NCBI GenBank assembly: GCA_030602785.1
Contig: JAUVZB010000002.1
Coordinates: 48,458-112,457, forward strand
Source: Dehalococcoidia bacterium
GTDB taxonomy: Bacteria; Chloroflexota; Dehalococcoidia; GIF9; AB-539-J10
Length of the DNA: 64,000 nucleotides
Direction of reading: 5' to 3'
In this document: one piece after another, positions 1 through 64,000 of the stretch
How positions within the stretch are numbered: position 1 is the first letter of the stretch
Layout: every line of letters starts with the position of its first letter
Translations under genes and position numbers: made by a program
Notes under the pieces: model-generated
Database searches by the model: none
What the model was told of the DNA's origin: nothing
Seen by the model: only the letters and a program-made list of their open reading frames with translations

Positions 1-223
1 ACACCCATTCGTTGGCAGACCGTCTGTCATTTCCCGGCAGTATACCTACCGTGAACCCTTCACGGGAACGCGCCCCGCGACACACGGCTTCCATCACTCC
101 ACCAAGACCTCCGCACACCACTATTGCTCCACGCCCGGCGAGTAGAGAGCCCACTTCCTCCGCGAGCGCCTCTTCCCGGGGAGAACAGACAGACCTCCCT
201 ATCACGGCGATGACGGGCGGCAT
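1..223 (-). CDS. LOG/TIGR00725-like (DprA/lysine-decarboxylase-like fold) protein, truncated by window edge
   Basis: Hand translation of minus strand from ATG at 223: MPPVIAVIGRSVCSPREEALAEEVGSLLAGRGAIVVCGGLGGVMEAVCRGARSREGFTVGILPGNDRRSANEWV; GGxGGVMEA motif. Absent from the ORF track because it runs off the edge. Confidence 0.8.
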   Translation of the reverse strand, partial: MPPVIAVIGRSVCSPREEALAEEVGSLLAGRGAIVVCGGLGGVMEAVCRGARSREGFTVGILPGNDRRSANEWV

Positions 224-602
224 GGCGCCTATACTACACTACTCATAGATTCTCTCACACACTCCTTCCGAAGCCCGGCCTGCGACAATTCCCGCTGCCA
301 GAGGAGGACGCGTGTGGTCTGATGCAGCGGCGCTTCAAGAACCGCCCGTTTTCAAGGTAGTGTTCCACGGAACGTTGCGGCAGTCCGGTTGCGTGGGCCA
401 GTCGCCCATGTCATCGCGGCGGGCGCGGCCGGTCATCGCCTGAACGCACTCTCTCACGCCCGGTCCACTTATGTTCCTTTCGGCAACGTCTTTTCTAACG
501 CAATTCGCCAATGGCGCGCCCCATCCAAACCACAACGAAGGGAGAGGACGTTTCCGCCGGACAACAACAGCCACAACGGCCCGCAGCTTCGACTCAACGT
601 GT

Positions 603-2114
603 CTATTCAACGCCCGCGTGTTCCGCAACCATCTGGTAGTGGTAGCCCTGCACCGCGAAGCTGATGAACAGTGGGAAGCACCGTGGCTTGTGACGCACAG
701 TCCAGGCAAACCCCTTCCAGAAATCGGATCTGCCTCTCTGCTTCACACCGACCGTCCACATGCATCTGAACAGCGCGCGGATGTAGCGTGGGCTATAGTT
801 GCCTCGGCGAATACCGCTCGGCCGATACTCCATCAGGAAAGTGCGCACGCGCTCGTAGTAGTAGCGCGGTGAATAGATTGTGCTGACCACCTGCTTGTAG
901 CCGGCAGTCAGCTTCTCCAGTCCCATCTTCGGGACGATGTTTGTGGAACCATCAGTGTTGTTGCCGCTGCCACCAGGATGAAGTCGGCCCTCTGCCTCCA
1001 ATCGTTTGTACAGAGGGGTGCCGGGCGGCGCCATAAGCACACCAACCATGGCAGTTACGATGCCGCTCTTCTGTATGAAGTCTATCTGACTACGGAAGAT
1101 GGACAGCGGGTCACCATCAAACCCAACGATGAAGCCACCCTGGACCTGCATGCCGTGCCGCTGGATAGTCTTCACGGACTCTATCAGGTCGCGTCCCGTA
1201 TTCGTCATCTTGTTGCATTCAACAAGGCTCTCTTCGTTGGGACTCTCGATGCCAACAAAGACCATATCGAAACCCGCATCCACCATGAGCTGCATCAAGT
1301 CTTCGTCATCGGCCAGGTTGACGGATGCCTCCGTGAAGAAGGAGAAGGGGTACTTCCGCTCCCTGTTCCACTCGATAATTGCCGGCAGTATCTCCGCCTT
1401 CAGCTTCTTCTTGTTGCCGATGAAGTTGTCATCCGTGAAGAAGACATTCCCGCGCCAGCCATGGTCGTACAGCACGCTCAGTTCGGCGGCAATCTGCTCG
1501 CGGCTCTTCGTTCGCGGCACATGCCCGTTCATGATGACGATGTCGCAAAATTCACAGTTGTAGGGACAACCACGGGAGTACTGCAGACTCATCATCTGGT
1601 AGTTCCCTGTATCGACCAGTGACCACAAAGGAACAGGGCTCACTGCAATGTCCGGTCGCTCGTCGGACGAATAGATATGGGCGGCACACCCGTTCTCAAG
1701 ATCCTGAAGGAACTGCGGTAGTATGTTCTCCGCCTCGCCCATGATGATGTGGTCCACGTCATCGAAGCCAACGTCCTCATACCCGGTCCGGTACATCGGG
1801 CCGCCGGCAACCACCTTCGTGCTGAACGCCCTGCACCTGCTGACGACCTCCTGCGCGGAGTCCTGTTGCACAACCATGGCACTGATGAAGACGTAGTCGG
1901 CCCATTGCAGGTCTCTGTCACGCAACTTCGCTGCGTTCATGTCCACCAGCTTCTTCTCCCATTCGGAGGGAAGCATGGCAGCAACGGTGAGCAAGCCGAG
2001 AGGAGGAAACGCTGTCTTCCGCGAGGTGAACTTCAATGCGTGTTTGAAGCTCCAGAACGTCTCTGGTATCCGCGGATATACGAGAAGGACTTTCACGAGA
2101 GCACCTCCCTTCAC
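603..2114 (-). CDS. B12-binding domain radical SAM protein
   Basis: 503 aa; N-terminal VLLVYPRIPETFW / PPLGLLTVAAMLP B12-binding-like region and CxxxCxxC radical SAM motif (SRGCPYNCEFCDI). Confidence 0.88.
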   Translation of the reverse strand: MKGGALVKVLLVYPRIPETFWSFKHALKFTSRKTAFPPLGLLTVAAMLPSEWEKKLVDMNAAKLRDRDLQWADYVFISAMVVQQDSAQEVVSRCRAFSTKVVAGGPMYRTGYEDVGFDDVDHIIMGEAENILPQFLQDLENGCAAHIYSSDERPDIAVSPVPLWSLVDTGNYQMMSLQYSRGCPYNCEFCDIVIMNGHVPRTKSREQIAAELSVLYDHGWRGNVFFTDDNFIGNKKKLKAEILPAIIEWNRERKYPFSFFTEASVNLADDEDLMQLMVDAGFDMVFVGIESPNEESLVECNKMTNTGRDLIESVKTIQRHGMQVQGGFIVGFDGDPLSIFRSQIDFIQKSGIVTAMVGVLMAPPGTPLYKRLEAEGRLHPGGSGNNTDGSTNIVPKMGLEKLTAGYKQVVSTIYSPRYYYERVRTFLMEYRPSGIRRGNYSPRYIRALFRCMWTVGVKQRGRSDFWKGFAWTVRHKPRCFPLFISFAVQGYHYQMVAEHAGVE

Positions 2115-2211
2115 TGCAACCCAACTCGACTACAAGACGCCGCAGGAACGCGGCGGAGGGGAATGCAACAGGAGAGCAAGGCATTCCATGGCAGGAATCC
2201 TACCACGATGT

Positions 2212-2249
2212 TGAATTCCGGGGACACCATTGAATTCCGGGGACACCAT
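2212..2249. repeat. Perfect 19-bp tandem direct repeat (tgaattccggggacaccat x2)
   Basis: Read directly: 2212-2230 and 2231-2249 identical; followed by an imperfect hairpin gacacggcgc-gag-gcgccatgtc at 2261-2283. Confidence 0.85.
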
Positions 2250-2419
2250 ACTTATCTCTCGACACGGCGCGAGGCGCCATGTCAATATCCCGTAGATGGC
2301 AGGGATTGTTGCGCCGCATTTCCCGCATCTATTGCCCGCGGCGCCCCCTCCCACACCGCAATTCACCTCTCAGAACACCCCACCGACCCTACCTGCAGAT
2401 ACGCCGAGTACCAGCAAAA

Positions 2420-3004
2420 CTAGTTGTAGCGGTTCATTGCAGTATCGAGGCCTTCCAGGATGATGCATTCCAGCACATCACCGACCAGCGCGATTGACTC
2501 CTGAATAGCGGTCTCTTCTCCCGCAGTGAATCGGCCCAACACATAGCGGATGAGCGCCTCCTCCGACCACGGGAAGTTGGCATCCCTGTCCGGCCGCCCG
2601 ATGCCGACGCGGACACGGGGAAAGCTCTCGGTGTTCAAGGAAGCAACGATAGACTTCATGCCTTTGTGCCCCCCCGGTCCTCCGGAGGACCGCACGCGGA
2701 CTTTCCCGAGCGGCAGGTCCACGTCATCATAGACCAGTATCAGCTTTTCGGCGGGAATCCGGTGCGCCCGGACGAAACAGGCTGCGGCCTCGCCGCTGAG
2801 ATTCATGTAGGTCCGCGGTTTTGCGAGCACGACCTGTCTGCAACGAAGCGTCACGTCGGCGAGCTTCGAGCGGCAGCCGGTGCGCGAGAAGCGCGCCGAG
2901 TGCTTCTTCGCGAAGTAGTCGACACAGCGGAATCCTACGTTATGTCTCGTGGACGCATACTCCTTCCCCGGATTCCCCAGGCCGATGACAACCGTCGCTC
3001 CCAT
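2420..3004 (-). CDS. pth: Aminoacyl-tRNA (peptidyl-tRNA) hydrolase
   Basis: GLGNPGKEYASTRHNVGF, KPRTYMNLSGEA, DDVDLPLGKVRVRSSGGPGGHKGMKSI motifs; start trimmed to MGATVVIGLGNPG. Confidence 0.95.
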   Translation of the reverse strand: MGATVVIGLGNPGKEYASTRHNVGFRCVDYFAKKHSARFSRTGCRSKLADVTLRCRQVVLAKPRTYMNLSGEAAACFVRAHRIPAEKLILVYDDVDLPLGKVRVRSSGGPGGHKGMKSIVASLNTESFPRVRVGIGRPDRDANFPWSEEALIRYVLGRFTAGEETAIQESIALVGDVLECIILEGLDTAMNRYN

Positions 3005-3080
3005 AGCTATCGCTGCATTATAGTCGAGCACCAGCACAGAACCAACCTCCAGACACCACGAACCCCCTTGCCAATCCGCC

Positions 3081-3109
3081 TTGACACTCTTCGGGGGCCA
3101 CGCTACCAT
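3081..3109 (+). promoter_or_regulatory. Predicted sigma70 promoter, TTGACA-N17-TACCAT
   Basis: Read directly; duplicated at 4461-4489 with the same 17-bp spacing. Confidence 0.7.
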
Positions 3110-3218
3110 AGCCGCACTGCCAATGGGCCACGTGCAGATTCGACCAACCCCGGTTTCCGGTCAGACCATACACTGCCAGCCATACACGCAGTCTATTCAC
3201 GTACAGGGAGGTTTCTGA

Positions 3219-4091
3219 ATGTTCTACAAAGTAAGTGTTCCTGATGCCGGAAAAGACAAGGTCGCCGCACTCGTCACGCTGAACCCTGCCGAGTCGAGAC
3301 GTCTCATCGCGAAGGCAGTAGTTCAACTGCCCGAGGTCAAAGCTGCCCTCAAGAAAGGCATGATTATCCTCGGCCGCGGCGTGACAAACGCCTACGTCAG
3401 CGAGGAGCTGTTCAACATCACGGTTGAGCCCAAGGCACAGCAGACAGTGGGCATGGTTGTCAACGGCGCCACCAATGCCAACACCTCACCACCTCCTTGC
3501 ACAATGCACGTGGTGCGAGATGGCAAGCCCGTTGAGAACGCGGACTCAAACGTAGAGATACTCGCTTTCGGGCCTGAAGATGTCTTCATCAAGGGCGCCA
3601 ACGCCATCGACCCGCAGGGCAACGCCGGCATCATGGCTTCGTCGCTCAAGGGGGGCACCTGGGGGATGTTCACCCCCATCATAACCGGCAGGAACTCCCA
3701 TCTGATAGTCGCAGCCGGCCTCGAGAAGATGGTGCCGTCAGTCATGGAGGCCTGCGAACATAGCGGGGTCTACTACTACAAGTACAGCCATGGACTCCCC
3801 GCCAAGCTGTCTCCGACAGTTACCGGCAAGGTTGTGACGGAGATTGAGGCACTGGCGGTTCTTGCAGGAGTCAGTGCTTTCCACATCTGCTCCGGCGGCG
3901 TCGGCGGCTCGGAGGGCGCGGTCGTGCTGTCCGTTGAGGGAGACCAGGCACACGTGAAGAAGGCATTCGACCTGGTGAACACCATCAAGGGCGAACCCCC
4001 GGTGACCGTGCCGGACACATACCGCGTGAGTTCTCCCGCCGATTTCGGCTACGATGCGCTGGCGCAACTCGCGACTCTACAGGGCATGTAG
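3219..4091 (+). CDS. Conserved uncharacterised protein, possibly NagB/RpiA/LUD-like fold (copy 1)
   Basis: 290 aa; strong RBS (acagggaggtttctgATG); GRGVTNAYVSEE and DVFIKGANAID motifs; near-identical tandem paralogue downstream. Confidence 0.75.
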   Translation: MFYKVSVPDAGKDKVAALVTLNPAESRRLIAKAVVQLPEVKAALKKGMIILGRGVTNAYVSEELFNITVEPKAQQTVGMVVNGATNANTSPPPCTMHVVRDGKPVENADSNVEILAFGPEDVFIKGANAIDPQGNAGIMASSLKGGTWGMFTPIITGRNSHLIVAAGLEKMVPSVMEACEHSGVYYYKYSHGLPAKLSPTVTGKVVTEIEALAVLAGVSAFHICSGGVGGSEGAVVLSVEGDQAHVKKAFDLVNTIKGEPPVTVPDTYRVSSPADFGYDALAQLATLQGM

Positions 4092-4115
4092 CCATCAGGA
4101 TTGCATCTCTAACCC

Positions 4116-4143
4116 GGAAGGCCCGGGAGTTCCCGGGCCTTCC
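4116..4143 (+). terminator. Strong hairpin, probable terminator of copy 1
   Basis: ggaaggcccggga-gttcccgggccttcc type stem-loop 25 nt after the stop; equivalent hairpin follows copy 2. Confidence 0.7.
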
Positions 4144-4460
4144 TCGTACGTGAGTCACACCGGTCGTGCCACCATCGGCAGGGCAGGTCCCAGAACAGGC
4201 TTCCTGACAGCAAGACAAGACATGGCTGCCTGCAGCACCCACTCCACTTCTCGCTCCACTCCATGGCTGCAACCGCGTGCTGACACAACCGCCGGGAGCC
4301 TCCCGAAGAGCCCCTGCAGCGGACCACACATCCCTGATCCAGAACGTGCGGCGAATGCGTCGCGCCCACAACGACACCATCACCTGCATACGGGCATCTT
4401 CGCTGAACAGCTAAGGGCGGACAGCATCGCAGAACGTCAACACTCCCGTGCCGGCCCGAA

Positions 4461-4489
4461 TTGACGCTGCTCGGGGACCACGCTACCAT
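4461..4489 (+). promoter_or_regulatory. Predicted sigma70 promoter, TTGACG-N17-TACCAT
   Basis: Exactly 1380 bp from the copy 1 promoter. Confidence 0.7.
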
Positions 4490-4598
4490 AACCGGACTGC
4501 CTATGAGCCGGAGTCAGGTTCATTCATTCCAGGATTGCAGACGCGATCTGTACTACCAGCTACACTTGCAGTCTATTCACACACAGGGAGGTTTCTGA

Positions 4599-5471
4599 AT
4601 GTTCTACAAAGTCAGTGTTCCTGATGCCGGAAAGGACAAGGTCGCCGCACTTGTCACGCTGAACCCCGCCGAGTCGAGACGCCTCATCGCGAAGGCAGTA
4701 GTTCAACTGCCCGAGGTCAAGGCTGCCCTCAAGAAAGGCATGATCATCATCGGCCGTGGCGTGACGAACGCCTACGTCAGCGAGGAGATGTTCAACATCA
4801 CGGTTGAGCCCAAGGCGCAGCAGACAGCCGGCATGGTCGTCCGTGGCGCTACGAACGCCAACTATGCACCTCCTCCTTGCTCCATGCACGTGGTCCGTGA
4901 CGGCAAGGTCGTTGAGAACGCCGACTCCAACGTAGAGATTCTCGACTTCGGGCCTGATGATGTCTTCATCAAGGGCGCAAATGCCATCGACGCCCAGGGC
5001 AACGCCGGGATCATGGCTTCGTCGCTCAAGGGTGGTACCTGGGGGATGTTCACCCCCATCATAACGGGCAGGAACTCCCCTCTGATAATCGCAGCCGGTC
5101 TCGAAAAGATGGTGCCGTCAGTCATGGAGGCCTGCGACCATAGCGGTGTTTACTTCTACAAGTACAGCCAGGGCCTCCCGGCCAAGCTGTCCTTCGCCGT
5201 TACCGGCAAGGTCGTCACCGAGATAGAGGCACTGGCAGTCCTCGCCGGTGTTCAGGCTTTCCATGTCTGCTCCGGCGGCGTTGGCGGCTCGGAGGGCGCG
5301 GTGGTGCTATCCGTCGAGGGAGATGACGCGCGCGTGAAGAAGGCGTTCGACCTCGTGAACTCCATCAAGGGCGAGCCTCCGGTGACCGTGCCGGACACCA
5401 TGTTCGTGAGTTCTCCGGCCGACTACAAATACGATGCCCTGGCGCAACTAGCAACGCTCGGGGGCAAGTAG
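4599..5471 (+). CDS. Conserved uncharacterised protein, possibly NagB/RpiA/LUD-like fold (copy 2)
   Basis: 290 aa, 29 differences by eye from copy 1 (about 90% identity); identical RBS context; same 1380-bp offset. Confidence 0.75.
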   Translation: MFYKVSVPDAGKDKVAALVTLNPAESRRLIAKAVVQLPEVKAALKKGMIIIGRGVTNAYVSEEMFNITVEPKAQQTAGMVVRGATNANYAPPPCSMHVVRDGKVVENADSNVEILDFGPDDVFIKGANAIDAQGNAGIMASSLKGGTWGMFTPIITGRNSPLIIAAGLEKMVPSVMEACDHSGVYFYKYSQGLPAKLSFAVTGKVVTEIEALAVLAGVQAFHVCSGGVGGSEGAVVLSVEGDDARVKKAFDLVNSIKGEPPVTVPDTMFVSSPADYKYDALAQLATLGGK

Positions 5472-5497
5472 CCAGCAGATACTGTGCCGCAAGACCG

Positions 5498-5526
5498 GGA
5501 AGGCCCGGGGTTTCCCCGGGCCTTCC
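5498..5526 (+). terminator. Strong hairpin, probable terminator of copy 2
   Basis: ggaaggcccgggg-ttt-ccccgggccttcc. Confidence 0.7.
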
Positions 5527-5609
5527 TCGTACACAGCACAGCTCGGCCGGGCACATCAGTGAGCTGGCTTCCGAACAGCAGAGACGAGGCGCGCCACCCA
5601 CACCAGCCC

Positions 5610-5638
5610 TTGACGGCCCGCGGGCCATGTTCTACAGT
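5610..5638 (+). promoter_or_regulatory. Predicted sigma70 promoter, TTGACG-N17-TACAGT
   Basis: Read directly; about 70 bp upstream of the FAH-family ATG. Confidence 0.6.
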
Positions 5639-5706
5639 GACTCGATTGCAACACGTGGCAGCATCCGCATACGTTGCGTTCTTGCCATAGCATAGAAGGA
5701 GGAACC

Positions 5707-6474
5707 ATGAAACTGGCACGCATCCAATATCAGGGCACCCCGAAGTGGGGTATCATCGAAGGCGACGACATCTACGCTCTCGAGGGCGACCTCTACGGTG
5801 ATTTCAGCAAGGGCGCCAAGCTCTGTGCACTGGCTGAGGCAAAGCTGCTCGCCCCCGCAGAGCCGACCATCATCGTGGCCTGCGGACTCAACTACATGGG
5901 CGAGATCAAGCACCTCGGCGCGCCCATCCCCCCGGAGCCTTCACTTTTCTTCAAGCCGGCCACCACAGTCCTCGACCCCGGTGTGACAATCCCATATCCC
6001 GCTCTGACGGAGAAGCTTTCGCACGAAGCCGAGTTGTGCTGCGTGATGAAGCGGACTGCACGCAACGTGCCCGAGGACAAGGCACTCGACTACGTGCTCG
6101 GCTACACCTGCGGCAATGACATCGGGATGATGGACATCCTGAAGAAAGACAACAGCCTCATCACGAGGGCGAAGGGTTTTGACATGTCGTCGGCACTCGG
6201 TCCATGTCTGGAGACCGACCTCGACTCGACGAACCTTGCCATCAAGGGCATGATCAACGGCGAGGTCATTCAGGACTCCAACACGGGAGAGATGCTGTTC
6301 AGTGTGGCACACATCGTCAGCTATATCTCCGAATTCATGACTCTTCGGCCCGGCGACGTGGTCTTCACCGGCACGCCCGCGGGCGGCCACTATGTGGTCA
6401 AGGTGGGCGACGTCATGGAAGTGGAGATCGAGAACATCGGCAAGCTCACGACCCCGGTCGGACCAAAGGCATAG
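5707..6474 (+). CDS. Fumarylacetoacetate hydrolase family protein
   Basis: VACGLNYMGEIKHLGAPIPPEPSLFFKP and TFTGTPAG-like C-terminal motif; RBS aaggagga upstream of MKLARIQ. Confidence 0.92.
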   Translation: MKLARIQYQGTPKWGIIEGDDIYALEGDLYGDFSKGAKLCALAEAKLLAPAEPTIIVACGLNYMGEIKHLGAPIPPEPSLFFKPATTVLDPGVTIPYPALTEKLSHEAELCCVMKRTARNVPEDKALDYVLGYTCGNDIGMMDILKKDNSLITRAKGFDMSSALGPCLETDLDSTNLAIKGMINGEVIQDSNTGEMLFSVAHIVSYISEFMTLRPGDVVFTGTPAGGHYVVKVGDVMEVEIENIGKLTTPVGPKA

Positions 6475-6526
6475 AACGCCCCCGGAACGCCCGAGGCGAA
6501 GTCTGAGCCCGCCCGGGGCAACTGCG

Positions 6527-7960
6527 CTACTCCTGGGGCTGTCCGCCCGTCACCTCCCGGTGACCGGTGGGCAGCCTCACTGTGAATACTGCTCCCTTCT
6601 CAGGACCGTTCCCAGCCCGGATGCTGCCCCCGTGCGCGTGCACAATCACTCTTGCTATCGCCAGCCCCAACCCTGCACCCGTCCGCACACCTGCGCCCTG
6701 GTAGAAACGGTCGAACACGTGATCGAGGTTGTCGGGCGGAATCCCCGGGCCCTCGTCGACGACAGAGATCTCAACCCGGTCCATGCCTGCAGCACACGCC
6801 GTCACGCGTATCGTGCCGCCCTGCGGGCTGTGCTTGAGCGCGTTGTCGAGCAGGTTGCCAATGACCTGTTCCAGACGGTCGCTATCACCGATGACACGCA
6901 GACCCTCCGGGACATCGGTCTCGATAGTCACCTCCCTGTCACTCGCACGTCTCGACAGCAGCTCCGAGCAGAGTCCGACCAGCTCGGACACCGGGAGCAC
7001 CTCGCGCAACATCGCTACTTGTCCGGACTGCACACGCGACAGGTCCAGCAGCTCGTCCACCTGCGCCGCAACTCTCCTCGATTCGTCCGCGATTATCTGC
7101 GCTGCTCGTCGCCGTGTTGACTCGTCCTCGGCGGTTCCGTCAAGAAGCGCCTGAGCGAAACCGCCGATAGAGGTAAGAGGGCTTCTCAGCTCATGGGACA
7201 CATCTGCCACGAAGTCCCGGAGGCGCTGTTGCGATAGCTTCACCCTGACCGCCATGTCATTGAACGCCGCAGCGAGCCGCTGGAGCTCGGGAGGACCCGA
7301 CACGGGCACGTTCTGGTCATAGTTGCCTTCGGCAATTGCCGCGACGGCCAACGTCATTCTCTGCACCGGGCGGTACAGAGACCGCGCCACCAGCGCGGCG
7401 ACGACAATCGAGAACACCAACGCAACGAGTCCGGCCCACGCCATCGGGCGGAGTATCAAGCCCCATGTCGCAAGCAACCCTCTTCGAGGGACCGCCAGCA
7501 CCAGCGTGGATGGCTGCATTTCCGCATCCGCTGTCAGCGACAGGCTCGCCAGCGAATAGCTGACGTAGACAAAAGACTGCCCGCCGGGAGCCTTCCACGT
7601 GCCGGTGAGCGTACCAGCAGCCGACAGGACCTCCGGCGGCACCTCCAGTCCATCGATTCCGAGAGCCCGCCATGGCGACGCCGCCTTGATGACCTCTCCC
7701 CCATCATCCAGCATCAGGATGGCCACGCTGGATTCCTCCGCCTGGTCCTCCAAGTTCGCCCACACCTCTCGCAACGTCGCCCGACCGCTTGCAAGCGATC
7801 TGGCCTGGACGTAGATAGGCACGCTCATATCCTGCAGGCGGTCTGTCGTCACTCTATCGCTGTAGCCACGCAGAATCACGGTGAATACGACAGCAACGAT
7901 TCCGAGACAGACGACTATCACGAGAGCGTAGGAGAGAATCAGTCGACCACGCAAGCTCAC
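6527..7960 (-). CDS. HAMP-domain sensor histidine kinase
   Basis: H-box FVADVSHELRSPLTSIGGFAQAL, N-box, GxGLGLAIARVIVHAHGG; two TM segments. Confidence 0.95.
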   Translation of the reverse strand: MSLRGRLILSYALVIVVCLGIVAVVFTVILRGYSDRVTTDRLQDMSVPIYVQARSLASGRATLREVWANLEDQAEESSVAILMLDDGGEVIKAASPWRALGIDGLEVPPEVLSAAGTLTGTWKAPGGQSFVYVSYSLASLSLTADAEMQPSTLVLAVPRRGLLATWGLILRPMAWAGLVALVFSIVVAALVARSLYRPVQRMTLAVAAIAEGNYDQNVPVSGPPELQRLAAAFNDMAVRVKLSQQRLRDFVADVSHELRSPLTSIGGFAQALLDGTAEDESTRRRAAQIIADESRRVAAQVDELLDLSRVQSGQVAMLREVLPVSELVGLCSELLSRRASDREVTIETDVPEGLRVIGDSDRLEQVIGNLLDNALKHSPQGGTIRVTACAAGMDRVEISVVDEGPGIPPDNLDHVFDRFYQGAGVRTGAGLGLAIARVIVHAHGGSIRAGNGPEKGAVFTVRLPTGHREVTGGQPQE

Positions 7961-7963
7961 GAT

Positions 7964-8707
7964 TCAGATTCCTGACTGCGGCGCCGTGTCGGGTGCAGCA
8001 GTCTCCTCCTGCAGTGCGTCCCGGAGCACGAGCTTGTACCCCGTACCGCGAATCGTCTCGATGGCAACAGATGAACCTGCCAGCTTTTCCCGCACGTGAT
8101 TGACATGCACATCGACAGTGCGGGTCTCGCCAGCGTAGTCGTAGCCCCAGACCTTGTCCAGCAACCGCTCTCTCGTGAGTACGATTCCCGGGGCCCGGGC
8201 GAAAGCCGCAAGGAGCGCGAACTCTTTCGACCTGAGTTGCAGCAATCGCTCCTGGAGCCTGGCCTCGTGCCTGGACAGGTCCACTGTCAGGGGGCCGACA
8301 CGCACCTCTGAAGAGTCAGCCTCCCCGGTGGAGCGCCTCCGCAGAATCGCCTTGACGCGAGCGACAAGCTCGCGTGGATTGAACGGCTTGGTCATATAGT
8401 CGTCGGCGCCAAGCTCGAGGCCGACAATCTTGTCGACATCATCGGCACGGGCAGTCAACACCAGTATCGGGACGTCGCTGTGCGCGCGCACCTGTCGGCA
8501 GATCTCAAATCCATCGCCATCCGGCAACATGAGGTCGAGAATGACCAGGTCCGGGCTGGAGGCGTTGATGCGGGACAGCCCGCCGGCCGCAGTGCCGAAT
8601 CCCTCCACTCGATAGCCCTCTCGCTCAAGGTAGAGGCGGGCCAGTTCGATTATCGGTGGCTCGTCATCGATTATGAATACCCTTGCCTGCGTGGCCTGTT
8701 CTCTCAT
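7964..8707 (-). CDS. OmpR/PhoB-family response regulator
   Basis: Receiver domain VFIIDDEPPI...VILDLMLPDGDG...K; winged helix VWGYDYAGETRTVDVHVNHVREKL. Confidence 0.95.
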   Translation of the reverse strand: MREQATQARVFIIDDEPPIIELARLYLEREGYRVEGFGTAAGGLSRINASSPDLVILDLMLPDGDGFEICRQVRAHSDVPILVLTARADDVDKIVGLELGADDYMTKPFNPRELVARVKAILRRRSTGEADSSEVRVGPLTVDLSRHEARLQERLLQLRSKEFALLAAFARAPGIVLTRERLLDKVWGYDYAGETRTVDVHVNHVREKLAGSSVAIETIRGTGYKLVLRDALQEETAAPDTAPQSGI

Positions 8708-8760
8708 GACATCCTCTGGCTGTGATTATACCCGACGCACGGGCGCCTCTACATCGCAGA

Positions 8761-8789
8761 GGGAGGTGTCGCCAGAGGCGACACCTCCC
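8761..8789 (-). terminator. 13-bp perfect hairpin, likely terminator of the 8813-9352 gene
   Basis: gggaggtgtcgcc-aga-ggcgacacctccc, just past the stop of the minus-strand gene; no T-tract seen. Confidence 0.5.
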
Positions 8790-8812
8790 CGCCTTCGCCT
8801 CATGCAATGCGC

Positions 8813-9352
8813 CTACGGAGCAGGAGACACTTCCGTCCGGGCTGAACCAAACCGACTCCATTGGCCGCGACCTGCACTCCAGTCGAAGGTCTCATCGCCA
8901 TCCACACCGCTCACGACGCACGTGCCATGGCCCCACAGCATGACTCGCCCGATGCCGCCGGCATGCAGATCGATGTCCACTCCTGAAACACAGACAACAA
9001 TCCGACTGCCCGACACACGTGCGTGTCCGCGAAAGCCCGAGTACTGTATCCAGCCGTCCTCGAACTCCTCCTTCTCACCGTAGCCGGAGACGTCAATCCG
9101 GGCGTCGCCCCTCAGGTCCCTTATCCAGAGGATTCCGCTGCCCTTCACGTCCACGACTCCTCTGCCACCGATAAGGGCTATTCCGTCGCCCTCGGCATGC
9201 AGTCGGCCGCCGCCGGCTGCCGCGGCTGCCTCATCCACTTCAGCGAGGGACCCGGTGTCGTCCGCGCTTACTGCGACAGCTCCAACAGTGAGCGCCCCCA
9301 GAACGGTCACCAGCGAGAGCAGTGCCAGTACGATACTCCGTCTCTTCTTCAT
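8813..9352 (-). CDS. Secreted hypothetical protein, predicted beta-rich
   Basis: Signal peptide MKKRRSIVLALLSLVTVLGALTVGAVAVSA then alternating beta-type sequence; start trimmed from the ORF. Confidence 0.7.
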   Translation of the reverse strand: MKKRRSIVLALLSLVTVLGALTVGAVAVSADDTGSLAEVDEAAAAAGGGRLHAEGDGIALIGGRGVVDVKGSGILWIRDLRGDARIDVSGYGEKEEFEDGWIQYSGFRGHARVSGSRIVVCVSGVDIDLHAGGIGRVMLWGHGTCVVSGVDGDETFDWSAGRGQWSRFGSARTEVSPAP

Positions 9353-9570
9353 TTCGATATACCTCCTCTGTCTGCTTGTTGCCGTGTACCTGAAAGGGAG
9401 CTTCATTCCGGGCCCGTCGACTCAGCTCCTCTGCCAGTTGTTCGGCATAGAAGAGAGTCTAGGCGGCGGGAGTTACCCCGGCGTTACCGCTGCGTAAAAC
9501 GTGTGTAAAATCCGGCGCCGCAGGCCATTCCGTGGACGTGATGCCAGGTCCGGCGGGGATTGCAGCAGAA

Positions 9571-9600
9571 AGGGCCGGAGGTTCACGCCCCGGCCCTCTA
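9571..9600 (-). terminator. GC-rich hairpin (gggccgg...ccggccc) after the enolase-superfamily gene
   Basis: Read directly from sequence. Confidence 0.45.
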
Positions 9601-9632
9601 CTACACAGGAGTCGCCGAACGAAAGGCCCGGT

Positions 9633-10817
9633 CTACCAGTGAGACTTCGCTTTCTTCCACGGGTGTGCTCGCAGCACTTCCTCGTTGATCTCCATGCCCC
9701 AACCGGGACCGGAAGGAATAGCCATTCGTCCATTGCTTATGGCCGGAATGTTGCTGACGAGTTGCTCTCTCAAGGGGATGTCATCCACATCGATTTCCAT
9801 GATGTGGACATTCGGAACCACGGCGCACAGGCTCGCACTGATGAATGTGGCGAAATGACTGTAGTAGTTGTGAGGAGCAACGTTGAACTCAAACACCTGC
9901 GCAAGGTCGGCAATCTTCTTCGACTGGCTGAAGCCGACCCAGGGGACGTCAACCATGAAGACGTCCGCGCTGCGGTTCTGGAAATACGGCAGGAACTCAC
10001 GCATGTAGATGTAGTTCTCTCCCGTGCAGATGGGAGTGCGCGACGAGTCCTTGATGGAGCGCAACGCCTCCGGGCTGTACATGTCCACTTCAAGCCACAT
10101 TAGCTTGTAGGGCTCCAGCATCCTCGCGATCCGCGTGCAGCTCTCCGGCTTGAAGTTGAAGTTGAGGTCAAGACACATGTCGACCGTCGGGCCAACTGCG
10201 TCCCGGAAGGTGCCTATCAGCGTCTCTATGTGCGACAGCATGGCGTTATCGACGGCCTGGTCAGTTGTGCCGAGACCGCCGCCAAAGCCATGGAAATGCA
10301 CCCGGGCCGGCTCCCCGGGAAACACGATATTGGTCTTCAGGGCGTTGTAGCCCTTGCTGACCACTTCCTTGCCCAGGTTGTGGATATCAGACATGGTCCT
10401 GATGGGCGGTTTGCCCATCTCGGGGTAAAGCGCCCTGGTTGTGCCGCAGTGCGACCAGTAGAGGCGGACATCCTCCCTCATGGGCCCGCCGAACAGCTCC
10501 ACCACCGAGATACCCAGCGCCCTGGCCTTGATGTCAATCAACGCCAACTCGATCCCTGCGATAGTCTTCGCCCTCACGCCCAAGGGGCCCTGTATCGAGA
10601 GCCGCGCCAAGTCCCAGAACCTCATCTCGAAGGCCCTCGGGTCGGCGCCAATCAGCAGAGCCTTGAAGTCCTCAACAGCACCTACGACAGCAAATGGGCC
10701 ACGCGCCACGCTGCACTCCCCCCATCCAGCTATCCCCTCGTCAGTGGAGACTTTGATGAACGTCCATGGACGCCATCCAGCATCGAATACGAAGGCCTCT
10801 ACATCTGTGATTTTCAT
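9633..10817 (-). CDS. Mandelate racemase/muconate lactonizing enzyme family (enolase superfamily)
   Basis: MKITDVEAFVFDAGWRPWTFIKVSTDEGIAGWGE, DLNFNF, LEVDM, CTGENYIY, VFMVDVPWVG; RBS gaggagga. Confidence 0.9.
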   Translation of the reverse strand: MKITDVEAFVFDAGWRPWTFIKVSTDEGIAGWGECSVARGPFAVVGAVEDFKALLIGADPRAFEMRFWDLARLSIQGPLGVRAKTIAGIELALIDIKARALGISVVELFGGPMREDVRLYWSHCGTTRALYPEMGKPPIRTMSDIHNLGKEVVSKGYNALKTNIVFPGEPARVHFHGFGGGLGTTDQAVDNAMLSHIETLIGTFRDAVGPTVDMCLDLNFNFKPESCTRIARMLEPYKLMWLEVDMYSPEALRSIKDSSRTPICTGENYIYMREFLPYFQNRSADVFMVDVPWVGFSQSKKIADLAQVFEFNVAPHNYYSHFATFISASLCAVVPNVHIMEIDVDDIPLREQLVSNIPAISNGRMAIPSGPGWGMEINEEVLRAHPWKKAKSHW

Positions 10818-11039
10818 TGACTCCTCCTCACTGATAGGTGGGGCCAGTGTAGCAAAAGAGGGAAGACAAGTGGAGTGCCCCGTGAGGAAACGTCCCCGGA
10901 ATCCCCGGTCACGTAAAGCGGGAAGCTCCTCGTCGTCCGGGTCACAAGGAGCCGGAGCACGCTCGGGCACAGGAGCACAGGATGTTGGTGATCAGAGCCG
11001 GACCGACGGGCCGGCAGTCAGAACAGCCGGACCCCGGTG

Positions 11040-11243
11040 TTACAGACCAAGCAGGCTGTGGTGGCCACCTCGCCTGTCGAAGTCAGCGTCTTCGTGCTCG
11101 TAGTCCATCTGGTCGCCACAGAAACGACCGCCAAACGGGTCCAGGTCAGGTTCTTGCGTGTCATCGGTTTCCACGTCCAGCAACCAGCGGCCGGCAACAG
11201 GGGTGACCCGCTCTGGTTTCTGCACGTGCTTGAGCTCTGCCAT
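11040..11243 (-). CDS. Small acidic hypothetical protein (67 aa)
   Basis: Start MAELKHVQKP preceded by gagggaggtg RBS; acidic composition. Confidence 0.45.
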   Translation of the reverse strand: MAELKHVQKPERVTPVAGRWLLDVETDDTQEPDLDPFGGRFCGDQMDYEHEDADFDRRGGHHSLLGL

Positions 11244-11576
11244 CGTACACCTCCCTCGCATTCGCGCAAACGTCCGTCAGCCGGGGGCTCCCTGCCTTTC
11301 GTAGTGCATGCACTGAGGCACGACAGCCCGGGGCGAGGAAGCGAACTACGGGAAACCCCAACGGTCCACCACACAACCACCCGGCGAATCGGAATTATGG
11401 CGCTCTGCAGCTATCTGTCAAGAGGTTGGCGGCCAATCCTGCGGAAAATCCTCGTCCGGCCGCAGCACCTTCCCTGCGCAAGGCGATTGACAGTCACAGC
11501 TGGCCCGCCTAACATACGTAAACAAGTGCAGCGTGCGACCCCTGCCCCGGAACCCGAACTCGGAAGGACTTAGCAG

Positions 11577-12446
11577 ATGGCTATTCGCAAACAGAGAGAG
11601 CGACCCTCTGACGAAACCCTGGAGAGCGTCCGGTATATCGTCGTGTTCCGGGCCAGGTATTCTCCGCCCAAGCCAGCCGATGGCGCCATCGAAACGGATC
11701 CGCTTGGCTCTCTCTTCTACTCGCAGATGATGTCATTCGTCGAGTCGCGGGAGCTGGCCGTGCTGTATCACCGGGGACGCGGGATGTTCGACAAGCACGA
11801 CAAGCTTCACTACCGTATCACTGAGCACAGAGCAGTCCGCCTGGAGTTTGTTGACAGGCTGACGGTCGACGCCATCGACGGACCACACGAACTTGTGAGC
11901 ATAGGCAAGTACACCAGCGGTGGGTGGGAAGACAGGCTCAAGGAGGTCCACGACGAGTGCCTCCGCCTCAGTGACCAGATGGACCACACCGCCTCCGTGG
12001 AGGAGTTACTGAGCAACAGCCAGGACCCGCTGGATGTTGTTGCCCTCCTCGACTCGGCTCCCGACCGCGAAGGCCTGCTGAAGATGCTCTGTCTGAGCCA
12101 GAAGAGAAGCACCAACGCCTACACCCTCTACATGTCCCACATTCTCACCGACAGGATTGCTGAAGCATACGCAATAATCCAGACAGCCATCGAACTCAAC
12201 CCCGGCGACGCCCGACTGCACCTTTCGCTCGGGAACTTCTACTGGGCGGCTCTCTCCAACGCCCGGGGCTGGGCCGAAGGGCGAGACCCTGGACCGCTGA
12301 GGCAAGTGACGCTCGATGCGCTCGACATGCCCTACGAGAAGGCAAGAAGTCTGGCTCGGACTCACTACCTGGAGGCCATGCGCCTGTCCACAAGGCGCGA
12401 AATCGAGGAAGAGGCGGGGGCGCAGCTGTCTGCGCTGCGCTCGTGA
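11577..12446 (+). CDS. Hypothetical protein with TPR-like C-terminal segment
   Basis: 289 aa; AYAIIQTAIELNPGDARLHLSLGNFYW TPR-like repeat; no antisense competitor. Confidence 0.65.
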   Translation: MAIRKQRERPSDETLESVRYIVVFRARYSPPKPADGAIETDPLGSLFYSQMMSFVESRELAVLYHRGRGMFDKHDKLHYRITEHRAVRLEFVDRLTVDAIDGPHELVSIGKYTSGGWEDRLKEVHDECLRLSDQMDHTASVEELLSNSQDPLDVVALLDSAPDREGLLKMLCLSQKRSTNAYTLYMSHILTDRIAEAYAIIQTAIELNPGDARLHLSLGNFYWAALSNARGWAEGRDPGPLRQVTLDALDMPYEKARSLARTHYLEAMRLSTRREIEEEAGAQLSALRS

Positions 12447-12573
12447 ATCTTCCCCGGGGCAACCGGGACAGGCAACCCGTCGCTTCCGGGCTCTCCCTCT
12501 TCCCATGAGGCCCCGGCAGTTTCGTCCGGGGAACGACAGTCAACGTGACACCGATTGCGTCGGAAGGCGGGTA

Positions 12574-13452
12574 TCAGTCCACCCTGTCGCCGTCTCCCAG
12601 TCCATTCAAGAAATCCTCGACCTCCCGGGGCAAAGGAGGCAGCTCCTCATCTCTCCGGCCCAGCCTCGCCTCATAGCGTGATTCAAAGTGGGGCACGACG
12701 GCCGCAAGGTCAGGATTCCGCTGCACGGCTTCGTTGATCGCCTCGGTCTGGTCACGGGCGCGCTCCCTGTCTGCCTCATCAATTGAGACATCATAGAGGG
12801 TGCTGAGAAGCTCCATCAGCCTCAACTTGCCCACATAGTCCTCGTCCACCTGGACATACTGAGGAAGATGGACAATACACCACATCGCCTCCATCCCCTG
12901 AAGAGACGCCTTCTGGACAATCTGGAAGGTCAACGAGGAAGGGCCCTGGTAGTTGGTTGGCTGGATGTCGAGGCGCCGCACATCCTCCTCAGCAGCCGAG
13001 CCGACGGCGCCCCCGCTGACAAGCAGTCTGCGGGTGTGCGGCACCATGTCGTACATGCTTCCAAGCCAGACATAGCGTCGCACTCCAAGCGCCTTCAACA
13101 GCGCAAGGATCGACTCAACATAGACCTCGCCGAACATGTGGGGCTCCAACATCTTCACGATGACCAGGTCCGGCCCTTCAGTCCGTTGCGCGAAGCTGAC
13201 GACGGTGTTGGGCACCGATAGCTCCCTGCTCCCTTCCCGCAGATAAACAGTCGGCCGGTACCGGGTGAAGTCGTAGAACGAGCCGGGTCTGGCAAGGGTC
13301 GCCAGCTCCTGCGCGTCGAACTGCTGTTCAATGTCCAGAAGCGCCAGTGCGCCCACGCTTCCGGCATCCGTCCACGGACGCAGCATGGCAAGTGCATGCG
13401 GCTGATGCAACTCGGGCAGTGGCTCGCGAAAGCTGAACGCGCCGATTCTCAT
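12574..13452 (-). CDS. PAC2 (proteasome assembly chaperone) family protein
   Basis: PxLYEF-like MRIGAFSFREPLPELHQPHALAMLRPWTDAGSVG, ALGVRRYVWLGSMYDMVPHTR, GMEAMWCIVHLPQYVQ. Confidence 0.8.
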   Translation of the reverse strand: MRIGAFSFREPLPELHQPHALAMLRPWTDAGSVGALALLDIEQQFDAQELATLARPGSFYDFTRYRPTVYLREGSRELSVPNTVVSFAQRTEGPDLVIVKMLEPHMFGEVYVESILALLKALGVRRYVWLGSMYDMVPHTRRLLVSGGAVGSAAEEDVRRLDIQPTNYQGPSSLTFQIVQKASLQGMEAMWCIVHLPQYVQVDEDYVGKLRLMELLSTLYDVSIDEADRERARDQTEAINEAVQRNPDLAAVVPHFESRYEARLGRRDEELPPLPREVEDFLNGLGDGDRVD

Positions 13453-13853
13453 GGTCAGATACCCACCTCGCTCCTCCCTCCATTGTCGGTAGCCTCAGAG
13501 TTGTTGTCAAGTCGCGCCGGCGTCAGTTGCTGCATAGACCGGTCATATCTGGCAGAATATACTGTGCCGGAGCGCAGTCAGCTGCAGGCCGGGAGGGCTG
13601 GCTGCTCAGGAACGGCCAGGACGTGGAAGATGATCGAGTCCAGGGCATTGGGCGTTGCGGCAGGCATTCTCGCGACAGGAGGAGGCATCAGCGAGTTTCA
13701 GCCTGCCATCGCAACGGCGGCCCCGACCCCGCAGATACTGGAGAACCATCACGAAGACAAGACAGCAGGAATCCACCCCACTTCAGGGGATAACCGCGGA
13801 ACGACGCACATCTGAAGCAATCACCAGCACACCGAAAGACTAAGGAGGAGACC

Positions 13854-14060
13854 ATGCCCAACAAAGTCTACAAGAGCATTGAACTGACAGGTTCCTCGCC
13901 CACAAGCATCGAGGATGCAGTCCGCGTCGCAATCGAGAGGGCAGGCAAGACAATCCGCAACATGAGCTGCTTCGAGGTGGTCGATACACGCGGCTACGTG
14001 GAGGGGAACAAGATAGCCTACTGGCAGGCCACCATCAAGATAAGCTTCACTGTGGAATAG
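13854..14060 (+). CDS. Dodecin family protein
   Basis: 68 aa; VYKSIELTGSSPTSIEDAVRVAIERAGKTIRNMSCFEVVDTRGYVEGNKIAYWQATIKISF; RBS aaggaggag. Confidence 0.93.
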   Translation: MPNKVYKSIELTGSSPTSIEDAVRVAIERAGKTIRNMSCFEVVDTRGYVEGNKIAYWQATIKISFTVE

Positions 14061-14202
14061 CAGTCCTCAGGAGAAAGCCCCTGCGGCCAAGGCAGGCCCG
14101 CCACGACTGGCACAGGTCACGTGCGGACCGAATCGGTCGCCGAGGGGTGCAGTCACTCAGCGCTCCGCTGGCACAGTGGCGCGCTGTTGGCTGCTGCGGA
14201 AG

Positions 14203-14622
14203 TCAGCGGGGAGTTACTGTCACGTTGAAGAGATGCTGTCTGGCAACATCATCCGGCTGCAGCGGCCCGCGAAGCGCAACGAGAATGACCCACTCTCCCA
14301 CGCTGGCCGCCGTGAACGTGAAACGGTAGTAGCCCCACGAGCAGAGCTTGCACTCACGGTCCTCCGGAAACACAAGTTCTTCGGAGACAAGCTCAAAGTC
14401 TGACTCCTCAAACTCGGCATCCCATCTGTACCCCGTATCAGGACTATCGGGAAGAGAGAGGATGAAGCTTTCACCATTCCGAACCAGGATAGGCACGTCT
14501 GGATCCGAATAGATCTTCGGTTCTGAGCTACAGCCCTGCGGTACGAGCATCGCGGCTATAGCCACGATGAGCACAAGAAGTCGACTGTTCGGCAACCATC
14601 GAAATGGTCTCATGTGTATCAA
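14203..14622 (-). CDS. Lipoprotein, chagasin/I42-type protease-inhibitor-like
   Basis: Lipobox LVPQGCSS; GESFILSLPDSPDTGYRW matches the chagasin NPTTGYxW loop. Confidence 0.65.
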   Translation of the reverse strand: MIHMRPFRWLPNSRLLVLIVAIAAMLVPQGCSSEPKIYSDPDVPILVRNGESFILSLPDSPDTGYRWDAEFEESDFELVSEELVFPEDRECKLCSWGYYRFTFTAASVGEWVILVALRGPLQPDDVARQHLFNVTVTPR

Positions 14623-14829
14623 TATCGATTCCCCTTGTGCTCACCCCGACTCTGGCATCCCTTCAGATAGCTCTGAAGGCGCACTGTAACTCACAATGCT
14701 ACCCGACAATGCCTCAGGGAGAGGAGGCAAAGGACAGCCGCAACCAGATGAAGCACCGTCTCCATAGAAAGACGGCACTGTGCTCCACGAGCACAATGAG
14801 AGAAGGCCGCGGGCAGGGGTATTCCCGTA

Positions 14830-15222
14830 CTACTTCTTCTTCGCCTGCTCCAGCTTGGCAAGAAGATCAGCACGGGGAGGGATGAAGATATCGATTGCCT
14901 TGCAGCCGCAGTCCAGGACATACCCGCCGTGCTCTACGTTTGAAGGCAGCATGATGATATCGCCTTTCTTCAGGTGATACAGCTTGCCTTCGACTATTTC
15001 ATCCTGCTCGCCATCGAGTACCATCATGACCTGTTCCGCTTCATGACGATGAGGCGGGAAGTAGGCGTTGGGCTCCTGCGTGAGAATACTGAGCATGACT
15101 CCTTCCGTGGCGACGATATGGCTCATGGAGCCCGGGTTCAGCTCTACCTGAGGCACGTCAGGGTAGTGCACGACCCGCTTGTCGTATTCCTCCTGGCTTG
15201 CGTACGGTTCCTTCTTCTCCAT
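14830..15222 (-). CDS. Cupin domain protein
   Basis: YFPPHRHEAEQVMMVLDGE...LKKGDIIMLPSNVEHGGYV; start MEKKEPYASQEEYDKR. Confidence 0.88.
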   Translation of the reverse strand: MEKKEPYASQEEYDKRVVHYPDVPQVELNPGSMSHIVATEGVMLSILTQEPNAYFPPHRHEAEQVMMVLDGEQDEIVEGKLYHLKKGDIIMLPSNVEHGGYVLDCGCKAIDIFIPPRADLLAKLEQAKKK

Positions 15223-15790
15223 GAAATCACTCCTTTCCGTCTTCTTCGATACCTCGATACCAGCCAGGGCGCAGTTTCTCAACTGCGCGAACACATCACC
15301 GCCACGCTGACGTGGTTCCGTCGACCCCACAGGAGGCGACGCCAGTCAGGCCTGCCAACCTCCACCACCCACCTGCCCTCAACCACAATAGTCCTAACTA
15401 ACAGAGGAGCCGGCAGCAAACAGAAACGCCACCTCGGGAGAACTCTCGCCGTGGCCGCCGACAGTTCCGCACCCGCAGGTGCTACTGACACGCGACCGCA
15501 GGGCACTATAGAAGCCAACGGCAGGGCCTGTCAATTCGCGCGACGACGCACTCCGACACCACCCTCTGCACACCACTGCAACGCGGAGTGTCGCGGCAAG
15601 GGAGTGAGAGCAGTGTCATCGGCCATGCTACGTCCTGAACATACGAGCAGGCGCGGAGCAAAGGGCTCGTCGGGATGGTAAAGGTACGAGTCGCCAGTGC
15701 TTCCACCGCAACGGCCATCCTGCGACGCACTGTCGGGTAGCCACGAGGGGATTTCCTATCACCCACAATGAGGACAAGCAACGAGACAGA

Positions 15791-15833
15791 TGCCGAGGGA
15801 GGGACTCGAACCCACACTCCCTTGCGGGAAGCG
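15791..15833. repeat. attL-like copy of the tRNA-Leu 3' end
   Basis: 43 bp identical to 18168-18210. Confidence 0.88.
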
Positions 15834-15961
15834 AATTTCAGGTTGTGAGTCCGGGATGCCGCCCCATGTCGCCTCATGCCGCGCACTCGTGCGCCGTCGA
15901 AGGGGTCATAGCTAGCAGGTGTCGGGCGATGATGCCTGATGTTGGCCCCTGACGCGAAGTT

Positions 15962-15980
15962 CGTGACCATTTCGTGACCA
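15962..15980. repeat. 19-bp repeat cgtgaccatttcgtgacca (possible integrase arm site)
   Basis: Identical copy at 18081-18099. Confidence 0.75.
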
Positions 15981-16101
15981 AGGTCGCAGAGCAAGCCAGT
16001 CGTCAAGTGTACGTCACGTCCACTTAGCGCAGGGGAAAGCAGCGAGAGCCATCGGCCAGCACTCTGTGCGTGTTCGGCCAAGAGGCTGACACGCTGAGCG
16101 C

Positions 16102-16136
16102 CGAGGTAGGCCCTTCCTTGAAGGGCCTACCTCGGG
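16102..16136 (-). terminator. 16-bp perfect-stem hairpin terminator
   Basis: ccgaggtaggcccttc-ctt-gaagggcctacctcgg immediately after the stop at 16141 (minus strand). Confidence 0.75.
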
Positions 16137-16140
16137 AACG

Positions 16141-16644
16141 TCACAAATGCGCTGAGTTCGCCAGGGCCATGACCTCATTCAAGACCTCATGCAAGACGGG
16201 GAACTCGTTCCTGGTCAGTCTTACCCTGCTCAGTTGCGTGCCCGAGCACACATCAAATACGTGTTTGTGGTATTCGTCGAAATCGTCCTGGTTGTCGTAC
16301 CGCAGAATATTGTGCTTCCCGGCTATCCTGGCGTTGTAGCCATACGAGAAACACTTGACGCGCATTCGACCGTTCTGCATGACGTCGGTCTCCAAGTATT
16401 TGGAGACCGACAGGATAATGCTCCGAAGGCAATAGATGTCACCAATGAATGTGACAATTGGACGGCCATCGACATCAAACTGGTCGAAAGTAGGAGGAGG
16501 GTGCCCATGGTCTACAAAGGGGTGGTTCTCTATGTGCCAGATGTGGAGATACCTATAGTTCTCGAAGGTGTTCCAGTCGTGCCGGTCGTGCCCTTCGCAT
16601 ATCCATTGCGAAGGTGGGTCAACACCCCGTAGCTCTGCATCCAC
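16141..16644 (-). CDS. DUF6516/TumE-like toxin candidate
   Basis: GDIYCLRSIILSVSKYLET...FSYGYNARIAGKHNILRYDNQDDFDEYHKHVFD resembles the NxLRYDN...HHKH signature of DUF6516. Confidence 0.6.
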   Translation of the reverse strand: MDAELRGVDPPSQWICEGHDRHDWNTFENYRYLHIWHIENHPFVDHGHPPPTFDQFDVDGRPIVTFIGDIYCLRSIILSVSKYLETDVMQNGRMRVKCFSYGYNARIAGKHNILRYDNQDDFDEYHKHVFDVCSGTQLSRVRLTRNEFPVLHEVLNEVMALANSAHL

Positions 16645-16820
16645 TTGCTCAGCGCCTCGGTTTCGGTCCTTCGGCCCTCTTGGAGGGCTTGACGCATAAC
16701 AACAGACGACACCCCATAGCTGACTTCAAAACGGGTGACTTCGGCTTCAAGGCGGTCAATCAGTTGCTTGCCAGGGCGCACCCTGATGCCATAATAACGT
16801 TCAGTGGCGGTCAAGTCCAT
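16530..16820 (-). CDS. TumA-like antitoxin candidate, overlapping the toxin start
   Basis: FEVSYGVSSVVMRQALQEGRRTETEALSKWMQSYGVL resembles the FExxYGMSSeeF...W...Y pattern of small antitoxins paired with DUF6516; 3' portion overlaps the toxin out of frame. Confidence 0.5.
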   Translation of the reverse strand: MDLTATERYYGIRVRPGKQLIDRLEAEVTRFEVSYGVSSVVMRQALQEGRRTETEALSKWMQSYGVLTHLRNGYAKGTTGTTGTPSRTIGISTSGT

Positions 16821-17005
16821 GGCACCCCCTTGACTTAGTCCGTCCGGAACCTACTGTCATTGTGCTAGAGCAATATCCCTATGTCAATGCCTTGCGCGAA
16901 TTGCGGGTAAGCATAGCACTAATTGAATATCAGTCGTATAAGACTAAACTGTTGAGCGATACAGCAGATGCATTGACCGCGTGCCAAACAAGAGTGAGCG
17001 AGAGT

Positions 17006-17125
17006 CTAGTCCGTGTGTGTTGCCAAGCATTGGTCCTCGGTCTGAGCGGCTGCCTCTTGGAGACCTGGCAGGACATGAGAATAGGTGTCCATGGTAACGG
17101 CGATGTTGCTGTGCCCAAGTCCCTC
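17006..17125 (-). pseudogene. Tyrosine recombinase (phage integrase) C-terminal relic
   Basis: EGLGHSNIAVTMDTYSHVLPGLQEAAAQTED = LGHxxIxxTxxxYxH catalytic C-terminus; no upstream catalytic domain in frame. Confidence 0.8.
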
Positions 17126-17156
17126 GCTAGCAGGGGAGCTGTAACGCCATTTGACC

Positions 17157-17921
17157 CTAGTGCAGGAAAGTAGTGAGTCTACTGAATGCCTCACGTACTG
17201 CACTGTCTATGAGTGACAGGATGTTATCAACGGGTAGGTCCGTCCTGATACCAGCCGGGGGATTGCCAAAGCAGACACGGATTGTGAGACGGACCTGCAG
17301 GTCAACGTTGCCAGTGGTAGGTACGACAGAGACGAATTCCTGGTCATCCGCGATCTCCGGGTGGATGCGTGAGATGATAGGTGGCTGGTGGTCGCCCGCA
17401 CCGAACCAGCCCACAGCCAAATTCGGAATGTGCCGCCTAGTGAGTAGGAGCTGCCTATGCTTGTCAGCATTGTTGAGCTCATACAGATACCAGAGATACC
17501 ACCAGTAGTCCTGCGGGGGTGTGCTGTAGCAGGGCTGAAGCCCATCTACAACACCATATGCACTGGGAGGAACGCCTGCGAGTTTGCGGCCCTTCGCCTT
17601 CTCGTACTTGCGAGAGTCGTTGAAGATCGGGAACTCGTTGTGGTCACTGGGGGCGTGACCCGCCGATACGACCAGTTGCCAGATGAGATGGTCGAGGGAA
17701 CAGCGGTAGTTGTGCAGGACCTCCCCGATTTGCAGATTGAGCTCGCCTGGCATTGGGGGAACACTTCCGAAGCGGAAGTGAAAGCATCCAGTAGCCGGGT
17801 CGACTTGCTTGACAATACCGTACTGGTTGGCGTCACCAAGGACTGCCAAGTCCCTGGCCAGCGCCTCGCGTAGCGCGGCAGCTCTATCGAGCTTCGCGTG
17901 GGCACTACTTGGACCGGACAT
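17157..17921 (-). CDS. Hypothetical protein (island cargo)
   Basis: 254 aa; LQIGEVLHNYRCSLDHLIWQLV ... NNADKHRQLLL pattern seen in uncharacterised bacterial proteins. Confidence 0.65.
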   Translation of the reverse strand: MSGPSSAHAKLDRAAALREALARDLAVLGDANQYGIVKQVDPATGCFHFRFGSVPPMPGELNLQIGEVLHNYRCSLDHLIWQLVVSAGHAPSDHNEFPIFNDSRKYEKAKGRKLAGVPPSAYGVVDGLQPCYSTPPQDYWWYLWYLYELNNADKHRQLLLTRRHIPNLAVGWFGAGDHQPPIISRIHPEIADDQEFVSVVPTTGNVDLQVRLTIRVCFGNPPAGIRTDLPVDNILSLIDSAVREAFSRLTTFLH

Positions 17922-18080
17922 GCTGGGATTCCCACCTCACACGAACTCGCCGCTGTGGCAGACGAGCGCACCTTAGTCGAGAGGTATGCTGGCATGCGAG
18001 CCACAGCGAGTCAACACCTAGGAGGAGTCGCCACCCTCAACTGATTGTGAACAGGGAGCACGGTCCTCTGAACAACGTCC

Positions 18081-18099
18081 CGTGACCATTTCGTGACCA
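18081..18099. repeat. 19-bp repeat cgtgaccatttcgtgacca (second copy)
   Basis: Identical to 15962-15980. Confidence 0.75.
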
Positions 18100-18168
18100 T
18101 TCGGGTCACCGGACGGGTGTAGAGAAACCGGGAAGGTGCCAGGTCTCCACGTTGGCGTCACGTTCGGT

Positions 18169-18250
18169 GCCGAGGGAGGGACTCGAACCCACACTCCCTT
18201 GCGGGAAGCGGATTTTAAGTCCGCCGCGTCTACCATTCCGCCACCTCGGC
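18169..18250 (-). tRNA. tRNA-Leu (anticodon UAA)
   Basis: gccgaggtggcggaatggtagacgc...gacTTAAAAtcc...ggttcgagtccctccctcggc; variable arm present. Confidence 0.93.
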
Positions 18251-18293
18251 GTTGAGGCCCGGTACGCGAGACAGGACGAAGGAGCAGAAAACA

Positions 18294-18366
18294 AGGCGGC
18301 GAGCGGATTCGAACCGCTGAATAGGGGTTTTGCAGACCCCCGCCTTAACCTCTTGGCTACACCGCC
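18294..18366 (-). tRNA. tRNA-Cys (anticodon GCA)
   Basis: ggcggtgtagccaagaggttaaggcgggggtctGCAaaacccc...ggttcgaatcc. Confidence 0.93.
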
Positions 18367-18390
18367 ACGAAGGCAAGTCAAACAGAATGG

Positions 18391-18462
18391 AGCGGAAGAC
18401 GAGATTCGAACTCGCGACCTCCTCCTTGGCAAGGAGGCGTTCTACCACTGAACTACTTCCGC
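18391..18462 (-). tRNA. tRNA-Gly (anticodon GCC)
   Basis: gcggaagtagttcagtggtagaacgcctccttGCCaaggagg...gttcgaatctc. Confidence 0.93.
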
Positions 18463-18512
18463 CCGCTCGCTATTGTACTGTCTCCTTCTCACCTCGTTCA
18501 AGGAAGAAAGAG

Positions 18513-18596
18513 TGCCGAGGGGGAGACTTGAACTCCCACGCGCTTGCGCGCACCACCCCCTCAAGATGGCGTGTCTACCTATTCCACCACCTCGGC
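18513..18596 (-). tRNA. tRNA-Leu (anticodon GAG)
   Basis: gccgaggtggtggaataggtagacacgccatcttGAGgg...gttcaagtctc; variable arm present. Confidence 0.92.
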
Positions 18597-18600
18597 ATGG

Positions 18601-18674
18601 CAGGGGCGGCAGGACTCGAACCCACGACCGGCGGTTTTGGAGACCGCTGCTCTACCAAACTGAGCTACGCCCCT
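18601..18674 (-). tRNA. tRNA-Trp (anticodon CCA)
   Basis: aggggcgtagctcagtttggtagagcagcggtctCCAaaaccgc...gttcgagtcc; CCA tail encoded. Confidence 0.93.
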
Positions 18675-18695
18675 AGATACCAAAGATATTCCTCA

Positions 18696-18769
18696 TACCC
18701 CTGGGGCGACTCGAACGCCCGACACGCGGTTTAGGAAACCGCTGCTCTTTCCTACTGAGCTACAGGGGC
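18696..18769 (-). tRNA. tRNA-Arg (anticodon CCU)
   Basis: gcccctgtagctcagtaggaaagagcagcggtttCCTaaaccgc...gttcgagtcg. Confidence 0.92.
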
Positions 18770-18772
18770 AAG

Positions 18773-18845
18773 TGGAGATAGGGGGACTCGAACCCCCAAC
18801 CTCCGCGATGCGAACGCGGCGCTCTCCCAGCTGAGCTATATCCCC
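18773..18845 (-). tRNA. tRNA-Ala (anticodon CGC)
   Basis: ggggatatagctcagctgggagagcgccgcgttCGCatcgcgg...gttcgagtccc. Confidence 0.92.
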
Positions 18846-18957
18846 AACGTCGGCATTGTAGCAGTCTCCATGGCCGACAGCAAGATTCCTGGCCTCAAGC
18901 ATCACTGAACTGGAACGCAACAGCCGCGCATGAGCAGAACCTGCGTCCACCCGGGAG

Positions 18958-19572
18958 CTACGGTCCCCACTGTTCGTAGAGGATAACCTCGCGCCTGCAC
19001 CGGGGGCAGAGGAAACTCACATTGTCCCCACGCTCAAGAGCCCTGGCCGGATCGCGCATGCTCTCAGCGACCAGGCCAAGATCCTGGCTCAGCATGAGGG
19101 CAAGACCCATGTTGCCGAACGCCTTGGGCCCCAGTCTCTGCGCCACCCAGCGGATCTGGTCCACAGTGGCTATGACCTCGCCGCACTCCTGGCAAATGAC
19201 CAATTCCTTCTCAACAGTCGACACCGCGAGCGTCCGGTCATAGGTGCCAGTGTCAAACTCGTTCGTCAGCACAACACCTTCCAACGTCGTGCAGTAGCGA
19301 TGACACTGGCCACAGAAGATGCAGTGGTCGTGGTGAATGGTCAGCACGCGACGTCCCTTGCCATCCTCCACATGGTCCACAACTTCGATTGCGTTCGCAG
19401 GACACACCTGGGCGCACGCTCCACAGCCAATGCAGTCCGCCTCAACGAACTTCGGCTTGCCACGGAAGGCCTCCGGCGGCACGGACGGCTCGTAGGGAAA
19501 GCGTATTGTGTAGGGCCGGCTGAAGAGAGACCGTAGCGCCTCTCCAAGCTCCCTGACTTTGGGTGTCCTCAT
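18958..19572 (-). CDS. 4Fe-4S ferredoxin-type hydrogenase subunit (HycF/NuoI-like)
   Basis: CIGCGACAQVCPANAIEV and CIFCGQCHRYC; CxxC...CxxC Zn/Fe-type C-terminal motif. Confidence 0.88.
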   Translation of the reverse strand: MRTPKVRELGEALRSLFSRPYTIRFPYEPSVPPEAFRGKPKFVEADCIGCGACAQVCPANAIEVVDHVEDGKGRRVLTIHHDHCIFCGQCHRYCTTLEGVVLTNEFDTGTYDRTLAVSTVEKELVICQECGEVIATVDQIRWVAQRLGPKAFGNMGLALMLSQDLGLVAESMRDPARALERGDNVSFLCPRCRREVILYEQWGP

Positions 19573-19575
19573 AGT

Positions 19576-21027
19576 CTAAGCTCCAAGCATGATTGCGCGG
19601 ACAGCGGGTTGGAGTACGTGCTCAATGAACCACGGGAACGTAAAGCCGAGCGCTATACACGCGGCAGCCAGAACAACCGCCGGCGCATACATGCTGACGG
19701 GGCTCTCCTTGACGCCACGCAGAGCCTGCGGCAGCGCTCCGAAAAACACGCCGCGCTCGTACCTCAGGAAGTACCCGATTGTGATCACGGCTCCGACCGC
19801 TGCCACAACCGCAAACCCTGTCTGGCCGGCCTGGACCGCAGCTACGATTATCAGGAGCTTGCTCCAGAAGCCGTTGAAGGGCGGGCACCCGCTGATCGAG
19901 AAGAAGCCGATGGCCGACGTCACGCCTGTCACAGGCATCCTGCTGTTCAAGCCGCCCAGCTTGCAGATATCACGAGTTCCTGTCTGGCGTTCAACCGAGC
20001 CGGCCCCGAAGAAGAACAGCTCTTTGAAAAGAGCGTGGTTCACAAGATGAAACAGCGCACCAATGAGCGCCAGCGGCGTACCGAGGCCCAGGCCCAGCAA
20101 CACGTATCCCATCTGGCTGATAGTGCAATAGGCAAGAAGACGCTTCATGTCGCTCTGGACCAGGGCAAGCAGCGCGCCCGCAAGTATCGACAAGGACGCC
20201 AGAACGAGCAGCACAGTCGAGAACACGCCCCCCGGTACAAACACGAGGAAAAGCAGCCGCATGAGTCCGTAGAGCCCGACGACTTTGATGAAGACGCCGG
20301 ACAGAACGGCAGATACCGGAGCCGGCGCCGTTGAGTGCGCGTCCGGAAGCCACGCATGATAGGGCACAAACGCCGCCTTCAAGGCAAGGCCGGAGAGGAG
20401 AAGCACGGCCGGCAGCCCAACGCCCGCAGCGGTGGCGGAACCCATCGCTGCCATCTCGCGGAACGACACCGTGCCCAGGCAGTTGTACGTCAGTCCGATG
20501 CCCGCAATCAGGCAGAGCGTCCCGACGGTGCCGAGCACCTGGTACTTGAACGACGCCTCGAGGTATTCCTTGCCCAACCCGTATGCCACCAGGGCATAGC
20601 ACGCAAGTGCGGCCACCTCAATTCCGACGTAGAGATTGACGAGGTCGGCACCGAGAACAACCATGTTCATACCGGCCAGCATCAACAAAAACAACACGTA
20701 GTACTTCGCCTTCGACGTGTACGACTCCATGTAGGAGACGGAGTAGACCGATGCGGCAAGACAACCCACCGCGCTGACAAGCAGCATCAGGAGGCTCAGC
20801 CCATCCGCACTGAGGCTTATCCCCAGGGGGGACGCGCCACCCATGGACCAGGTCAACGTTGTCCCACCCAGAACCGGACCCGCGACGGCGAGCGCGAGGC
20901 CCAACACGACTACCGTTCCAACATTGCACAGGACGTCGGCAACTCGCTCAGCGCCTCTGGAAAACAACGCTATGGCAAGTGCTGCCGCGAGAGGCACAGC
21001 TATCAGCGCAGGAAGAACAGCACTCAT
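19576..21027 (-). CDS. Proton-conducting membrane transporter (NuoN/MrpD-like)
   Basis: 483 aa polytopic; SGLALKAAFVPYHAWLPDAHSTAPAPVSAVLSG, LLAYCTISQMGY. Confidence 0.92.
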   Translation of the reverse strand: MSAVLPALIAVPLAAALAIALFSRGAERVADVLCNVGTVVVLGLALAVAGPVLGGTTLTWSMGGASPLGISLSADGLSLLMLLVSAVGCLAASVYSVSYMESYTSKAKYYVLFLLMLAGMNMVVLGADLVNLYVGIEVAALACYALVAYGLGKEYLEASFKYQVLGTVGTLCLIAGIGLTYNCLGTVSFREMAAMGSATAAGVGLPAVLLLSGLALKAAFVPYHAWLPDAHSTAPAPVSAVLSGVFIKVVGLYGLMRLLFLVFVPGGVFSTVLLVLASLSILAGALLALVQSDMKRLLAYCTISQMGYVLLGLGLGTPLALIGALFHLVNHALFKELFFFGAGSVERQTGTRDICKLGGLNSRMPVTGVTSAIGFFSISGCPPFNGFWSKLLIIVAAVQAGQTGFAVVAAVGAVITIGYFLRYERGVFFGALPQALRGVKESPVSMYAPAVVLAAACIALGFTFPWFIEHVLQPAVRAIMLGA

Positions 21028-21323
21028 CCCTTGAGTCTCCTCATCTCACGGATATCCAGCGTCCCGTATTTCTCATACAGGCGCACCGCTGTGACAGTCA
21101 TCAGGGAGACAACCGACGCCCCACCGATGACAGCCATAAGACCCACCGTCTGCGAGACCTCAGCAACCGATGAGCCTTCCATCCCGACCACCACTACGAG
21201 TGCCGCGACTCCCAGCACCATCATCTCAATGCCGAGGACGACCTTCAGGAGGTTCCGCTTGAGCAGAACGCCGTAGAGGCCAACTGCGACAAGCAGTACT
21301 GAGAAGAGACACAGCTGGCTCAT
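21024..21323 (-). CDS. NuoK/MrpC-like membrane subunit
   Basis: About 100 aa, 3 TM; GLYGVLLKRNLLKVVLGIEMMVLGV; 4-nt overlaps with neighbours. Confidence 0.88.
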   Translation of the reverse strand: MSQLCLFSVLLVAVGLYGVLLKRNLLKVVLGIEMMVLGVAALVVVVGMEGSSVAEVSQTVGLMAVIGGASVVSLMTVTAVRLYEKYGTLDIREMRRLKG

Positions 21324-21784
21324 TCGTCCCTCCTTCCTGTCTTGCGAAGCATCGCCCACACAGCCGCCAGCGCTGAAATGACCACGATGACTTCACGCAG
21401 GAGCCCCACGTGACTGCCGGCCTCACCATCTGTCCGCGCAATCGTCTCAACCGGGCAATATCCTCTCAGCACCAGGAGGGCAACAATCACGAACGCAACG
21501 ACAGTCACGATTGCCAGAACGCTGCCCGCTCCTTCGCCGAGCGCAGGCACGGTGTCCTCAGCCCCGGTGCGGCCAATGGCCCATTTCATCACGCCCAACA
21601 CCACAACCACCGCCACGACAGCGCCCACTCCCACCTCAACGGCCCCCGCGACAAACATGGCCACGGCGAACAGGACGAGCGCCACTCCTGTCGCCACGAG
21701 CGACTTCTTCAACTGCCGTAGCTCGAGTGCCGCAACGCCGGCAATCGCACTCAACACAAGCAACACAGACACCGGACTCACCAT
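21320..21784 (-). CDS. NuoJ/MrpB-like membrane subunit
   Basis: 154 aa polytopic, between the NuoK-like and NuoL-like genes. Confidence 0.7.
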   Translation of the reverse strand: MVSPVSVLLVLSAIAGVAALELRQLKKSLVATGVALVLFAVAMFVAGAVEVGVGAVVAVVVVLGVMKWAIGRTGAEDTVPALGEGAGSVLAIVTVVAFVIVALLVLRGYCPVETIARTDGEAGSHVGLLREVIVVISALAAVWAMLRKTGRRDE

Positions 21785-21794
21785 AATCTATGTC

Positions 21795-23699
21795 CTAGCC
21801 AACAACCGATAACACAACAAACAACACCAGAACACCCCACAACATCCAGGAGACGTAGGTAGACAGTCTGCCGCCGTGCAAGGCGCTCAGAGCCCAACCA
21901 AGCGGAGCTGCAAGCTTGCTCAATCGCTGTATGTCGAAGGCGCCACTCTCACCCTTGTCATAGAGCCGGCTCAAACCAGGCAGCCTTCGTATGCTGTCAT
22001 AGAACTCGGTCCCGAGCACGCGGGTATCAGACATTTCCCTGTTCCGCCCATACTTCGTGTTCAGAGAGTCGCTCGTTCCTTCTCCGGCAGTCTCCCCTCC
22101 GATGTAGACTGGCGCAATCCGAACCGAACGGGTCCGCGACGCGAGGTAGATGAAATACCCGATGAGCAGCGCCAGGAGCAACAGCGCCGTGGCGACTGTC
22201 GGACTCCAGATACCACCAATTGATATGGCTTCAGGGAATGCGGGGAACTGCATGCCAACAGCCGGGCCGATGAAGTGCTGCAGCGGCACCTGGGCAGCGA
22301 CTCCAAAGATGACGCACAGCGTGGCGAGAACAGCCGGGGCAAAGCGCATTGATGGCCCCACCTCAACAACACCTGACAAGCCCCTGGGACTATCCCCAAG
22401 GAAGACGCCATGCGCCACCTTCACGAAAGACGCGAGCGTCAGGGCGCTACCGAACATGGCGGCAACCAGGAATATCCAGTACCTGTCAACGCCGGCCTCA
22501 ACAATGCCCTGGTAGACCATCCACTTCGAGACGAACCCGTTCAAGGGCGGAATGCCTGATATGGCCAGCGCAGCTATGCCGAATGCAACAAATGTGAATG
22601 GCATCACGCGAGCCAGGCCTCCCAGCTTCGCAATATCCATGGTGCCTGTTCGCTTCTCCACCGCCCCTGCTGTCAGGAAAAGGCAGCTCTTGTAGATGGC
22701 GTGGTTCAGCATGTGGAACAGCCCGCCGGCAATGCCTATCGCGGTCCCGGTTCCGATGCCAAGCACCATGTAGCCGACCTGTGACACCGCGTGGAATGAC
22801 AACAGCTTCCGCAGGTCATGCTGCACCATCGCCATCACCACAGCAGCCACTATCGTCACAGCCCCTATGACCATCAGGAGCAGATTGAGGGCAAGGTTGA
22901 CCTGGAATATGTCAAGGACGAGCCTTGCAAGCAAATATATTCCCAGCAGCTTGTCGAGGGATGCAGGTAGAAGCGCCATGACCGATGTGGGAGCCGCCTC
23001 CGCCATGTCAGGAATCCAGCTGTGCATCGGCATTGCGCCGGCCTTCGACAGGGCGCCCAGCATGATGAGGACAAACGCTGCCGCCGACATGGAACCCGTG
23101 ACGGGCAAAGACGTCTCACTGAGTACGAGCGTGCCTGACTGCGCGAACACCAGGCCGACACCCAGTATGAGAGCCAGATCTGCAGCTCCAAGGATTATCA
23201 TGCTCTTGCCGGCCGCACGCATCACCTTGTTCGCATCCGCGTCCGCCGCGCCGATTGTGGTGAGAAGGAAGAGGGTCACGAGTATAAGACCCCAGAACCC
23301 CACAAACGCCAGCCAGTTGTTGGCAAGAAGCGCGCCGTTCGCGGCGCCGATGCTTATCAGCACGTAGGGGTAGTATTCCCGCAACCTCGACCTACCCCGC
23401 ATGTAGCCAAGTGAGAACACGGTCACGAGAAGTCCGAACAGGGTGGCGAACATGACCATGAACCTGTTCAGCTCGTCAATGCGCAGGTCGACAAGATAGC
23501 CCTGCACGAAACCGAGTGAAATCGCACGATACGATGCCTCCGGCCCCACGAGCACAACCATGCCCAGCAGGAACACAGCGCCACTCACAACCGTGCTGAA
23601 CACTTCGCGGAACTTCTCCGCCCTGACGGGGATGGCAAACGCAACCGCCCCCGCAATCAAGGGCAGGAAGACAACCCACGGCAACACGGGAGAACTCAT
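21795..23699 (-). CDS. Proton-conducting membrane transporter (NuoL/HyfB-like)
   Basis: GALSKAGAMPMHSWIPDMAEAAPTSVMALLPASLDK, LLSFHAVSQVGYM; start MSSPVLPWV overlaps the upstream stop. Confidence 0.92.
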   Translation of the reverse strand: MSSPVLPWVVFLPLIAGAVAFAIPVRAEKFREVFSTVVSGAVFLLGMVVLVGPEASYRAISLGFVQGYLVDLRIDELNRFMVMFATLFGLLVTVFSLGYMRGRSRLREYYPYVLISIGAANGALLANNWLAFVGFWGLILVTLFLLTTIGAADADANKVMRAAGKSMIILGAADLALILGVGLVFAQSGTLVLSETSLPVTGSMSAAAFVLIMLGALSKAGAMPMHSWIPDMAEAAPTSVMALLPASLDKLLGIYLLARLVLDIFQVNLALNLLLMVIGAVTIVAAVVMAMVQHDLRKLLSFHAVSQVGYMVLGIGTGTAIGIAGGLFHMLNHAIYKSCLFLTAGAVEKRTGTMDIAKLGGLARVMPFTFVAFGIAALAISGIPPLNGFVSKWMVYQGIVEAGVDRYWIFLVAAMFGSALTLASFVKVAHGVFLGDSPRGLSGVVEVGPSMRFAPAVLATLCVIFGVAAQVPLQHFIGPAVGMQFPAFPEAISIGGIWSPTVATALLLLALLIGYFIYLASRTRSVRIAPVYIGGETAGEGTSDSLNTKYGRNREMSDTRVLGTEFYDSIRRLPGLSRLYDKGESGAFDIQRLSKLAAPLGWALSALHGGRLSTYVSWMLWGVLVLFVVLSVVG

Positions 23700-24901
23700 A
23701 TCTCCAGCCAACTCCTCGAACGCTGTGGGAAACTCCGCTCGAGCTCCTTCGTGCGTTCCCACGAAAGATCGAGGAGGTTCTTCTCATCCAGCGCTTCCAC
23801 CGACTTTCCGTCCTCCATGCGGACAGCACGATTCGTACAGCAATAGCACGGGTCGATCGACGCCAGGATAATCATGATATCCGCCACTCTCTCACCGATG
23901 AAGCGAGACCTGAAGGACGGCAGGTTGGAGAACGTAGGCGCACGCACCTTCAGTCTGTAAGGGCAATTCGTGCCGTCGGACCGCACGTAGTGGAAGCACT
24001 CACCCCGTGGCGCCTCCTCGACCCCGATGCCCTCACCCGGAGGAACTTCAGGAATCTCCTCAAGAATCGCCCCCTCAGGAATTCCATCCACGCACTGGCG
24101 GACGATTTTCACGGCTTCAAGAATCTCAAGCAGCCTCACCACAGCCATGGCCAACACATCTCCATCTGTCTGAGTGATGACGTTCCACTCAACAGCATCG
24201 TAGGCTGCATAGGGGTAGTCTCTGCGGGTGTCGATGTCGACTCCCGCGCTCCTGGCCACAGGCCCCACAGTGCAGCGTTTCACGGCATCCTCACGGCTGA
24301 GCTTTCCGACGCCTTTCAGTCTCGCGAGCATGACGGGATCATCGAGTATCGCGCCGATGAACATGTTGATCTTCGGCTCAAGCTCATCCATAGCCTTGAC
24401 AATGCCGCTGTACTCCGAGGGCTTGATATCCTGTCGCACTCCGCCCGGCTTGATCATCGCGTAGGACTGCCGGTTGCCGGAGATTCTCTCGAAGAGATCG
24501 CAGACTAGCTCGCGATACCGCCACGACCACATCCAGACCGTGTGGTATCCGATGTAGTGGCCGGCCAACCCGAGCCACAGCAGATGGCTATGCATACGTT
24601 CGAGCTCCGCAACGATGGACCGTATGTACCTGGCTCGCTCCGGGATCTCCACACCGACCAGGTCCTCGACCGCCTGGCAGAACGCTATGGGATGGGAAGT
24701 GGAGCAGATTCCGCAGATTCTCTCCACCAGGAAGACGACCTGGTCATAGGTCTTGCTCTCCGCAATCTTCTCAATGCCACGATGCATGTAGCTCGTGCGC
24801 CAATCGATATCGACAACCCTTTCGCCCTCCACGACAATGCGGAACAGTTCCGGCTCTTCAATCAGAGGGTGATATGGACCAACAGGTATGGTAGTCCTCA
24901 T
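23696..24901 (-). CDS. Group 4 [NiFe]-hydrogenase large subunit-like (HycE/NuoD family)
   Basis: L1 motif ERICGICSTSH and L2 motif DPCYCCTNR retain both CxxC NiFe ligand pairs; 44-aa C-terminal extension. Confidence 0.9.
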   Translation of the reverse strand: MRTTIPVGPYHPLIEEPELFRIVVEGERVVDIDWRTSYMHRGIEKIAESKTYDQVVFLVERICGICSTSHPIAFCQAVEDLVGVEIPERARYIRSIVAELERMHSHLLWLGLAGHYIGYHTVWMWSWRYRELVCDLFERISGNRQSYAMIKPGGVRQDIKPSEYSGIVKAMDELEPKINMFIGAILDDPVMLARLKGVGKLSREDAVKRCTVGPVARSAGVDIDTRRDYPYAAYDAVEWNVITQTDGDVLAMAVVRLLEILEAVKIVRQCVDGIPEGAILEEIPEVPPGEGIGVEEAPRGECFHYVRSDGTNCPYRLKVRAPTFSNLPSFRSRFIGERVADIMIILASIDPCYCCTNRAVRMEDGKSVEALDEKNLLDLSWERTKELERSFPQRSRSWLEI

Positions 24902-25407
24902 TCTGTCCCCTTGCTCCGAATCCGCTTCCTGACTTCTTCCTGTTCCTCCTCAGTCCGGTAGGGGTACCTCCCCTTGTTTTCCTTCCTGTAGGGGTACTCG
25001 CCTTCAGGCCAATCGTCGGCGAGAATGAATCGAGCGGGATTGGGATGACCGATGAACTCGACGCCGAAGAGATCGGCAATCTCTCTTTCGATGTATTCGG
25101 CGCCGTCTATGATTGTGGCAATCGAATCGATCCGGGGTTCCGGCATCGGCACAACCGCCCTCAGGGTCAGGATTTTCCCGAGCTGATCGAACGAGAAGTG
25201 GTACAGAAGCTCCATCCCCGCACGGGTCTCGAGTCCGGTCAGGATAATCAGGCGAGCTCCCATGTCCGTAAACAGAAAACTCGAGATATCCCTGACCTTG
25301 CCCGGCACGATGCTGGCATAGACCCTGGAGTCAGACCGTAGCTCTACATCAGCAACGGCTTCAGGGAAACGCTCTTGAAGGCTCTTGACAGGATCCACGT
25401 TTCTCAC
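24898..25407 (-). CDS. NuoC/HycE N-terminal-like 30 kDa subunit
   Basis: EREIADLFGVEFIGHPNPARFILADDWPEGEYPYRKE. Confidence 0.92.
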   Translation of the reverse strand: MRNVDPVKSLQERFPEAVADVELRSDSRVYASIVPGKVRDISSFLFTDMGARLIILTGLETRAGMELLYHFSFDQLGKILTLRAVVPMPEPRIDSIATIIDGAEYIEREIADLFGVEFIGHPNPARFILADDWPEGEYPYRKENKGRYPYRTEEEQEEVRKRIRSKGTE

Positions 25408-25414
25408 CTATCTC

Positions 25415-25852
25415 CTAAAGCTTGGCAAGCCCCTTGACCACCCCGGCGATAATCGCCTCCGGTCGGGGGGGGCAGCCGGGAATGTACACATCAACCGGAA
25501 TTATCTTGTCCAGAGGTCCCACCATATGATAGCTGCCATCGAATATGCCTCCGCTGCATGCACAGGCGCCGATTGCGACAACGAGGCATGGCTTCGCGGT
25601 CTGTTCGTACACATGCAGCAACCTCGGAAAAGTCTGCATCGTCACAATCCCAGTAACCAAAAGCACATCCGCATGCCGGGGCGACCCGACGAGAATAATG
25701 CCAAATCGCTCGGCATCGTATTTCGGTGTTAGCACATCGAGAATCTCGATGTCGCAGTTGTTACACGAGCCGGTATTCAGATGGAACGCCCAGGGTGACT
25801 TCTTGAGTCCCCACCGGGATAACTTGCTCAGCTTTCTTTCGCTTTCTTCCAT
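25415..25852 (-). CDS. [NiFe]-hydrogenase small subunit-like (HycG/NuoB family)
   Basis: LNTGSCNNCDIEILDVLTP, GACACSGGIF, YIPGCPPRPEAI. Confidence 0.93.
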   Translation of the reverse strand: MEESERKLSKLSRWGLKKSPWAFHLNTGSCNNCDIEILDVLTPKYDAERFGIILVGSPRHADVLLVTGIVTMQTFPRLLHVYEQTAKPCLVVAIGACACSGGIFDGSYHMVGPLDKIIPVDVYIPGCPPRPEAIIAGVVKGLAKL

Positions 25853-25856
25853 TTCA

Positions 25857-26789
25857 CTACAAGCCCAGTGAGGCCAGCACTATGCCCACGATAGAGAGAA
25901 CCAGGACCGGCCCCCAGAAGAACCGGAGCGCCTGGTCGATTCGAAGTCGCGGGTTCGTGTTCTTAATCAGGGCCACGAATACCAGGATGAGGACGTACCA
26001 CAGTATGGCCCACGGACTCCACGCTGTCGTGGCGAAAAGGGTAATCAGGAACACGGGCAGCACACACACCAGCATCGCTTTCGTCAGCTTGAATGCAGCC
26101 AGCGGCACGCCCGAGTATTCGGTGTATGGTCCCGCTATCAACTCGCACTCGGCCTCCGGTATGTCAAACGGTCCCACAGCCAGCTTCGCTGGCACATATA
26201 TCAGCGCCACGATGAAAGCAATGATGCACGAGATCCCCTGTGACAGCATCGGCCCGCTGGCCTGCTGGTAGGCGACCATTCCGCCGAGAGACACAATACC
26301 GCCGTTCTTCACAACGAGCGTGAAGACCGAGAGGAGGAACCCAACCTCGTAAGCCAGCATCAGCTTCATCTCGCGGCTGGCGCCGAGAGCTGCAAAAGGA
26401 TTTCGGGAGGCCGAACCTCCGACTATGAGAGCCAATGATGGCACATACAAAAGATACAGCACTACGATGAGGTCGCCCACAAACCCGCCGTCAGGTCGGA
26501 TGCTCGCCATCCAGAGTACCGTGGACACGACCACAACCGCGGCGAACCCCACGAAGGGGGCACCGAGAAAAGTGAGCTTCGCGCTCCCATCGGCAACGAC
26601 GGTCTCCTTACCCAGCAGCTTCGCCACGTCGGCAAAGGACTGGTACCAGGGAGGGCCAACGCGCCACTGGAGCCTCGCGCTCAACTTGCGGTCGAACCAC
26701 GACGACAGTAGGCCCACAACAGCCGTGAATACGAACCCCGGGAACACGGCCACCAGACCAACGTACGTCAGCAGATTCGTCAGAGACAC
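25857..26789 (-). CDS. NuoH/HycD-like membrane subunit
   Basis: GPPWYQSFADVAKLLGKE, PFDIPEAECELIAGPYTEYSG. Confidence 0.93.
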   Translation of the reverse strand: MSLTNLLTYVGLVAVFPGFVFTAVVGLLSSWFDRKLSARLQWRVGPPWYQSFADVAKLLGKETVVADGSAKLTFLGAPFVGFAAVVVVSTVLWMASIRPDGGFVGDLIVVLYLLYVPSLALIVGGSASRNPFAALGASREMKLMLAYEVGFLLSVFTLVVKNGGIVSLGGMVAYQQASGPMLSQGISCIIAFIVALIYVPAKLAVGPFDIPEAECELIAGPYTEYSGVPLAAFKLTKAMLVCVLPVFLITLFATTAWSPWAILWYVLILVFVALIKNTNPRLRIDQALRFFWGPVLVLSIVGIVLASLGL

Positions 26790-26791
26790 GC

Positions 26792-27271
26792 CTATACTCT
26801 CCTGAAGAACGGATGACGCCCCTTCATGCTGGAGCCAATCATGACGCTATTCTCAGCGATTTCGTCAGCCTCTTCATACGTGAGGGCGTCTGCAGGACAT
26901 GCCATGACACACGCCGGCTCCCTGCCTTCCTCCAACCTCGAGGCGCAGAGGTCGCACTTGGAGATCACGTATGACCGGATCTCCGGCTCAATCACACCAA
27001 AGGGGCACGCCACCACACACGAGCCACAACCCGTGCACAGCATGTTCATTCTCTTGATTGCCCCACTATCGAGCTTCTTGATAGCGCCCTGGGGGCAGGC
27101 GGCGAGACAGGCAGGCTCCTCGCACTGACGGCAGATGAACGGCAGTCGAACATCTTCCCGCAACTCACCGTACCCTATCGTAGGCCTGTGCTCATTGTGT
27201 GAGTAGTCACACGCCGCCGAGCATGTCCGGCACGCGATGCAACGATCGATATTGACGAAGACTCTCTTCAT
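26792..27271 (-). CDS. 4Fe-4S electron-transfer protein (HycB/CooF-like)
   Basis: CIACRTCSAACDYSHNEH, CRQCEEPACLAACPQGAI, CTGCGSCVVACPFGVI, CDLC. Confidence 0.92.
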   Translation of the reverse strand: MKRVFVNIDRCIACRTCSAACDYSHNEHRPTIGYGELREDVRLPFICRQCEEPACLAACPQGAIKKLDSGAIKRMNMLCTGCGSCVVACPFGVIEPEIRSYVISKCDLCASRLEEGREPACVMACPADALTYEEADEIAENSVMIGSSMKGRHPFFRRV

Positions 27272-29031
27272 GACTTACGTTTCCCGGTCACTCGCGCAGC
27301 CCCGGGGGCCGTGGAGAACCAGCCATCATCTACTGCACGCCATGAGAAAAGGGCTCTCATCTTCACATCATATTCGGGCACTGCGACGACGCCAGCCTGC
27401 AGCCGGTCCGTTATCCTGGCCGTCGCCTCGGCCTCACCAGAGGCCGACGTCAGCACAATGGTGTCTCCATCACATATGCCTTCAGCCGCTGCGTCCACCT
27501 GGCTGAGCTCGACGAAAGCTCCGGGGAAAATCTCCGCAGCCCAGTCCATCCAGCGCGTAACGCTGCCGCAGCCGGAATGGCCGCTCGCAGCCAGGCTGAA
27601 GACCATCTTCTCCTGCGCCGGCGCCGCGACAGCCGCGCTCCTGACAGACTCAAGCCGCTCCGGAAAGTTCGCAGCCGAGAAGACAGCAGCCTCGCTCGAA
27701 GACCCCGGACTCCCCGCTTTCGACGCAGAATCGTCTCCACCATCCAGGGAGCGTTCCAGTAGTGAAATCGCGTCGCCCACCGGGAGCGCACCCCATGACG
27801 GGGGCACGACGGCCTGCCAGTTCTCAACGCTGCCATCAAAGGACGTTGCCGAGCCTGCGGATTCGAGCCACGACGCAGCGGCAAGTACGACGGATGACAT
27901 GTGCTCCATCTCTCCAGGGAGCATCGAGCACGTCGCGACCAGTTCAAGTCCACCAAGAGCCTTCTTCAACTCCGACGAAGGGTATGCCGCGCTGATGTCG
28001 GCCCCGAAGCTCAACAATGCCCTGCACTTGCCCGACTCGAGGTCGGCCACAAGTTGGGACACAGGCTTCCAAGACTCTTCAATCGCGACCTCCAGGGCTC
28101 CCCGCGAGTTGCCGGCAGACGGCAACGAAACATACTGCTTGTCAGCACCGGCAATGGACGCCAGAAGACTGGCGAGGCTCGACACAAGGGCGACATCGGA
28201 GATTCCCCGCACCGGCGGCGCAACAAGCACCGCAGCTTTCTCGGCATCCACGAACGAGCGCGCCATTCGCGCCACCGTCTCTCTGGAAACGCCGGCTGCG
28301 TCCAGAAGCCTCGCGTCATCCACAGTGTCAACCCACCCGGCGGACTCGGAGTCCGCCCTGCCAAGAGCCCTGACTGCCTTCAGCATTGCGGCAAGGACAA
28401 GGGCCTCAGTACCGGGGCGGTTCTGCACGTGCTCGCTCGCGAACCATGCGGTGTTGCTCCTTCGGGGAGCCACAACGAACAGACTGTTGCCACGCGCCGC
28501 GTACTTGGCATCGATGATTCGCTTCGATAGAACAGGATGTGTCGTGAACACATCTCCAAACACAACGATACAGGCGGCTTCCTCGAGGCAGGACGCGTCT
28601 GCGCTCCCGCCGGCCGCCATCAGAGGCCAGTCCTGAGGCTCACACACACACGACACGGCGTCCGTGCCGACACTGCGTGCCAGCCGTCCGACGGCTCGAA
28701 GCTCCTCTGTGCTTCGTGTCGAATCAGTCACTATCGCCACGGATTGCGGGCCGGAGGCGCCGAGAATCACTTTCAGTCGAGAGGCCAACTCCCCGACGGC
28801 AACATCCCACGCAGCCTCCCTGAGCCTCCCCTCCCTTCGAACGAGTGGGGCTGCTATGCGCTGCGGATGGTTCAGCAACTCAGTCGCGTAGAGCCCGCGA
28901 GGGCACACACGGCCATCATTGAGGCCCTGGCCGGGGCAGAATTCCGGACCCACGACTGCCTGGCCTTTCACTCTGAGGCCTATCTTGCAACCCAGAGGGC
29001 ACAGAAGACAGAGCGACTCTTTTACATCCAT
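27268..29031 (-). CDS. Molybdopterin oxidoreductase-family (formate-dehydrogenase-like) protein, divergent
   Basis: CLLCPLGCKIGLRVKG...CPRGLYATELLNHPQRI N-terminal [4Fe-4S] motif; C-terminal molybdopterin-dinucleotide-binding-like domain. Confidence 0.78.
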   Translation of the reverse strand: MDVKESLCLLCPLGCKIGLRVKGQAVVGPEFCPGQGLNDGRVCPRGLYATELLNHPQRIAAPLVRREGRLREAAWDVAVGELASRLKVILGASGPQSVAIVTDSTRSTEELRAVGRLARSVGTDAVSCVCEPQDWPLMAAGGSADASCLEEAACIVVFGDVFTTHPVLSKRIIDAKYAARGNSLFVVAPRRSNTAWFASEHVQNRPGTEALVLAAMLKAVRALGRADSESAGWVDTVDDARLLDAAGVSRETVARMARSFVDAEKAAVLVAPPVRGISDVALVSSLASLLASIAGADKQYVSLPSAGNSRGALEVAIEESWKPVSQLVADLESGKCRALLSFGADISAAYPSSELKKALGGLELVATCSMLPGEMEHMSSVVLAAASWLESAGSATSFDGSVENWQAVVPPSWGALPVGDAISLLERSLDGGDDSASKAGSPGSSSEAAVFSAANFPERLESVRSAAVAAPAQEKMVFSLAASGHSGCGSVTRWMDWAAEIFPGAFVELSQVDAAAEGICDGDTIVLTSASGEAEATARITDRLQAGVVAVPEYDVKMRALFSWRAVDDGWFSTAPGAARVTGKRKS

Positions 29032-29037
29032 GTTTCT

Positions 29038-29862
29038 CTACGTCCAGGCATCAGGAAAGTCACATATCTGGTCATACGTGAACACCGGGCCGTCTTTGCA
29101 GACGTAGTAGTTGCCTATCCGGCAGTGTCCGCACAGACCCATACCACAACTCATGTTCTTCTCCATCGAGAAGTACATGTGCTCCGGCTTGAAGCCCATC
29201 TTCAGAAGCAGCGGCGCCATGAACCGCAGCATGATCGGAGGACCGCATCCTACCGCGACCGCGTTCGGGATGTCCTTGATGTCCTCAGGTTTCATGATTG
29301 TCGTGACGACGCCTACGTTGTGCCGCCACGATTCAGCAGCAACGTCAACCGTGTAGACAACATCAATCCTTGGATCGGTCTCCCACGAGAGACAGAGCTC
29401 CTTGTACATTCTCAATTCCGGGTTGCGTGCACCGTAGCGAAGGACGATGCTCGTGTACTGCTCGGCCTCGTGCAGGAGCGCAAGGAGAACTCCCCGCATA
29501 GGGGCCATTCCCACTCCACCACCCACAACGTAGACCTCTCGCCCCTTGAAGTAGTCCATCGGGTACCCGTTGCCGAACGGGCCTCTCACAAGAGCTGTCT
29601 GGCCGGGTTTCGCATTGTGCAGCGCAGTCGTGTTCTTGCCGTGAGGCTGTATCTGCACGCTCACTTCGAACTTCTCAAGGTCAAAGCTGGATGATGACAC
29701 GCCGAACGGGGACTCTCCGACCCCCGGCATGCCAGCCATAACGAATTGCCCGGGTTTGAAGCAGAGCGGCTCCCTCGGTTTCAGGACGAATGTCTTGATG
29801 GCCGAATTCTCATCGAGAAGGTCCAGTATCTCCGCTTCGACGGGCAAGTAGGGGTTAGTCAC
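29038..29862 (-). CDS. FAD/NAD(P)-binding oxidoreductase (sulfhydrogenase gamma/HydG-like)
   Basis: Ferredoxin-reductase-like FAD domain, GGGVGMAPMRGVLLALL, CGMGLCGHCRIGNYYVCKDGPVFTYDQI; GTG start inferred. Confidence 0.88.
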   Translation of the reverse strand: MTNPYLPVEAEILDLLDENSAIKTFVLKPREPLCFKPGQFVMAGMPGVGESPFGVSSSSFDLEKFEVSVQIQPHGKNTTALHNAKPGQTALVRGPFGNGYPMDYFKGREVYVVGGGVGMAPMRGVLLALLHEAEQYTSIVLRYGARNPELRMYKELCLSWETDPRIDVVYTVDVAAESWRHNVGVVTTIMKPEDIKDIPNAVAVGCGPPIMLRFMAPLLLKMGFKPEHMYFSMEKNMSCGMGLCGHCRIGNYYVCKDGPVFTYDQICDFPDAWT

Positions 29863-30898
29863 TCTGGCTTTCCTCCAGGTCGTGGAGTACCTGTCGCATG
29901 TCGATCCCGGCGAGGCATGCCTCGATGCAACGACCACAGCCGGTACACGCCATCATGTCGAACTTGGACGGGTAGAACTGGAACTTCTTCACGTACTTGT
30001 TTTTGAACCTGTCATTACCTGTTGCACGTGCGCTGTGTCCACCGCCGACGCGCGTGTAGCCACGCAGGTAACAGAAGTCCCACACCCTGACACGCTCGTT
30101 CTGGTCGCCCACTTTCTGATCGTAGAGAACAAAGCAATGGCAGGTCGGGCACACGGCGAGACAGGCGGCGTCCTCCCTGCATCTGCCGACGTACTTAGTC
30201 CAGGCGGGGGACTCGAAATTCGACTCGACGAGTTCAGTGAAGGAGTGGGTGGTCTCGAACTCGCGATTCTGCTCTTCCACCGTCCTGCGTGTCTGCTCCC
30301 TGTTGCGCTCGCGCTCCGCGAGCTGTTGGTCAGTCGCCTCGCTCAGCTCTACGCCGTCAACATCGAGAAGCCTCGCCCCCTTCTCGGTGCCGACCTCCAC
30401 GACGAGACCGCCGGACACGACAGCCACACTGAGATCGAAACCGCTCTGCGGATAGGGCTTCATGTCCAGGAGTGTGCAGAAGCAGGTCGGAGCAGGAGCG
30501 GAGCAGTCGGCGCCTATCACAAATGCCTTCTCGCGCCTCGAAACCCAGAACGGATCCTGGATATCCCCCATGGCAAACGTCTGGTCAAGGCATTCAAGGG
30601 AACGCAAATCGCAGTTCTTCGCACCGACAAGCACAAACCCCGGTTCATCATCAAGGGGATCGGGTCCGGAAGGGTACTTTGCGACGGTCTCTTTGAGGTG
30701 GAAATAGAAAGTCTTCAGAGGCTCGACAGCGCGGATTCCGTCCAATTCGGGCTTGGCCCCTGTCTCCGGGGCAAACCGCCACCAGTGGCGGTGCCCGGCT
30801 CTGGAGACCGGCATGTAGACCGGCCTGTCCTGAGCCCAGGAACCCATCAATCGCTCGAATTCAGACGACGTGATGAAGAATGTCGACATCTGATTCAA
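29855..30898 (-). CDS. 4Fe-4S dicluster protein (sulfhydrogenase beta/HydB-like)
   Basis: VGAKNCDLRSLECLDQTF, CREDAACLAVCPTCHCF, CTGCGRCIEACLAGID. Confidence 0.87.
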   Translation of the reverse strand: MNQMSTFFITSSEFERLMGSWAQDRPVYMPVSRAGHRHWWRFAPETGAKPELDGIRAVEPLKTFYFHLKETVAKYPSGPDPLDDEPGFVLVGAKNCDLRSLECLDQTFAMGDIQDPFWVSRREKAFVIGADCSAPAPTCFCTLLDMKPYPQSGFDLSVAVVSGGLVVEVGTEKGARLLDVDGVELSEATDQQLAERERNREQTRRTVEEQNREFETTHSFTELVESNFESPAWTKYVGRCREDAACLAVCPTCHCFVLYDQKVGDQNERVRVWDFCYLRGYTRVGGGHSARATGNDRFKNKYVKKFQFYPSKFDMMACTGCGRCIEACLAGIDMRQVLHDLEESQSD

Positions 30899-31007
30899 CC
30901 CCGGACGGAAACAGCGGGCGTTTAAGCGAAAAAAGAAAACACTTCAGCCGTTGAGGAGCCAACAGCGCCGGGCTGACCGGCCGAAGGAACAGTACCATGA
31001 GTGCCGC

Positions 31008-31037
31008 ATTATACGAGGCGCGCTGAAACAGTGTCAA
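31008..31037 (-). promoter_or_regulatory. Near-consensus sigma70 promoter TTGACA-N18-TATAAT of the hydrogenase operon
   Basis: Minus strand TTGACActgtttcagcgcgcctcgTATAAT, about 110 nt upstream of the first CDS. Confidence 0.75.
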
Positions 31038-31063
31038 TACATCTGTGGCAGAGAGTCCCGAAT

Positions 31064-31393
31064 TCATTGTGAGCGGAAACTGACTCGCAACTCGGAATCT
31101 TCCCCCGTGAGGAGATCCTCGATCTCCCGCTGCACGGAGGAGTCGACGACAGGCTCAATAGCAGACACGGGCAATCCGTGCTCGTCCTTCTCTGACTGCC
31201 ACTCCTTCACATAGCCCAACACGGTGGCGTAGTGGAAGACCCTGTCGCCACAACACACGGTATCAACCACTGCGTCGGTGAGCAGGTAGAGAACATCTCG
31301 TCCCCGGTGCACAACCGTGCGTTCCCCCCAGTGAGCCTTCACTCCATACCCGCTGTGGTCGTCTGAACCCTCGGGCAGATGTACGTACCGCAA
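31064..31393 (-). CDS. Hypothetical protein (109 aa)
   Basis: Open frame collinear with neighbours; no family recognised. Confidence 0.5.
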   Translation of the reverse strand: MRYVHLPEGSDDHSGYGVKAHWGERTVVHRGRDVLYLLTDAVVDTVCCGDRVFHYATVLGYVKEWQSEKDEHGLPVSAIEPVVDSSVQREIEDLLTGEDSELRVSFRSQ

Positions 31394-31483
31394 GGCCGAT
31401 GTCTCCTTCCGCGGTTCTCCGCGGCGGTTAACTCACACGAAGGAGCCTCCTCAGCCTCCACGGTGGCGCCCTCCGGCAAACGG

Positions 31484-31942
31484 CTACCTGGTGTGGTAGA
31501 GCATGAACATCTGTTGCCTGGTTGCCGCCAACTGGTCAGCCGCGATTCTGACAACCCGCTCCATCACGCGGGCGCAGATGTCCGGGTACGTCTCGCACAG
31601 CTTCCGCATGCGTGACCCATCCAGGACAACCAGCGCGGAATCAGTCACTGCCTTGGCAGTACTCGTGTACCGATAGGGCGGGACCAGAGCCTCCCATCCG
31701 AATACCTCGTTTCGCTTCAGGGACGCCACCTGAAGGCGCGTGTCCGGAATCGCCTCAATCTCCAGATTCACGCGTCCCGAATCCAGGACATACAGCTCGG
31801 TGCTCTCTGCGTTCTCTGTGAACACGACTGCGTCTGTAGAGAAATGCTGAACCCGGACGACGCTCAGCCTGACCATGTCGAGTTCTTCGTCACTGATACC
31901 GTGAAATATTCCAACTTCCTTGAGACGATCTACGCTCACCAT
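31484..31942 (-). CDS. Cyclic nucleotide-binding domain protein (Crp/Fnr effector domain only)
   Basis: GISDEELDMVRLSVVRVQHFSTDAVVFTENAESTELYVLDSGRVNLEIE; no HTH C-terminus. Confidence 0.85.
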   Translation of the reverse strand: MVSVDRLKEVGIFHGISDEELDMVRLSVVRVQHFSTDAVVFTENAESTELYVLDSGRVNLEIEAIPDTRLQVASLKRNEVFGWEALVPPYRYTSTAKAVTDSALVVLDGSRMRKLCETYPDICARVMERVVRIAADQLAATRQQMFMLYHTR

Positions 31943-31982
31943 CGCAGTTACCTCCTATCGAGTCTGGCCGGGAGCCATTCCT

Positions 31983-32240
31983 CTACCCCTTGAGCATGCG
32001 GAGTCGCACCGGGTCGATGATGATTCCACATTCACACCTACCCGTGCTTGCAATATCGGCCAGCGCCTCCTCGCAAGGGCAGAGAATGCGGGAGGCCACG
32101 CAAGGGCAATGACCAAGCTCGACATACCTTGCAGTGTGGGACTTGAGGCACTCCGAGTCCGCGAGAACAAAGCCATGCCGCCTCGCGAATTCGCCGAGGT
32201 CGCGGGCGACTTCGGTTGGATCCTTCTCTATCTTGCCCAT
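31983..32240 (-). CDS. Ferredoxin-thioredoxin reductase catalytic-chain-like protein
   Basis: CPCVASRILCPCEEALADIASTGRCECGIIIDP = CPC...CPC...CxC pattern. Confidence 0.72.
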   Translation of the reverse strand: MGKIEKDPTEVARDLGEFARRHGFVLADSECLKSHTARYVELGHCPCVASRILCPCEEALADIASTGRCECGIIIDPVRLRMLKG

Positions 32241-32575
32241 GACACAGAACGGACTCGTCTCTGGACCAAGTCCTCGCTTCCCCCTCCACCAGGAAACAGC
32301 CGGGAACCCCGATATACTACCAGCGTGACGCGCAAACTGAAAGCATCCGGGCTGCGCGCATGGCACGGCGCAGCGGGACGAACTCTGTGAGTCAAGCTGG
32401 GCGCACGTCAGTGCGAGCTTTCACCACAGCAGCATTATTGGTATAATGGCCTGCTGGCCGGGATTGTGCAGTCCCGTGGCGGAGTCTGGACTGCACGACG
32501 GCAGTAACTGGACCATTGTCTGGAATCCGCAGCGAGACAAGGAGCATCGGGCGAGCAGCCCGGGAGGAGCGAGGA

Positions 32576-32794
32576 GTGCCCACCTATCTAGCTATAGGCC
32601 AAATGCTGGTTGCTGTGGCCCTTATCTCTGTCATCCTTCTGCAAGTGCACGGAGGCGGCCTTGGAGGCATATTCGGGCAGCCCGATTCCGTATACCGGAC
32701 CAGAAGGGGTGTAGAGAAGACGCTCTTCCGCCTGACGATTGCTCTGGCGGTATTCTTTGTCATACTCGCCATGGTGATTGTGTCCGTCTCGTAG
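32576..32794 (+). CDS. secG: Preprotein translocase subunit SecG
   Basis: LAIGQMLVAVALISVILLQVHGGGLGGIFGQPDSVYRTRRGVEKTLFRLTI; GTG start with gaggagcgagga upstream. Confidence 0.88.
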   Translation: MPTYLAIGQMLVAVALISVILLQVHGGGLGGIFGQPDSVYRTRRGVEKTLFRLTIALAVFFVILAMVIVSVS

Positions 32795-32801
32795 CCAGGT
32801 C

Positions 32802-33638
32802 ATGGGGCCACCAATCACGCTGCTTACCGACTTCGGAACCGACGACGCGTACGCAGCAGTGATGAAGGGGGTCATCCTCAGCAGAAACCCGCGCGCGACC
32901 GTCATCGACATCACTCACTCCATCGAGCCTCACAACGTGAGGCATGGCGCGTTCATTCTGGCCACGTCCTACGCCTACTTCCCGGAGAACACGATTCACG
33001 TAGTGGTCATTGACCCGGGCGTCGGCAGCCAGCGCAGGGGAATCATCCTCAAGGTCCCGGGCGCCCTCTTCGTCGCACCCGACAACGGCGTACTCAGCTA
33101 CATAGTGGACCAGCTCGCGCTCAATGAAGACAGCGCTCCGGATGGTGGCACGGAATCCGCAGTGGTGCGGCTGAAGCGAGGAATCGAGGCGGTCTCTATC
33201 ACCGATCCGCGTTTCTGGAGAAATCCGGTCAGCCCTACATTCCATGGAAGGGATATCTTCGCACCCGTCGCGGCCGGCCTCTCGCTCGGCCTGTCTCCCT
33301 ACGAATTCGGAGAGAAGACAAACGTGCTCACTATCCAGCCAATCCCGAAGCCACAGACTGACGCATCAGGGGATGTTGTAGGCCACGTGATGCACGTGGA
33401 CCATTTCGGGAACCTCGTGACGGATATCAGGGGCTCGAACCTGCCACCCGGCCCTGTGGACGTCTACATCGGCAGCACCCGAATCGACGGCATCTCCCAC
33501 TACTACCAGGAGACCGAAGGGCTGGCAGCACTGCTGGGCAGCAGCGGCTACCTCGAGATCTCACTGCGAGACAGCAGTGCCGCAGAGTATCTGGAGGCCC
33601 TGGTGGGAGACGAGGTTCGCGTGGCAGCAGTTGCCTAG
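32802..33638 (+). CDS. SAM hydroxide adenosyltransferase (DUF62/SAM_adeno_trans family)
   Basis: ITLLTDFGTDDAYAAVMKGVI, DITHSIEPHNVRHGAFIL, VVIDPGVGSQRRGI, HVDHFGNLVTDI. Confidence 0.92.
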   Translation: MGPPITLLTDFGTDDAYAAVMKGVILSRNPRATVIDITHSIEPHNVRHGAFILATSYAYFPENTIHVVVIDPGVGSQRRGIILKVPGALFVAPDNGVLSYIVDQLALNEDSAPDGGTESAVVRLKRGIEAVSITDPRFWRNPVSPTFHGRDIFAPVAAGLSLGLSPYEFGEKTNVLTIQPIPKPQTDASGDVVGHVMHVDHFGNLVTDIRGSNLPPGPVDVYIGSTRIDGISHYYQETEGLAALLGSSGYLEISLRDSSAAEYLEALVGDEVRVAAVA

Positions 33639-33648
33639 GACCACGGCT

Positions 33649-34500
33649 CTAGAGGCCAAGCCACTCGAAGGCGCCCATCATCCTCAGGCCCACGTAGACC
33701 ATCAGAACGACGAACAGCAGCCTCAGTCGGCGGGCATCAACCACGTGCGCGGTTCGCGCACCTAACTGCGCCATTGGTATGCTCAGGACGATGAGGGCGA
33801 ACCCCACTGCCAGGTTCACGTAGCCCAGGCTGTAAGGAAGCCTGTCCGGCACGCCGAGCCCGTTCGCAATGTAGCCCACAATACCGCCGAGGGCGGCGAA
33901 GATGATTGCGGCGCTCGACGTGGCCACCGCCCGCCGCATGGGGAAATGGAACAGTAGAACCAGCGCCGGCACCATGAGCGCCCCTCCGCCCAACCCCGTG
34001 AGTCCGCTGACAACCCCCATTACAACACCAAGCACAACCAGATGCACGCGCTTTGGCTGAGGCCAGGACTCGCCCGCGCACGACTCTTCCCGCAACCCAA
34101 CACCCATCCTCACGGCTATCACCAGGACCAGCACTCCGAAGCCCATCTTGAGAACACTCCCCGGCAGACTCGCCGCAACCGTCGAGCTTGCCAGCGCTCC
34201 AACAAGTCCGCACGGGCCAAGAACGAGAGACACGTTCCAGACAACGGCGTCGCACTTGTGATGGCGCCAGGTGCTACTTGCGACGGTGGGAATGATGACG
34301 AAGAGGCTCGTTCCAAAAGCTGTGAGCAGCGCAACGTCTTCAGCGACGCCGGCCCCGGACATGACCCAGTACATCACGGGAACCATGATAAAGCCGCCCC
34401 CCACACCCAGCAGCGCTGCGGTGAAGCCAACCACTGCCCCGGTTACGACAAGGATTGGCAGGAAATCAAACACGCAGGCCGCCTCCCGGGCATTTCGCAA
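33649..34500 (-). CDS. TauE/SafE-family sulfite exporter/permease
   Basis: AALLGVGGGFIMVPVMYW, GLTGLGGGALMVPALVLLFHFPMRRAVATSSAAI; 8 or so TM. Confidence 0.9.
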   Translation of the reverse strand: MRNAREAACVFDFLPILVVTGAVVGFTAALLGVGGGFIMVPVMYWVMSGAGVAEDVALLTAFGTSLFVIIPTVASSTWRHHKCDAVVWNVSLVLGPCGLVGALASSTVAASLPGSVLKMGFGVLVLVIAVRMGVGLREESCAGESWPQPKRVHLVVLGVVMGVVSGLTGLGGGALMVPALVLLFHFPMRRAVATSSAAIIFAALGGIVGYIANGLGVPDRLPYSLGYVNLAVGFALIVLSIPMAQLGARTAHVVDARRLRLLFVVLMVYVGLRMMGAFEWLGL

Positions 34501-34800
34501 CCGAAACGGCGGGAAGATGGGTGCGGGTCGATGCAGTGAACCACGTAGCCACGAGGCGGGGGGCTATCGCAGCATCTCGCTGATATCGAAGCCAGTCAGC
34601 CCGGGGCATGAGTGCCCCCGCAGCCGCTGTCATGTGTCACCTCTGCCCAACTGAGTCGGCTCCAGCGCCGGGCACACACGGTTGCATCGGAACAGTATCA
34701 TCACACTTCTGCTGACCCGCACCCCCGAACACGCTCCAGTGTGGTCAATCATCAGTGTCACAAGAAGGACATGTCCAGGGAACTCCGCATGCGAACGCCA

Positions 34801-35031
34801 CTAGATACCGCACGATGTGCAGTTACCGGTGCTACACGTTGAACAGCTGCTGCCACCGGCACCCGAGAAAGACAGGTCATCTGAGCCGGAGCAGAAGAAA
34901 GATGAGAACAACCGCGTGGGACCGACAACTCCACAATCAGGACACTTAAGGTCCGAGCCATCCTCTCCGATAGCCTGTCGAACCTCGAATCTCTTGCCAC
35001 ACCCGTCACACTCGTACTCATAGATCGGCAT
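34801..35031 (-). CDS. FmdB-family zinc ribbon protein
   Basis: MPIYEYECDGCGKRFEVRQ...CPDCG; Cys-rich tail. Confidence 0.9.
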   Translation of the reverse strand: MPIYEYECDGCGKRFEVRQAIGEDGSDLKCPDCGVVGPTRLFSSFFCSGSDDLSFSGAGGSSCSTCSTGNCTSCGI

Positions 35032-35294
35032 ACAGTACCTCCAGGGACTCGTGTAGAGCCTCACACTCTACGCTGCTACTGCGCCCGGCTGCCGGTCAGG
35101 CAGACCTGCCCACATAGCCGACGCAAGGCGCGCCCACAGTCCCATTTCTTATACCGCTGAATTGTAGCACTCCCGAAGCCGGATGCCTGCCGGGACCGCC
35201 ACGCCGAGTCATCATCGAGACAGAGGCCCACTTCCCCACTACCTGCCTGCCCCAAAGGCTTGATAGGCCGGGGCGACTGTGTTAGACATGTCAC

Positions 35295-35567
35295 ATGACT
35301 CGAATCGAGCTGAGCCCTACTGCCGAGCAGTGTATCGAGACAACCGCACGCCGGCGATTTCATCGTCTCACCGAGTCGATTCTCCGTGGGGAGAAGACAG
35401 ACGACGCGACACTGGACGAGATTGAACTCCTGCGGCGATTCCTCGAGACGGCTGACTTCGCGCGGCTGAGAGCAGAGAGCGAGAAGGAACTGCACAGCGG
35501 ACGAAGTGTCACATTCCAGGTATTCCGGACTCACGGTAAGGTCACACAGCGGATGCAGGTGACCTAG
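35295..35567 (+). CDS. Hypothetical protein (90 aa)
   Basis: MTRIELSPTAEQCIETTARRRFHRL...; stop codon lies in the MITE target duplication. Confidence 0.55.
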   Translation: MTRIELSPTAEQCIETTARRRFHRLTESILRGEKTDDATLDEIELLRRFLETADFARLRAESEKELHSGRSVTFQVFRTHGKVTQRMQVT

Positions 35568-35945
35568 GAGCCTGTCGGAATAACCACACTCACGGTGAGG
35601 CTACACAGCGTAGGGCAGGGTTGGTGCGCCACTTCACGAAGGCCGGGAGTGCGCGAAGCGCGAAATGCAGGGGCACGTTGCACGTGCCCGGTGGACGCGA
35701 GGCGGTCCGAATGTAGGGGCAGGCCTCTGCGCCTGCCCGTGGTGGAGGCGATGGCTGCAGGTGGAAGTGTTGGCGCAACCAACCGTCGACGGTGTACAAA
35801 CCCGTGGCGGGCGGACACAGAGGTCCGCCCCTACACTAGGGGACTCGACCGTGAATGATGATAATGAGTGGCGTGTCAACAGCGCGACATGGCCAAGTTG
35901 CTCCCTTCGTACCAATACCAAGGGGGCTGTTTCTCCGACAGGCTC
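35568..35945. mobile_element. 378-bp MITE with CTAG target-site duplications
   Basis: TIRs GAGCCTGTCGGAataAC / GAGCCTGTCGGAgaAAC; CTAG at 35564-35567 and 35946-35949; no transposase ORF. Confidence 0.82.
35667..35834. repeat. Three gYaggggc...gcccc-type palindromic units inside the MITE
   Basis: 35667-35689, 35713-35738 and 35809-35834 (inverted). Confidence 0.7.
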
Positions 35946-36416
35946 CTAGGGTTCGAGGAGCACAACCGCGTAGGCCGCCATTCCCTCACCACGTCCGATG
36001 AAGCCAAGGCCGTCATTCGTCTTCGCTTTGACAGAGACACGCTCCGGGACAACTCCCATCGCTGCGCCGAGCGTCTCCCTCATCTGCCTGATGAAAGGCG
36101 AGAGCAGCGGGCCCTCCGCAATGACGACCACATCAACATTCGCAACGCTCAGCCCCATCTCCGCAATCATCCCGGCGACTGTCTCCAGCAAGTCGATACT
36201 GGAGACGTCCCGGAACCGCGCGTCGCCGCTGGGGAAATGCGTCCCGATATCCGCGAGACACGCCGCCCCGCAAATGGCATCCACAACAGCGTGAGTGACT
36301 AGATCAGCATCGCTCCACCCATCAAGACCCCGTGCGAAGGGCACATCAACACCACCGAGAATCAGTCTCCTGCCCTCCACAAGGCGATGGCTGTCGTAGC
36401 CTGCTCCGATTCTCAT
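35946..36416 (-). CDS. ispF: 2-C-methyl-D-erythritol 2,4-cyclodiphosphate synthase
   Basis: MRIGAGYDSHRLVEGRRLILGGVDVPFARGLDGWSDADLVTHAVVDAICGAACLADIGTHFP. Confidence 0.96.
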   Translation of the reverse strand: MRIGAGYDSHRLVEGRRLILGGVDVPFARGLDGWSDADLVTHAVVDAICGAACLADIGTHFPSGDARFRDVSSIDLLETVAGMIAEMGLSVANVDVVVIAEGPLLSPFIRQMRETLGAAMGVVPERVSVKAKTNDGLGFIGRGEGMAAYAVVLLEP

Positions 36417-37099
36417 GTGGAATCCCCCCATCTCTCTGCGATTAACCTGGCCAGGAGCAGGTCCTCCGGAGTGGTCACTTTCAGGTTCTGATAGGAGCCG
36501 GGATACAGGCGAACGGTACAACCAAGCCTCTCCGCAAGCATGGCATCGTCAGTGACTGCGTCGCTCATGCCTGCGCAGGCGTCGCGAATGATGTCCGCGC
36601 GAAAGACCTGAGGTGTTTGAGCAGCGCGGAGCACGTCGCGTTCTAGCGTCCGCAGGACGTTGTTCGACTCATCCGCCACCTTCACCGTGTCCTTGACCGG
36701 TACCGCGGCGACAGCAACGCCGGTCTCCCGCGCCGAGCGGAGTCCCTCTTCCAGCAGCTCTTGCGTCAGGAAGGGACGGTCACCATCATGCACAATCACC
36801 CAGCCCACCTCTCCAATGGCTCGAAGCGCGTTCCCGACCGAGTCCTGCCGGCGGTCTCCGCCGAGACAGAACCTGGTCTTGGTCCATCCCCGCGTGCGGC
36901 ACAGTTCCTCACCAAGAGCGATTGTGTCGGGATTGAGGGCAACAACCACATCAGTGACCAGGTCGCAGCGCTCCAGCGTATCGATGCACCACGCCAGCAG
37001 TGATTTCCCGCCCAGGCAGAGAAACAGCTTGTCCTCACCACACATCCGCGTGCCACGCCCCGCGGCAGGGACAACCACACCAACCCGTTCCATTGTCAA
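36413..37099 (-). CDS. ispD: 2-C-methyl-D-erythritol 4-phosphate cytidylyltransferase
   Basis: VVVPAAGRGTRMCGEDKLFLCLGGKSLLAW, VHDGDRPFLT, TDDAMLAERLG. Confidence 0.96.
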   Translation of the reverse strand: MTMERVGVVVPAAGRGTRMCGEDKLFLCLGGKSLLAWCIDTLERCDLVTDVVVALNPDTIALGEELCRTRGWTKTRFCLGGDRRQDSVGNALRAIGEVGWVIVHDGDRPFLTQELLEEGLRSARETGVAVAAVPVKDTVKVADESNNVLRTLERDVLRAAQTPQVFRADIIRDACAGMSDAVTDDAMLAERLGCTVRLYPGSYQNLKVTTPEDLLLARLIAERWGDST

Positions 37100-38508
37100 A
37101 CCTGCGCGCCTGTTTCACCGCTCTCGCGCTCAAACGCGAAAGCAAGCGCCTGGCCGAGTGATGTCGCATACAGCGGCTTTATCCCGGAGACCTCTGAAGG
37201 CGGCAGCTTCGCATCAGATGGAAGGAGGCAGCTTTCGAAGCCGAGTCGTGCTGCTTCGGCCAGACGTCTCGCGGGCTGGGACACGGCTCTCAACTCACCC
37301 CCGAGTCCAAGTTCTCCGAAGACAACGAGTCCTCGCCTGGGAGCCCTGTCCCGCATGCTTGAGACGATTGCCAGCGCCACCCCGAGGTCCGCAGCCGGCT
37401 CCGAGATCCTCAGGCCACCTGTCACGTTCACAATAACATCCTGGTTGGATAGCTTCAGCCTGGTTCGTTTCGTCAGGACAGCCGTAATGAGAAGAAGACG
37501 GTTCACGTCGAACCCGTTGGCCACCCGCCTCGGCGGTCCAAATCCTGAGGGGGTGCTGAGAGCTTGTATCTCCGCCAGAAGCGGTCGACTGCCTTCCAGC
37601 ACGGGCACAACCACGGCCCCACTGGCTTCGCCCCTGTCTCTGCCAACGAAGATGCTGGACGGATTCTCGACCTCGGCCAGGCCGTTGGAAACCATCTCGA
37701 AGACCCCGAGTTCGTCAGTGGAGCCAAACCGGTTCTTGACGCTTCGAACCAGCCGGTACGCACTGTGCCTCTCGCCCTCCATGTAGAGGACGACATCCAC
37801 GATATGATCGAGGGCTCCGGGACCCGCGATGGAACCATCTTTCGTGACATGCCCCGCCATGAGAACGGGGACAGAACGCTGCTTCGCGAATCTCATGAGG
37901 GCCAGCGTGCTCTCACGAACCTGGCTCAGGCTACCCTGCGCACCGGGAACGCCATCCAGGCACATGGTCTGGATTGAGTCAACGATGACCATCGCCGGCG
38001 TCATCACCGACAGGTGGCTGAGGACAGCGTCCAGGTTCGTCTCCGGCAGGAGGATGATGTTCTCGCCCGATACGCCGAGCCGGATGGAGCGAAGCCTCAC
38101 TTGCTGTGAGGACTCCTCGCCCGATACGTACACAACCGGGCTGCCATCGTGCGCCATTCGGGAGCAGACCTGGAGAAGAAGCGTTGACTTGCCGATGCCC
38201 GGTTCCCCTCCAAGCAGCACGAGCGATCCGGGCACAAGCCCCCCACCGAGAACCCTGTCGAACTCGGAGATGCCCAGACTCAGACGCGGAGTGGCATCCA
38301 GGGCTACGGCGGCAAGCTCCTCGGGACTTGCGCTGTTTGAAAGAGAGCGCAGACCGGAGGGAGGACGGCGCTCAACGGAGACAGGTTCGAAGCTATTCCA
38401 GCTTTCGCAGCCAGGACAACGCCCGAGCCATCTCAGGCTCTCGCGACCACACTGCTGACAGATGAATATCTGCTTAAGCTTGCCCTTGTCGCGATTCTCA
38501 GGCGTCAC
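37096..38508 (-). CDS. radA: DNA repair protein RadA
   Basis: Zn finger CQQCGRESLRWLGRCPGCESWNSF, Walker A GGEPGIGKSTL, KNRFGSTDELGVFEM. Confidence 0.97.
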   Translation of the reverse strand: MTPENRDKGKLKQIFICQQCGRESLRWLGRCPGCESWNSFEPVSVERRPPSGLRSLSNSASPEELAAVALDATPRLSLGISEFDRVLGGGLVPGSLVLLGGEPGIGKSTLLLQVCSRMAHDGSPVVYVSGEESSQQVRLRSIRLGVSGENIILLPETNLDAVLSHLSVMTPAMVIVDSIQTMCLDGVPGAQGSLSQVRESTLALMRFAKQRSVPVLMAGHVTKDGSIAGPGALDHIVDVVLYMEGERHSAYRLVRSVKNRFGSTDELGVFEMVSNGLAEVENPSSIFVGRDRGEASGAVVVPVLEGSRPLLAEIQALSTPSGFGPPRRVANGFDVNRLLLITAVLTKRTRLKLSNQDVIVNVTGGLRISEPAADLGVALAIVSSMRDRAPRRGLVVFGELGLGGELRAVSQPARRLAEAARLGFESCLLPSDAKLPPSEVSGIKPLYATSLGQALAFAFERESGETGAQV

Positions 38509-38526
38509 ACTCGGTGTCTGGCGAGT

Positions 38527-40983
38527 CTATGACACAGCTTCCCGGACAAGAGGGCGCATGACAAGCTGATCATCCTCGCAGTCGATCTCCACGGCGTCTC
38601 CGGACTGGAACTCACTACGCAGGATTGCGTCGGAGAGCTGGTCCTCAAGCATGGTCTGAATAAGCCGACGCAGCGGCCGGGCCCCGAATACCGGATCATA
38701 GCCCTTGCTGCCCAACAAGTCCTTCGCCGCTTCCGATACCTCGATAGTGATGTTCTTTTCCTTCAGCGCCGCAGCCACCTGGGCAAGCATGAGGTCGACA
38801 ATCTGGCGAAGTTCTTCCCTGCCCAGAGAATGAAACACAACGGAAGCGTCAAGACGGTTGAGGAACTCGGGACGGAACCGGTTTTTCAACTCCGTGAGGA
38901 CCCGGTCCTTCATCTTCTCGTAGTCCTGCTGCTGCTTCTGAGCCCCGTCGGAATGCGTCGGGAAACCGATGTTCATGTCCTTGCGAATAAGCTCCGCACC
39001 GACGTTGCTGGTCATGATGATGATGCTGTTCCGGAAGTCCACCTTCCGACCCTTGGCGTCGGTGAGATGGCCATCGTCGAAAATCTGCAACAGGATGTTG
39101 AACACGTCATAATGGGCCTTCTCAATCTCGTCGAGCAGGATGCAGCAGTACGACTTGCGGCGAACCGCCTCGGTGAGCTGACCACCATCGTCATAGCCGA
39201 CATAGCCCGGTGGCGCGCCGACGAGCCGTGCAACAGTATGGCGCTCCATAAATTCAGACATGTCCAGGCGGATGAGAGTATCCTCGGCGCCAAACATGAA
39301 CTCGGAGAGCGCCCTCGCGAGCTCGGTCTTGCCGACGCCGGTCGGCCCCAGGAAGATAAAGACACCGATTGGGCGCCTCGGATCCTTCAGGCCGGCCCGG
39401 GCACGACGGACAGCCCTGGCAATCGTCGTGACTGCCTCACCCTGGCCGATTATGCGCTTGTGAAGGGCATCTTCCATCTGTAGCAGCCGGGAGCTCTCAT
39501 CGGAACTCAGGCGCACAACAGGAATGCCCGTCCACATACTGACGACCTCGGCCACATCATCCTCGCCGACCTCGGGTTTCTCCGTTGCGCGCTGAACCTG
39601 CCACTCCTGCTCAACGGTGGTTACTTTGTCCATGAGCTGGAGTTCGCGCTCGCGCAACTCGCTTGAGTACTCGTACTGCTGTGAGGCAATGGCTGTCTCT
39701 TTCTCGCGTCTGAGGCTCTCCAGCGCCTTGCGAGCTTCGGTGAGTCCGATAGGAGCGCTGCCGCGCCGTATGCGAACGCGAGAGCTCGCTTCGTCAATGA
39801 CATCAATGGCCTTGTCGGGTAGAAAGCGGTCAGCGATGTAGCGCGAGGCAAGAGATGCGGCGCTACTGAGTGCGTCATCGGAGATAGTCAGCTGATGGAA
39901 GTCCTCGTAGCGGGACCTTACGCCATGCAGTATGCCGAGCGTCTCCTCAACAGTCGGCTCAGCAACCAGAACCGTCTGGAACCTGCGTTCGAGAGCCGGA
40001 TCCTTCTCAACGTACTTGCGGTAGTCGTTGAGAGTTGTTGCGCCAATGCACTGCAGATGTCCACGAGACAGCGCAGGCTTGAGCATGTTGGAGGCATCGA
40101 CCGCACCCTCGGCGGCACCCGCCCCGACAATAGTATGCATCTCGTCAATGAAGAGAACGCAGTTGCCCGACGCCTTCTCCTCCTCAATGACCTTCTTCAT
40201 GCGCTCTTCGAATTCGCCACGGTACTTGGTGCCCGCGACGAGCGAGCCGATGTCGAGGGCGACAATCCTCTTTCCCTGGAGGACCTCCGGAACATCCCCC
40301 TCCACCACTCGCTGTGCAAGACCCTCGACTATTGCGGTCTTTCCGACTCCCGGCTCGCCTATGAGCGCCGGGTTGTTCTTCGTGCGCCTGCTCAGGATCT
40401 GAATGACCCGCTCGATCTCCTTCGTGCGCCCGATGATTGGATCGAGCTTGCCCGAACGCGCAAGCTCAGTAAGATCAGTGCCAAGCTGGTCGAGGGTAGG
40501 GGTCTTGCTCGCCGTCCGATTGGTCCGGGCACGGACGACATCGTGCTTCATCACCTGGGCGGCCTCTTCGCGGGCGCGCTCGAGCGTGATACCGAAGTTC
40601 TCCAGCACGTTACAGGCCACGCCTTCCTTGCCGCCAAGCAGGCCGAGCAACAAGTGCTCGCTGCCTATGTAGGTGGAGTTGAGTCGCCTTGCCTCGTCAA
40701 CCGCTATCTCAATCGCCCTCTTCGCACGCGGTGAGAGGCTTATCTCGCCTGTGGTCCGGCGCTCGCCTTTGCCAACGACGAACTCCACAGCGGCGCGCAC
40801 CTTAGTGAGAGGGACTCCAAGATTCGTGAGGACCTTCGAGGCGACGCCGGCCTCCTCACCAACAATTCCAAGGAGGATGTGCTCGGTGTCGATATAGCTG
40901 TGACCGAGGCGTTTCGCTTCTTCCTGAGCCTTTGTCAGGACTCTGCGGGCACCTTCGGAAAACCGCTCAAAACCGCTACTCAT
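38527..40983 (-). CDS. clpC: ATP-dependent Clp protease ATP-binding subunit ClpC
   Basis: [32 protein letters not shown]; two Walker A sites; short UVR-like M domain; IGF loop. Confidence 0.95.
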
Positions 40984-41108
40984 ACGTACAACTACCCTTC
41001 GAACCCTGCTTCGAAGTATAGTAGATGCACCTGGGGCAGTCAAACGTTTGGAGCTATTGATGAACGTACGTGGCGCATAGTACAATGCAGCACCATTCGG
41101 GGCGTAGA

Positions 41109-41660
41109 ATGCGAGTTGTGGGGGGACGTGCGGGGGGTATCGAGCTGAGGGCCCCCTCGGGGCGGCGGGTGAGACCCACCACGAGCCTGACGAGGCAGGC
41201 CATCTTCTCGATGCTTGAGAGTTGCGGCTGCAGCTGCGAGGTTGTGCTCGATCTGTTCGCCGGCACAGGGGCGCTTGGCATTGAGGCCCTGAGCAGAGGT
41301 GCTGCCTGGTGTGACTTCGTGGACCGGAGCCATGACTGTTGCAGCGTCATCAGGCAGAATCTGGCAAAGACAGGTTTCGCCGACCTTGCGGGCGTATACT
41401 GCATCGCGGCGAGCAGGGCGACGGAAGTACTTGAACGGCAATACGACGTGATTTTCCTCGATCCTCCTTACGACGAACCATCCACCGACGGACTGTTGTC
41501 GGTCCTGTCCACGAGCAGGCTGCTTGCGCCGGACGCTCTCATGGTCGTCAGTCACGGCAACCGTCATCCACTGAGCGATACCCACGGGCCACTGACGGCC
41601 TGGAAGAAGCGTCGCTACGGCGACTCACATATCTCTATCTATCGTAGAGAGGAGCAATGA
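41109..41660 (+). CDS. rsmD: 16S rRNA (guanine966-N2)-methyltransferase
   Basis: MRVVGGRAGGIELRAPSGRRVRPTTSLTRQAIFSML, DLFAGTGALGIEALSRGA, FLDPPYDEP. Confidence 0.95.
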   Translation: MRVVGGRAGGIELRAPSGRRVRPTTSLTRQAIFSMLESCGCSCEVVLDLFAGTGALGIEALSRGAAWCDFVDRSHDCCSVIRQNLAKTGFADLAGVYCIAASRATEVLERQYDVIFLDPPYDEPSTDGLLSVLSTSRLLAPDALMVVSHGNRHPLSDTHGPLTAWKKRRYGDSHISIYRREEQ

Positions 41661-41661
41661 G

Positions 41662-42201
41662 ATGACAATCGCGGTATATCCCGGCTCGTTCGACCCTATA
41701 ACGAACGGCCACGCCGACATAATCAGGAGGGCTTCGGCGCTTTTCGACTATCTCTTCGTTGCGGTCTATGACAGGCCGGAGAAGAAACTCCTGTTCAACG
41801 TGCAGGAGCGCGTTGACCTGGCCACCAAGGCCGCCGAGGGTATCCCCAACGTTACGGTCCAGTCCTTCTCGGGCCTGGTGGTTGACTTCATCCACCAGGT
41901 GAAGGCGGATGTCATGATTCGAGGGCTACGGGCAAACTCCGACTTCGAGCGGGAATTCGAGATGGCCCTGATGAACGGATCCCTCGCACCGGATATCGAG
42001 CTCGTATGCCTGATGACGAGCCCCAAGTACCAGTTCATCAGTTCCAGTGTCATCAAGGAAGTCGCAAGGCTCGGTGGCCGCCTCGACGGGATGGTATCCG
42101 ACTACGTGGCCGAGGCCCTCACTCACAAGTACGCCGACTACATACGAGAGGTTGAAAAACGGATGGGAGCCCAGTACAATAGTTCATCTACGCGTACCTG
42201 A
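41662..42201 (+). CDS. coaD: Phosphopantetheine adenylyltransferase
   Basis: AVYPGSFDPITNGHADIIRRA, IRGLRANSDFEREFEMALMN, ISSSVIKEVARLGG. Confidence 0.97.
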   Translation: MTIAVYPGSFDPITNGHADIIRRASALFDYLFVAVYDRPEKKLLFNVQERVDLATKAAEGIPNVTVQSFSGLVVDFIHQVKADVMIRGLRANSDFEREFEMALMNGSLAPDIELVCLMTSPKYQFISSSVIKEVARLGGRLDGMVSDYVAEALTHKYADYIREVEKRMGAQYNSSSTRT

Positions 42202-42218
42202 GGAGGTAGGGCAAGAGC

Positions 42219-42491
42219 ATGGCGTACAAGATCACAGATGACTGCATTAGCTGTGGCGCGTGCGAATCCGAGTGCAAGAACGAGGCCATCAGCGAGGGGG
42301 AAGCGGCGTACGTAATCGATGCCGATAAGTGCACCGAGTGCGTGGGCTGGTTCGAATCTGCTCGCTGCGCTGAGGTCTGCCCTGTCGGAGCGCCCGTGCA
42401 GGATCCAGACAACAGCGAGTCCAAGGAACAGCTCCTGGAGAAATTCAAGAAGCTGCATCCGGGCGAGACGCCGGTAGAGGGAACCTACTAG
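42219..42491 (+). CDS. 2[4Fe-4S] ferredoxin
   Basis: [26 protein letters not shown]...[21 protein letters not shown]. Confidence 0.94.
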
Positions 42492-43279
42492 AGGCCCTTC
42501 GTTCTGGTGTAGGCGGCAGCAACCGCCTCGGCAATCAGTGTTCTCAAGCTGCCCTTCTCAAGTTCGTGGAGGGCAGTTGCTGTTGTCCCCCCGGGAGATG
42601 TGACCAGGTTTCTCAGTTCGGCGGGATGTTTCCCCGCTTCACGCAGGTATCCCATCGAGCCAAGAACCGTCTGCACGGCAAGCTCCTCCGCCATTGACCG
42701 CGGCATTCCAATCCTGACCGCTCCGTCAATCAGCGCCTCGACGAAGAGAAAAACGTAGGCAGGCCCGCTGCCGCTGAGCGCAGTGGCCATGTCCACGTAC
42801 TTCTCGTCCGGGACGTACAGTTCTTCGCCAAGAGCAGATAGAATCGTTCGCGCTCGCTCGATGTGCGGCTCTCCCGCTCCGGACGTGGCAGTCCACACCG
42901 TCATGCCCTGTCCAATCTGGGCCGGCATATTCGGCATGGCTCGGACGATGATGCCGTGCTCGAAGCGAGTGGCGAGCCTTTCCAGCTTGACCCCGGCGAG
43001 AATAGACAGCAGCAGCTGCCCCTCCTCGAGCTTTCCCATCTGACTCGCGGCCTTTTCGAGGTCCTGTGGCTTCACGGCGAGCACGACGACATCGGCTCCA
43101 CCTATGCAGTCCGACGGCTCCGGGTACGTATCCACACCATATTGCCGTTCAAGCAGCTCCCGCCGCCCCTCTGCCGGGTCGGCCACCCGCACCTGTCCGG
43201 GCGAAACCACTTCGCCCGCGAGCAGACGCCTGATGAGAGCCTCGGCCATCGTGCCACCGCCAACAAATGTCAGTTTCAT
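42488..43279 (-). CDS. proC: Pyrroline-5-carboxylate reductase
   Basis: [63 protein letters not shown]. Confidence 0.96.
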
Positions 43280-43286
43280 CTCATTG

Positions 43287-45731
43287 TCACGATACGACGA
43301 TGCTGACTACGCGCCCGGGGACATAGATAACCTTGCGTATGGTCTTTCCATCGGTGTGGCTTTTCACCCGGTCACTCGCCAGCGCCAGCGTTCGAACCTC
43401 CTCCTCCGACATATTCGCAGGAACAACCAGTTTGTCTCGCAGCTTGCCGTTCACCTGAATCGCAACGGTTGTTTCCTCTTCACGCGCAAGGGACTCGTCG
43501 AATGCCGGCCACAGCTGGTTGTGGATGCTGTATCCATATCCTCGACGCGTCCACAGTTCCTCCGCGATGTGAGGCCCGGTCGGGGCTACCAGGAGCAGGA
43601 GAACCCGTATCGCCTCATTCCACGTGGCCGCCGAGACACTTCCTGCCTCGAGAACGGGGCCAAGCAAGTTCGTGAACTCCATCAGCCTGGCGAGCATCGT
43701 ATTGAACCTGAATTCCTCAATGTCCTCCGTCACGGCTTTGATGGTCTTGTGCGTCGCGTGCAGCACATCCTTCTCGGTCGCCTCATCCACTGTCCCCGGG
43801 GAATACTGCGACTCACAGAGGTTCCACACGCGATTGAACCACCGGCTGAAGCCGACAATGCCGCTGTCGCTCCACTCCCCTCCGAGGTTCCAGGGACCCA
43901 CGAACATGAGATACGCGCGCACCGCGTCCGCGCCCAATTCCGAGACATATTTGTCAGGGGCAACAACATTCCCCTTCGACTTGCTCATCTTGCCGCCACC
44001 ATAGATTATGGTTCCCTGGTTGAACAGCTGCGTGAAGGGCTCATCGAACTGCAGCAACCCCACATCACGAAGGGCCTTCACGAAGAACCGTGAGTACAGC
44101 AGGTGCAGCACGGCATGCTCAGCACCACCCGTATACAGGTCCACGGGCATCCAGTAGTTCAATTTGTCCATATCAAAAGGTGCGTCGTCGACTCCCGGAC
44201 TCGTAAAGCGAAGGAAGTACCAGTTGGAACACATGAACGTGTCCATCGTGTCTGTCTCCCGCTTCGCCGGGCCACCGCACGACGGGCAGACAGTGTTGAC
44301 GAACGAATCGCAGTATTTCAGAGGCGACTCGCCTGTGGGCTTGAACTCGGCGTCAGAGGGGAGCAGCACAGGGAGGTCAGCTTCGGGCACAGGTACGATG
44401 CCACACCTGTCGCAGTACACCATCGGAATCGGGGCTCCCCAGTAGCGCTGGCGCGATATCAGCCAGTCGCGGATGCGATAGGCTACCGAGGCCTTGCCCC
44501 AGCCCTCGCGTTCAGCAATGGCGCAGGCGGCATTGAATCCCTCCGCGGCCGGAAGCCCATCGAGCTCTCCGGAATTCACCAGCGTCCCGTCACCGACATA
44601 CGACTCCTCCAGCTGTTCTCCCGTCCAGTCCGGAGGGGCAATCACGGTCCGTATCGGTAGCCCGAACTTCGTGGCGAACTCGAAGTCCCGCTCGTCATGG
44701 GCCGGAACTCCCATGACCGCCCCTGTGCCGTACGTGGAGAGAACGTAATCGGTTATCCATATCGGCACCCGTTCATCGGTGAACCGGTTGATGACATAGC
44801 TGCCAACAAAGACTCCCGTCTTCTCCCTGCCGAGAGCGGTCCGTTCATAGTCTGCCTGTCGACGGCACCACTGGATGTATTCCTCCACCTCGTCCCGATG
44901 CTCAGGCGTCGTGAGCTTCGACACAAGCGGGTGCTCCGGCGACAGCAGGAAGAACGTGACACCACCGATGGTGTCGGGGCGTGTCGTGAATACTCGAATC
45001 TCTTTCTGCTCTACGCCGGGGTGCTCCAGTCCGAATGAAACATCAGCACCCTCACTTCTCCCAATCCAGTTCGTCTGTATTGTCCTGATTCGCTCGGGCC
45101 AGTCAATCTTGCTGAAGTCGAGCAGTTCCTCTGCGTACTTCGTTATGCGGAAGAACCACTGTTCGAGCTCTCTCTTGGTCACCATCGCGCCGCATCGTTC
45201 GCACTCTCCCTCTCCGATGACCTGCTCATTTGCCAGTACTGTCTGGCACTGTGGACACCAGTTGACGGGCGCCGCCCCCCTGTACGCCAGGCCAGCCTCA
45301 TATAGCTTGAGGAAGAACCACTGGGTCCAGCGATAGTACTCCGGTTGACAGCTGACAACTTCGCGCGTCCAGTCGTAGATGGCCCCCATAGTCCGCAACT
45401 GAGAGCGCATCCTCTCGATGTTCGCCATCGTCCACTTGTAGGGATGAATACCGTGCTTGATGGCTGCGTTCTCCGCGGGAAGACCGAAGGCGTCGAAGCC
45501 CATCGGGTGCATCACATTGAAGCCCTGCATGCGCTTGAAGCGCGCACGAACATCAGATGGAGCCATCGCATACCAGTGCCCGATGTGGAGGTCACCTGAC
45601 GGATAGGGGTACATGGTGAGCGCGTAGTACTTGGGGCGCTCATCGTCCTCGCTGACCTCGTAAAGGCGGTCGGCCGCCCATTTGTCCTGCCATTTCGTCT
45701 CGATTTCCCGGGGAACGTACTTGCTGGTCAT
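43287..45731 (-). CDS. leuS: Leucyl-tRNA synthetase
   Basis: MYPYPSGDLHIGHWYAM, DAFGLPAENAAIKHG, KMSKSKGNVVAPD. Confidence 0.97.
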   Translation of the reverse strand: MTSKYVPREIETKWQDKWAADRLYEVSEDDERPKYYALTMYPYPSGDLHIGHWYAMAPSDVRARFKRMQGFNVMHPMGFDAFGLPAENAAIKHGIHPYKWTMANIERMRSQLRTMGAIYDWTREVVSCQPEYYRWTQWFFLKLYEAGLAYRGAAPVNWCPQCQTVLANEQVIGEGECERCGAMVTKRELEQWFFRITKYAEELLDFSKIDWPERIRTIQTNWIGRSEGADVSFGLEHPGVEQKEIRVFTTRPDTIGGVTFFLLSPEHPLVSKLTTPEHRDEVEEYIQWCRRQADYERTALGREKTGVFVGSYVINRFTDERVPIWITDYVLSTYGTGAVMGVPAHDERDFEFATKFGLPIRTVIAPPDWTGEQLEESYVGDGTLVNSGELDGLPAAEGFNAACAIAEREGWGKASVAYRIRDWLISRQRYWGAPIPMVYCDRCGIVPVPEADLPVLLPSDAEFKPTGESPLKYCDSFVNTVCPSCGGPAKRETDTMDTFMCSNWYFLRFTSPGVDDAPFDMDKLNYWMPVDLYTGGAEHAVLHLLYSRFFVKALRDVGLLQFDEPFTQLFNQGTIIYGGGKMSKSKGNVVAPDKYVSELGADAVRAYLMFVGPWNLGGEWSDSGIVGFSRWFNRVWNLCESQYSPGTVDEATEKDVLHATHKTIKAVTEDIEEFRFNTMLARLMEFTNLLGPVLEAGSVSAATWNEAIRVLLLLVAPTGPHIAEELWTRRGYGYSIHNQLWPAFDESLAREEETTVAIQVNGKLRDKLVVPANMSEEEVRTLALASDRVKSHTDGKTIRKVIYVPGRVVSIVVS

Positions 45732-46322
45732 AGCTGTGAATTCTAGCCGAAGCCAGGCCAAATGGGAAGTCCGAAGCACTCTGAACTCTTATGTCCACTG
45801 TGCCCCAACCCCGCACCTGCCCTCGCGGGAGGCATCGTGAATCATCACAGCCGGTCCGGCCGGGCGAACTGCTCTCTCCGACTCTCCACGCACTCTCTGT
45901 TCCCGGGGCAGCGGTGCGGTGGATGCTTCACGTTCACGCATTGACATGCCCCACGCCACGGCCCTAACCTACGAGTAAGCGCACCGCACGGTGTACAACG
46001 AGGCCGCATGAAGGACAATCGCGCAGTCCGGGTGATTGTGCCGGCACCGGAGGCAGAAGATGCCGGCGTTGAGACAAGGATATTCCCGCGCGTCCCCTGC
46101 ACGACGGTTCCGTGGACAGGCATAATAGATGACGCGCCGGACGCCGCACACAGTCAGGGCTGTCGTCCGGTGCTGCAAACAGGAGGATTCGATCTCGGGA
46201 CTACGAATCACGAACGCAACTCGCGACAACAGGGATGAAGAGTCCTGCAAGCCAATCACATCCTGAAGATAAGCCAGCCCATCATTCACAGATAGCGCAA
46301 AGCTAGGAAGAGGCAGACCCGC

Positions 46323-48341
46323 ATGACAGACACGGATTTCGAGCAGCAGTGCATCAACACCGTCCGCGCGTTGTCGATTGACGCCGTGCAGAGGGCCAAC
46401 TCCGGACACCCGGGGGCCCCACTGGGCGCAGCAGCCATGGCACACGTCCTGTGGACCCGCTTCCTGAGGCATAATCCGGCCAATCCTGGATGGAGCAATC
46501 GCGACCGATTCGTACTGTCGGCAGGGCACGCGTCAGCGCTTCTGTACGCCCTTCTCTACCTCACTGGCTATGACCTGTCACTGGAAGAACTCAAGGGATT
46601 CCGCCAGTGGGGAAGCCGGGCGGCGGGACACCCGGAGTACGGTCTGACTCCCGGTGTCGAGACAACCACCGGGCCTCTGGGCCAGGGTTTCGCGAACGGC
46701 GTAGGCATGGCCATAGCCGAGCGTTGGCTGGCCAGTCGCTACAATCGCCCGGGACACACCGTGGTCGACCACTATGTATACGCCATCGTCTCCGACGGAG
46801 ACCTTCAGGAAGGACTCTCCTCGGAAGCGGCATCTCTTGCCGGGCAGCTTGGCCTCGGGAGACTGATCTATCTTTACGACGACAACAGCATATCTATCGA
46901 GGGGCCAACCCAACTCAGTTTCACAGAGGATGTCGGAGCGCGGTTTCGTTCCTACGGGTGGCAGGTGGTCGGGCCAATCGACGGCATGAACCCGCAGGAA
47001 GTTGAAGTGGCGGTGCGGGAAGCCCGGGAAGACATCAATCACCCTTCCCTCGTCATCTGCCGCACCATCATCGGCTATGGGAGCCCGCACAAGGCAGGCA
47101 CAGCCAGGGCACACGGTGAACCACTCGGTGAGGAGGAGACAGCACTCACCAAGATCAACCTTGGATGGAAGGCAGAGGAGCCTTTCCACGTGCCTCCGGA
47201 TGTACTGTCGTACTTTCGGGAGGCGCTCAGCCGCGGTCAGAAGCAGACAGAGAACTGGGACTCCGCGATGAAGTCCTACAGCTCGGCGTACCCGGAGGAA
47301 GCGCGCCAGTTGGAGGCTCAACTGCGCGGCGAACTGGCGGATGGGTGGGACGAGGGTCTTGCAGCTCTGTTTCTTTCGGCGGAGAAGCCGATGGCCACGA
47401 GGGTTGCTTCGGGCGCGGTGCTCAATAGGCTCGCGCCACGCATACGCAGTCTCCTTGGCGGTTCGGCAGACCTGGCGCCCTCGACCAAGACACTGCTGGA
47501 CGGGGAGGGCGACTTCGGCCCCGCGGACTACAGCGGCCGCAATCTGCACTTCGGCATCAGGGAACACGCGATGGGAGCTATCGCCAATGGAATGGCCGTT
47601 CACGGCGGAGTGATTCCCTACACGGCGACGTTCCTGGTCTTCTACGACTACATGCGCCCCGCGGTACGGCTGGCAGCACTCATGGGCATACGCGTTGTAT
47701 TCATCTTCACTCACGATTCCATCGGCGTAGGAGAAGACGGACCGACCCACCAGCCCATAGAGCAAGTCATGGGGCTCAGGTCCGTGCCGAATCTGACGAC
47801 CATACGTCCGGCCGATGCCACGGAGACAGCTATGGCATGGGTGGCCGCCATAGAGAACGTGCACGGCCCCACCGCCCTGGTCCTGACCCGGCAGTCCCTG
47901 CCCGTCCTCGACAGGGGCGTCTACGCGTCAGCCGAAGGTGTGCTGCGTGGCGGCTACTCGTTGTGGCAGACTTCCGACTCACCTGATCTGCTCATGATAG
48001 CAACCGGGTCGGAAATCCACCTGGCGCTTGAGGCCGCACGGATTCTGGCAGACCGTGGTATCAATCTGAGAGTTGCGTCCATGCCAAGCTGGGAGCTGTT
48101 CGAGGCACAACCTCAGGACTACAGAGAGTCAGTCCTCCCTTCGGCGGTCCGCGCCCGGATATCGGTGGAGGCTGGAATCACACTCGGCTGGGAACGCTAC
48201 GCAGGATTGGATGGAAAGGCCATCGGTATTGACAGATTCGGCGCCTCCGCCCCGGGGCCCGAGCTCTACCGGCGTCTCGGGCTAACGCCTGACAGGATCG
48301 TCCAGGAGGCTCTACAAGTGCTCAAAGGAGGCGGCTATTGA
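46323..48341 (+). CDS. tkt: Transketolase
   Basis: [28 protein letters not shown]-like [38 protein letters not shown]. Confidence 0.97.
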
Positions 48342-48844
48342 AACTTCGCATCGCTATCGCGGCAGACCACGGAGGCTTCGACCTCAAGCAGGAGCTTGTG
48401 CGGCGGCTGGCAGACGCAGTCGACTTCCTTGATCTGGGGGCGGATTCCTACGATTCAAGCGACGACTATCCTGACTTTGCGATTGCGGCCGCGCGAGCCG
48501 TCTCATCCGGCGACGTTCAGCGCACGGTTGTCATCTGCGGCAGCGGCGTTGGAGCATCCATCGCGTGCAACAAGGTTCCGGGCGTACGCGCAGGGCTCTG
48601 TCACGACACATACTCGGCCCACCAGGGCGTGGAACATGACGACATGAATGCCCTTTGCATGGGCGCCCGGGTGATAGGAATCGAGCTGGCCACAGAGATT
48701 GTCGCGGCATTCCTGATGGCCCGGTTCTCAGGCGAGGAGCGCCATCTGAGACGTATCGACAAAATCATGGCAATCGAGCAGGGCTGGGCCACGAAAGAAG
48801 AAAACGAGGAGGAACCTGCAGACATAGATGACAACGCCGACTGA
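48338..48844 (+). CDS. rpiB: Ribose-5-phosphate isomerase B
   Basis: [67 protein letters not shown]. Confidence 0.95.
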
Positions 48845-50486
48845 ATCCTACGACTCCTACGCCTTCCCGCCAGACGTGGCGCACTCCGTCGACCAGTGTC
48901 TCGCGGAAGTCGACGGAATCCGTTTCAACGAGCGCATCCGGGCCCACGATGCGACACTGTGGCAGGGTGACTCTGAAGCAATCGGCGAGCGTCTCGGCTG
49001 GCTTCACGTGGGCGACACCATGCGGCAACACGAAGAGCGTCTGCTGCAGTTCGCGGAGGAGGTCCGACAGGAAGGATTCACAGACGCTGTGCTGCTTGGA
49101 ATGGGAGGAAGCAGCCTGGGCGCCCACGTCATCGGCCAGGTTGCCGGGACCGGCGCCAACAGCCCCAGGCTTCACGTCCTCGACTCAACAGTGCCGGGAG
49201 CGGTCCACGCAGTAGCCGGCAACGTTGCACTTGACCGGACACTCTTCATCGTCTCCTCGAAATCGGGCGGCACTCTCGAGCCGAACCTGTTGTACGATTT
49301 CTTCCGCTCGACGGTCGAGCGCGAACTCGGGGCGAAGGATTCGGGCGGCCATTTCATCGCCATCACGGATCCCGGCACGTCTCTCGCGGAGCTTGCGAGC
49401 CAGAAAGGCTTCCGAAGGCTGTTCCTGAACCCACCGGACATCGGCGGCCGTTTCTCCGTGCTTTCACTCTTCGGCCTTGTTCCCGGAGCGATAGCCGGAG
49501 TCGAGGCAGGCCGCCTGCTCAACAGCGCCAGGCACATGGCGCATTCATGTGCGGCCACGTCAGGTGCCGCCGGGAACCCCGGTGCGTGGCTTGGCGCATA
49601 CCTGGTTGGCTGCGCCCGCACAGGCCGTGACAAGCTCACGTTCATCACCTCTCCGAGACTCGGAGGCTTCGGATTGTGGGCAGAGCAATTGCTCGCGGAG
49701 AGCACCGGGAAGAATGGGCAGGGGATTGTCCCGGTAGTGGATGAGCCTTTCGCGCCACCGGAGTCCTACGCAAATGACAGGGCATTCGTGTACGTCCGTC
49801 TAGAAGGAGATTCGAACCAGGAAAGCGACAGACATGCTCAGCTCGTGGTGGAGGCAGGCTTGCCGTGTGTGACTTTCGGACTGAGAGATGGTGACTCCCT
49901 CGGCTCAGAGTTCTTCCGCTGGGAGTATGCGACTGCGGTCGCCGGGGCCCTCCTCCAGATTGACCCCTTCGACCAGCCGGACGTACAGAGCGCCAAGGAG
50001 GCCACGGGCCAAATCCTCGCGGAATTCGTGTCTGCAGGCGCGCTGCCAGCCATGACCTCACGTGCCGGAGTTCTCAAGGAACTTCGCGACCTGAGGGCGC
50101 CCTCCTATCTTGCACTTCTCGCGTACCTCCGTGAGACCGCCGAGATGAACAGCGTGTTCTCGGAGTTCCGCAGCCAGATAGTCGCTGCTCGCCGAACCGC
50201 CACAACCCTCGGCTACGGTCCGCGCTACCTGCACTCAACAGGTCAGCTTCACAAAGGAGGACCTGACTCGGGCCTCTTCATCCTGCTCACCGCCCGGCGG
50301 ACTGAAGATGACCGTATTCCAGGACGACCCCACGGCTTCGGCGTCGTGTCGCAGGCCCAGGCTATCGGTGATTTCAGGGCTCTCTCACAGCGCGGAAGAG
50401 CGGTGCTGCACATAGAGTTGCCTTCCGAGGACCCGCAGGAACTGCGTGCGGTTCTGAGCAAACTGGCCGGACCGGACACGGATTGA
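48828..50486 (+). CDS. pgi: Glucose-6-phosphate isomerase
   Basis: LLGMGGSSLGAHVIG, VSSKSGGTLEPN, GGRFSVLSLFGLVPGAIAG, RYLHSTGQLHKGG; resembles the GPI half of Tal-Pgi fusions. Confidence 0.9.
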   Translation: MTTPTESYDSYAFPPDVAHSVDQCLAEVDGIRFNERIRAHDATLWQGDSEAIGERLGWLHVGDTMRQHEERLLQFAEEVRQEGFTDAVLLGMGGSSLGAHVIGQVAGTGANSPRLHVLDSTVPGAVHAVAGNVALDRTLFIVSSKSGGTLEPNLLYDFFRSTVERELGAKDSGGHFIAITDPGTSLAELASQKGFRRLFLNPPDIGGRFSVLSLFGLVPGAIAGVEAGRLLNSARHMAHSCAATSGAAGNPGAWLGAYLVGCARTGRDKLTFITSPRLGGFGLWAEQLLAESTGKNGQGIVPVVDEPFAPPESYANDRAFVYVRLEGDSNQESDRHAQLVVEAGLPCVTFGLRDGDSLGSEFFRWEYATAVAGALLQIDPFDQPDVQSAKEATGQILAEFVSAGALPAMTSRAGVLKELRDLRAPSYLALLAYLRETAEMNSVFSEFRSQIVAARRTATTLGYGPRYLHSTGQLHKGGPDSGLFILLTARRTEDDRIPGRPHGFGVVSQAQAIGDFRALSQRGRAVLHIELPSEDPQELRAVLSKLAGPDTD

Positions 50487-50577
50487 GACAACACAACCCC
50501 TGGTCGTGGCCCGAGTAGCGGCACATTTCACATGTGCTGGAGCTTTCTCGGATTCGTCAGCCCGTCTGCAGCGTGTG

Positions 50578-51261
50578 TCAGCCGGTTGCCCGGTCATCCG
50601 ACCGACCGGACGCAGCTCTCCCGGCGAGAGTCACCAACCGCTCATATGCCAGCGGCGGTTCGGGTTGCAGAAAGATAGCGCTTCCCACGCAGATGGAGTC
50701 CGCGCCAGAACGCACAACATCTCCTATGTTGCTCTCCTTGACTCCTCCGTCAACCTCGATCTCCAGCGCCGGAGCCAGAGTACGCAGTTCCCGCACTTTG
50801 TCGAGGACCACCGGAACGAATAGGCTGCCATAGTAGCCGGGAGTCACAGTAAGCAGAAGCAGCACATCCAGGCGGTCCAGCAGGTGAAGGACGGTGTCGA
50901 CAGGAGTTTCAGGATTGAGCGCAAGGCCAACATCCAGCCCCAACTCCCTCGCGGCCCGGATGGAAACGACTGGATCTCCTGACGCCTCCTGATGGAAGAT
51001 GACCCGCTGCGCGCCGGCACGCTTCATGGGAGCGAAGTACGTTTCAGGGCACTGCACCATCAAGTGTGCTTCCCAGTCGAACGGCAGAACCGTCGACTGC
51101 AGATCATCGGCCGTGATACTACGAGCGGGAACGAAATCCCCGTCCATGACATCCACCTGAACGAACGTGGCAAAACCTGCTGCAACACCTGCCATCGTGG
51201 AGAGAGCCGATGCATTGTCGGTGAGCAGCGCCGGCACAACCCGTACCCTTCTGTCCGTCAT
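50578..51261 (-). CDS. rpe: Ribulose-phosphate 3-epimerase-like protein
   Basis: VVPALLTDNASALSTM, VDVMDGDFVPA, DWEAHLMVQCPE, EIEVDGGVKESNIGDVVRSGADSICVGSAIF. Confidence 0.88.
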   Translation of the reverse strand: MTDRRVRVVPALLTDNASALSTMAGVAAGFATFVQVDVMDGDFVPARSITADDLQSTVLPFDWEAHLMVQCPETYFAPMKRAGAQRVIFHQEASGDPVVSIRAARELGLDVGLALNPETPVDTVLHLLDRLDVLLLLTVTPGYYGSLFVPVVLDKVRELRTLAPALEIEVDGGVKESNIGDVVRSGADSICVGSAIFLQPEPPLAYERLVTLAGRAASGRSDDRATG

Positions 51262-51551
51262 CTGTTCCCTGTTCACAATTGTGCCTGGAGCTCTCGTGCA
51301 GGATTCCATATCGCGCTCTGCAGGCGCGCGAGGCAACCCCACAGGAGCCGGTGTCCCGCACTCATGGCAAGGCTACCGCTACCACTCCCACCAGACAGGC
51401 GTTCGGCCGACGTCTGTGTCATGCGCCACCTCACCGCATGACAGGCGCGCTATGAGACCGGAGCTGCACGCGGAGGGATGTCCATTCGGAAGAAGAAACT
51501 CGCCGCTGACACAGGATGCCTCACGCACTGCCCCAGGAGTATTCGAGATGG

Positions 51552-51624
51552 TGGAGCTGATGGGATTCGAACCCACTACCTTCTGACTGCCAGTCAGACG
51601 CTCTCCCGATTGAGCTACAGCCCC
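51552..51624 (-). tRNA. tRNA-Ala (anticodon GGC)
   Basis: ggggctgtagctcaatcgggagagcgtctgactGGCagtcaga...gttcgaatccc; CCA encoded. Confidence 0.93.
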
Positions 51625-51666
51625 GCTGAGCGACAAATATACCGTATGGAGCGATGCCCACACAAG

Positions 51667-52230
51667 TTAGACGCTGAGGCCGAGCCACTGGAGCACGGTT
51701 CGGATGCCGAAGTAGCCGACGTAGGCAAGCAGGAGGTTCTTCAGGGTCCTGCCCAGCAACGTCAGGAAGAAGAACTTGCCTATCTTCACGCGCATCACCC
51801 CCATCCACACGGCGAAGGGGTAGTAGATGGGGTTGATGAGGACTGCCATGAGAAACATCGCCTTCGAGCCGTGCCTCTGCATGAGCCCGGAGAAGCGTTG
51901 CTCCATCTCACTGCTGAGCAGCAGGCCACGTCCGCCATACCCGGTTAGATAGGCCCCCACGGCGCCGGTGGCCTCTCCAAGGCCGGCGACAACGCCAACG
52001 ACGGCCGGATGGAGGACTCCGCCTAGCGTGAACGTTATCACTGCGCCCATCCCGGGAACGACAAAAGTCCCGGTTGCGAATACATTGATGAGGAAGCAGC
52101 CGACGTAGCCCCACTGCGAAATCTCATCCAGGTACTCGCGGTGCCGGAGGATCAGGACGCAGAGAACCACAGTGCCTACGACGGAAGCCGCCGCAATAGC
52201 GAACTCACGTCGCGATGCCTTTATCTCCAC
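51667..52230 (-). CDS. VTT-domain (DedA/SNARE-associated-like) membrane protein
   Basis: GMGAVITFTLGGVLHPAVVGVVAGLGEATGAVGAYLTGYGGRGLL. Confidence 0.85.
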   Translation of the reverse strand: MEIKASRREFAIAAASVVGTVVLCVLILRHREYLDEISQWGYVGCFLINVFATGTFVVPGMGAVITFTLGGVLHPAVVGVVAGLGEATGAVGAYLTGYGGRGLLLSSEMEQRFSGLMQRHGSKAMFLMAVLINPIYYPFAVWMGVMRVKIGKFFFLTLLGRTLKNLLLAYVGYFGIRTVLQWLGLSV

Positions 52231-52280
52231 AGGGGCGAATTATACCCTATGAGAACACCACGTAGGACGCCTCGACCGCC

Positions 52281-54740
52281 TCAATCGCTGAGAAGCTGCT
52301 CCCGTTCGTTGACTATGAACGCCAGCTCGTCGTCCTGCACGGCGACTCTCACACGATCGCCGTCACGAATCTCCCCGCTGAGAAGTCGAGCCGAAAGGGG
52401 GTTCTCAACGTGTTTCTCGATGGCGCGTCGAAGGGGTCGCGCGCCGTAGACAGGGTCATGCCCCCTGCTGATAAGCCACATCCTGGCCTCATCATCCACT
52501 TCGAGCCTCACGTCGCGCTCGCCAAGACGTTCCTCCGTCTCTCGCAGCATCAACTCGATTATCTTCCGGAGGTGCTCCTCACCCAGCGGGCGGAAAATCA
52601 CGATATCGTCAATCCTGTTGAGCAACTCGGGCCGGAACGTCCGCTTCAGCTCCGCCTCGATGCTCTTGCGCATGTCGGACTCTCCCGGGTCTTCGCCTCG
52701 AGCGAAACCGACAGCCTGACGCTGGAACTCCGACGTTCCGAGGTTACTCGTCATTATCACAACCGTGTTCTTGAAGTCGACTGAACGTCCGTGCCCGTCT
52801 GTCAACCTGCCGTCCTCAAGCAACTGAAGCAGTATGTTGAAGACGTCAGGATGCGCCTTCTCAATCTCGTCGAAGAGGATGAGACGGTAGGGTCTGCGCC
52901 TGACAGCTTCGGTGAGCTGTCCTCCCTCGTCATACCCGACGTACCCGGGAGGAGCTCCTATCAGGCGGGACACAGTGTGCTTCTCCATGTACTCGGACAT
53001 ATCGAGCCGCACAATGGCGTCTTCGTTATCAAAAAGGAACCACGCCAGCGCACGAGCGAGTTCCGTCTTCCCAACGCCTGTCGGGCCGAGGAAGATGAAA
53101 CTGCCTATCGGCCTGCGGGGGTTCTTGAGTCCAGCCCTGCTGCGCCGTATCGCCTCAGATACTGCCGACACGGCCTCCTCCTGGTCGACAAGGCGTTCGT
53201 GCAGTCGCGCCTCCATGTTCACAAGCTTGCCCGCCTCCGCCTCAAGCATGCGGGCCACAGGTATACCGGTCCACTGTGACACCATGGTGGCAATATCCTC
53301 ATCTCTGACAACGCCATCAAGTCGTTTCTCTGCCTGCCACCGGCACTTCACGTCGTTGTACTCGGTCTCCAATCTGGAAATCTCGGCTTTCAGGGAGACC
53401 GCTTCCTCATAGTCCTGCCGCTGCGCCGCGGAGTCCTCCCTGTCATGCAGATGGCGAATGCGCAGTTCACGTCCCTTGACCTCTGCGGGCGCGCTCTCCA
53501 TATCCAGTCGCATCTTGCTCGCAGCCTCATCGATGAGGTCGATGGCCTTGTCGGGCAGGAACCTGTCGGAGATGTACCGCTCGGAGAGCTTCGCGGCCGC
53601 CTCGAGCGCGGAATCATCAATCTTCACCGTCTTGTGATGAGCTTCGTAGCGGGGTCGGAGAGCCTTCAGTATCTCCAGCGTTGTCGCGATGTCAGGCTCA
53701 CCCACGAAGACCGGCTGGAAGCGCCGTTCGAGCGCCCTGTCCTTCTCGACAAACCGCCTATACTCGTCAAGAGTCGTCGCTCCCACGCACTGGAGTTCCC
53801 CCCGTGCGAGGGCGGGTTTGAGCATATTGCTCGCATCTATGGCGCCTTCGGCCGCACCGGCACCTACCACGGTGTGAAGCTCGTCGATGAAGAGAATCAC
53901 CTCTCCGCTCGCCTGGTGAACTTCGTCAAGGACCGCCTTAAACCTCTCCTCGAACTCGCCTCTGAACTTGGCGCCCGCAACAAGCGCCGCCATGTCGAGT
54001 GCGACCACCCGCTTGTCTCTCAGCGAACCGGGAACATCCTCCGCGACAACCCGCTGCGCCAGTCCTTCTGCAATCGCCGTCTTTCCGACGCCCGCATCGC
54101 CTATCAGGACCGGGTTGTTCTTCGTGCGCCTTGAGAGAATCTGAATGGTGCGCCGGATCTCCTCGTCTCTCCCGATAACAGGGTCAAGCCGCCCCTGTCG
54201 CGCCATCTCGGTGAGATCATGGCCATACTTCTCGAGCGAGCGATACTTGCTCTCCGCGTGCTGGTCGGTCACGCGGTGTCCACCACGTATGGTCTGAAGG
54301 ACCTGATAGACTCGCTCCTGGCTGATTCCAAAATCACTCAGGATCCTGGCTGACTCCCCTGTCCTCTCGCCTGCCATGGCAATCAGCATGTGCTCCGTGC
54401 TGATGAATTCGTCGCGAAAACGCTCGGCCTCCTGCCTCGCGCCTTCCACTACTTGCAGGGCACGCGGTGTCGCGTATATCTGTGTGCCTTCGTACGCAAC
54501 CTTGGGAAGGGATTCCAGGGAGCGTCGCAGGGCACTCCGAAGCTGGTCGCCGTCGACTCCCAGCTCCTGCAGGATGCGCCCCATCAAGCCACCCTTCTGC
54601 TCCACCAGCGCCAGCGCAATATGCTCTACATCCCACTGGTTGTGCCGGAACTCCCGAACGTATTCCTGCGAGGCAGCCAGTACCTGCTGCGCCTGCTCGG
54701 TGAACTTGTCCGGGGTGAGGGGCCCGATTCCCTGTTCCAT
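52281..54740 (-). CDS. HSP100/Clp AAA+ unfoldase (annotation likely ClpB, but ClpC/ClpE-like short M domain)
   Basis: Two AAA modules ([37 protein letters not shown]); short [28 protein letters not shown] domain; AVGF loop. Confidence 0.93.
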
Positions 54741-54749
54741 GCCCGTCTG

Positions 54750-55208
54750 CTATTCCTCGACATCCGGGCCGGTGGCGCCGTTGACGCCGCGCCTCCTGCG
54801 CTCCAGCCGGCCAAGCCTGCTGGACATCCCGGCCACTTCCCGCTGCAGGTCATCCATTCGCTTCATGAGTGCCAGTGCAAACTGGACTCCGGCTGAATTC
54901 AAGCCAAGGTCATTCATCAGCGTCCTGACACAACGAAGGTGATCGACGTCCTCTTGTGAGTAGAGTCTCGTGTTGCCACCCGAGCGACCGGGATGGACAA
55001 AGCCCAGACGCTCGTAGTGTCGAAGTCGGTGTGCCTCTATGCCCACCATTCTCGACGCGACACTAATCACGTAGCGAGGCTCTGAGTGACCCGGTCCACG
55101 AACGCTTGAGTCGAGCAGGTGACACAGAGCGTCACAGGCGAGGCGCATCTCATCCGGGATTTCGACTGCCTGCCGGGCCGGCTCGCTCGCATCACTGGGC
55201 ATGCTCAT
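54750..55208 (-). CDS. hspR: MerR-family heat-shock regulator (HspR-like)
   Basis: PRYVISVASRMVGIEAHRLRHYERLGFVHPGRSGGNTRLYSQEDVDHLRCVRTL; adjacent to Clp and near dnaJ. Confidence 0.85.
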   Translation of the reverse strand: MSMPSDASEPARQAVEIPDEMRLACDALCHLLDSSVRGPGHSEPRYVISVASRMVGIEAHRLRHYERLGFVHPGRSGGNTRLYSQEDVDHLRCVRTLMNDLGLNSAGVQFALALMKRMDDLQREVAGMSSRLGRLERRRRGVNGATGPDVEE

Positions 55209-55239
55209 CGCCTCTCACCTCCACGTGACTCACGTATGA

Positions 55240-55269
55240 ATTGTACGGCAAATCTAGATTTGTTGTCAA
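55240..55269 (-). promoter_or_regulatory. hspR promoter TTGACA-N18-TACAAT containing a 14-bp palindrome CAAATCTAGATTTG
   Basis: Read directly from the minus strand; palindrome at 55249-55262 in the spacer. Confidence 0.75.
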
Positions 55270-55422
55270 GGACGCGTATGAAATCTCACATCGCCTTGTA
55301 GGCTCCGGCACACGGATTCGGGGAACTGACCCGCGAAAGCCACTGCGGATATGCTCTCCATCACGCTCGTGCCGGACATCCTGCACGAGAAAGGCGCCTC
55401 CGAAGGACAAGGTCCATATTCC

Positions 55423-55992
55423 TCATTTCTCAGCAGTGTCGAGCAGGTCAACCAGATGCCTCAGTATGCGACCCGTGGCCCCCCAGATAACGTGTCCGTC
55501 ATAGTCACACACAGGCCCGGAGTAGTAGTACTCACCGATGGCACGTTCCTGGTGCCGGAACCTCTGAGGGTCCATCAGGACCGCGAGTGGAACGCAGAAG
55601 ATATCCTTCGTCTCCTGTTCATTCGCGTGAAAAACGTAGGGGTAGGGAATGAAGCCGACGAAAGGCGTTATCACGTAGCCAGTGCTCGCCACAACGTTGT
55701 CATCTATCTCCCCTATCACATCGACGTCCTCAGGCCGCAGGCCTGTCTCCTCCCACGCCTCCCGGAGCGCCGTCTCAAGAAGGCTGTCGTCCTCTACCTG
55801 GCTTGTGCCGCCGGGGAAGCAGACCTGCCCCTTGTGCAAGCCAACTTCTTCGGTGCGTTCCGTGAGCAGGACATGCAATTCGCCATCCTTGCACAGGAGC
55901 GGAATCAGCACTGCCGACGGCACAAGATGCCGCCCGTCAAACGGGCGCTTCTCATAGCGAGCGACAACCCCACGCACATCCTCCCTGTTCAC
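55423..55992 (-). CDS. NUDIX hydrolase (CoA pyrophosphatase-like)
   Basis: [47 protein letters not shown] start inferred. Confidence 0.92.
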
Positions 55993-56117
55993 GGTTCGAT
56001 TATAGCACCGGCAATGGCCGAACCCGGTCGCGCCTGCAGGGCGACTGCGAGTTCGTTCGCGGCATTTGTCATCTCCTGCGTCGCGCATTTACAATGAGGG
56101 GTTCGGAGCATAAGCGA

Positions 56118-57173
56118 ATGCAGGTAAGCCGCGACTACTATGAGGTCCTTGGTGTCACTCGCGATGCCAGTGGCGAGGAGGTCAGGAAGGCGTTCAGGAA
56201 GCTGGCCTTCCAATACCATCCCGACCGCAACCGCGATCCCGGGGCCGAGGAGAGCTTCAAGGAGATTAATGAGGCCTATCAGTGCCTCTGCGATCCGGCC
56301 AAGCGCCAGACATACGACCTGTACGGTCACTCGGGCCAGCGGACACCAGGATTCGAGGACTTCGGCTTTGGTGGCCTGGGCGAGATATTCGACACGTTCT
56401 TTGGCAGCGCCTTTGGTGACTCGGCCGCGCGTGCTCCACGTCAAGGGGAGAGCTTCCAGGTCAGAGCACGGATCTCACTTGAGGAGGCGGCATTCGGCTG
56501 CCTCCGCGAGTTCACTGTCAAGCGGAGAGAATCGTGCGCCGAATGCAGGGGAACGGGATGCGCCCCCGGGACAGCACCACTCAGGTGCCCCGATTGCCGG
56601 GGTAGCGGAAAGCTCAGAAGGGTTGAGCAAAGCATTTTCGGCCGCTTCAGTCACGTTGTGCGGTGTCCCAAGTGTGGAGGGACAGGGTTCGTGGTGGCGC
56701 AACCGTGCTCGGCATGCAACGGGGCCACAGTGGTGACGGGAACCCGCACTCTGAAGACACAGGTGCCTGCGGGCGTCGACAGCGGCAGCGTTATCACTCT
56801 CAAGGGACAGGGAAGCATCGGGCCGAACGGTGGGCGACCGGGAGACGTTCTCATTGCTGTGGAGGTCACTCCCCATGAGCTATTCCTCAGGGACGGCCTC
56901 GACATCCACTGCGAGATTCCCGTCAACTTTGCGCAGGCCGCTCTCGGCACCGATTTGGAGGCACCCTTCCTGGGAGGAACCACCTCTGTCCACGTACCGG
57001 CAAATACACAGACGGGGAAGGTCCTGCGCCTCAAGGGGAAGGGTATTCACGAGCAAAGCGGGCGACATCATGGCGACCACTTCGTCCACATCAAGGTCGT
57101 CACGCCCAGAAAGCTGAATCGCGACCAGCGCAGGCTATTCGAGGAACTGGCCAGGACACTGCCTGCGGAGTAG
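56118..57173 (+). CDS. dnaJ: Chaperone protein DnaJ
   Basis: J domain [34 protein letters not shown]; four CxxCxGxG-type Zn motifs. Confidence 0.96.
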
Positions 57174-57199
57174 CAGACACGGAGGCGAGGGACTCCTCA

Positions 57200-58159
57200 T
57201 CAAGAGCGCTGGACCTGGCTCGTGAATCTGGCAACCGTCCTCGCGACAGGGTAGCCCTCGAAAAGGATTCGGTAGATGGCCATCATGATTGGCGCTTCCA
57301 CTCCCAGTTCGCTCACCAGCCGCTGCACTGCCCGCGTGGTGTGGACGCCTTCTGCGACGTGATGCATTGAGTCCAGCACGTCATCAAGACGCCGTCCGCG
57401 AGCTATTTCGCGGCCCACATAGTGATTCCGGCTGAGGTCGCTGACACAGGTTGCCACGACATCTCCGAAGCCTGCCAGACCGTAGAACGTGGCCTCCCGG
57501 GCGCCAAGAGCAGCGCCAAATGAGATGACCTCGCTCCATGTGAAAGCGATGAACGCCGCTTTCGCGTTGTCGCCGAGGGCAAGCCCATCCATCATGCCGG
57601 CTCCCAGCGCGACGATGTTCTTGAGGGCTCCCGCCAGTTCCACACCAATAAGGTCATCGCTTGTCACAATGACGAAGCGATCAGAGCCGAAAAGGGACTG
57701 CACTTCTCTCGCAAGATCGATATCAGCCGACGCAACCACCGACGCCGCAGGCAGGCCACTTGAGATCTCTGAGGCGAGATTCGGGCCCGAGAGCGCGCAA
57801 AGCCCTCGCAGTGGACCATCTCCAAGCACGGCCTCGAGCACCTGCGTCATCCGCTTGCCTGACCCCACCTCCAGTCCTTTGGCAGCACTCACATGGCACA
57901 CTTCGGGGTCGAACAACCCCCGGAGGCGAGTCGCGTTGGCGCGCATAGTCTGAGACGGAACAACCCACACCACGAAACGAGCACTCTCAAGGGCTTCCTC
58001 TTCTCTGTGGGTCGGACTGTAGCCAGGACCGCTGTTCTGAAGCAACAGGGTCTCCTCCTCCGACCGCGTGAGCAGCCATGCATTCAGCCCCCTCCTGGCC
58101 AGAAGCGCCGCAATGGTGTTGCCCCAGCTTGTGTTGCCGATTACCGTTACCTTTTCCAT
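57200..58159 (-). CDS. gpsA: Glycerol-3-phosphate dehydrogenase [NAD(P)+]
   Basis: VIGNTSWGNTIAALLARRG, AKGLEVGSGKRMTQVLE, LSGPNLASEI, GLAGFGDVVATCVSDLSRNHYVGREIARG. Confidence 0.95.
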   Translation of the reverse strand: MEKVTVIGNTSWGNTIAALLARRGLNAWLLTRSEEETLLLQNSGPGYSPTHREEEALESARFVVWVVPSQTMRANATRLRGLFDPEVCHVSAAKGLEVGSGKRMTQVLEAVLGDGPLRGLCALSGPNLASEISSGLPAASVVASADIDLAREVQSLFGSDRFVIVTSDDLIGVELAGALKNIVALGAGMMDGLALGDNAKAAFIAFTWSEVISFGAALGAREATFYGLAGFGDVVATCVSDLSRNHYVGREIARGRRLDDVLDSMHHVAEGVHTTRAVQRLVSELGVEAPIMMAIYRILFEGYPVARTVARFTSQVQRS

Positions 58160-58175
58160 ACTCGCCGACCGAACC

Positions 58176-58814
58176 CTAGAAGAGCCGCCGTTCGGTGCCA
58201 TTACGCAGACGGCCGATGTTGTCGCGGTGTTTGAAAATCAGCCAACCCGTCGCCACCACCGCGTACAGAAGGTGCGGTAGAACAACCCATCCTGTCAGGA
58301 ACAACGCAAGCATCACAGAGCAGGTAGCCACACCACCGAGAAGAGAGCCGAGCGACATACGCCGGGTGGCAAGCGCAACGATGGCCAGCACCTCGATGCC
58401 GAATAGGGCCGCCGGCAGATGGATTATGCACATCGTGCCGAAGAATGCCGACACGCCTCTGCCCCCGCGGAATCTCGAGAACATGGGACGATTGTGGCCC
58501 GCCATGGCTGCCAGACCGGCCAACCCCTGTACGACGGAGACATCGAGCACCAGAGACCCGAACCCCAGGGCGACGTGGCTCGCAACCATTGTGGCAATGA
58601 TGACAGCCACTCCGGCTTTCAGCCCATCCAGAAAGAGGGTGAGAAAGCCCAGCTTCGCGCCTGCGGACCTCATCACATTCGTGGCGCCGGTCTTGCCGCT
58701 TCCGGTCTCCCGCAGGTCTTCACCTGTCTTCCACCTCGTGATGAGGATGCCGACGGGGACGGAGCCAAGGAAGTATGACAGCGCCAGAATGCCGAGCAAC
58801 AAGACCGTACTCAT
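58176..58814 (-). CDS. plsY: Acyl-phosphate glycerol-3-phosphate acyltransferase
   Basis: LGSVPVGILITRWKTGEDLRETGSGKTGATNVMRSAG, GHNRPMFSRFRGGRGVSAFFG. Confidence 0.95.
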   Translation of the reverse strand: MSTVLLLGILALSYFLGSVPVGILITRWKTGEDLRETGSGKTGATNVMRSAGAKLGFLTLFLDGLKAGVAVIIATMVASHVALGFGSLVLDVSVVQGLAGLAAMAGHNRPMFSRFRGGRGVSAFFGTMCIIHLPAALFGIEVLAIVALATRRMSLGSLLGGVATCSVMLALFLTGWVVLPHLLYAVVATGWLIFKHRDNIGRLRNGTERRLF

Positions 58815-60157
58815 CAGCCTTGAGGCTCCTGCTCAGCCCGGCGGGGTCGGCCCGCGCGCACGAACGTGAAATGCAGGGGGACGCCACGATAGCCGAACTT
58901 CCGCCGCATGTGGTGCTCCAGATACCGTTCATACGTAGTGGGCACGAGCGTTGGCTCGTTCACATGAAGAACGAAGGTCCAGGGGTTCTCCTCATCCTGG
59001 TGAGCCCAGATGACATTGAGCCTCCTCGTTCCGACGCGTGGAGGGGAGTGAAGCTCCACGGCCTCCCGTATCGCATTGTCCACCGTAGAGCGAGACAGCC
59101 GGCGTCCTCTCGACTGCCACACATCGAGGGCGCTCTGCAGAACCCGCCTCACGTTCGTACCTTCCTTCGCGGATATGTGCAGGACAGGAACAAACGACAG
59201 GAACGGGAGCCGGCGTTTCATCCAGTCCTTGTGCGTCTCACGGTACTCCGACGGCACCAGGTCCCATTTGTTCACCACGAGAACGAGTCCACGGCCCGAC
59301 TCGATGACATACCTTGCGATGTTGATGTCCTGCGCCGTAGCCGGATCGGTAGCATCAAGGACCAGGAGGGCAACGTCTGAGCGGTCGATAGCATGAAGGG
59401 CACGGAGGACCGAGAAGTAGTCCACCCCGTAGTTGACACGGGAGCGCTTGCGTATTCCTGCCGTGTCGACAAGCACGAGTCGTCTGCCTTGCCACTCGAG
59501 GTCCGCGTCCAGGGAGTCCCTCGTCGTACCCGGTGTCTCATCGACGATCGCCCGCTCGTCGCCAAGCAATGCGTTGAGCAGAGTCGACTTGCCCGCATTA
59601 GGCCGGCCGACGATGGCCAGGCGCACGACACTGTCATCCACCTCCTCCGGAGGCCCCTGAGGAGGCAGCAATTGCACCACCGCGTCTTCGAGGTGACCCA
59701 TGCCCCGGTTGTGAAGTGCACTCACGGGCACGACTTCTTCTATGCCCAGTCTATGGAACTCCGGCACAAGCGAGTCGCGTAGCGAAGTGTCGATCTTGTT
59801 CACGGCCAGCACGGCGGGCTTTCCGGCAGCGCGCACAAGCGATGCAGCCTCCTCATCGGCCGCAATGACTCCGTCTGTCGCCGCGACCACGAGTATGACG
59901 ACATCGGCCTGGGCGACTGCAAGCTCCGCCTGGCGCTTCACCTTGGACCCGATGGGCGAGTCCGCATCGACACCCCATCCTCCGGTGTCGACAATAGTCA
60001 AGTCACGCCCCTGCCACGTCACGGGAAAGAACAGCCTGTCCCGGGTCACGTTCGGCTGGTCGTCGACAACGGCGTATCGAGCACCGACGATGCGATTGAG
60101 AAGCGTGGATTTGCCAACGTTGGTCCTGCCAACGAGAGCAACAACGGGTCTGGACAT
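58814..60157 (-). CDS. der: Ribosome biogenesis GTPase Der
   Basis: Two G domains: GRTNVGKSTLLNRIVG and GRPNAGKSTLLNALLG; C-terminal KH-like domain. Confidence 0.96.
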   Translation of the reverse strand: MSRPVVALVGRTNVGKSTLLNRIVGARYAVVDDQPNVTRDRLFFPVTWQGRDLTIVDTGGWGVDADSPIGSKVKRQAELAVAQADVVILVVAATDGVIAADEEAASLVRAAGKPAVLAVNKIDTSLRDSLVPEFHRLGIEEVVPVSALHNRGMGHLEDAVVQLLPPQGPPEEVDDSVVRLAIVGRPNAGKSTLLNALLGDERAIVDETPGTTRDSLDADLEWQGRRLVLVDTAGIRKRSRVNYGVDYFSVLRALHAIDRSDVALLVLDATDPATAQDINIARYVIESGRGLVLVVNKWDLVPSEYRETHKDWMKRRLPFLSFVPVLHISAKEGTNVRRVLQSALDVWQSRGRRLSRSTVDNAIREAVELHSPPRVGTRRLNVIWAHQDEENPWTFVLHVNEPTLVPTTYERYLEHHMRRKFGYRGVPLHFTFVRAGRPRRAEQEPQG

Positions 60158-60169
60158 CAAAGCACCCCC

Positions 60170-61093
60170 TTAATCAGGGGCAAGGAGTATCTGCGCCAGC
60201 ACAGCCTTCTGGATGTGCAGCCTGTTCTCTGCCTGGTCGAACACGATTGAGGCTGGCCCATTCAACACGTCTGAAGTGACCTCCTCGCCATGATGCGCAG
60301 GGAGGCAATGCATGAATACCACGTCCTGCTTCGCCAGGGAGAGGAGAGGACCGTTGACCTGGTAGTCCTCAAACGCCCTGTGCCGGGCCCCAGCCTCTTC
60401 CTCCTGCCCCATACTTGCCCACGCATCAGTATACACAACATCAGCATCGCGGACAGCCTCGGCCGGGTCTCCTGTGACCACGACCTTGCTGCCACTGGCT
60501 GCGGCAAACGAACGGGCCCGCTTCACGGTGTCTTCGTCCAGTTGATAGCCCCCCGGTGACGCAATCGCAAACTCAACGCCCACCATCGCAGATAGCAGGG
60601 CAAGACTGCGCGCCACATTGTTGCCGTCGCCGACGAATGCCAGTCGCAGTCCCTCGATGCGGCCCTTCTTCTCACGGATAGTCAGCAGGTCAGCAAGCGC
60701 CTGGCAAGGGTGCTCCACATTGGAGAGGGCATTGATGACCGAGACAGACGCGGATTGAGCCAGTGAGACCAGTGTCTGATGACTGAACACACGGGCCACA
60801 ATGCAGTCAACGTAGCGACTCAGTACACGCGCCACGTCGGGAACAGGCTCGCGCTTCCCCAGACCGACCTCCTGGGGTGAAAGATACACACAGTGGCCGC
60901 CCAGCTGGGCGACCGCAATCTCGAAGCTGACCCTTGTACGAAGCGAGGGCTTCTCGAACAAGAGCGCCACAGACCTCCACGGAAGAAGGCAGCGCATTTC
61001 GCCTTGCTTCATCACGAGGGCCTGCTCCACAAGCTGCTCGACCTCTCCGCGGCTGAGGTCAGCAACGGAGAGGAGGTCTTTCTTCACGGCCAT
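60170..61093 (-). CDS. argF: Ornithine carbamoyltransferase
   Basis: FEKPSLRTRVSFEIAVAQLGGH, NALSNVEHPCQALADLLTI, VYTDAWASMGQE, FMHCLPAHHGEEV. Confidence 0.95.
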   Translation of the reverse strand: MAVKKDLLSVADLSRGEVEQLVEQALVMKQGEMRCLLPWRSVALLFEKPSLRTRVSFEIAVAQLGGHCVYLSPQEVGLGKREPVPDVARVLSRYVDCIVARVFSHQTLVSLAQSASVSVINALSNVEHPCQALADLLTIREKKGRIEGLRLAFVGDGNNVARSLALLSAMVGVEFAIASPGGYQLDEDTVKRARSFAAASGSKVVVTGDPAEAVRDADVVYTDAWASMGQEEEAGARHRAFEDYQVNGPLLSLAKQDVVFMHCLPAHHGEEVTSDVLNGPASIVFDQAENRLHIQKAVLAQILLAPD

Positions 61094-61122
61094 TTAGTAT
61101 AGCATGGCGTTCGAACGGTATA

Positions 61123-63864
61123 ATGAGAGCGATGCAACCGCCCCTGCTTCTCCTGGTCGACGGCAACGCCCTGATTCACCGCGCGTTCCATGCGCTCCCT
61201 CCTCTCACAACATCGAAGACGGGGGAGATGGTGAACGCAGTGTACGGGTTCACGAACACTCTACTGAAGGTGGTTGCCGACCAGAAGGCAACGCACTGGG
61301 CCATCGCGTTCGACTATCCTGCGCCGACGTTCAGGCACAAGCTGTTTGACCAGTACAAGGCCCAGCGTCCACCCACACCCGAGGAACTCAGGAGTCAGAT
61401 ACGACGGGTCCATGAACTCGTCAGCGCGCTCGGTATGCCGGCTTTCGAAGTCGCCGGCTACGAGGCGGATGACATACTCGGGGCACTGGCGATACAGTCC
61501 CGCAACCTCAACATGGAGGCAGCCATCCTCACGGGAGACCGCGACCTGCTGCAGATGGCAGGTCCGGGCATCAGCATACTGCTGCCCGGAAGGAACTTCA
61601 GTGAAGCCGCCTCGTACGACGCTGCTGCGGTCGAGGCTAGATTCGGAGTGTCGCCGGAGCAGTTCGCAGCCTACAAGGCGCTCGTCGGCGACCCCTCCGA
61701 CAACATCCCGGGAGTACAGGGAGTGGGCGACAAGACAGCAGTACGCCTTCTCACGCAGTTCAAGAGCCTCGAGGGAGTCTACGAGCACCTCGCGGAGGTC
61801 ACCCCCCAGAGGCTGCAGGCAATCATGCTCTCTTCCGAAGCCCAAGCCTACTTGAGTCAGCGCCTGGCGACCATCATGACAGACGTCCCCGTGCAGCTCG
61901 CCCTTTCGGACTGCGCCATCGGAGAGTACAGCCCGGAGCAGGCGCGGAGCCTGTTCACGGAACTCGAGTTCACCCGCCTGCTGTCGCGCCTGCCGTCAGC
62001 CACCGGCGCAGACGCGCATCCGGAGGAACCCGCGCCCGCGCCAACGCAATCGAAAGTGCAAGTCGTGTCCGGTGCACAGGAAGAGCACGAGGTTCTTGAG
62101 AAGATTGCACACTCATCCGAGGCGGTCATATCCCTTGCGCTGGACGGCAATGAGCGGCGCCGCGCGCAGCGGGCACGCGCCGACGGCCCGACGGAGGCGA
62201 CAGCGCTCGGTGTCGCCGTGTCCGCAGGCAGGGGCCATACGTTCTATGTGCCGCTTGAACCGATGCCTTTCGGGCCGCTCGACCAGCTTGCCCTGGCACA
62301 ACCGCCCGAATTCCTCGCCTCCATGCTTGGAAACGAGAAGCTCCACAAGATATGCGAGGACGCCAAAGTCTTCACAAGGCAACTGTCGCGGTACGGTCTG
62401 ACACTCAGAGGACTTGCTTTCGATATCTCTATCGCGGCACACCTTGCCGGAGAGAAGAACGTCTCGCTCCAGTCTCTTGCCCTGACCCGGCTGGGGCTAT
62501 CGCTTCCAGACGCGCCGGATTCCGGGGGAGGGCTGGCCGCCGGAGACGACGACATCGCCCGATGGCTCGCTCAACGCTCCGACATATGCTGGGCGCTCAG
62601 AGAGCCCCTCGATGGCGAACTGGAGAAGAAAGGGCTTGGGCCACTGTTCCGAGACGTGGAACTGCCGCTCATCCCAGTCCTCGCGTCAATGGAAGAGAGC
62701 GGCATACTGATAGACACGGCCATGCTGCGAGAGATGTCTCGAAGACTGGCAGACGACCTCAAGAGACTGGAGGTCGGCATCTACAACGAAGTCGGGCACA
62801 TGTTCAATGTCAACTCTCCCAAGCAACTCGGGAATGTCCTTTTCGACGAACTCGGACTACCGGGCGGGCGCAAGACCAAGGGAAGCTACTCAACTGAGGC
62901 GGCTCTTCTGGAGACACTCAGAAATGCCAACCCCGTCATCGACCTCGTGCTGCAGTACAGGCAACTATCCAAATTGAAGTCGACCTACGTCGACACGCTG
63001 CCCGCACTGGTGAACCCGAGGACGGGCAGGGTGCACACAGTGTTCAGTCAGACAGGAACAACGACAGGGCGTCTGTCGTCGAGCGAGCCGAACCTTCAGA
63101 ATCTGCCTGTCAGGAGCGAGCTCGGCAAGACAATACGGGCGGCAGTCATTGCGCCGGCAGGAAGCATGCTTCTCAGTGCTGACTACTCGCAGATTGACCT
63201 GCGTGCGCTCGCACACCTGTCGCAGGATAAGGAACTCCTCGCCGCCTTCGCGAACGACGAGGACATACACAGGACCACGGCGAGCAAGGTCTTCGGCGTT
63301 CCACCTCACGAGGTGACGGCCGAGATGCGCAGGGCCGCCAAGGTCGTCAACTTCGGCGTCGTGTACGGCATGAGTGACTACGGCCTTGAGCAGGCAACGG
63401 GGTTCACCCGGGCCGAGGCGTCCCATTTCATCACAGCCTACTTCGAGCAGTACCCGGGCGTCCGCCGGTGGATTGAGAGAACCAAGGAGAGCGCGCGAGA
63501 AGACGGGTATGTCCAGACTCTGCTTGGCAGGAGACGCTACATCCTGGAGATACGCTCAACGAACCGACAGGTTCGAGAGGCGGCTGAGCGGATGGCTGTC
63601 AACGCCCCTGTTCAGGGCACTTCGGCAGACATCATCAAGGTTGCCATGATCAGGATTCATGAGGCGATGCGAACAGACGGGCTGCGCAGCAGGATGCTGC
63701 TGCAGATTCACGACGAACTACTGTTCGAGGTCCTGCAAGACGAGCAGGCGCGAGTCAGGCAAGTCGTGGAAAGGCTCATGCCCCGCGCAGTGGCCCTGTC
63801 GGTGCCGCTCAAGGTAGACCTCAAGGCCGGCCCGAACTGGGCCGACATGACGCCCGTTACCTAG
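61123..63864 (+). CDS. polA: DNA polymerase I
   Basis: DGNALIHRAFHALP; SADYSQIDLRALAHLSQD; RRAAKVVNFGVVYGMSDYGL; QIHDELLFEV. Confidence 0.97.
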   Translation: MRAMQPPLLLLVDGNALIHRAFHALPPLTTSKTGEMVNAVYGFTNTLLKVVADQKATHWAIAFDYPAPTFRHKLFDQYKAQRPPTPEELRSQIRRVHELVSALGMPAFEVAGYEADDILGALAIQSRNLNMEAAILTGDRDLLQMAGPGISILLPGRNFSEAASYDAAAVEARFGVSPEQFAAYKALVGDPSDNIPGVQGVGDKTAVRLLTQFKSLEGVYEHLAEVTPQRLQAIMLSSEAQAYLSQRLATIMTDVPVQLALSDCAIGEYSPEQARSLFTELEFTRLLSRLPSATGADAHPEEPAPAPTQSKVQVVSGAQEEHEVLEKIAHSSEAVISLALDGNERRRAQRARADGPTEATALGVAVSAGRGHTFYVPLEPMPFGPLDQLALAQPPEFLASMLGNEKLHKICEDAKVFTRQLSRYGLTLRGLAFDISIAAHLAGEKNVSLQSLALTRLGLSLPDAPDSGGGLAAGDDDIARWLAQRSDICWALREPLDGELEKKGLGPLFRDVELPLIPVLASMEESGILIDTAMLREMSRRLADDLKRLEVGIYNEVGHMFNVNSPKQLGNVLFDELGLPGGRKTKGSYSTEAALLETLRNANPVIDLVLQYRQLSKLKSTYVDTLPALVNPRTGRVHTVFSQTGTTTGRLSSSEPNLQNLPVRSELGKTIRAAVIAPAGSMLLSADYSQIDLRALAHLSQDKELLAAFANDEDIHRTTASKVFGVPPHEVTAEMRRAAKVVNFGVVYGMSDYGLEQATGFTRAEASHFITAYFEQYPGVRRWIERTKESAREDGYVQTLLGRRRYILEIRSTNRQVREAAERMAVNAPVQGTSADIIKVAMIRIHEAMRTDGLRSRMLLQIHDELLFEVLQDEQARVRQVVERLMPRAVALSVPLKVDLKAGPNWADMTPVT

Positions 63865-64000
63865 GAGCCTGTCGGAGAAACGACTCCGGCACTCATGTCA
63901 CAGCATAGGGATGTGGTGGTTCTCGGGTTTCCTAATGGGCGCGAGTTCACATGGAGAGCCTCGGCATGCACAGCCGTGGCCGGATTGCTCCTCCAAGGGC
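63865..64000. mobile_element. Partial element (IS or MITE) sharing the GAGCCTGTCGGAgaAAC end, truncated by window
   Basis: CTAG 63861-63864 followed by the same terminal sequence as the 35568-35945 MITE. Confidence 0.6.

Follow-up and report, generated by a model that had tools for sequence, protein, structure and literature searches.

Many of the parts considered here are already familiar from described systems, and the comparison is best begun with these. In E. coli formate hydrogenlyase (Hyc, PDB 7z0s/7z0t), HycB, HycD, HycE, HycF and HycG are joined with an active FdhF-family protein in one complex, while the membrane-bound hydrogenase (MBH) of P. furiosus (6cfw) has a group 4 large subunit and an antiporter-like membrane arm, is of the Mrp type and depends on ferredoxin. 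In P. furiosus sulfhydrogenase I (SHI; group 3b, 9nez), beta and gamma subunits serve soluble group 3 alpha and delta subunits. A conceptual precedent comes from the NAD(P)H-linked MBX-type operons of the Desulfurococcaceae, in which the gene of a pyridine-nucleotide oxidoreductase, a SudA-type flavoprotein, stands in the place of fdhA beside an MBH/MBX-type complex (PMC3035292). Respiratory complex I carries a non-catalytic Mo-family subunit, NuoG, in its electron wire, and StnC is a documented case of an FdhF-like domain that has no catalytic activity (PMC10482914). Finally, the text of a 2019 paper describes, in the Saganbacteria genome RX5A, a region with a group 4 [NiFe]-hydrogenase, Mrp-like subunits, an unclassifiable Mo-protein, cooF, asrA and asrB, which its authors called enigmatic and left with no assigned function, and it reports relatives of this hydrogenase in Zixibacteria and Omnitrophica (PMC6349859).

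The locus that concerns us lies in a stretch of 64,000 nucleotides (the window) from a MAG of an uncultured, soda-lake-type Dehalococcoidia bacterium (Chloroflexota), and consists of 13 collinear open reading frames on the minus strand (18958-30898) that form a tight operon. All of the genes that the initial annotation listed are present at the places it gave, with the 4-nt overlaps it described, and profiles support 12 of the 13. However, its impression that the gene set was undescribed does not survive comparison with the literature: every part listed for RX5A is present here, the same parts under other names, when gene content is matched against the text of that paper (PMC6349859). What we add to the 2019 description is the Dehalococcoidia lineage, a lost active site and a proposed mechanism, since the main-text account of the Saganbacteria region contains neither an active-site analysis nor an NAD(P)H mechanism. 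The 13-gene order recurs, complete or split across contigs, in at least four other genomes, namely G003, G002, G004 (on two contigs) and G111, the last from another family of the same class and with its first operon gene cut by a contig end; it is also seen, in the parts present, in four further genomes (G006, G034, G029 and G031). Such conservation across relatives rules out a chance arrangement. Homologues were sought in Dehalococcoidia first (single-sequence peptides) and then in Chloroflexota, so that occurrence beyond Chloroflexota rests on the RX5A paper.

Upstream of the first gene, for which ATG 30889 is the most likely start, a sigma-70-type promoter-like TTGACA-N18-TATAAT site (31008..31037, minus strand) matches at 12 of 12 positions and lies about 120 nt from the start codon; the upstream region holds four promoter-like sites against 3.3 expected, so that it is the perfect match alone that deserves note. 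A little further on, at 31484..31942 on the same strand, is a gene for a small protein with a cyclic-nucleotide-binding domain (Pfam cNMP_binding, 2.2e-13), which neighbours the operon in relatives (76-84% identical), lies within it in one of them, and is a possible regulator.

At the centre of the operon is the large subunit (23696..24901), preceded by a NuoC-like subunit (24898..25407; Pfam Complex1_30kDa, 5.5e-21) and a NuoB/HycG-like hydrogenase small subunit (25415..25852), in which the Pfam match (Oxidored_q6, 7.4e-32) and alignment place a proximal 4Fe-4S cluster; all three, like the genes below, are on the minus strand. The N- and C-terminal Ni-binding CxxC pairs (RICGIC...SH and DPCYCCTNR; RICGIC and DPCYCCT across the family) and a C-terminal tail are kept in this large subunit and all of its orthologues. 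It matches E. coli formate hydrogenlyase at E 4.3e-79 and P. furiosus MBH at E 4.8e-80, and in a tree whose hydrogenase references were HycE and MBH from the PDB it forms its own clade (100/99), which a well-supported branch (99/98) separates from complex I. Within the tree the clade groups weakly with HycE (82/75), and MBH clusters with the other hydrogenase of the genome rather than with that of the operon; no [NiFe] large subunits beyond these two were found in the assembly, and the tree puts both in group 4. The maturation genes hypB, F, C, D and E (contig C56) and a HycI peptidase (C64) are also encoded. The call of a group 4 [NiFe]-hydrogenase thus stands, and on its sequence features the protein is a genuine one; the possibility that it is a complex I paralogue, raised as a check by the initial annotation along with the presence of hyp genes, is rejected by the tree and the Ni ligands.

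The first two genes encode a HydB/AsrA-like 4Fe-4S subunit of the sulfhydrogenase beta type (29855..30889; PDB 9nez_B, E 3.7e-41) and a HydG/AsrB-like subunit of the gamma type (29038..29862; 9nez_C, E 7.2e-48) that binds FAD, NAD(P) and a [2Fe-2S] cluster. We have moved the HydG start to GTG 29862, because the 25 extra codons of the listed reading frame are interrupted by stops in relatives. The closest solved relatives of the pair are the SHI beta and gamma subunits, and its domains are of the FAD/NAD-binding and DHODB-type Fe–S families, so that the proposed joining of a sulfhydrogenase-type beta/gamma pair to this hydrogenase is supported and NAD(P)H input through HydB/HydG is likely. Unlike in SHI, no group 3 large subunit was found in the genome to accompany the pair; nor was a further HydG homologue, and only one other [NiFe] large subunit was found, which makes it unlikely that the module serves a soluble sulfhydrogenase encoded elsewhere in the assembly. 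An anaerobic sulfite reductase, AsrABC, was considered and rejected, since none of the 13 genes encodes an AsrC-like catalytic subunit. The Desulfurococcaceae operons differ in having the SudA-type protein instead of HydB/HydG, and they have no Mo-family protein.

The Mo-family protein of the operon, of 587 residues (27268..29031), calls for a correction. Its 4Fe-4S cysteines are kept, and its molybdopterin and dinucleotide-binding domains can still be identified, but the catalytic triad of formate dehydrogenase is gone: Gln, Asp and Ser occupy the positions of Sec/Cys140, His141 and Arg333 in FdhF, no orthologue has Cys or Sec at the place of residue 140, and a conserved C...P.D..L motif replaces the formate dehydrogenase motif. 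The Mo-oxidoreductase of the initial annotation is therefore present as a diverged family member, but neither a working Mo site nor the formate-like oxidation suggested for it finds support. Across the genomes sampled, the protein goes together with the hydrogenase orthologue, one distant match (G098) excepted. A complex of the formate hydrogenlyase type, in which formate would be oxidised, or CO2 reduced, at the Mo-family subunit, with the NAD(P)H module as an additional exit, would fit the placing of this gene and the HycB gene beside a group 4 hydrogenase, the weak HycE grouping, and a best NCBIfam model of formate dehydrogenase alpha, which at 177 bits falls far below its 666-bit cut-off. 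Yet the replaced triad makes formate coupling unlikely on sequence grounds; a related formate hydrogenlyase-like locus in G728, by contrast, retains the Cys, and the text of the 2019 paper likewise leaves the RX5A homologue unclassifiable as a formate dehydrogenase (PMC6349859). We thus reject membership of formate hydrogenlyase, and consider this whole reading very improbable. Similarly slim are the chances of catalysis on some unknown substrate by a Mo or W centre that, like that of arsenite oxidase, has no thiolate ligand from the protein, which would make the operon an unknown dehydrogenase–hydrogenase; the surviving domains and the conserved new motif would suit it, but the neighbouring genes offer no substrate candidate, and this is the fastest-diverging soluble subunit (36% identical to its G111 counterpart, while HydG reaches 57% and NuoD 68%), which suggests that a catalytic role was lost and not gained. 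An AlphaFold2 model from seven sequences (mean pLDDT 51) is too poor to judge a pterin pocket, and with it Foldseek returns general family matches: formate dehydrogenases, Nap, Stn/Nfn-ABC and NuoG. Most probably, we think, this subunit conducts electrons or acts as a scaffold without being catalytic, comparable to StnC and NuoG.

The remaining genes supply two ferredoxins and a membrane arm. The former are a HycB/CooF-like polyferredoxin with 16 Cys (26792..27271) and a NuoI/HycF-like two-cluster ferredoxin with a C-terminal CxxC...CxxC (18958..19572). The arm and the NuoB/C/D/H/I folds recall complex I, although HydB/HydG stand where complex I has NuoEF, and a Ni-binding large subunit where it has NuoD. 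The arm comprises a NuoH/HycD-like anchor (25857..26789; Pfam NADHdh, 1.7e-60), a NuoL-like antiporter subunit with a long C-terminal lateral stretch (21795..23699, its start agreeing with that first given), a small membrane protein (21320..21784), a NuoK/MrpC-like subunit (21024..21323; Oxidored_q2, 1.9e-18) and a NuoN/MrpD-like antiporter subunit (19576..21027; Proton_antipo_M, 3.2e-68). Hyc, in comparison, lacks HydB/HydG, and here there are two antiporter-like subunits and NuoJ/K-like proteins. The NuoJ label of the small protein is backed by its position and about five predicted transmembrane helices, but not by any Pfam match. The TM5 glutamate, kept in the NuoN-like subunit, is replaced by Trp in the NuoL-like one and is absent from every aligned orthologue of the latter, a loss that may leave this subunit with a smaller part in ion transport.

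We think that the operon probably encodes a reversible, ion-translocating NAD(P)H:H+ oxidoreductase with a non-catalytic Mo-family subunit. NAD(P)H would pass a hydride to FAD in HydG, and electrons would then run from the HydG [2Fe-2S] cluster to the HydB clusters, to the Fe–S clusters of the Mo-family subunit, HycB or both, and from there through the NuoI-like ferredoxin and the cluster of NuoB, until protons are reduced to H2 at the NiFe site; the Mo-family subunit would probably perform no Mo chemistry, and the NuoH/L/J/K/N-like arm would couple the reaction to movement of H+ or Na+. The complex may serve either to dispose of NAD(P)H as H2 or to use H2 to reduce NAD(P)+. With NADH near -280 mV and H+/H2 given as -414 mV (PMC9304861), NADH-driven H2 release could support ion pumping only where H2 is very scarce, an energy gap that counts against the proposal. 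Ferredoxin could also enter at HycB or the NuoI-like subunit. A ferredoxin-linked or electron-confurcating hydrogenase, with reduced ferredoxin entering there and the HydG flavin combining or splitting electrons between NAD(P)H and ferredoxin around H2, would close the gap and employ both polyferredoxins, and FdhF-like domains are found in the electron-bifurcating Stn/Nfn-ABC complexes, which Foldseek returned among its matches; but the HydG homologue of SHI is a plain NAD(P)H site, and the operon has no second flavin subunit or bifurcating partner of the StnAB/HydBC type, so we hold this to be unlikely, if less so than the two catalytic roles for the Mo-family subunit.

If the NAD(P)H:H+ oxidoreductase reading is true, this would be a natural NAD(P)H-linked, ion-translocating hydrogenase, and would account for the exchange of electrons between pyridine nucleotides and H2 in anaerobes that have no soluble NAD(P) hydrogenase. 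The lost active site turns the annotation puzzle of 2019 into a testable claim. More tentatively, and with rather less conviction, we suggest a ‘hydrogen complex I’, a biochemically unknown class of energy-converting hydrogenase that would connect NAD(P)H directly both with H+/H2 and with an ion gradient, with a sulfhydrogenase module in place of NuoEF and a dead formate dehydrogenase-like protein in place of NuoG. This would be a second, independent assembly of the logic of complex I, in which the same hydrogenase-derived core separately acquired a module for NAD(P)H and an inactivated Mo enzyme.

The initial annotation described 13 collinear minus-strand genes, and all 13 (18958-30898, from HydB to the NuoI/HycF-like gene) are present, in an assembly of 141 contigs and 2.57 Mb with a completeness of 95%. 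Profile searches back 12 of the 13 assignments, the exception being the NuoJ-like gene, which found no family match in these searches and is assigned by position and hydrophobicity only. A perfect TTGACA-N18-TATAAT lies ~120 nt upstream of the first start codon, a small cyclic-nucleotide-binding-domain protein (31484-31942) adjoins the operon upstream, as does, further out, a TauE/SafE-type permease (33649-34500) kept in three relatives too, and seven tRNA genes in a row (18166-18845, same strand) lie directly downstream. A synteny search had also been called for. With the 13 proteins as tblastn queries, related loci in genomes G003 and G002 showed the complete order. In G004 the same order is divided between two contigs, and G111, from a different family of the class, has every gene of the set, the first being truncated by a contig end; four more genomes (G006, G034, G029 and G031) hold parts consistent with this order. 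The cyclic-nucleotide-binding-domain protein is likewise upstream in G003, G002 and G004; in G031, a two-domain homologue sits between HydB and HydG, and hypB lies directly upstream of the operon. Since no orthologue was found in two genomes of the same genus (G001 and G005, completeness 93-94%), the distribution of the operon is patchy. The named hydrogenase relatives are all Dehalococcoidia MAGs, several labelled CSSed or CSMAG and others Zod or M55; on the basis of soda-lake papers, we take CSSed to stand for Cock Soda Lake sediment.

The claim of a group 4 [NiFe]-hydrogenase holds. Indeed, the large subunit (23696..24901, minus strand) carries the nickel-site motifs RICGIC...SH and DPCYCCTNR and then a tail of ~40 residues, in agreement across all orthologues (the second motif reads DPCYSCTER in G111). 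Its closest PDB relatives are the P. furiosus membrane-bound hydrogenase, MBH (4.8e-80), and HycE (4.3e-79), with complex I behind at 7e-62, and an IQ-TREE tree of 43 sequences places the orthologues in a single clade (support 100/99), apart from that of the complex I proteins (99/98). The tree joins the orthologue clade most closely, though with weak support (82/75), to HycE and to an FHL-like sequence from Chloroflexota; HydDB lists groups 4f and 4g with their role undetermined (PMC5037454). Genomes of the same genus also encode a third large subunit of group 4-like type (loci L046, L047 and relatives), which stops right after DPCIGCTER, without the C-terminal tail. The maturation genes looked for in the window's own genome were found: hypB, hypF, hypC, hypD and hypE cluster on contig C56, and one HycI-type peptidase is on contig C64. 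There it adjoins a second group 4 hydrogenase (L040/L041), which clusters with MBH in the tree and has Mrp genes and a CoA-disulfide-reductase-like gene beside it, a neighbourhood that hints at a link to sulfur metabolism; no [NiFe] large subunits beyond those of this second hydrogenase and of the operon were found in this genome.

The sulfhydrogenase-type beta/gamma module is also borne out, since among solved structures HydB (29855..30889, minus strand) is most like the beta subunit (3.7e-41), and HydG (29038..29862, minus strand) most like the gamma subunit (7.2e-48), of P. furiosus sulfhydrogenase I. HydG combines NAD-binding and FAD-binding domains with a DHODB-type Fe-S domain, and no further homologue of it was found in this genome. 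In four same-genus genomes the first ferredoxin motif of HydB, CREDAAC, has Asp for one Cys, as in Asp-ligated ferredoxins; G031 and G111 have Cys there.

Only half of the claim for a divergent oxidoreductase with a molybdenum site stands. The third gene does encode a diverged Mo-family protein (27268..29031, minus strand), but the active-site residues Sec140, His141 and Arg333 of E. coli FDH-H align with Gln, Asp and Ser, and neither Cys nor Sec occupies the Sec position in any orthologue aligned. An FHL-like locus in another Chloroflexota genome (G728) retains Cys at this position, and the N-terminal 4Fe-4S cysteines (CLLCPLGC...C) are kept in all orthologues complete in that region. In an archaeal formate dehydrogenase, a Cys-His-Arg set is named as the catalytic residues (PMC8965080). 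The protein is the fastest-changing soluble subunit (55% identity to G003, vs 82% for HydG and 85% for NuoD), and its AlphaFold2 model is too weak to serve as evidence. Strong matches to it and to the hydrogenase share the same genomes in a 393-genome sample of the class, with one distant exception, G098; the protein there (L078, ~830 aa) likewise has no Cys or Sec at the FDH position. In the published structure of StnC, an FdhF-like domain is catalytically inactive yet retained and required for assembly (PMC10482914).

As to complex formation, electron path and direction, we infer that the products form one complex, in which NAD(P)H would reduce the FAD of HydG, and electrons would then pass via the clusters of HydB and HycB, and perhaps that of the Mo-family subunit too, to the NuoI-like ferredoxin, the NuoB cluster and the NiFe site, with accompanying ion movement via the membrane arm. 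Given NADH at about -280 mV and H+/H2 at -414 mV (PMC9304861), H2 pressure and the ion gradient would set the direction. Full pumping calls for caution because the NuoL-like subunit (21795-23699) has Trp at the TM5 Glu position in every orthologue aligned; this Glu is present in the aligned NuoN-like partner and Mrp-type homologue. The NuoL-like subunit retains its lysines despite the replacement, and the orthologues share its long lateral stretch at the C-terminus.

This gene set had been thought not to be described as a complex, but a published account of the Saganbacteria RX5A group 4 region (PMC6349859) gives an identical part list, so the operon is of a kind noticed earlier but uncharacterised. 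Operons are also described from archaea that have an NAD(P)H oxidoreductase in place of fdhA beside an MBH/MBX-type complex (PMC3035292). What is added here is the occurrence in a Dehalococcoidia lineage, the loss of the active site and a mechanism that can be tested.
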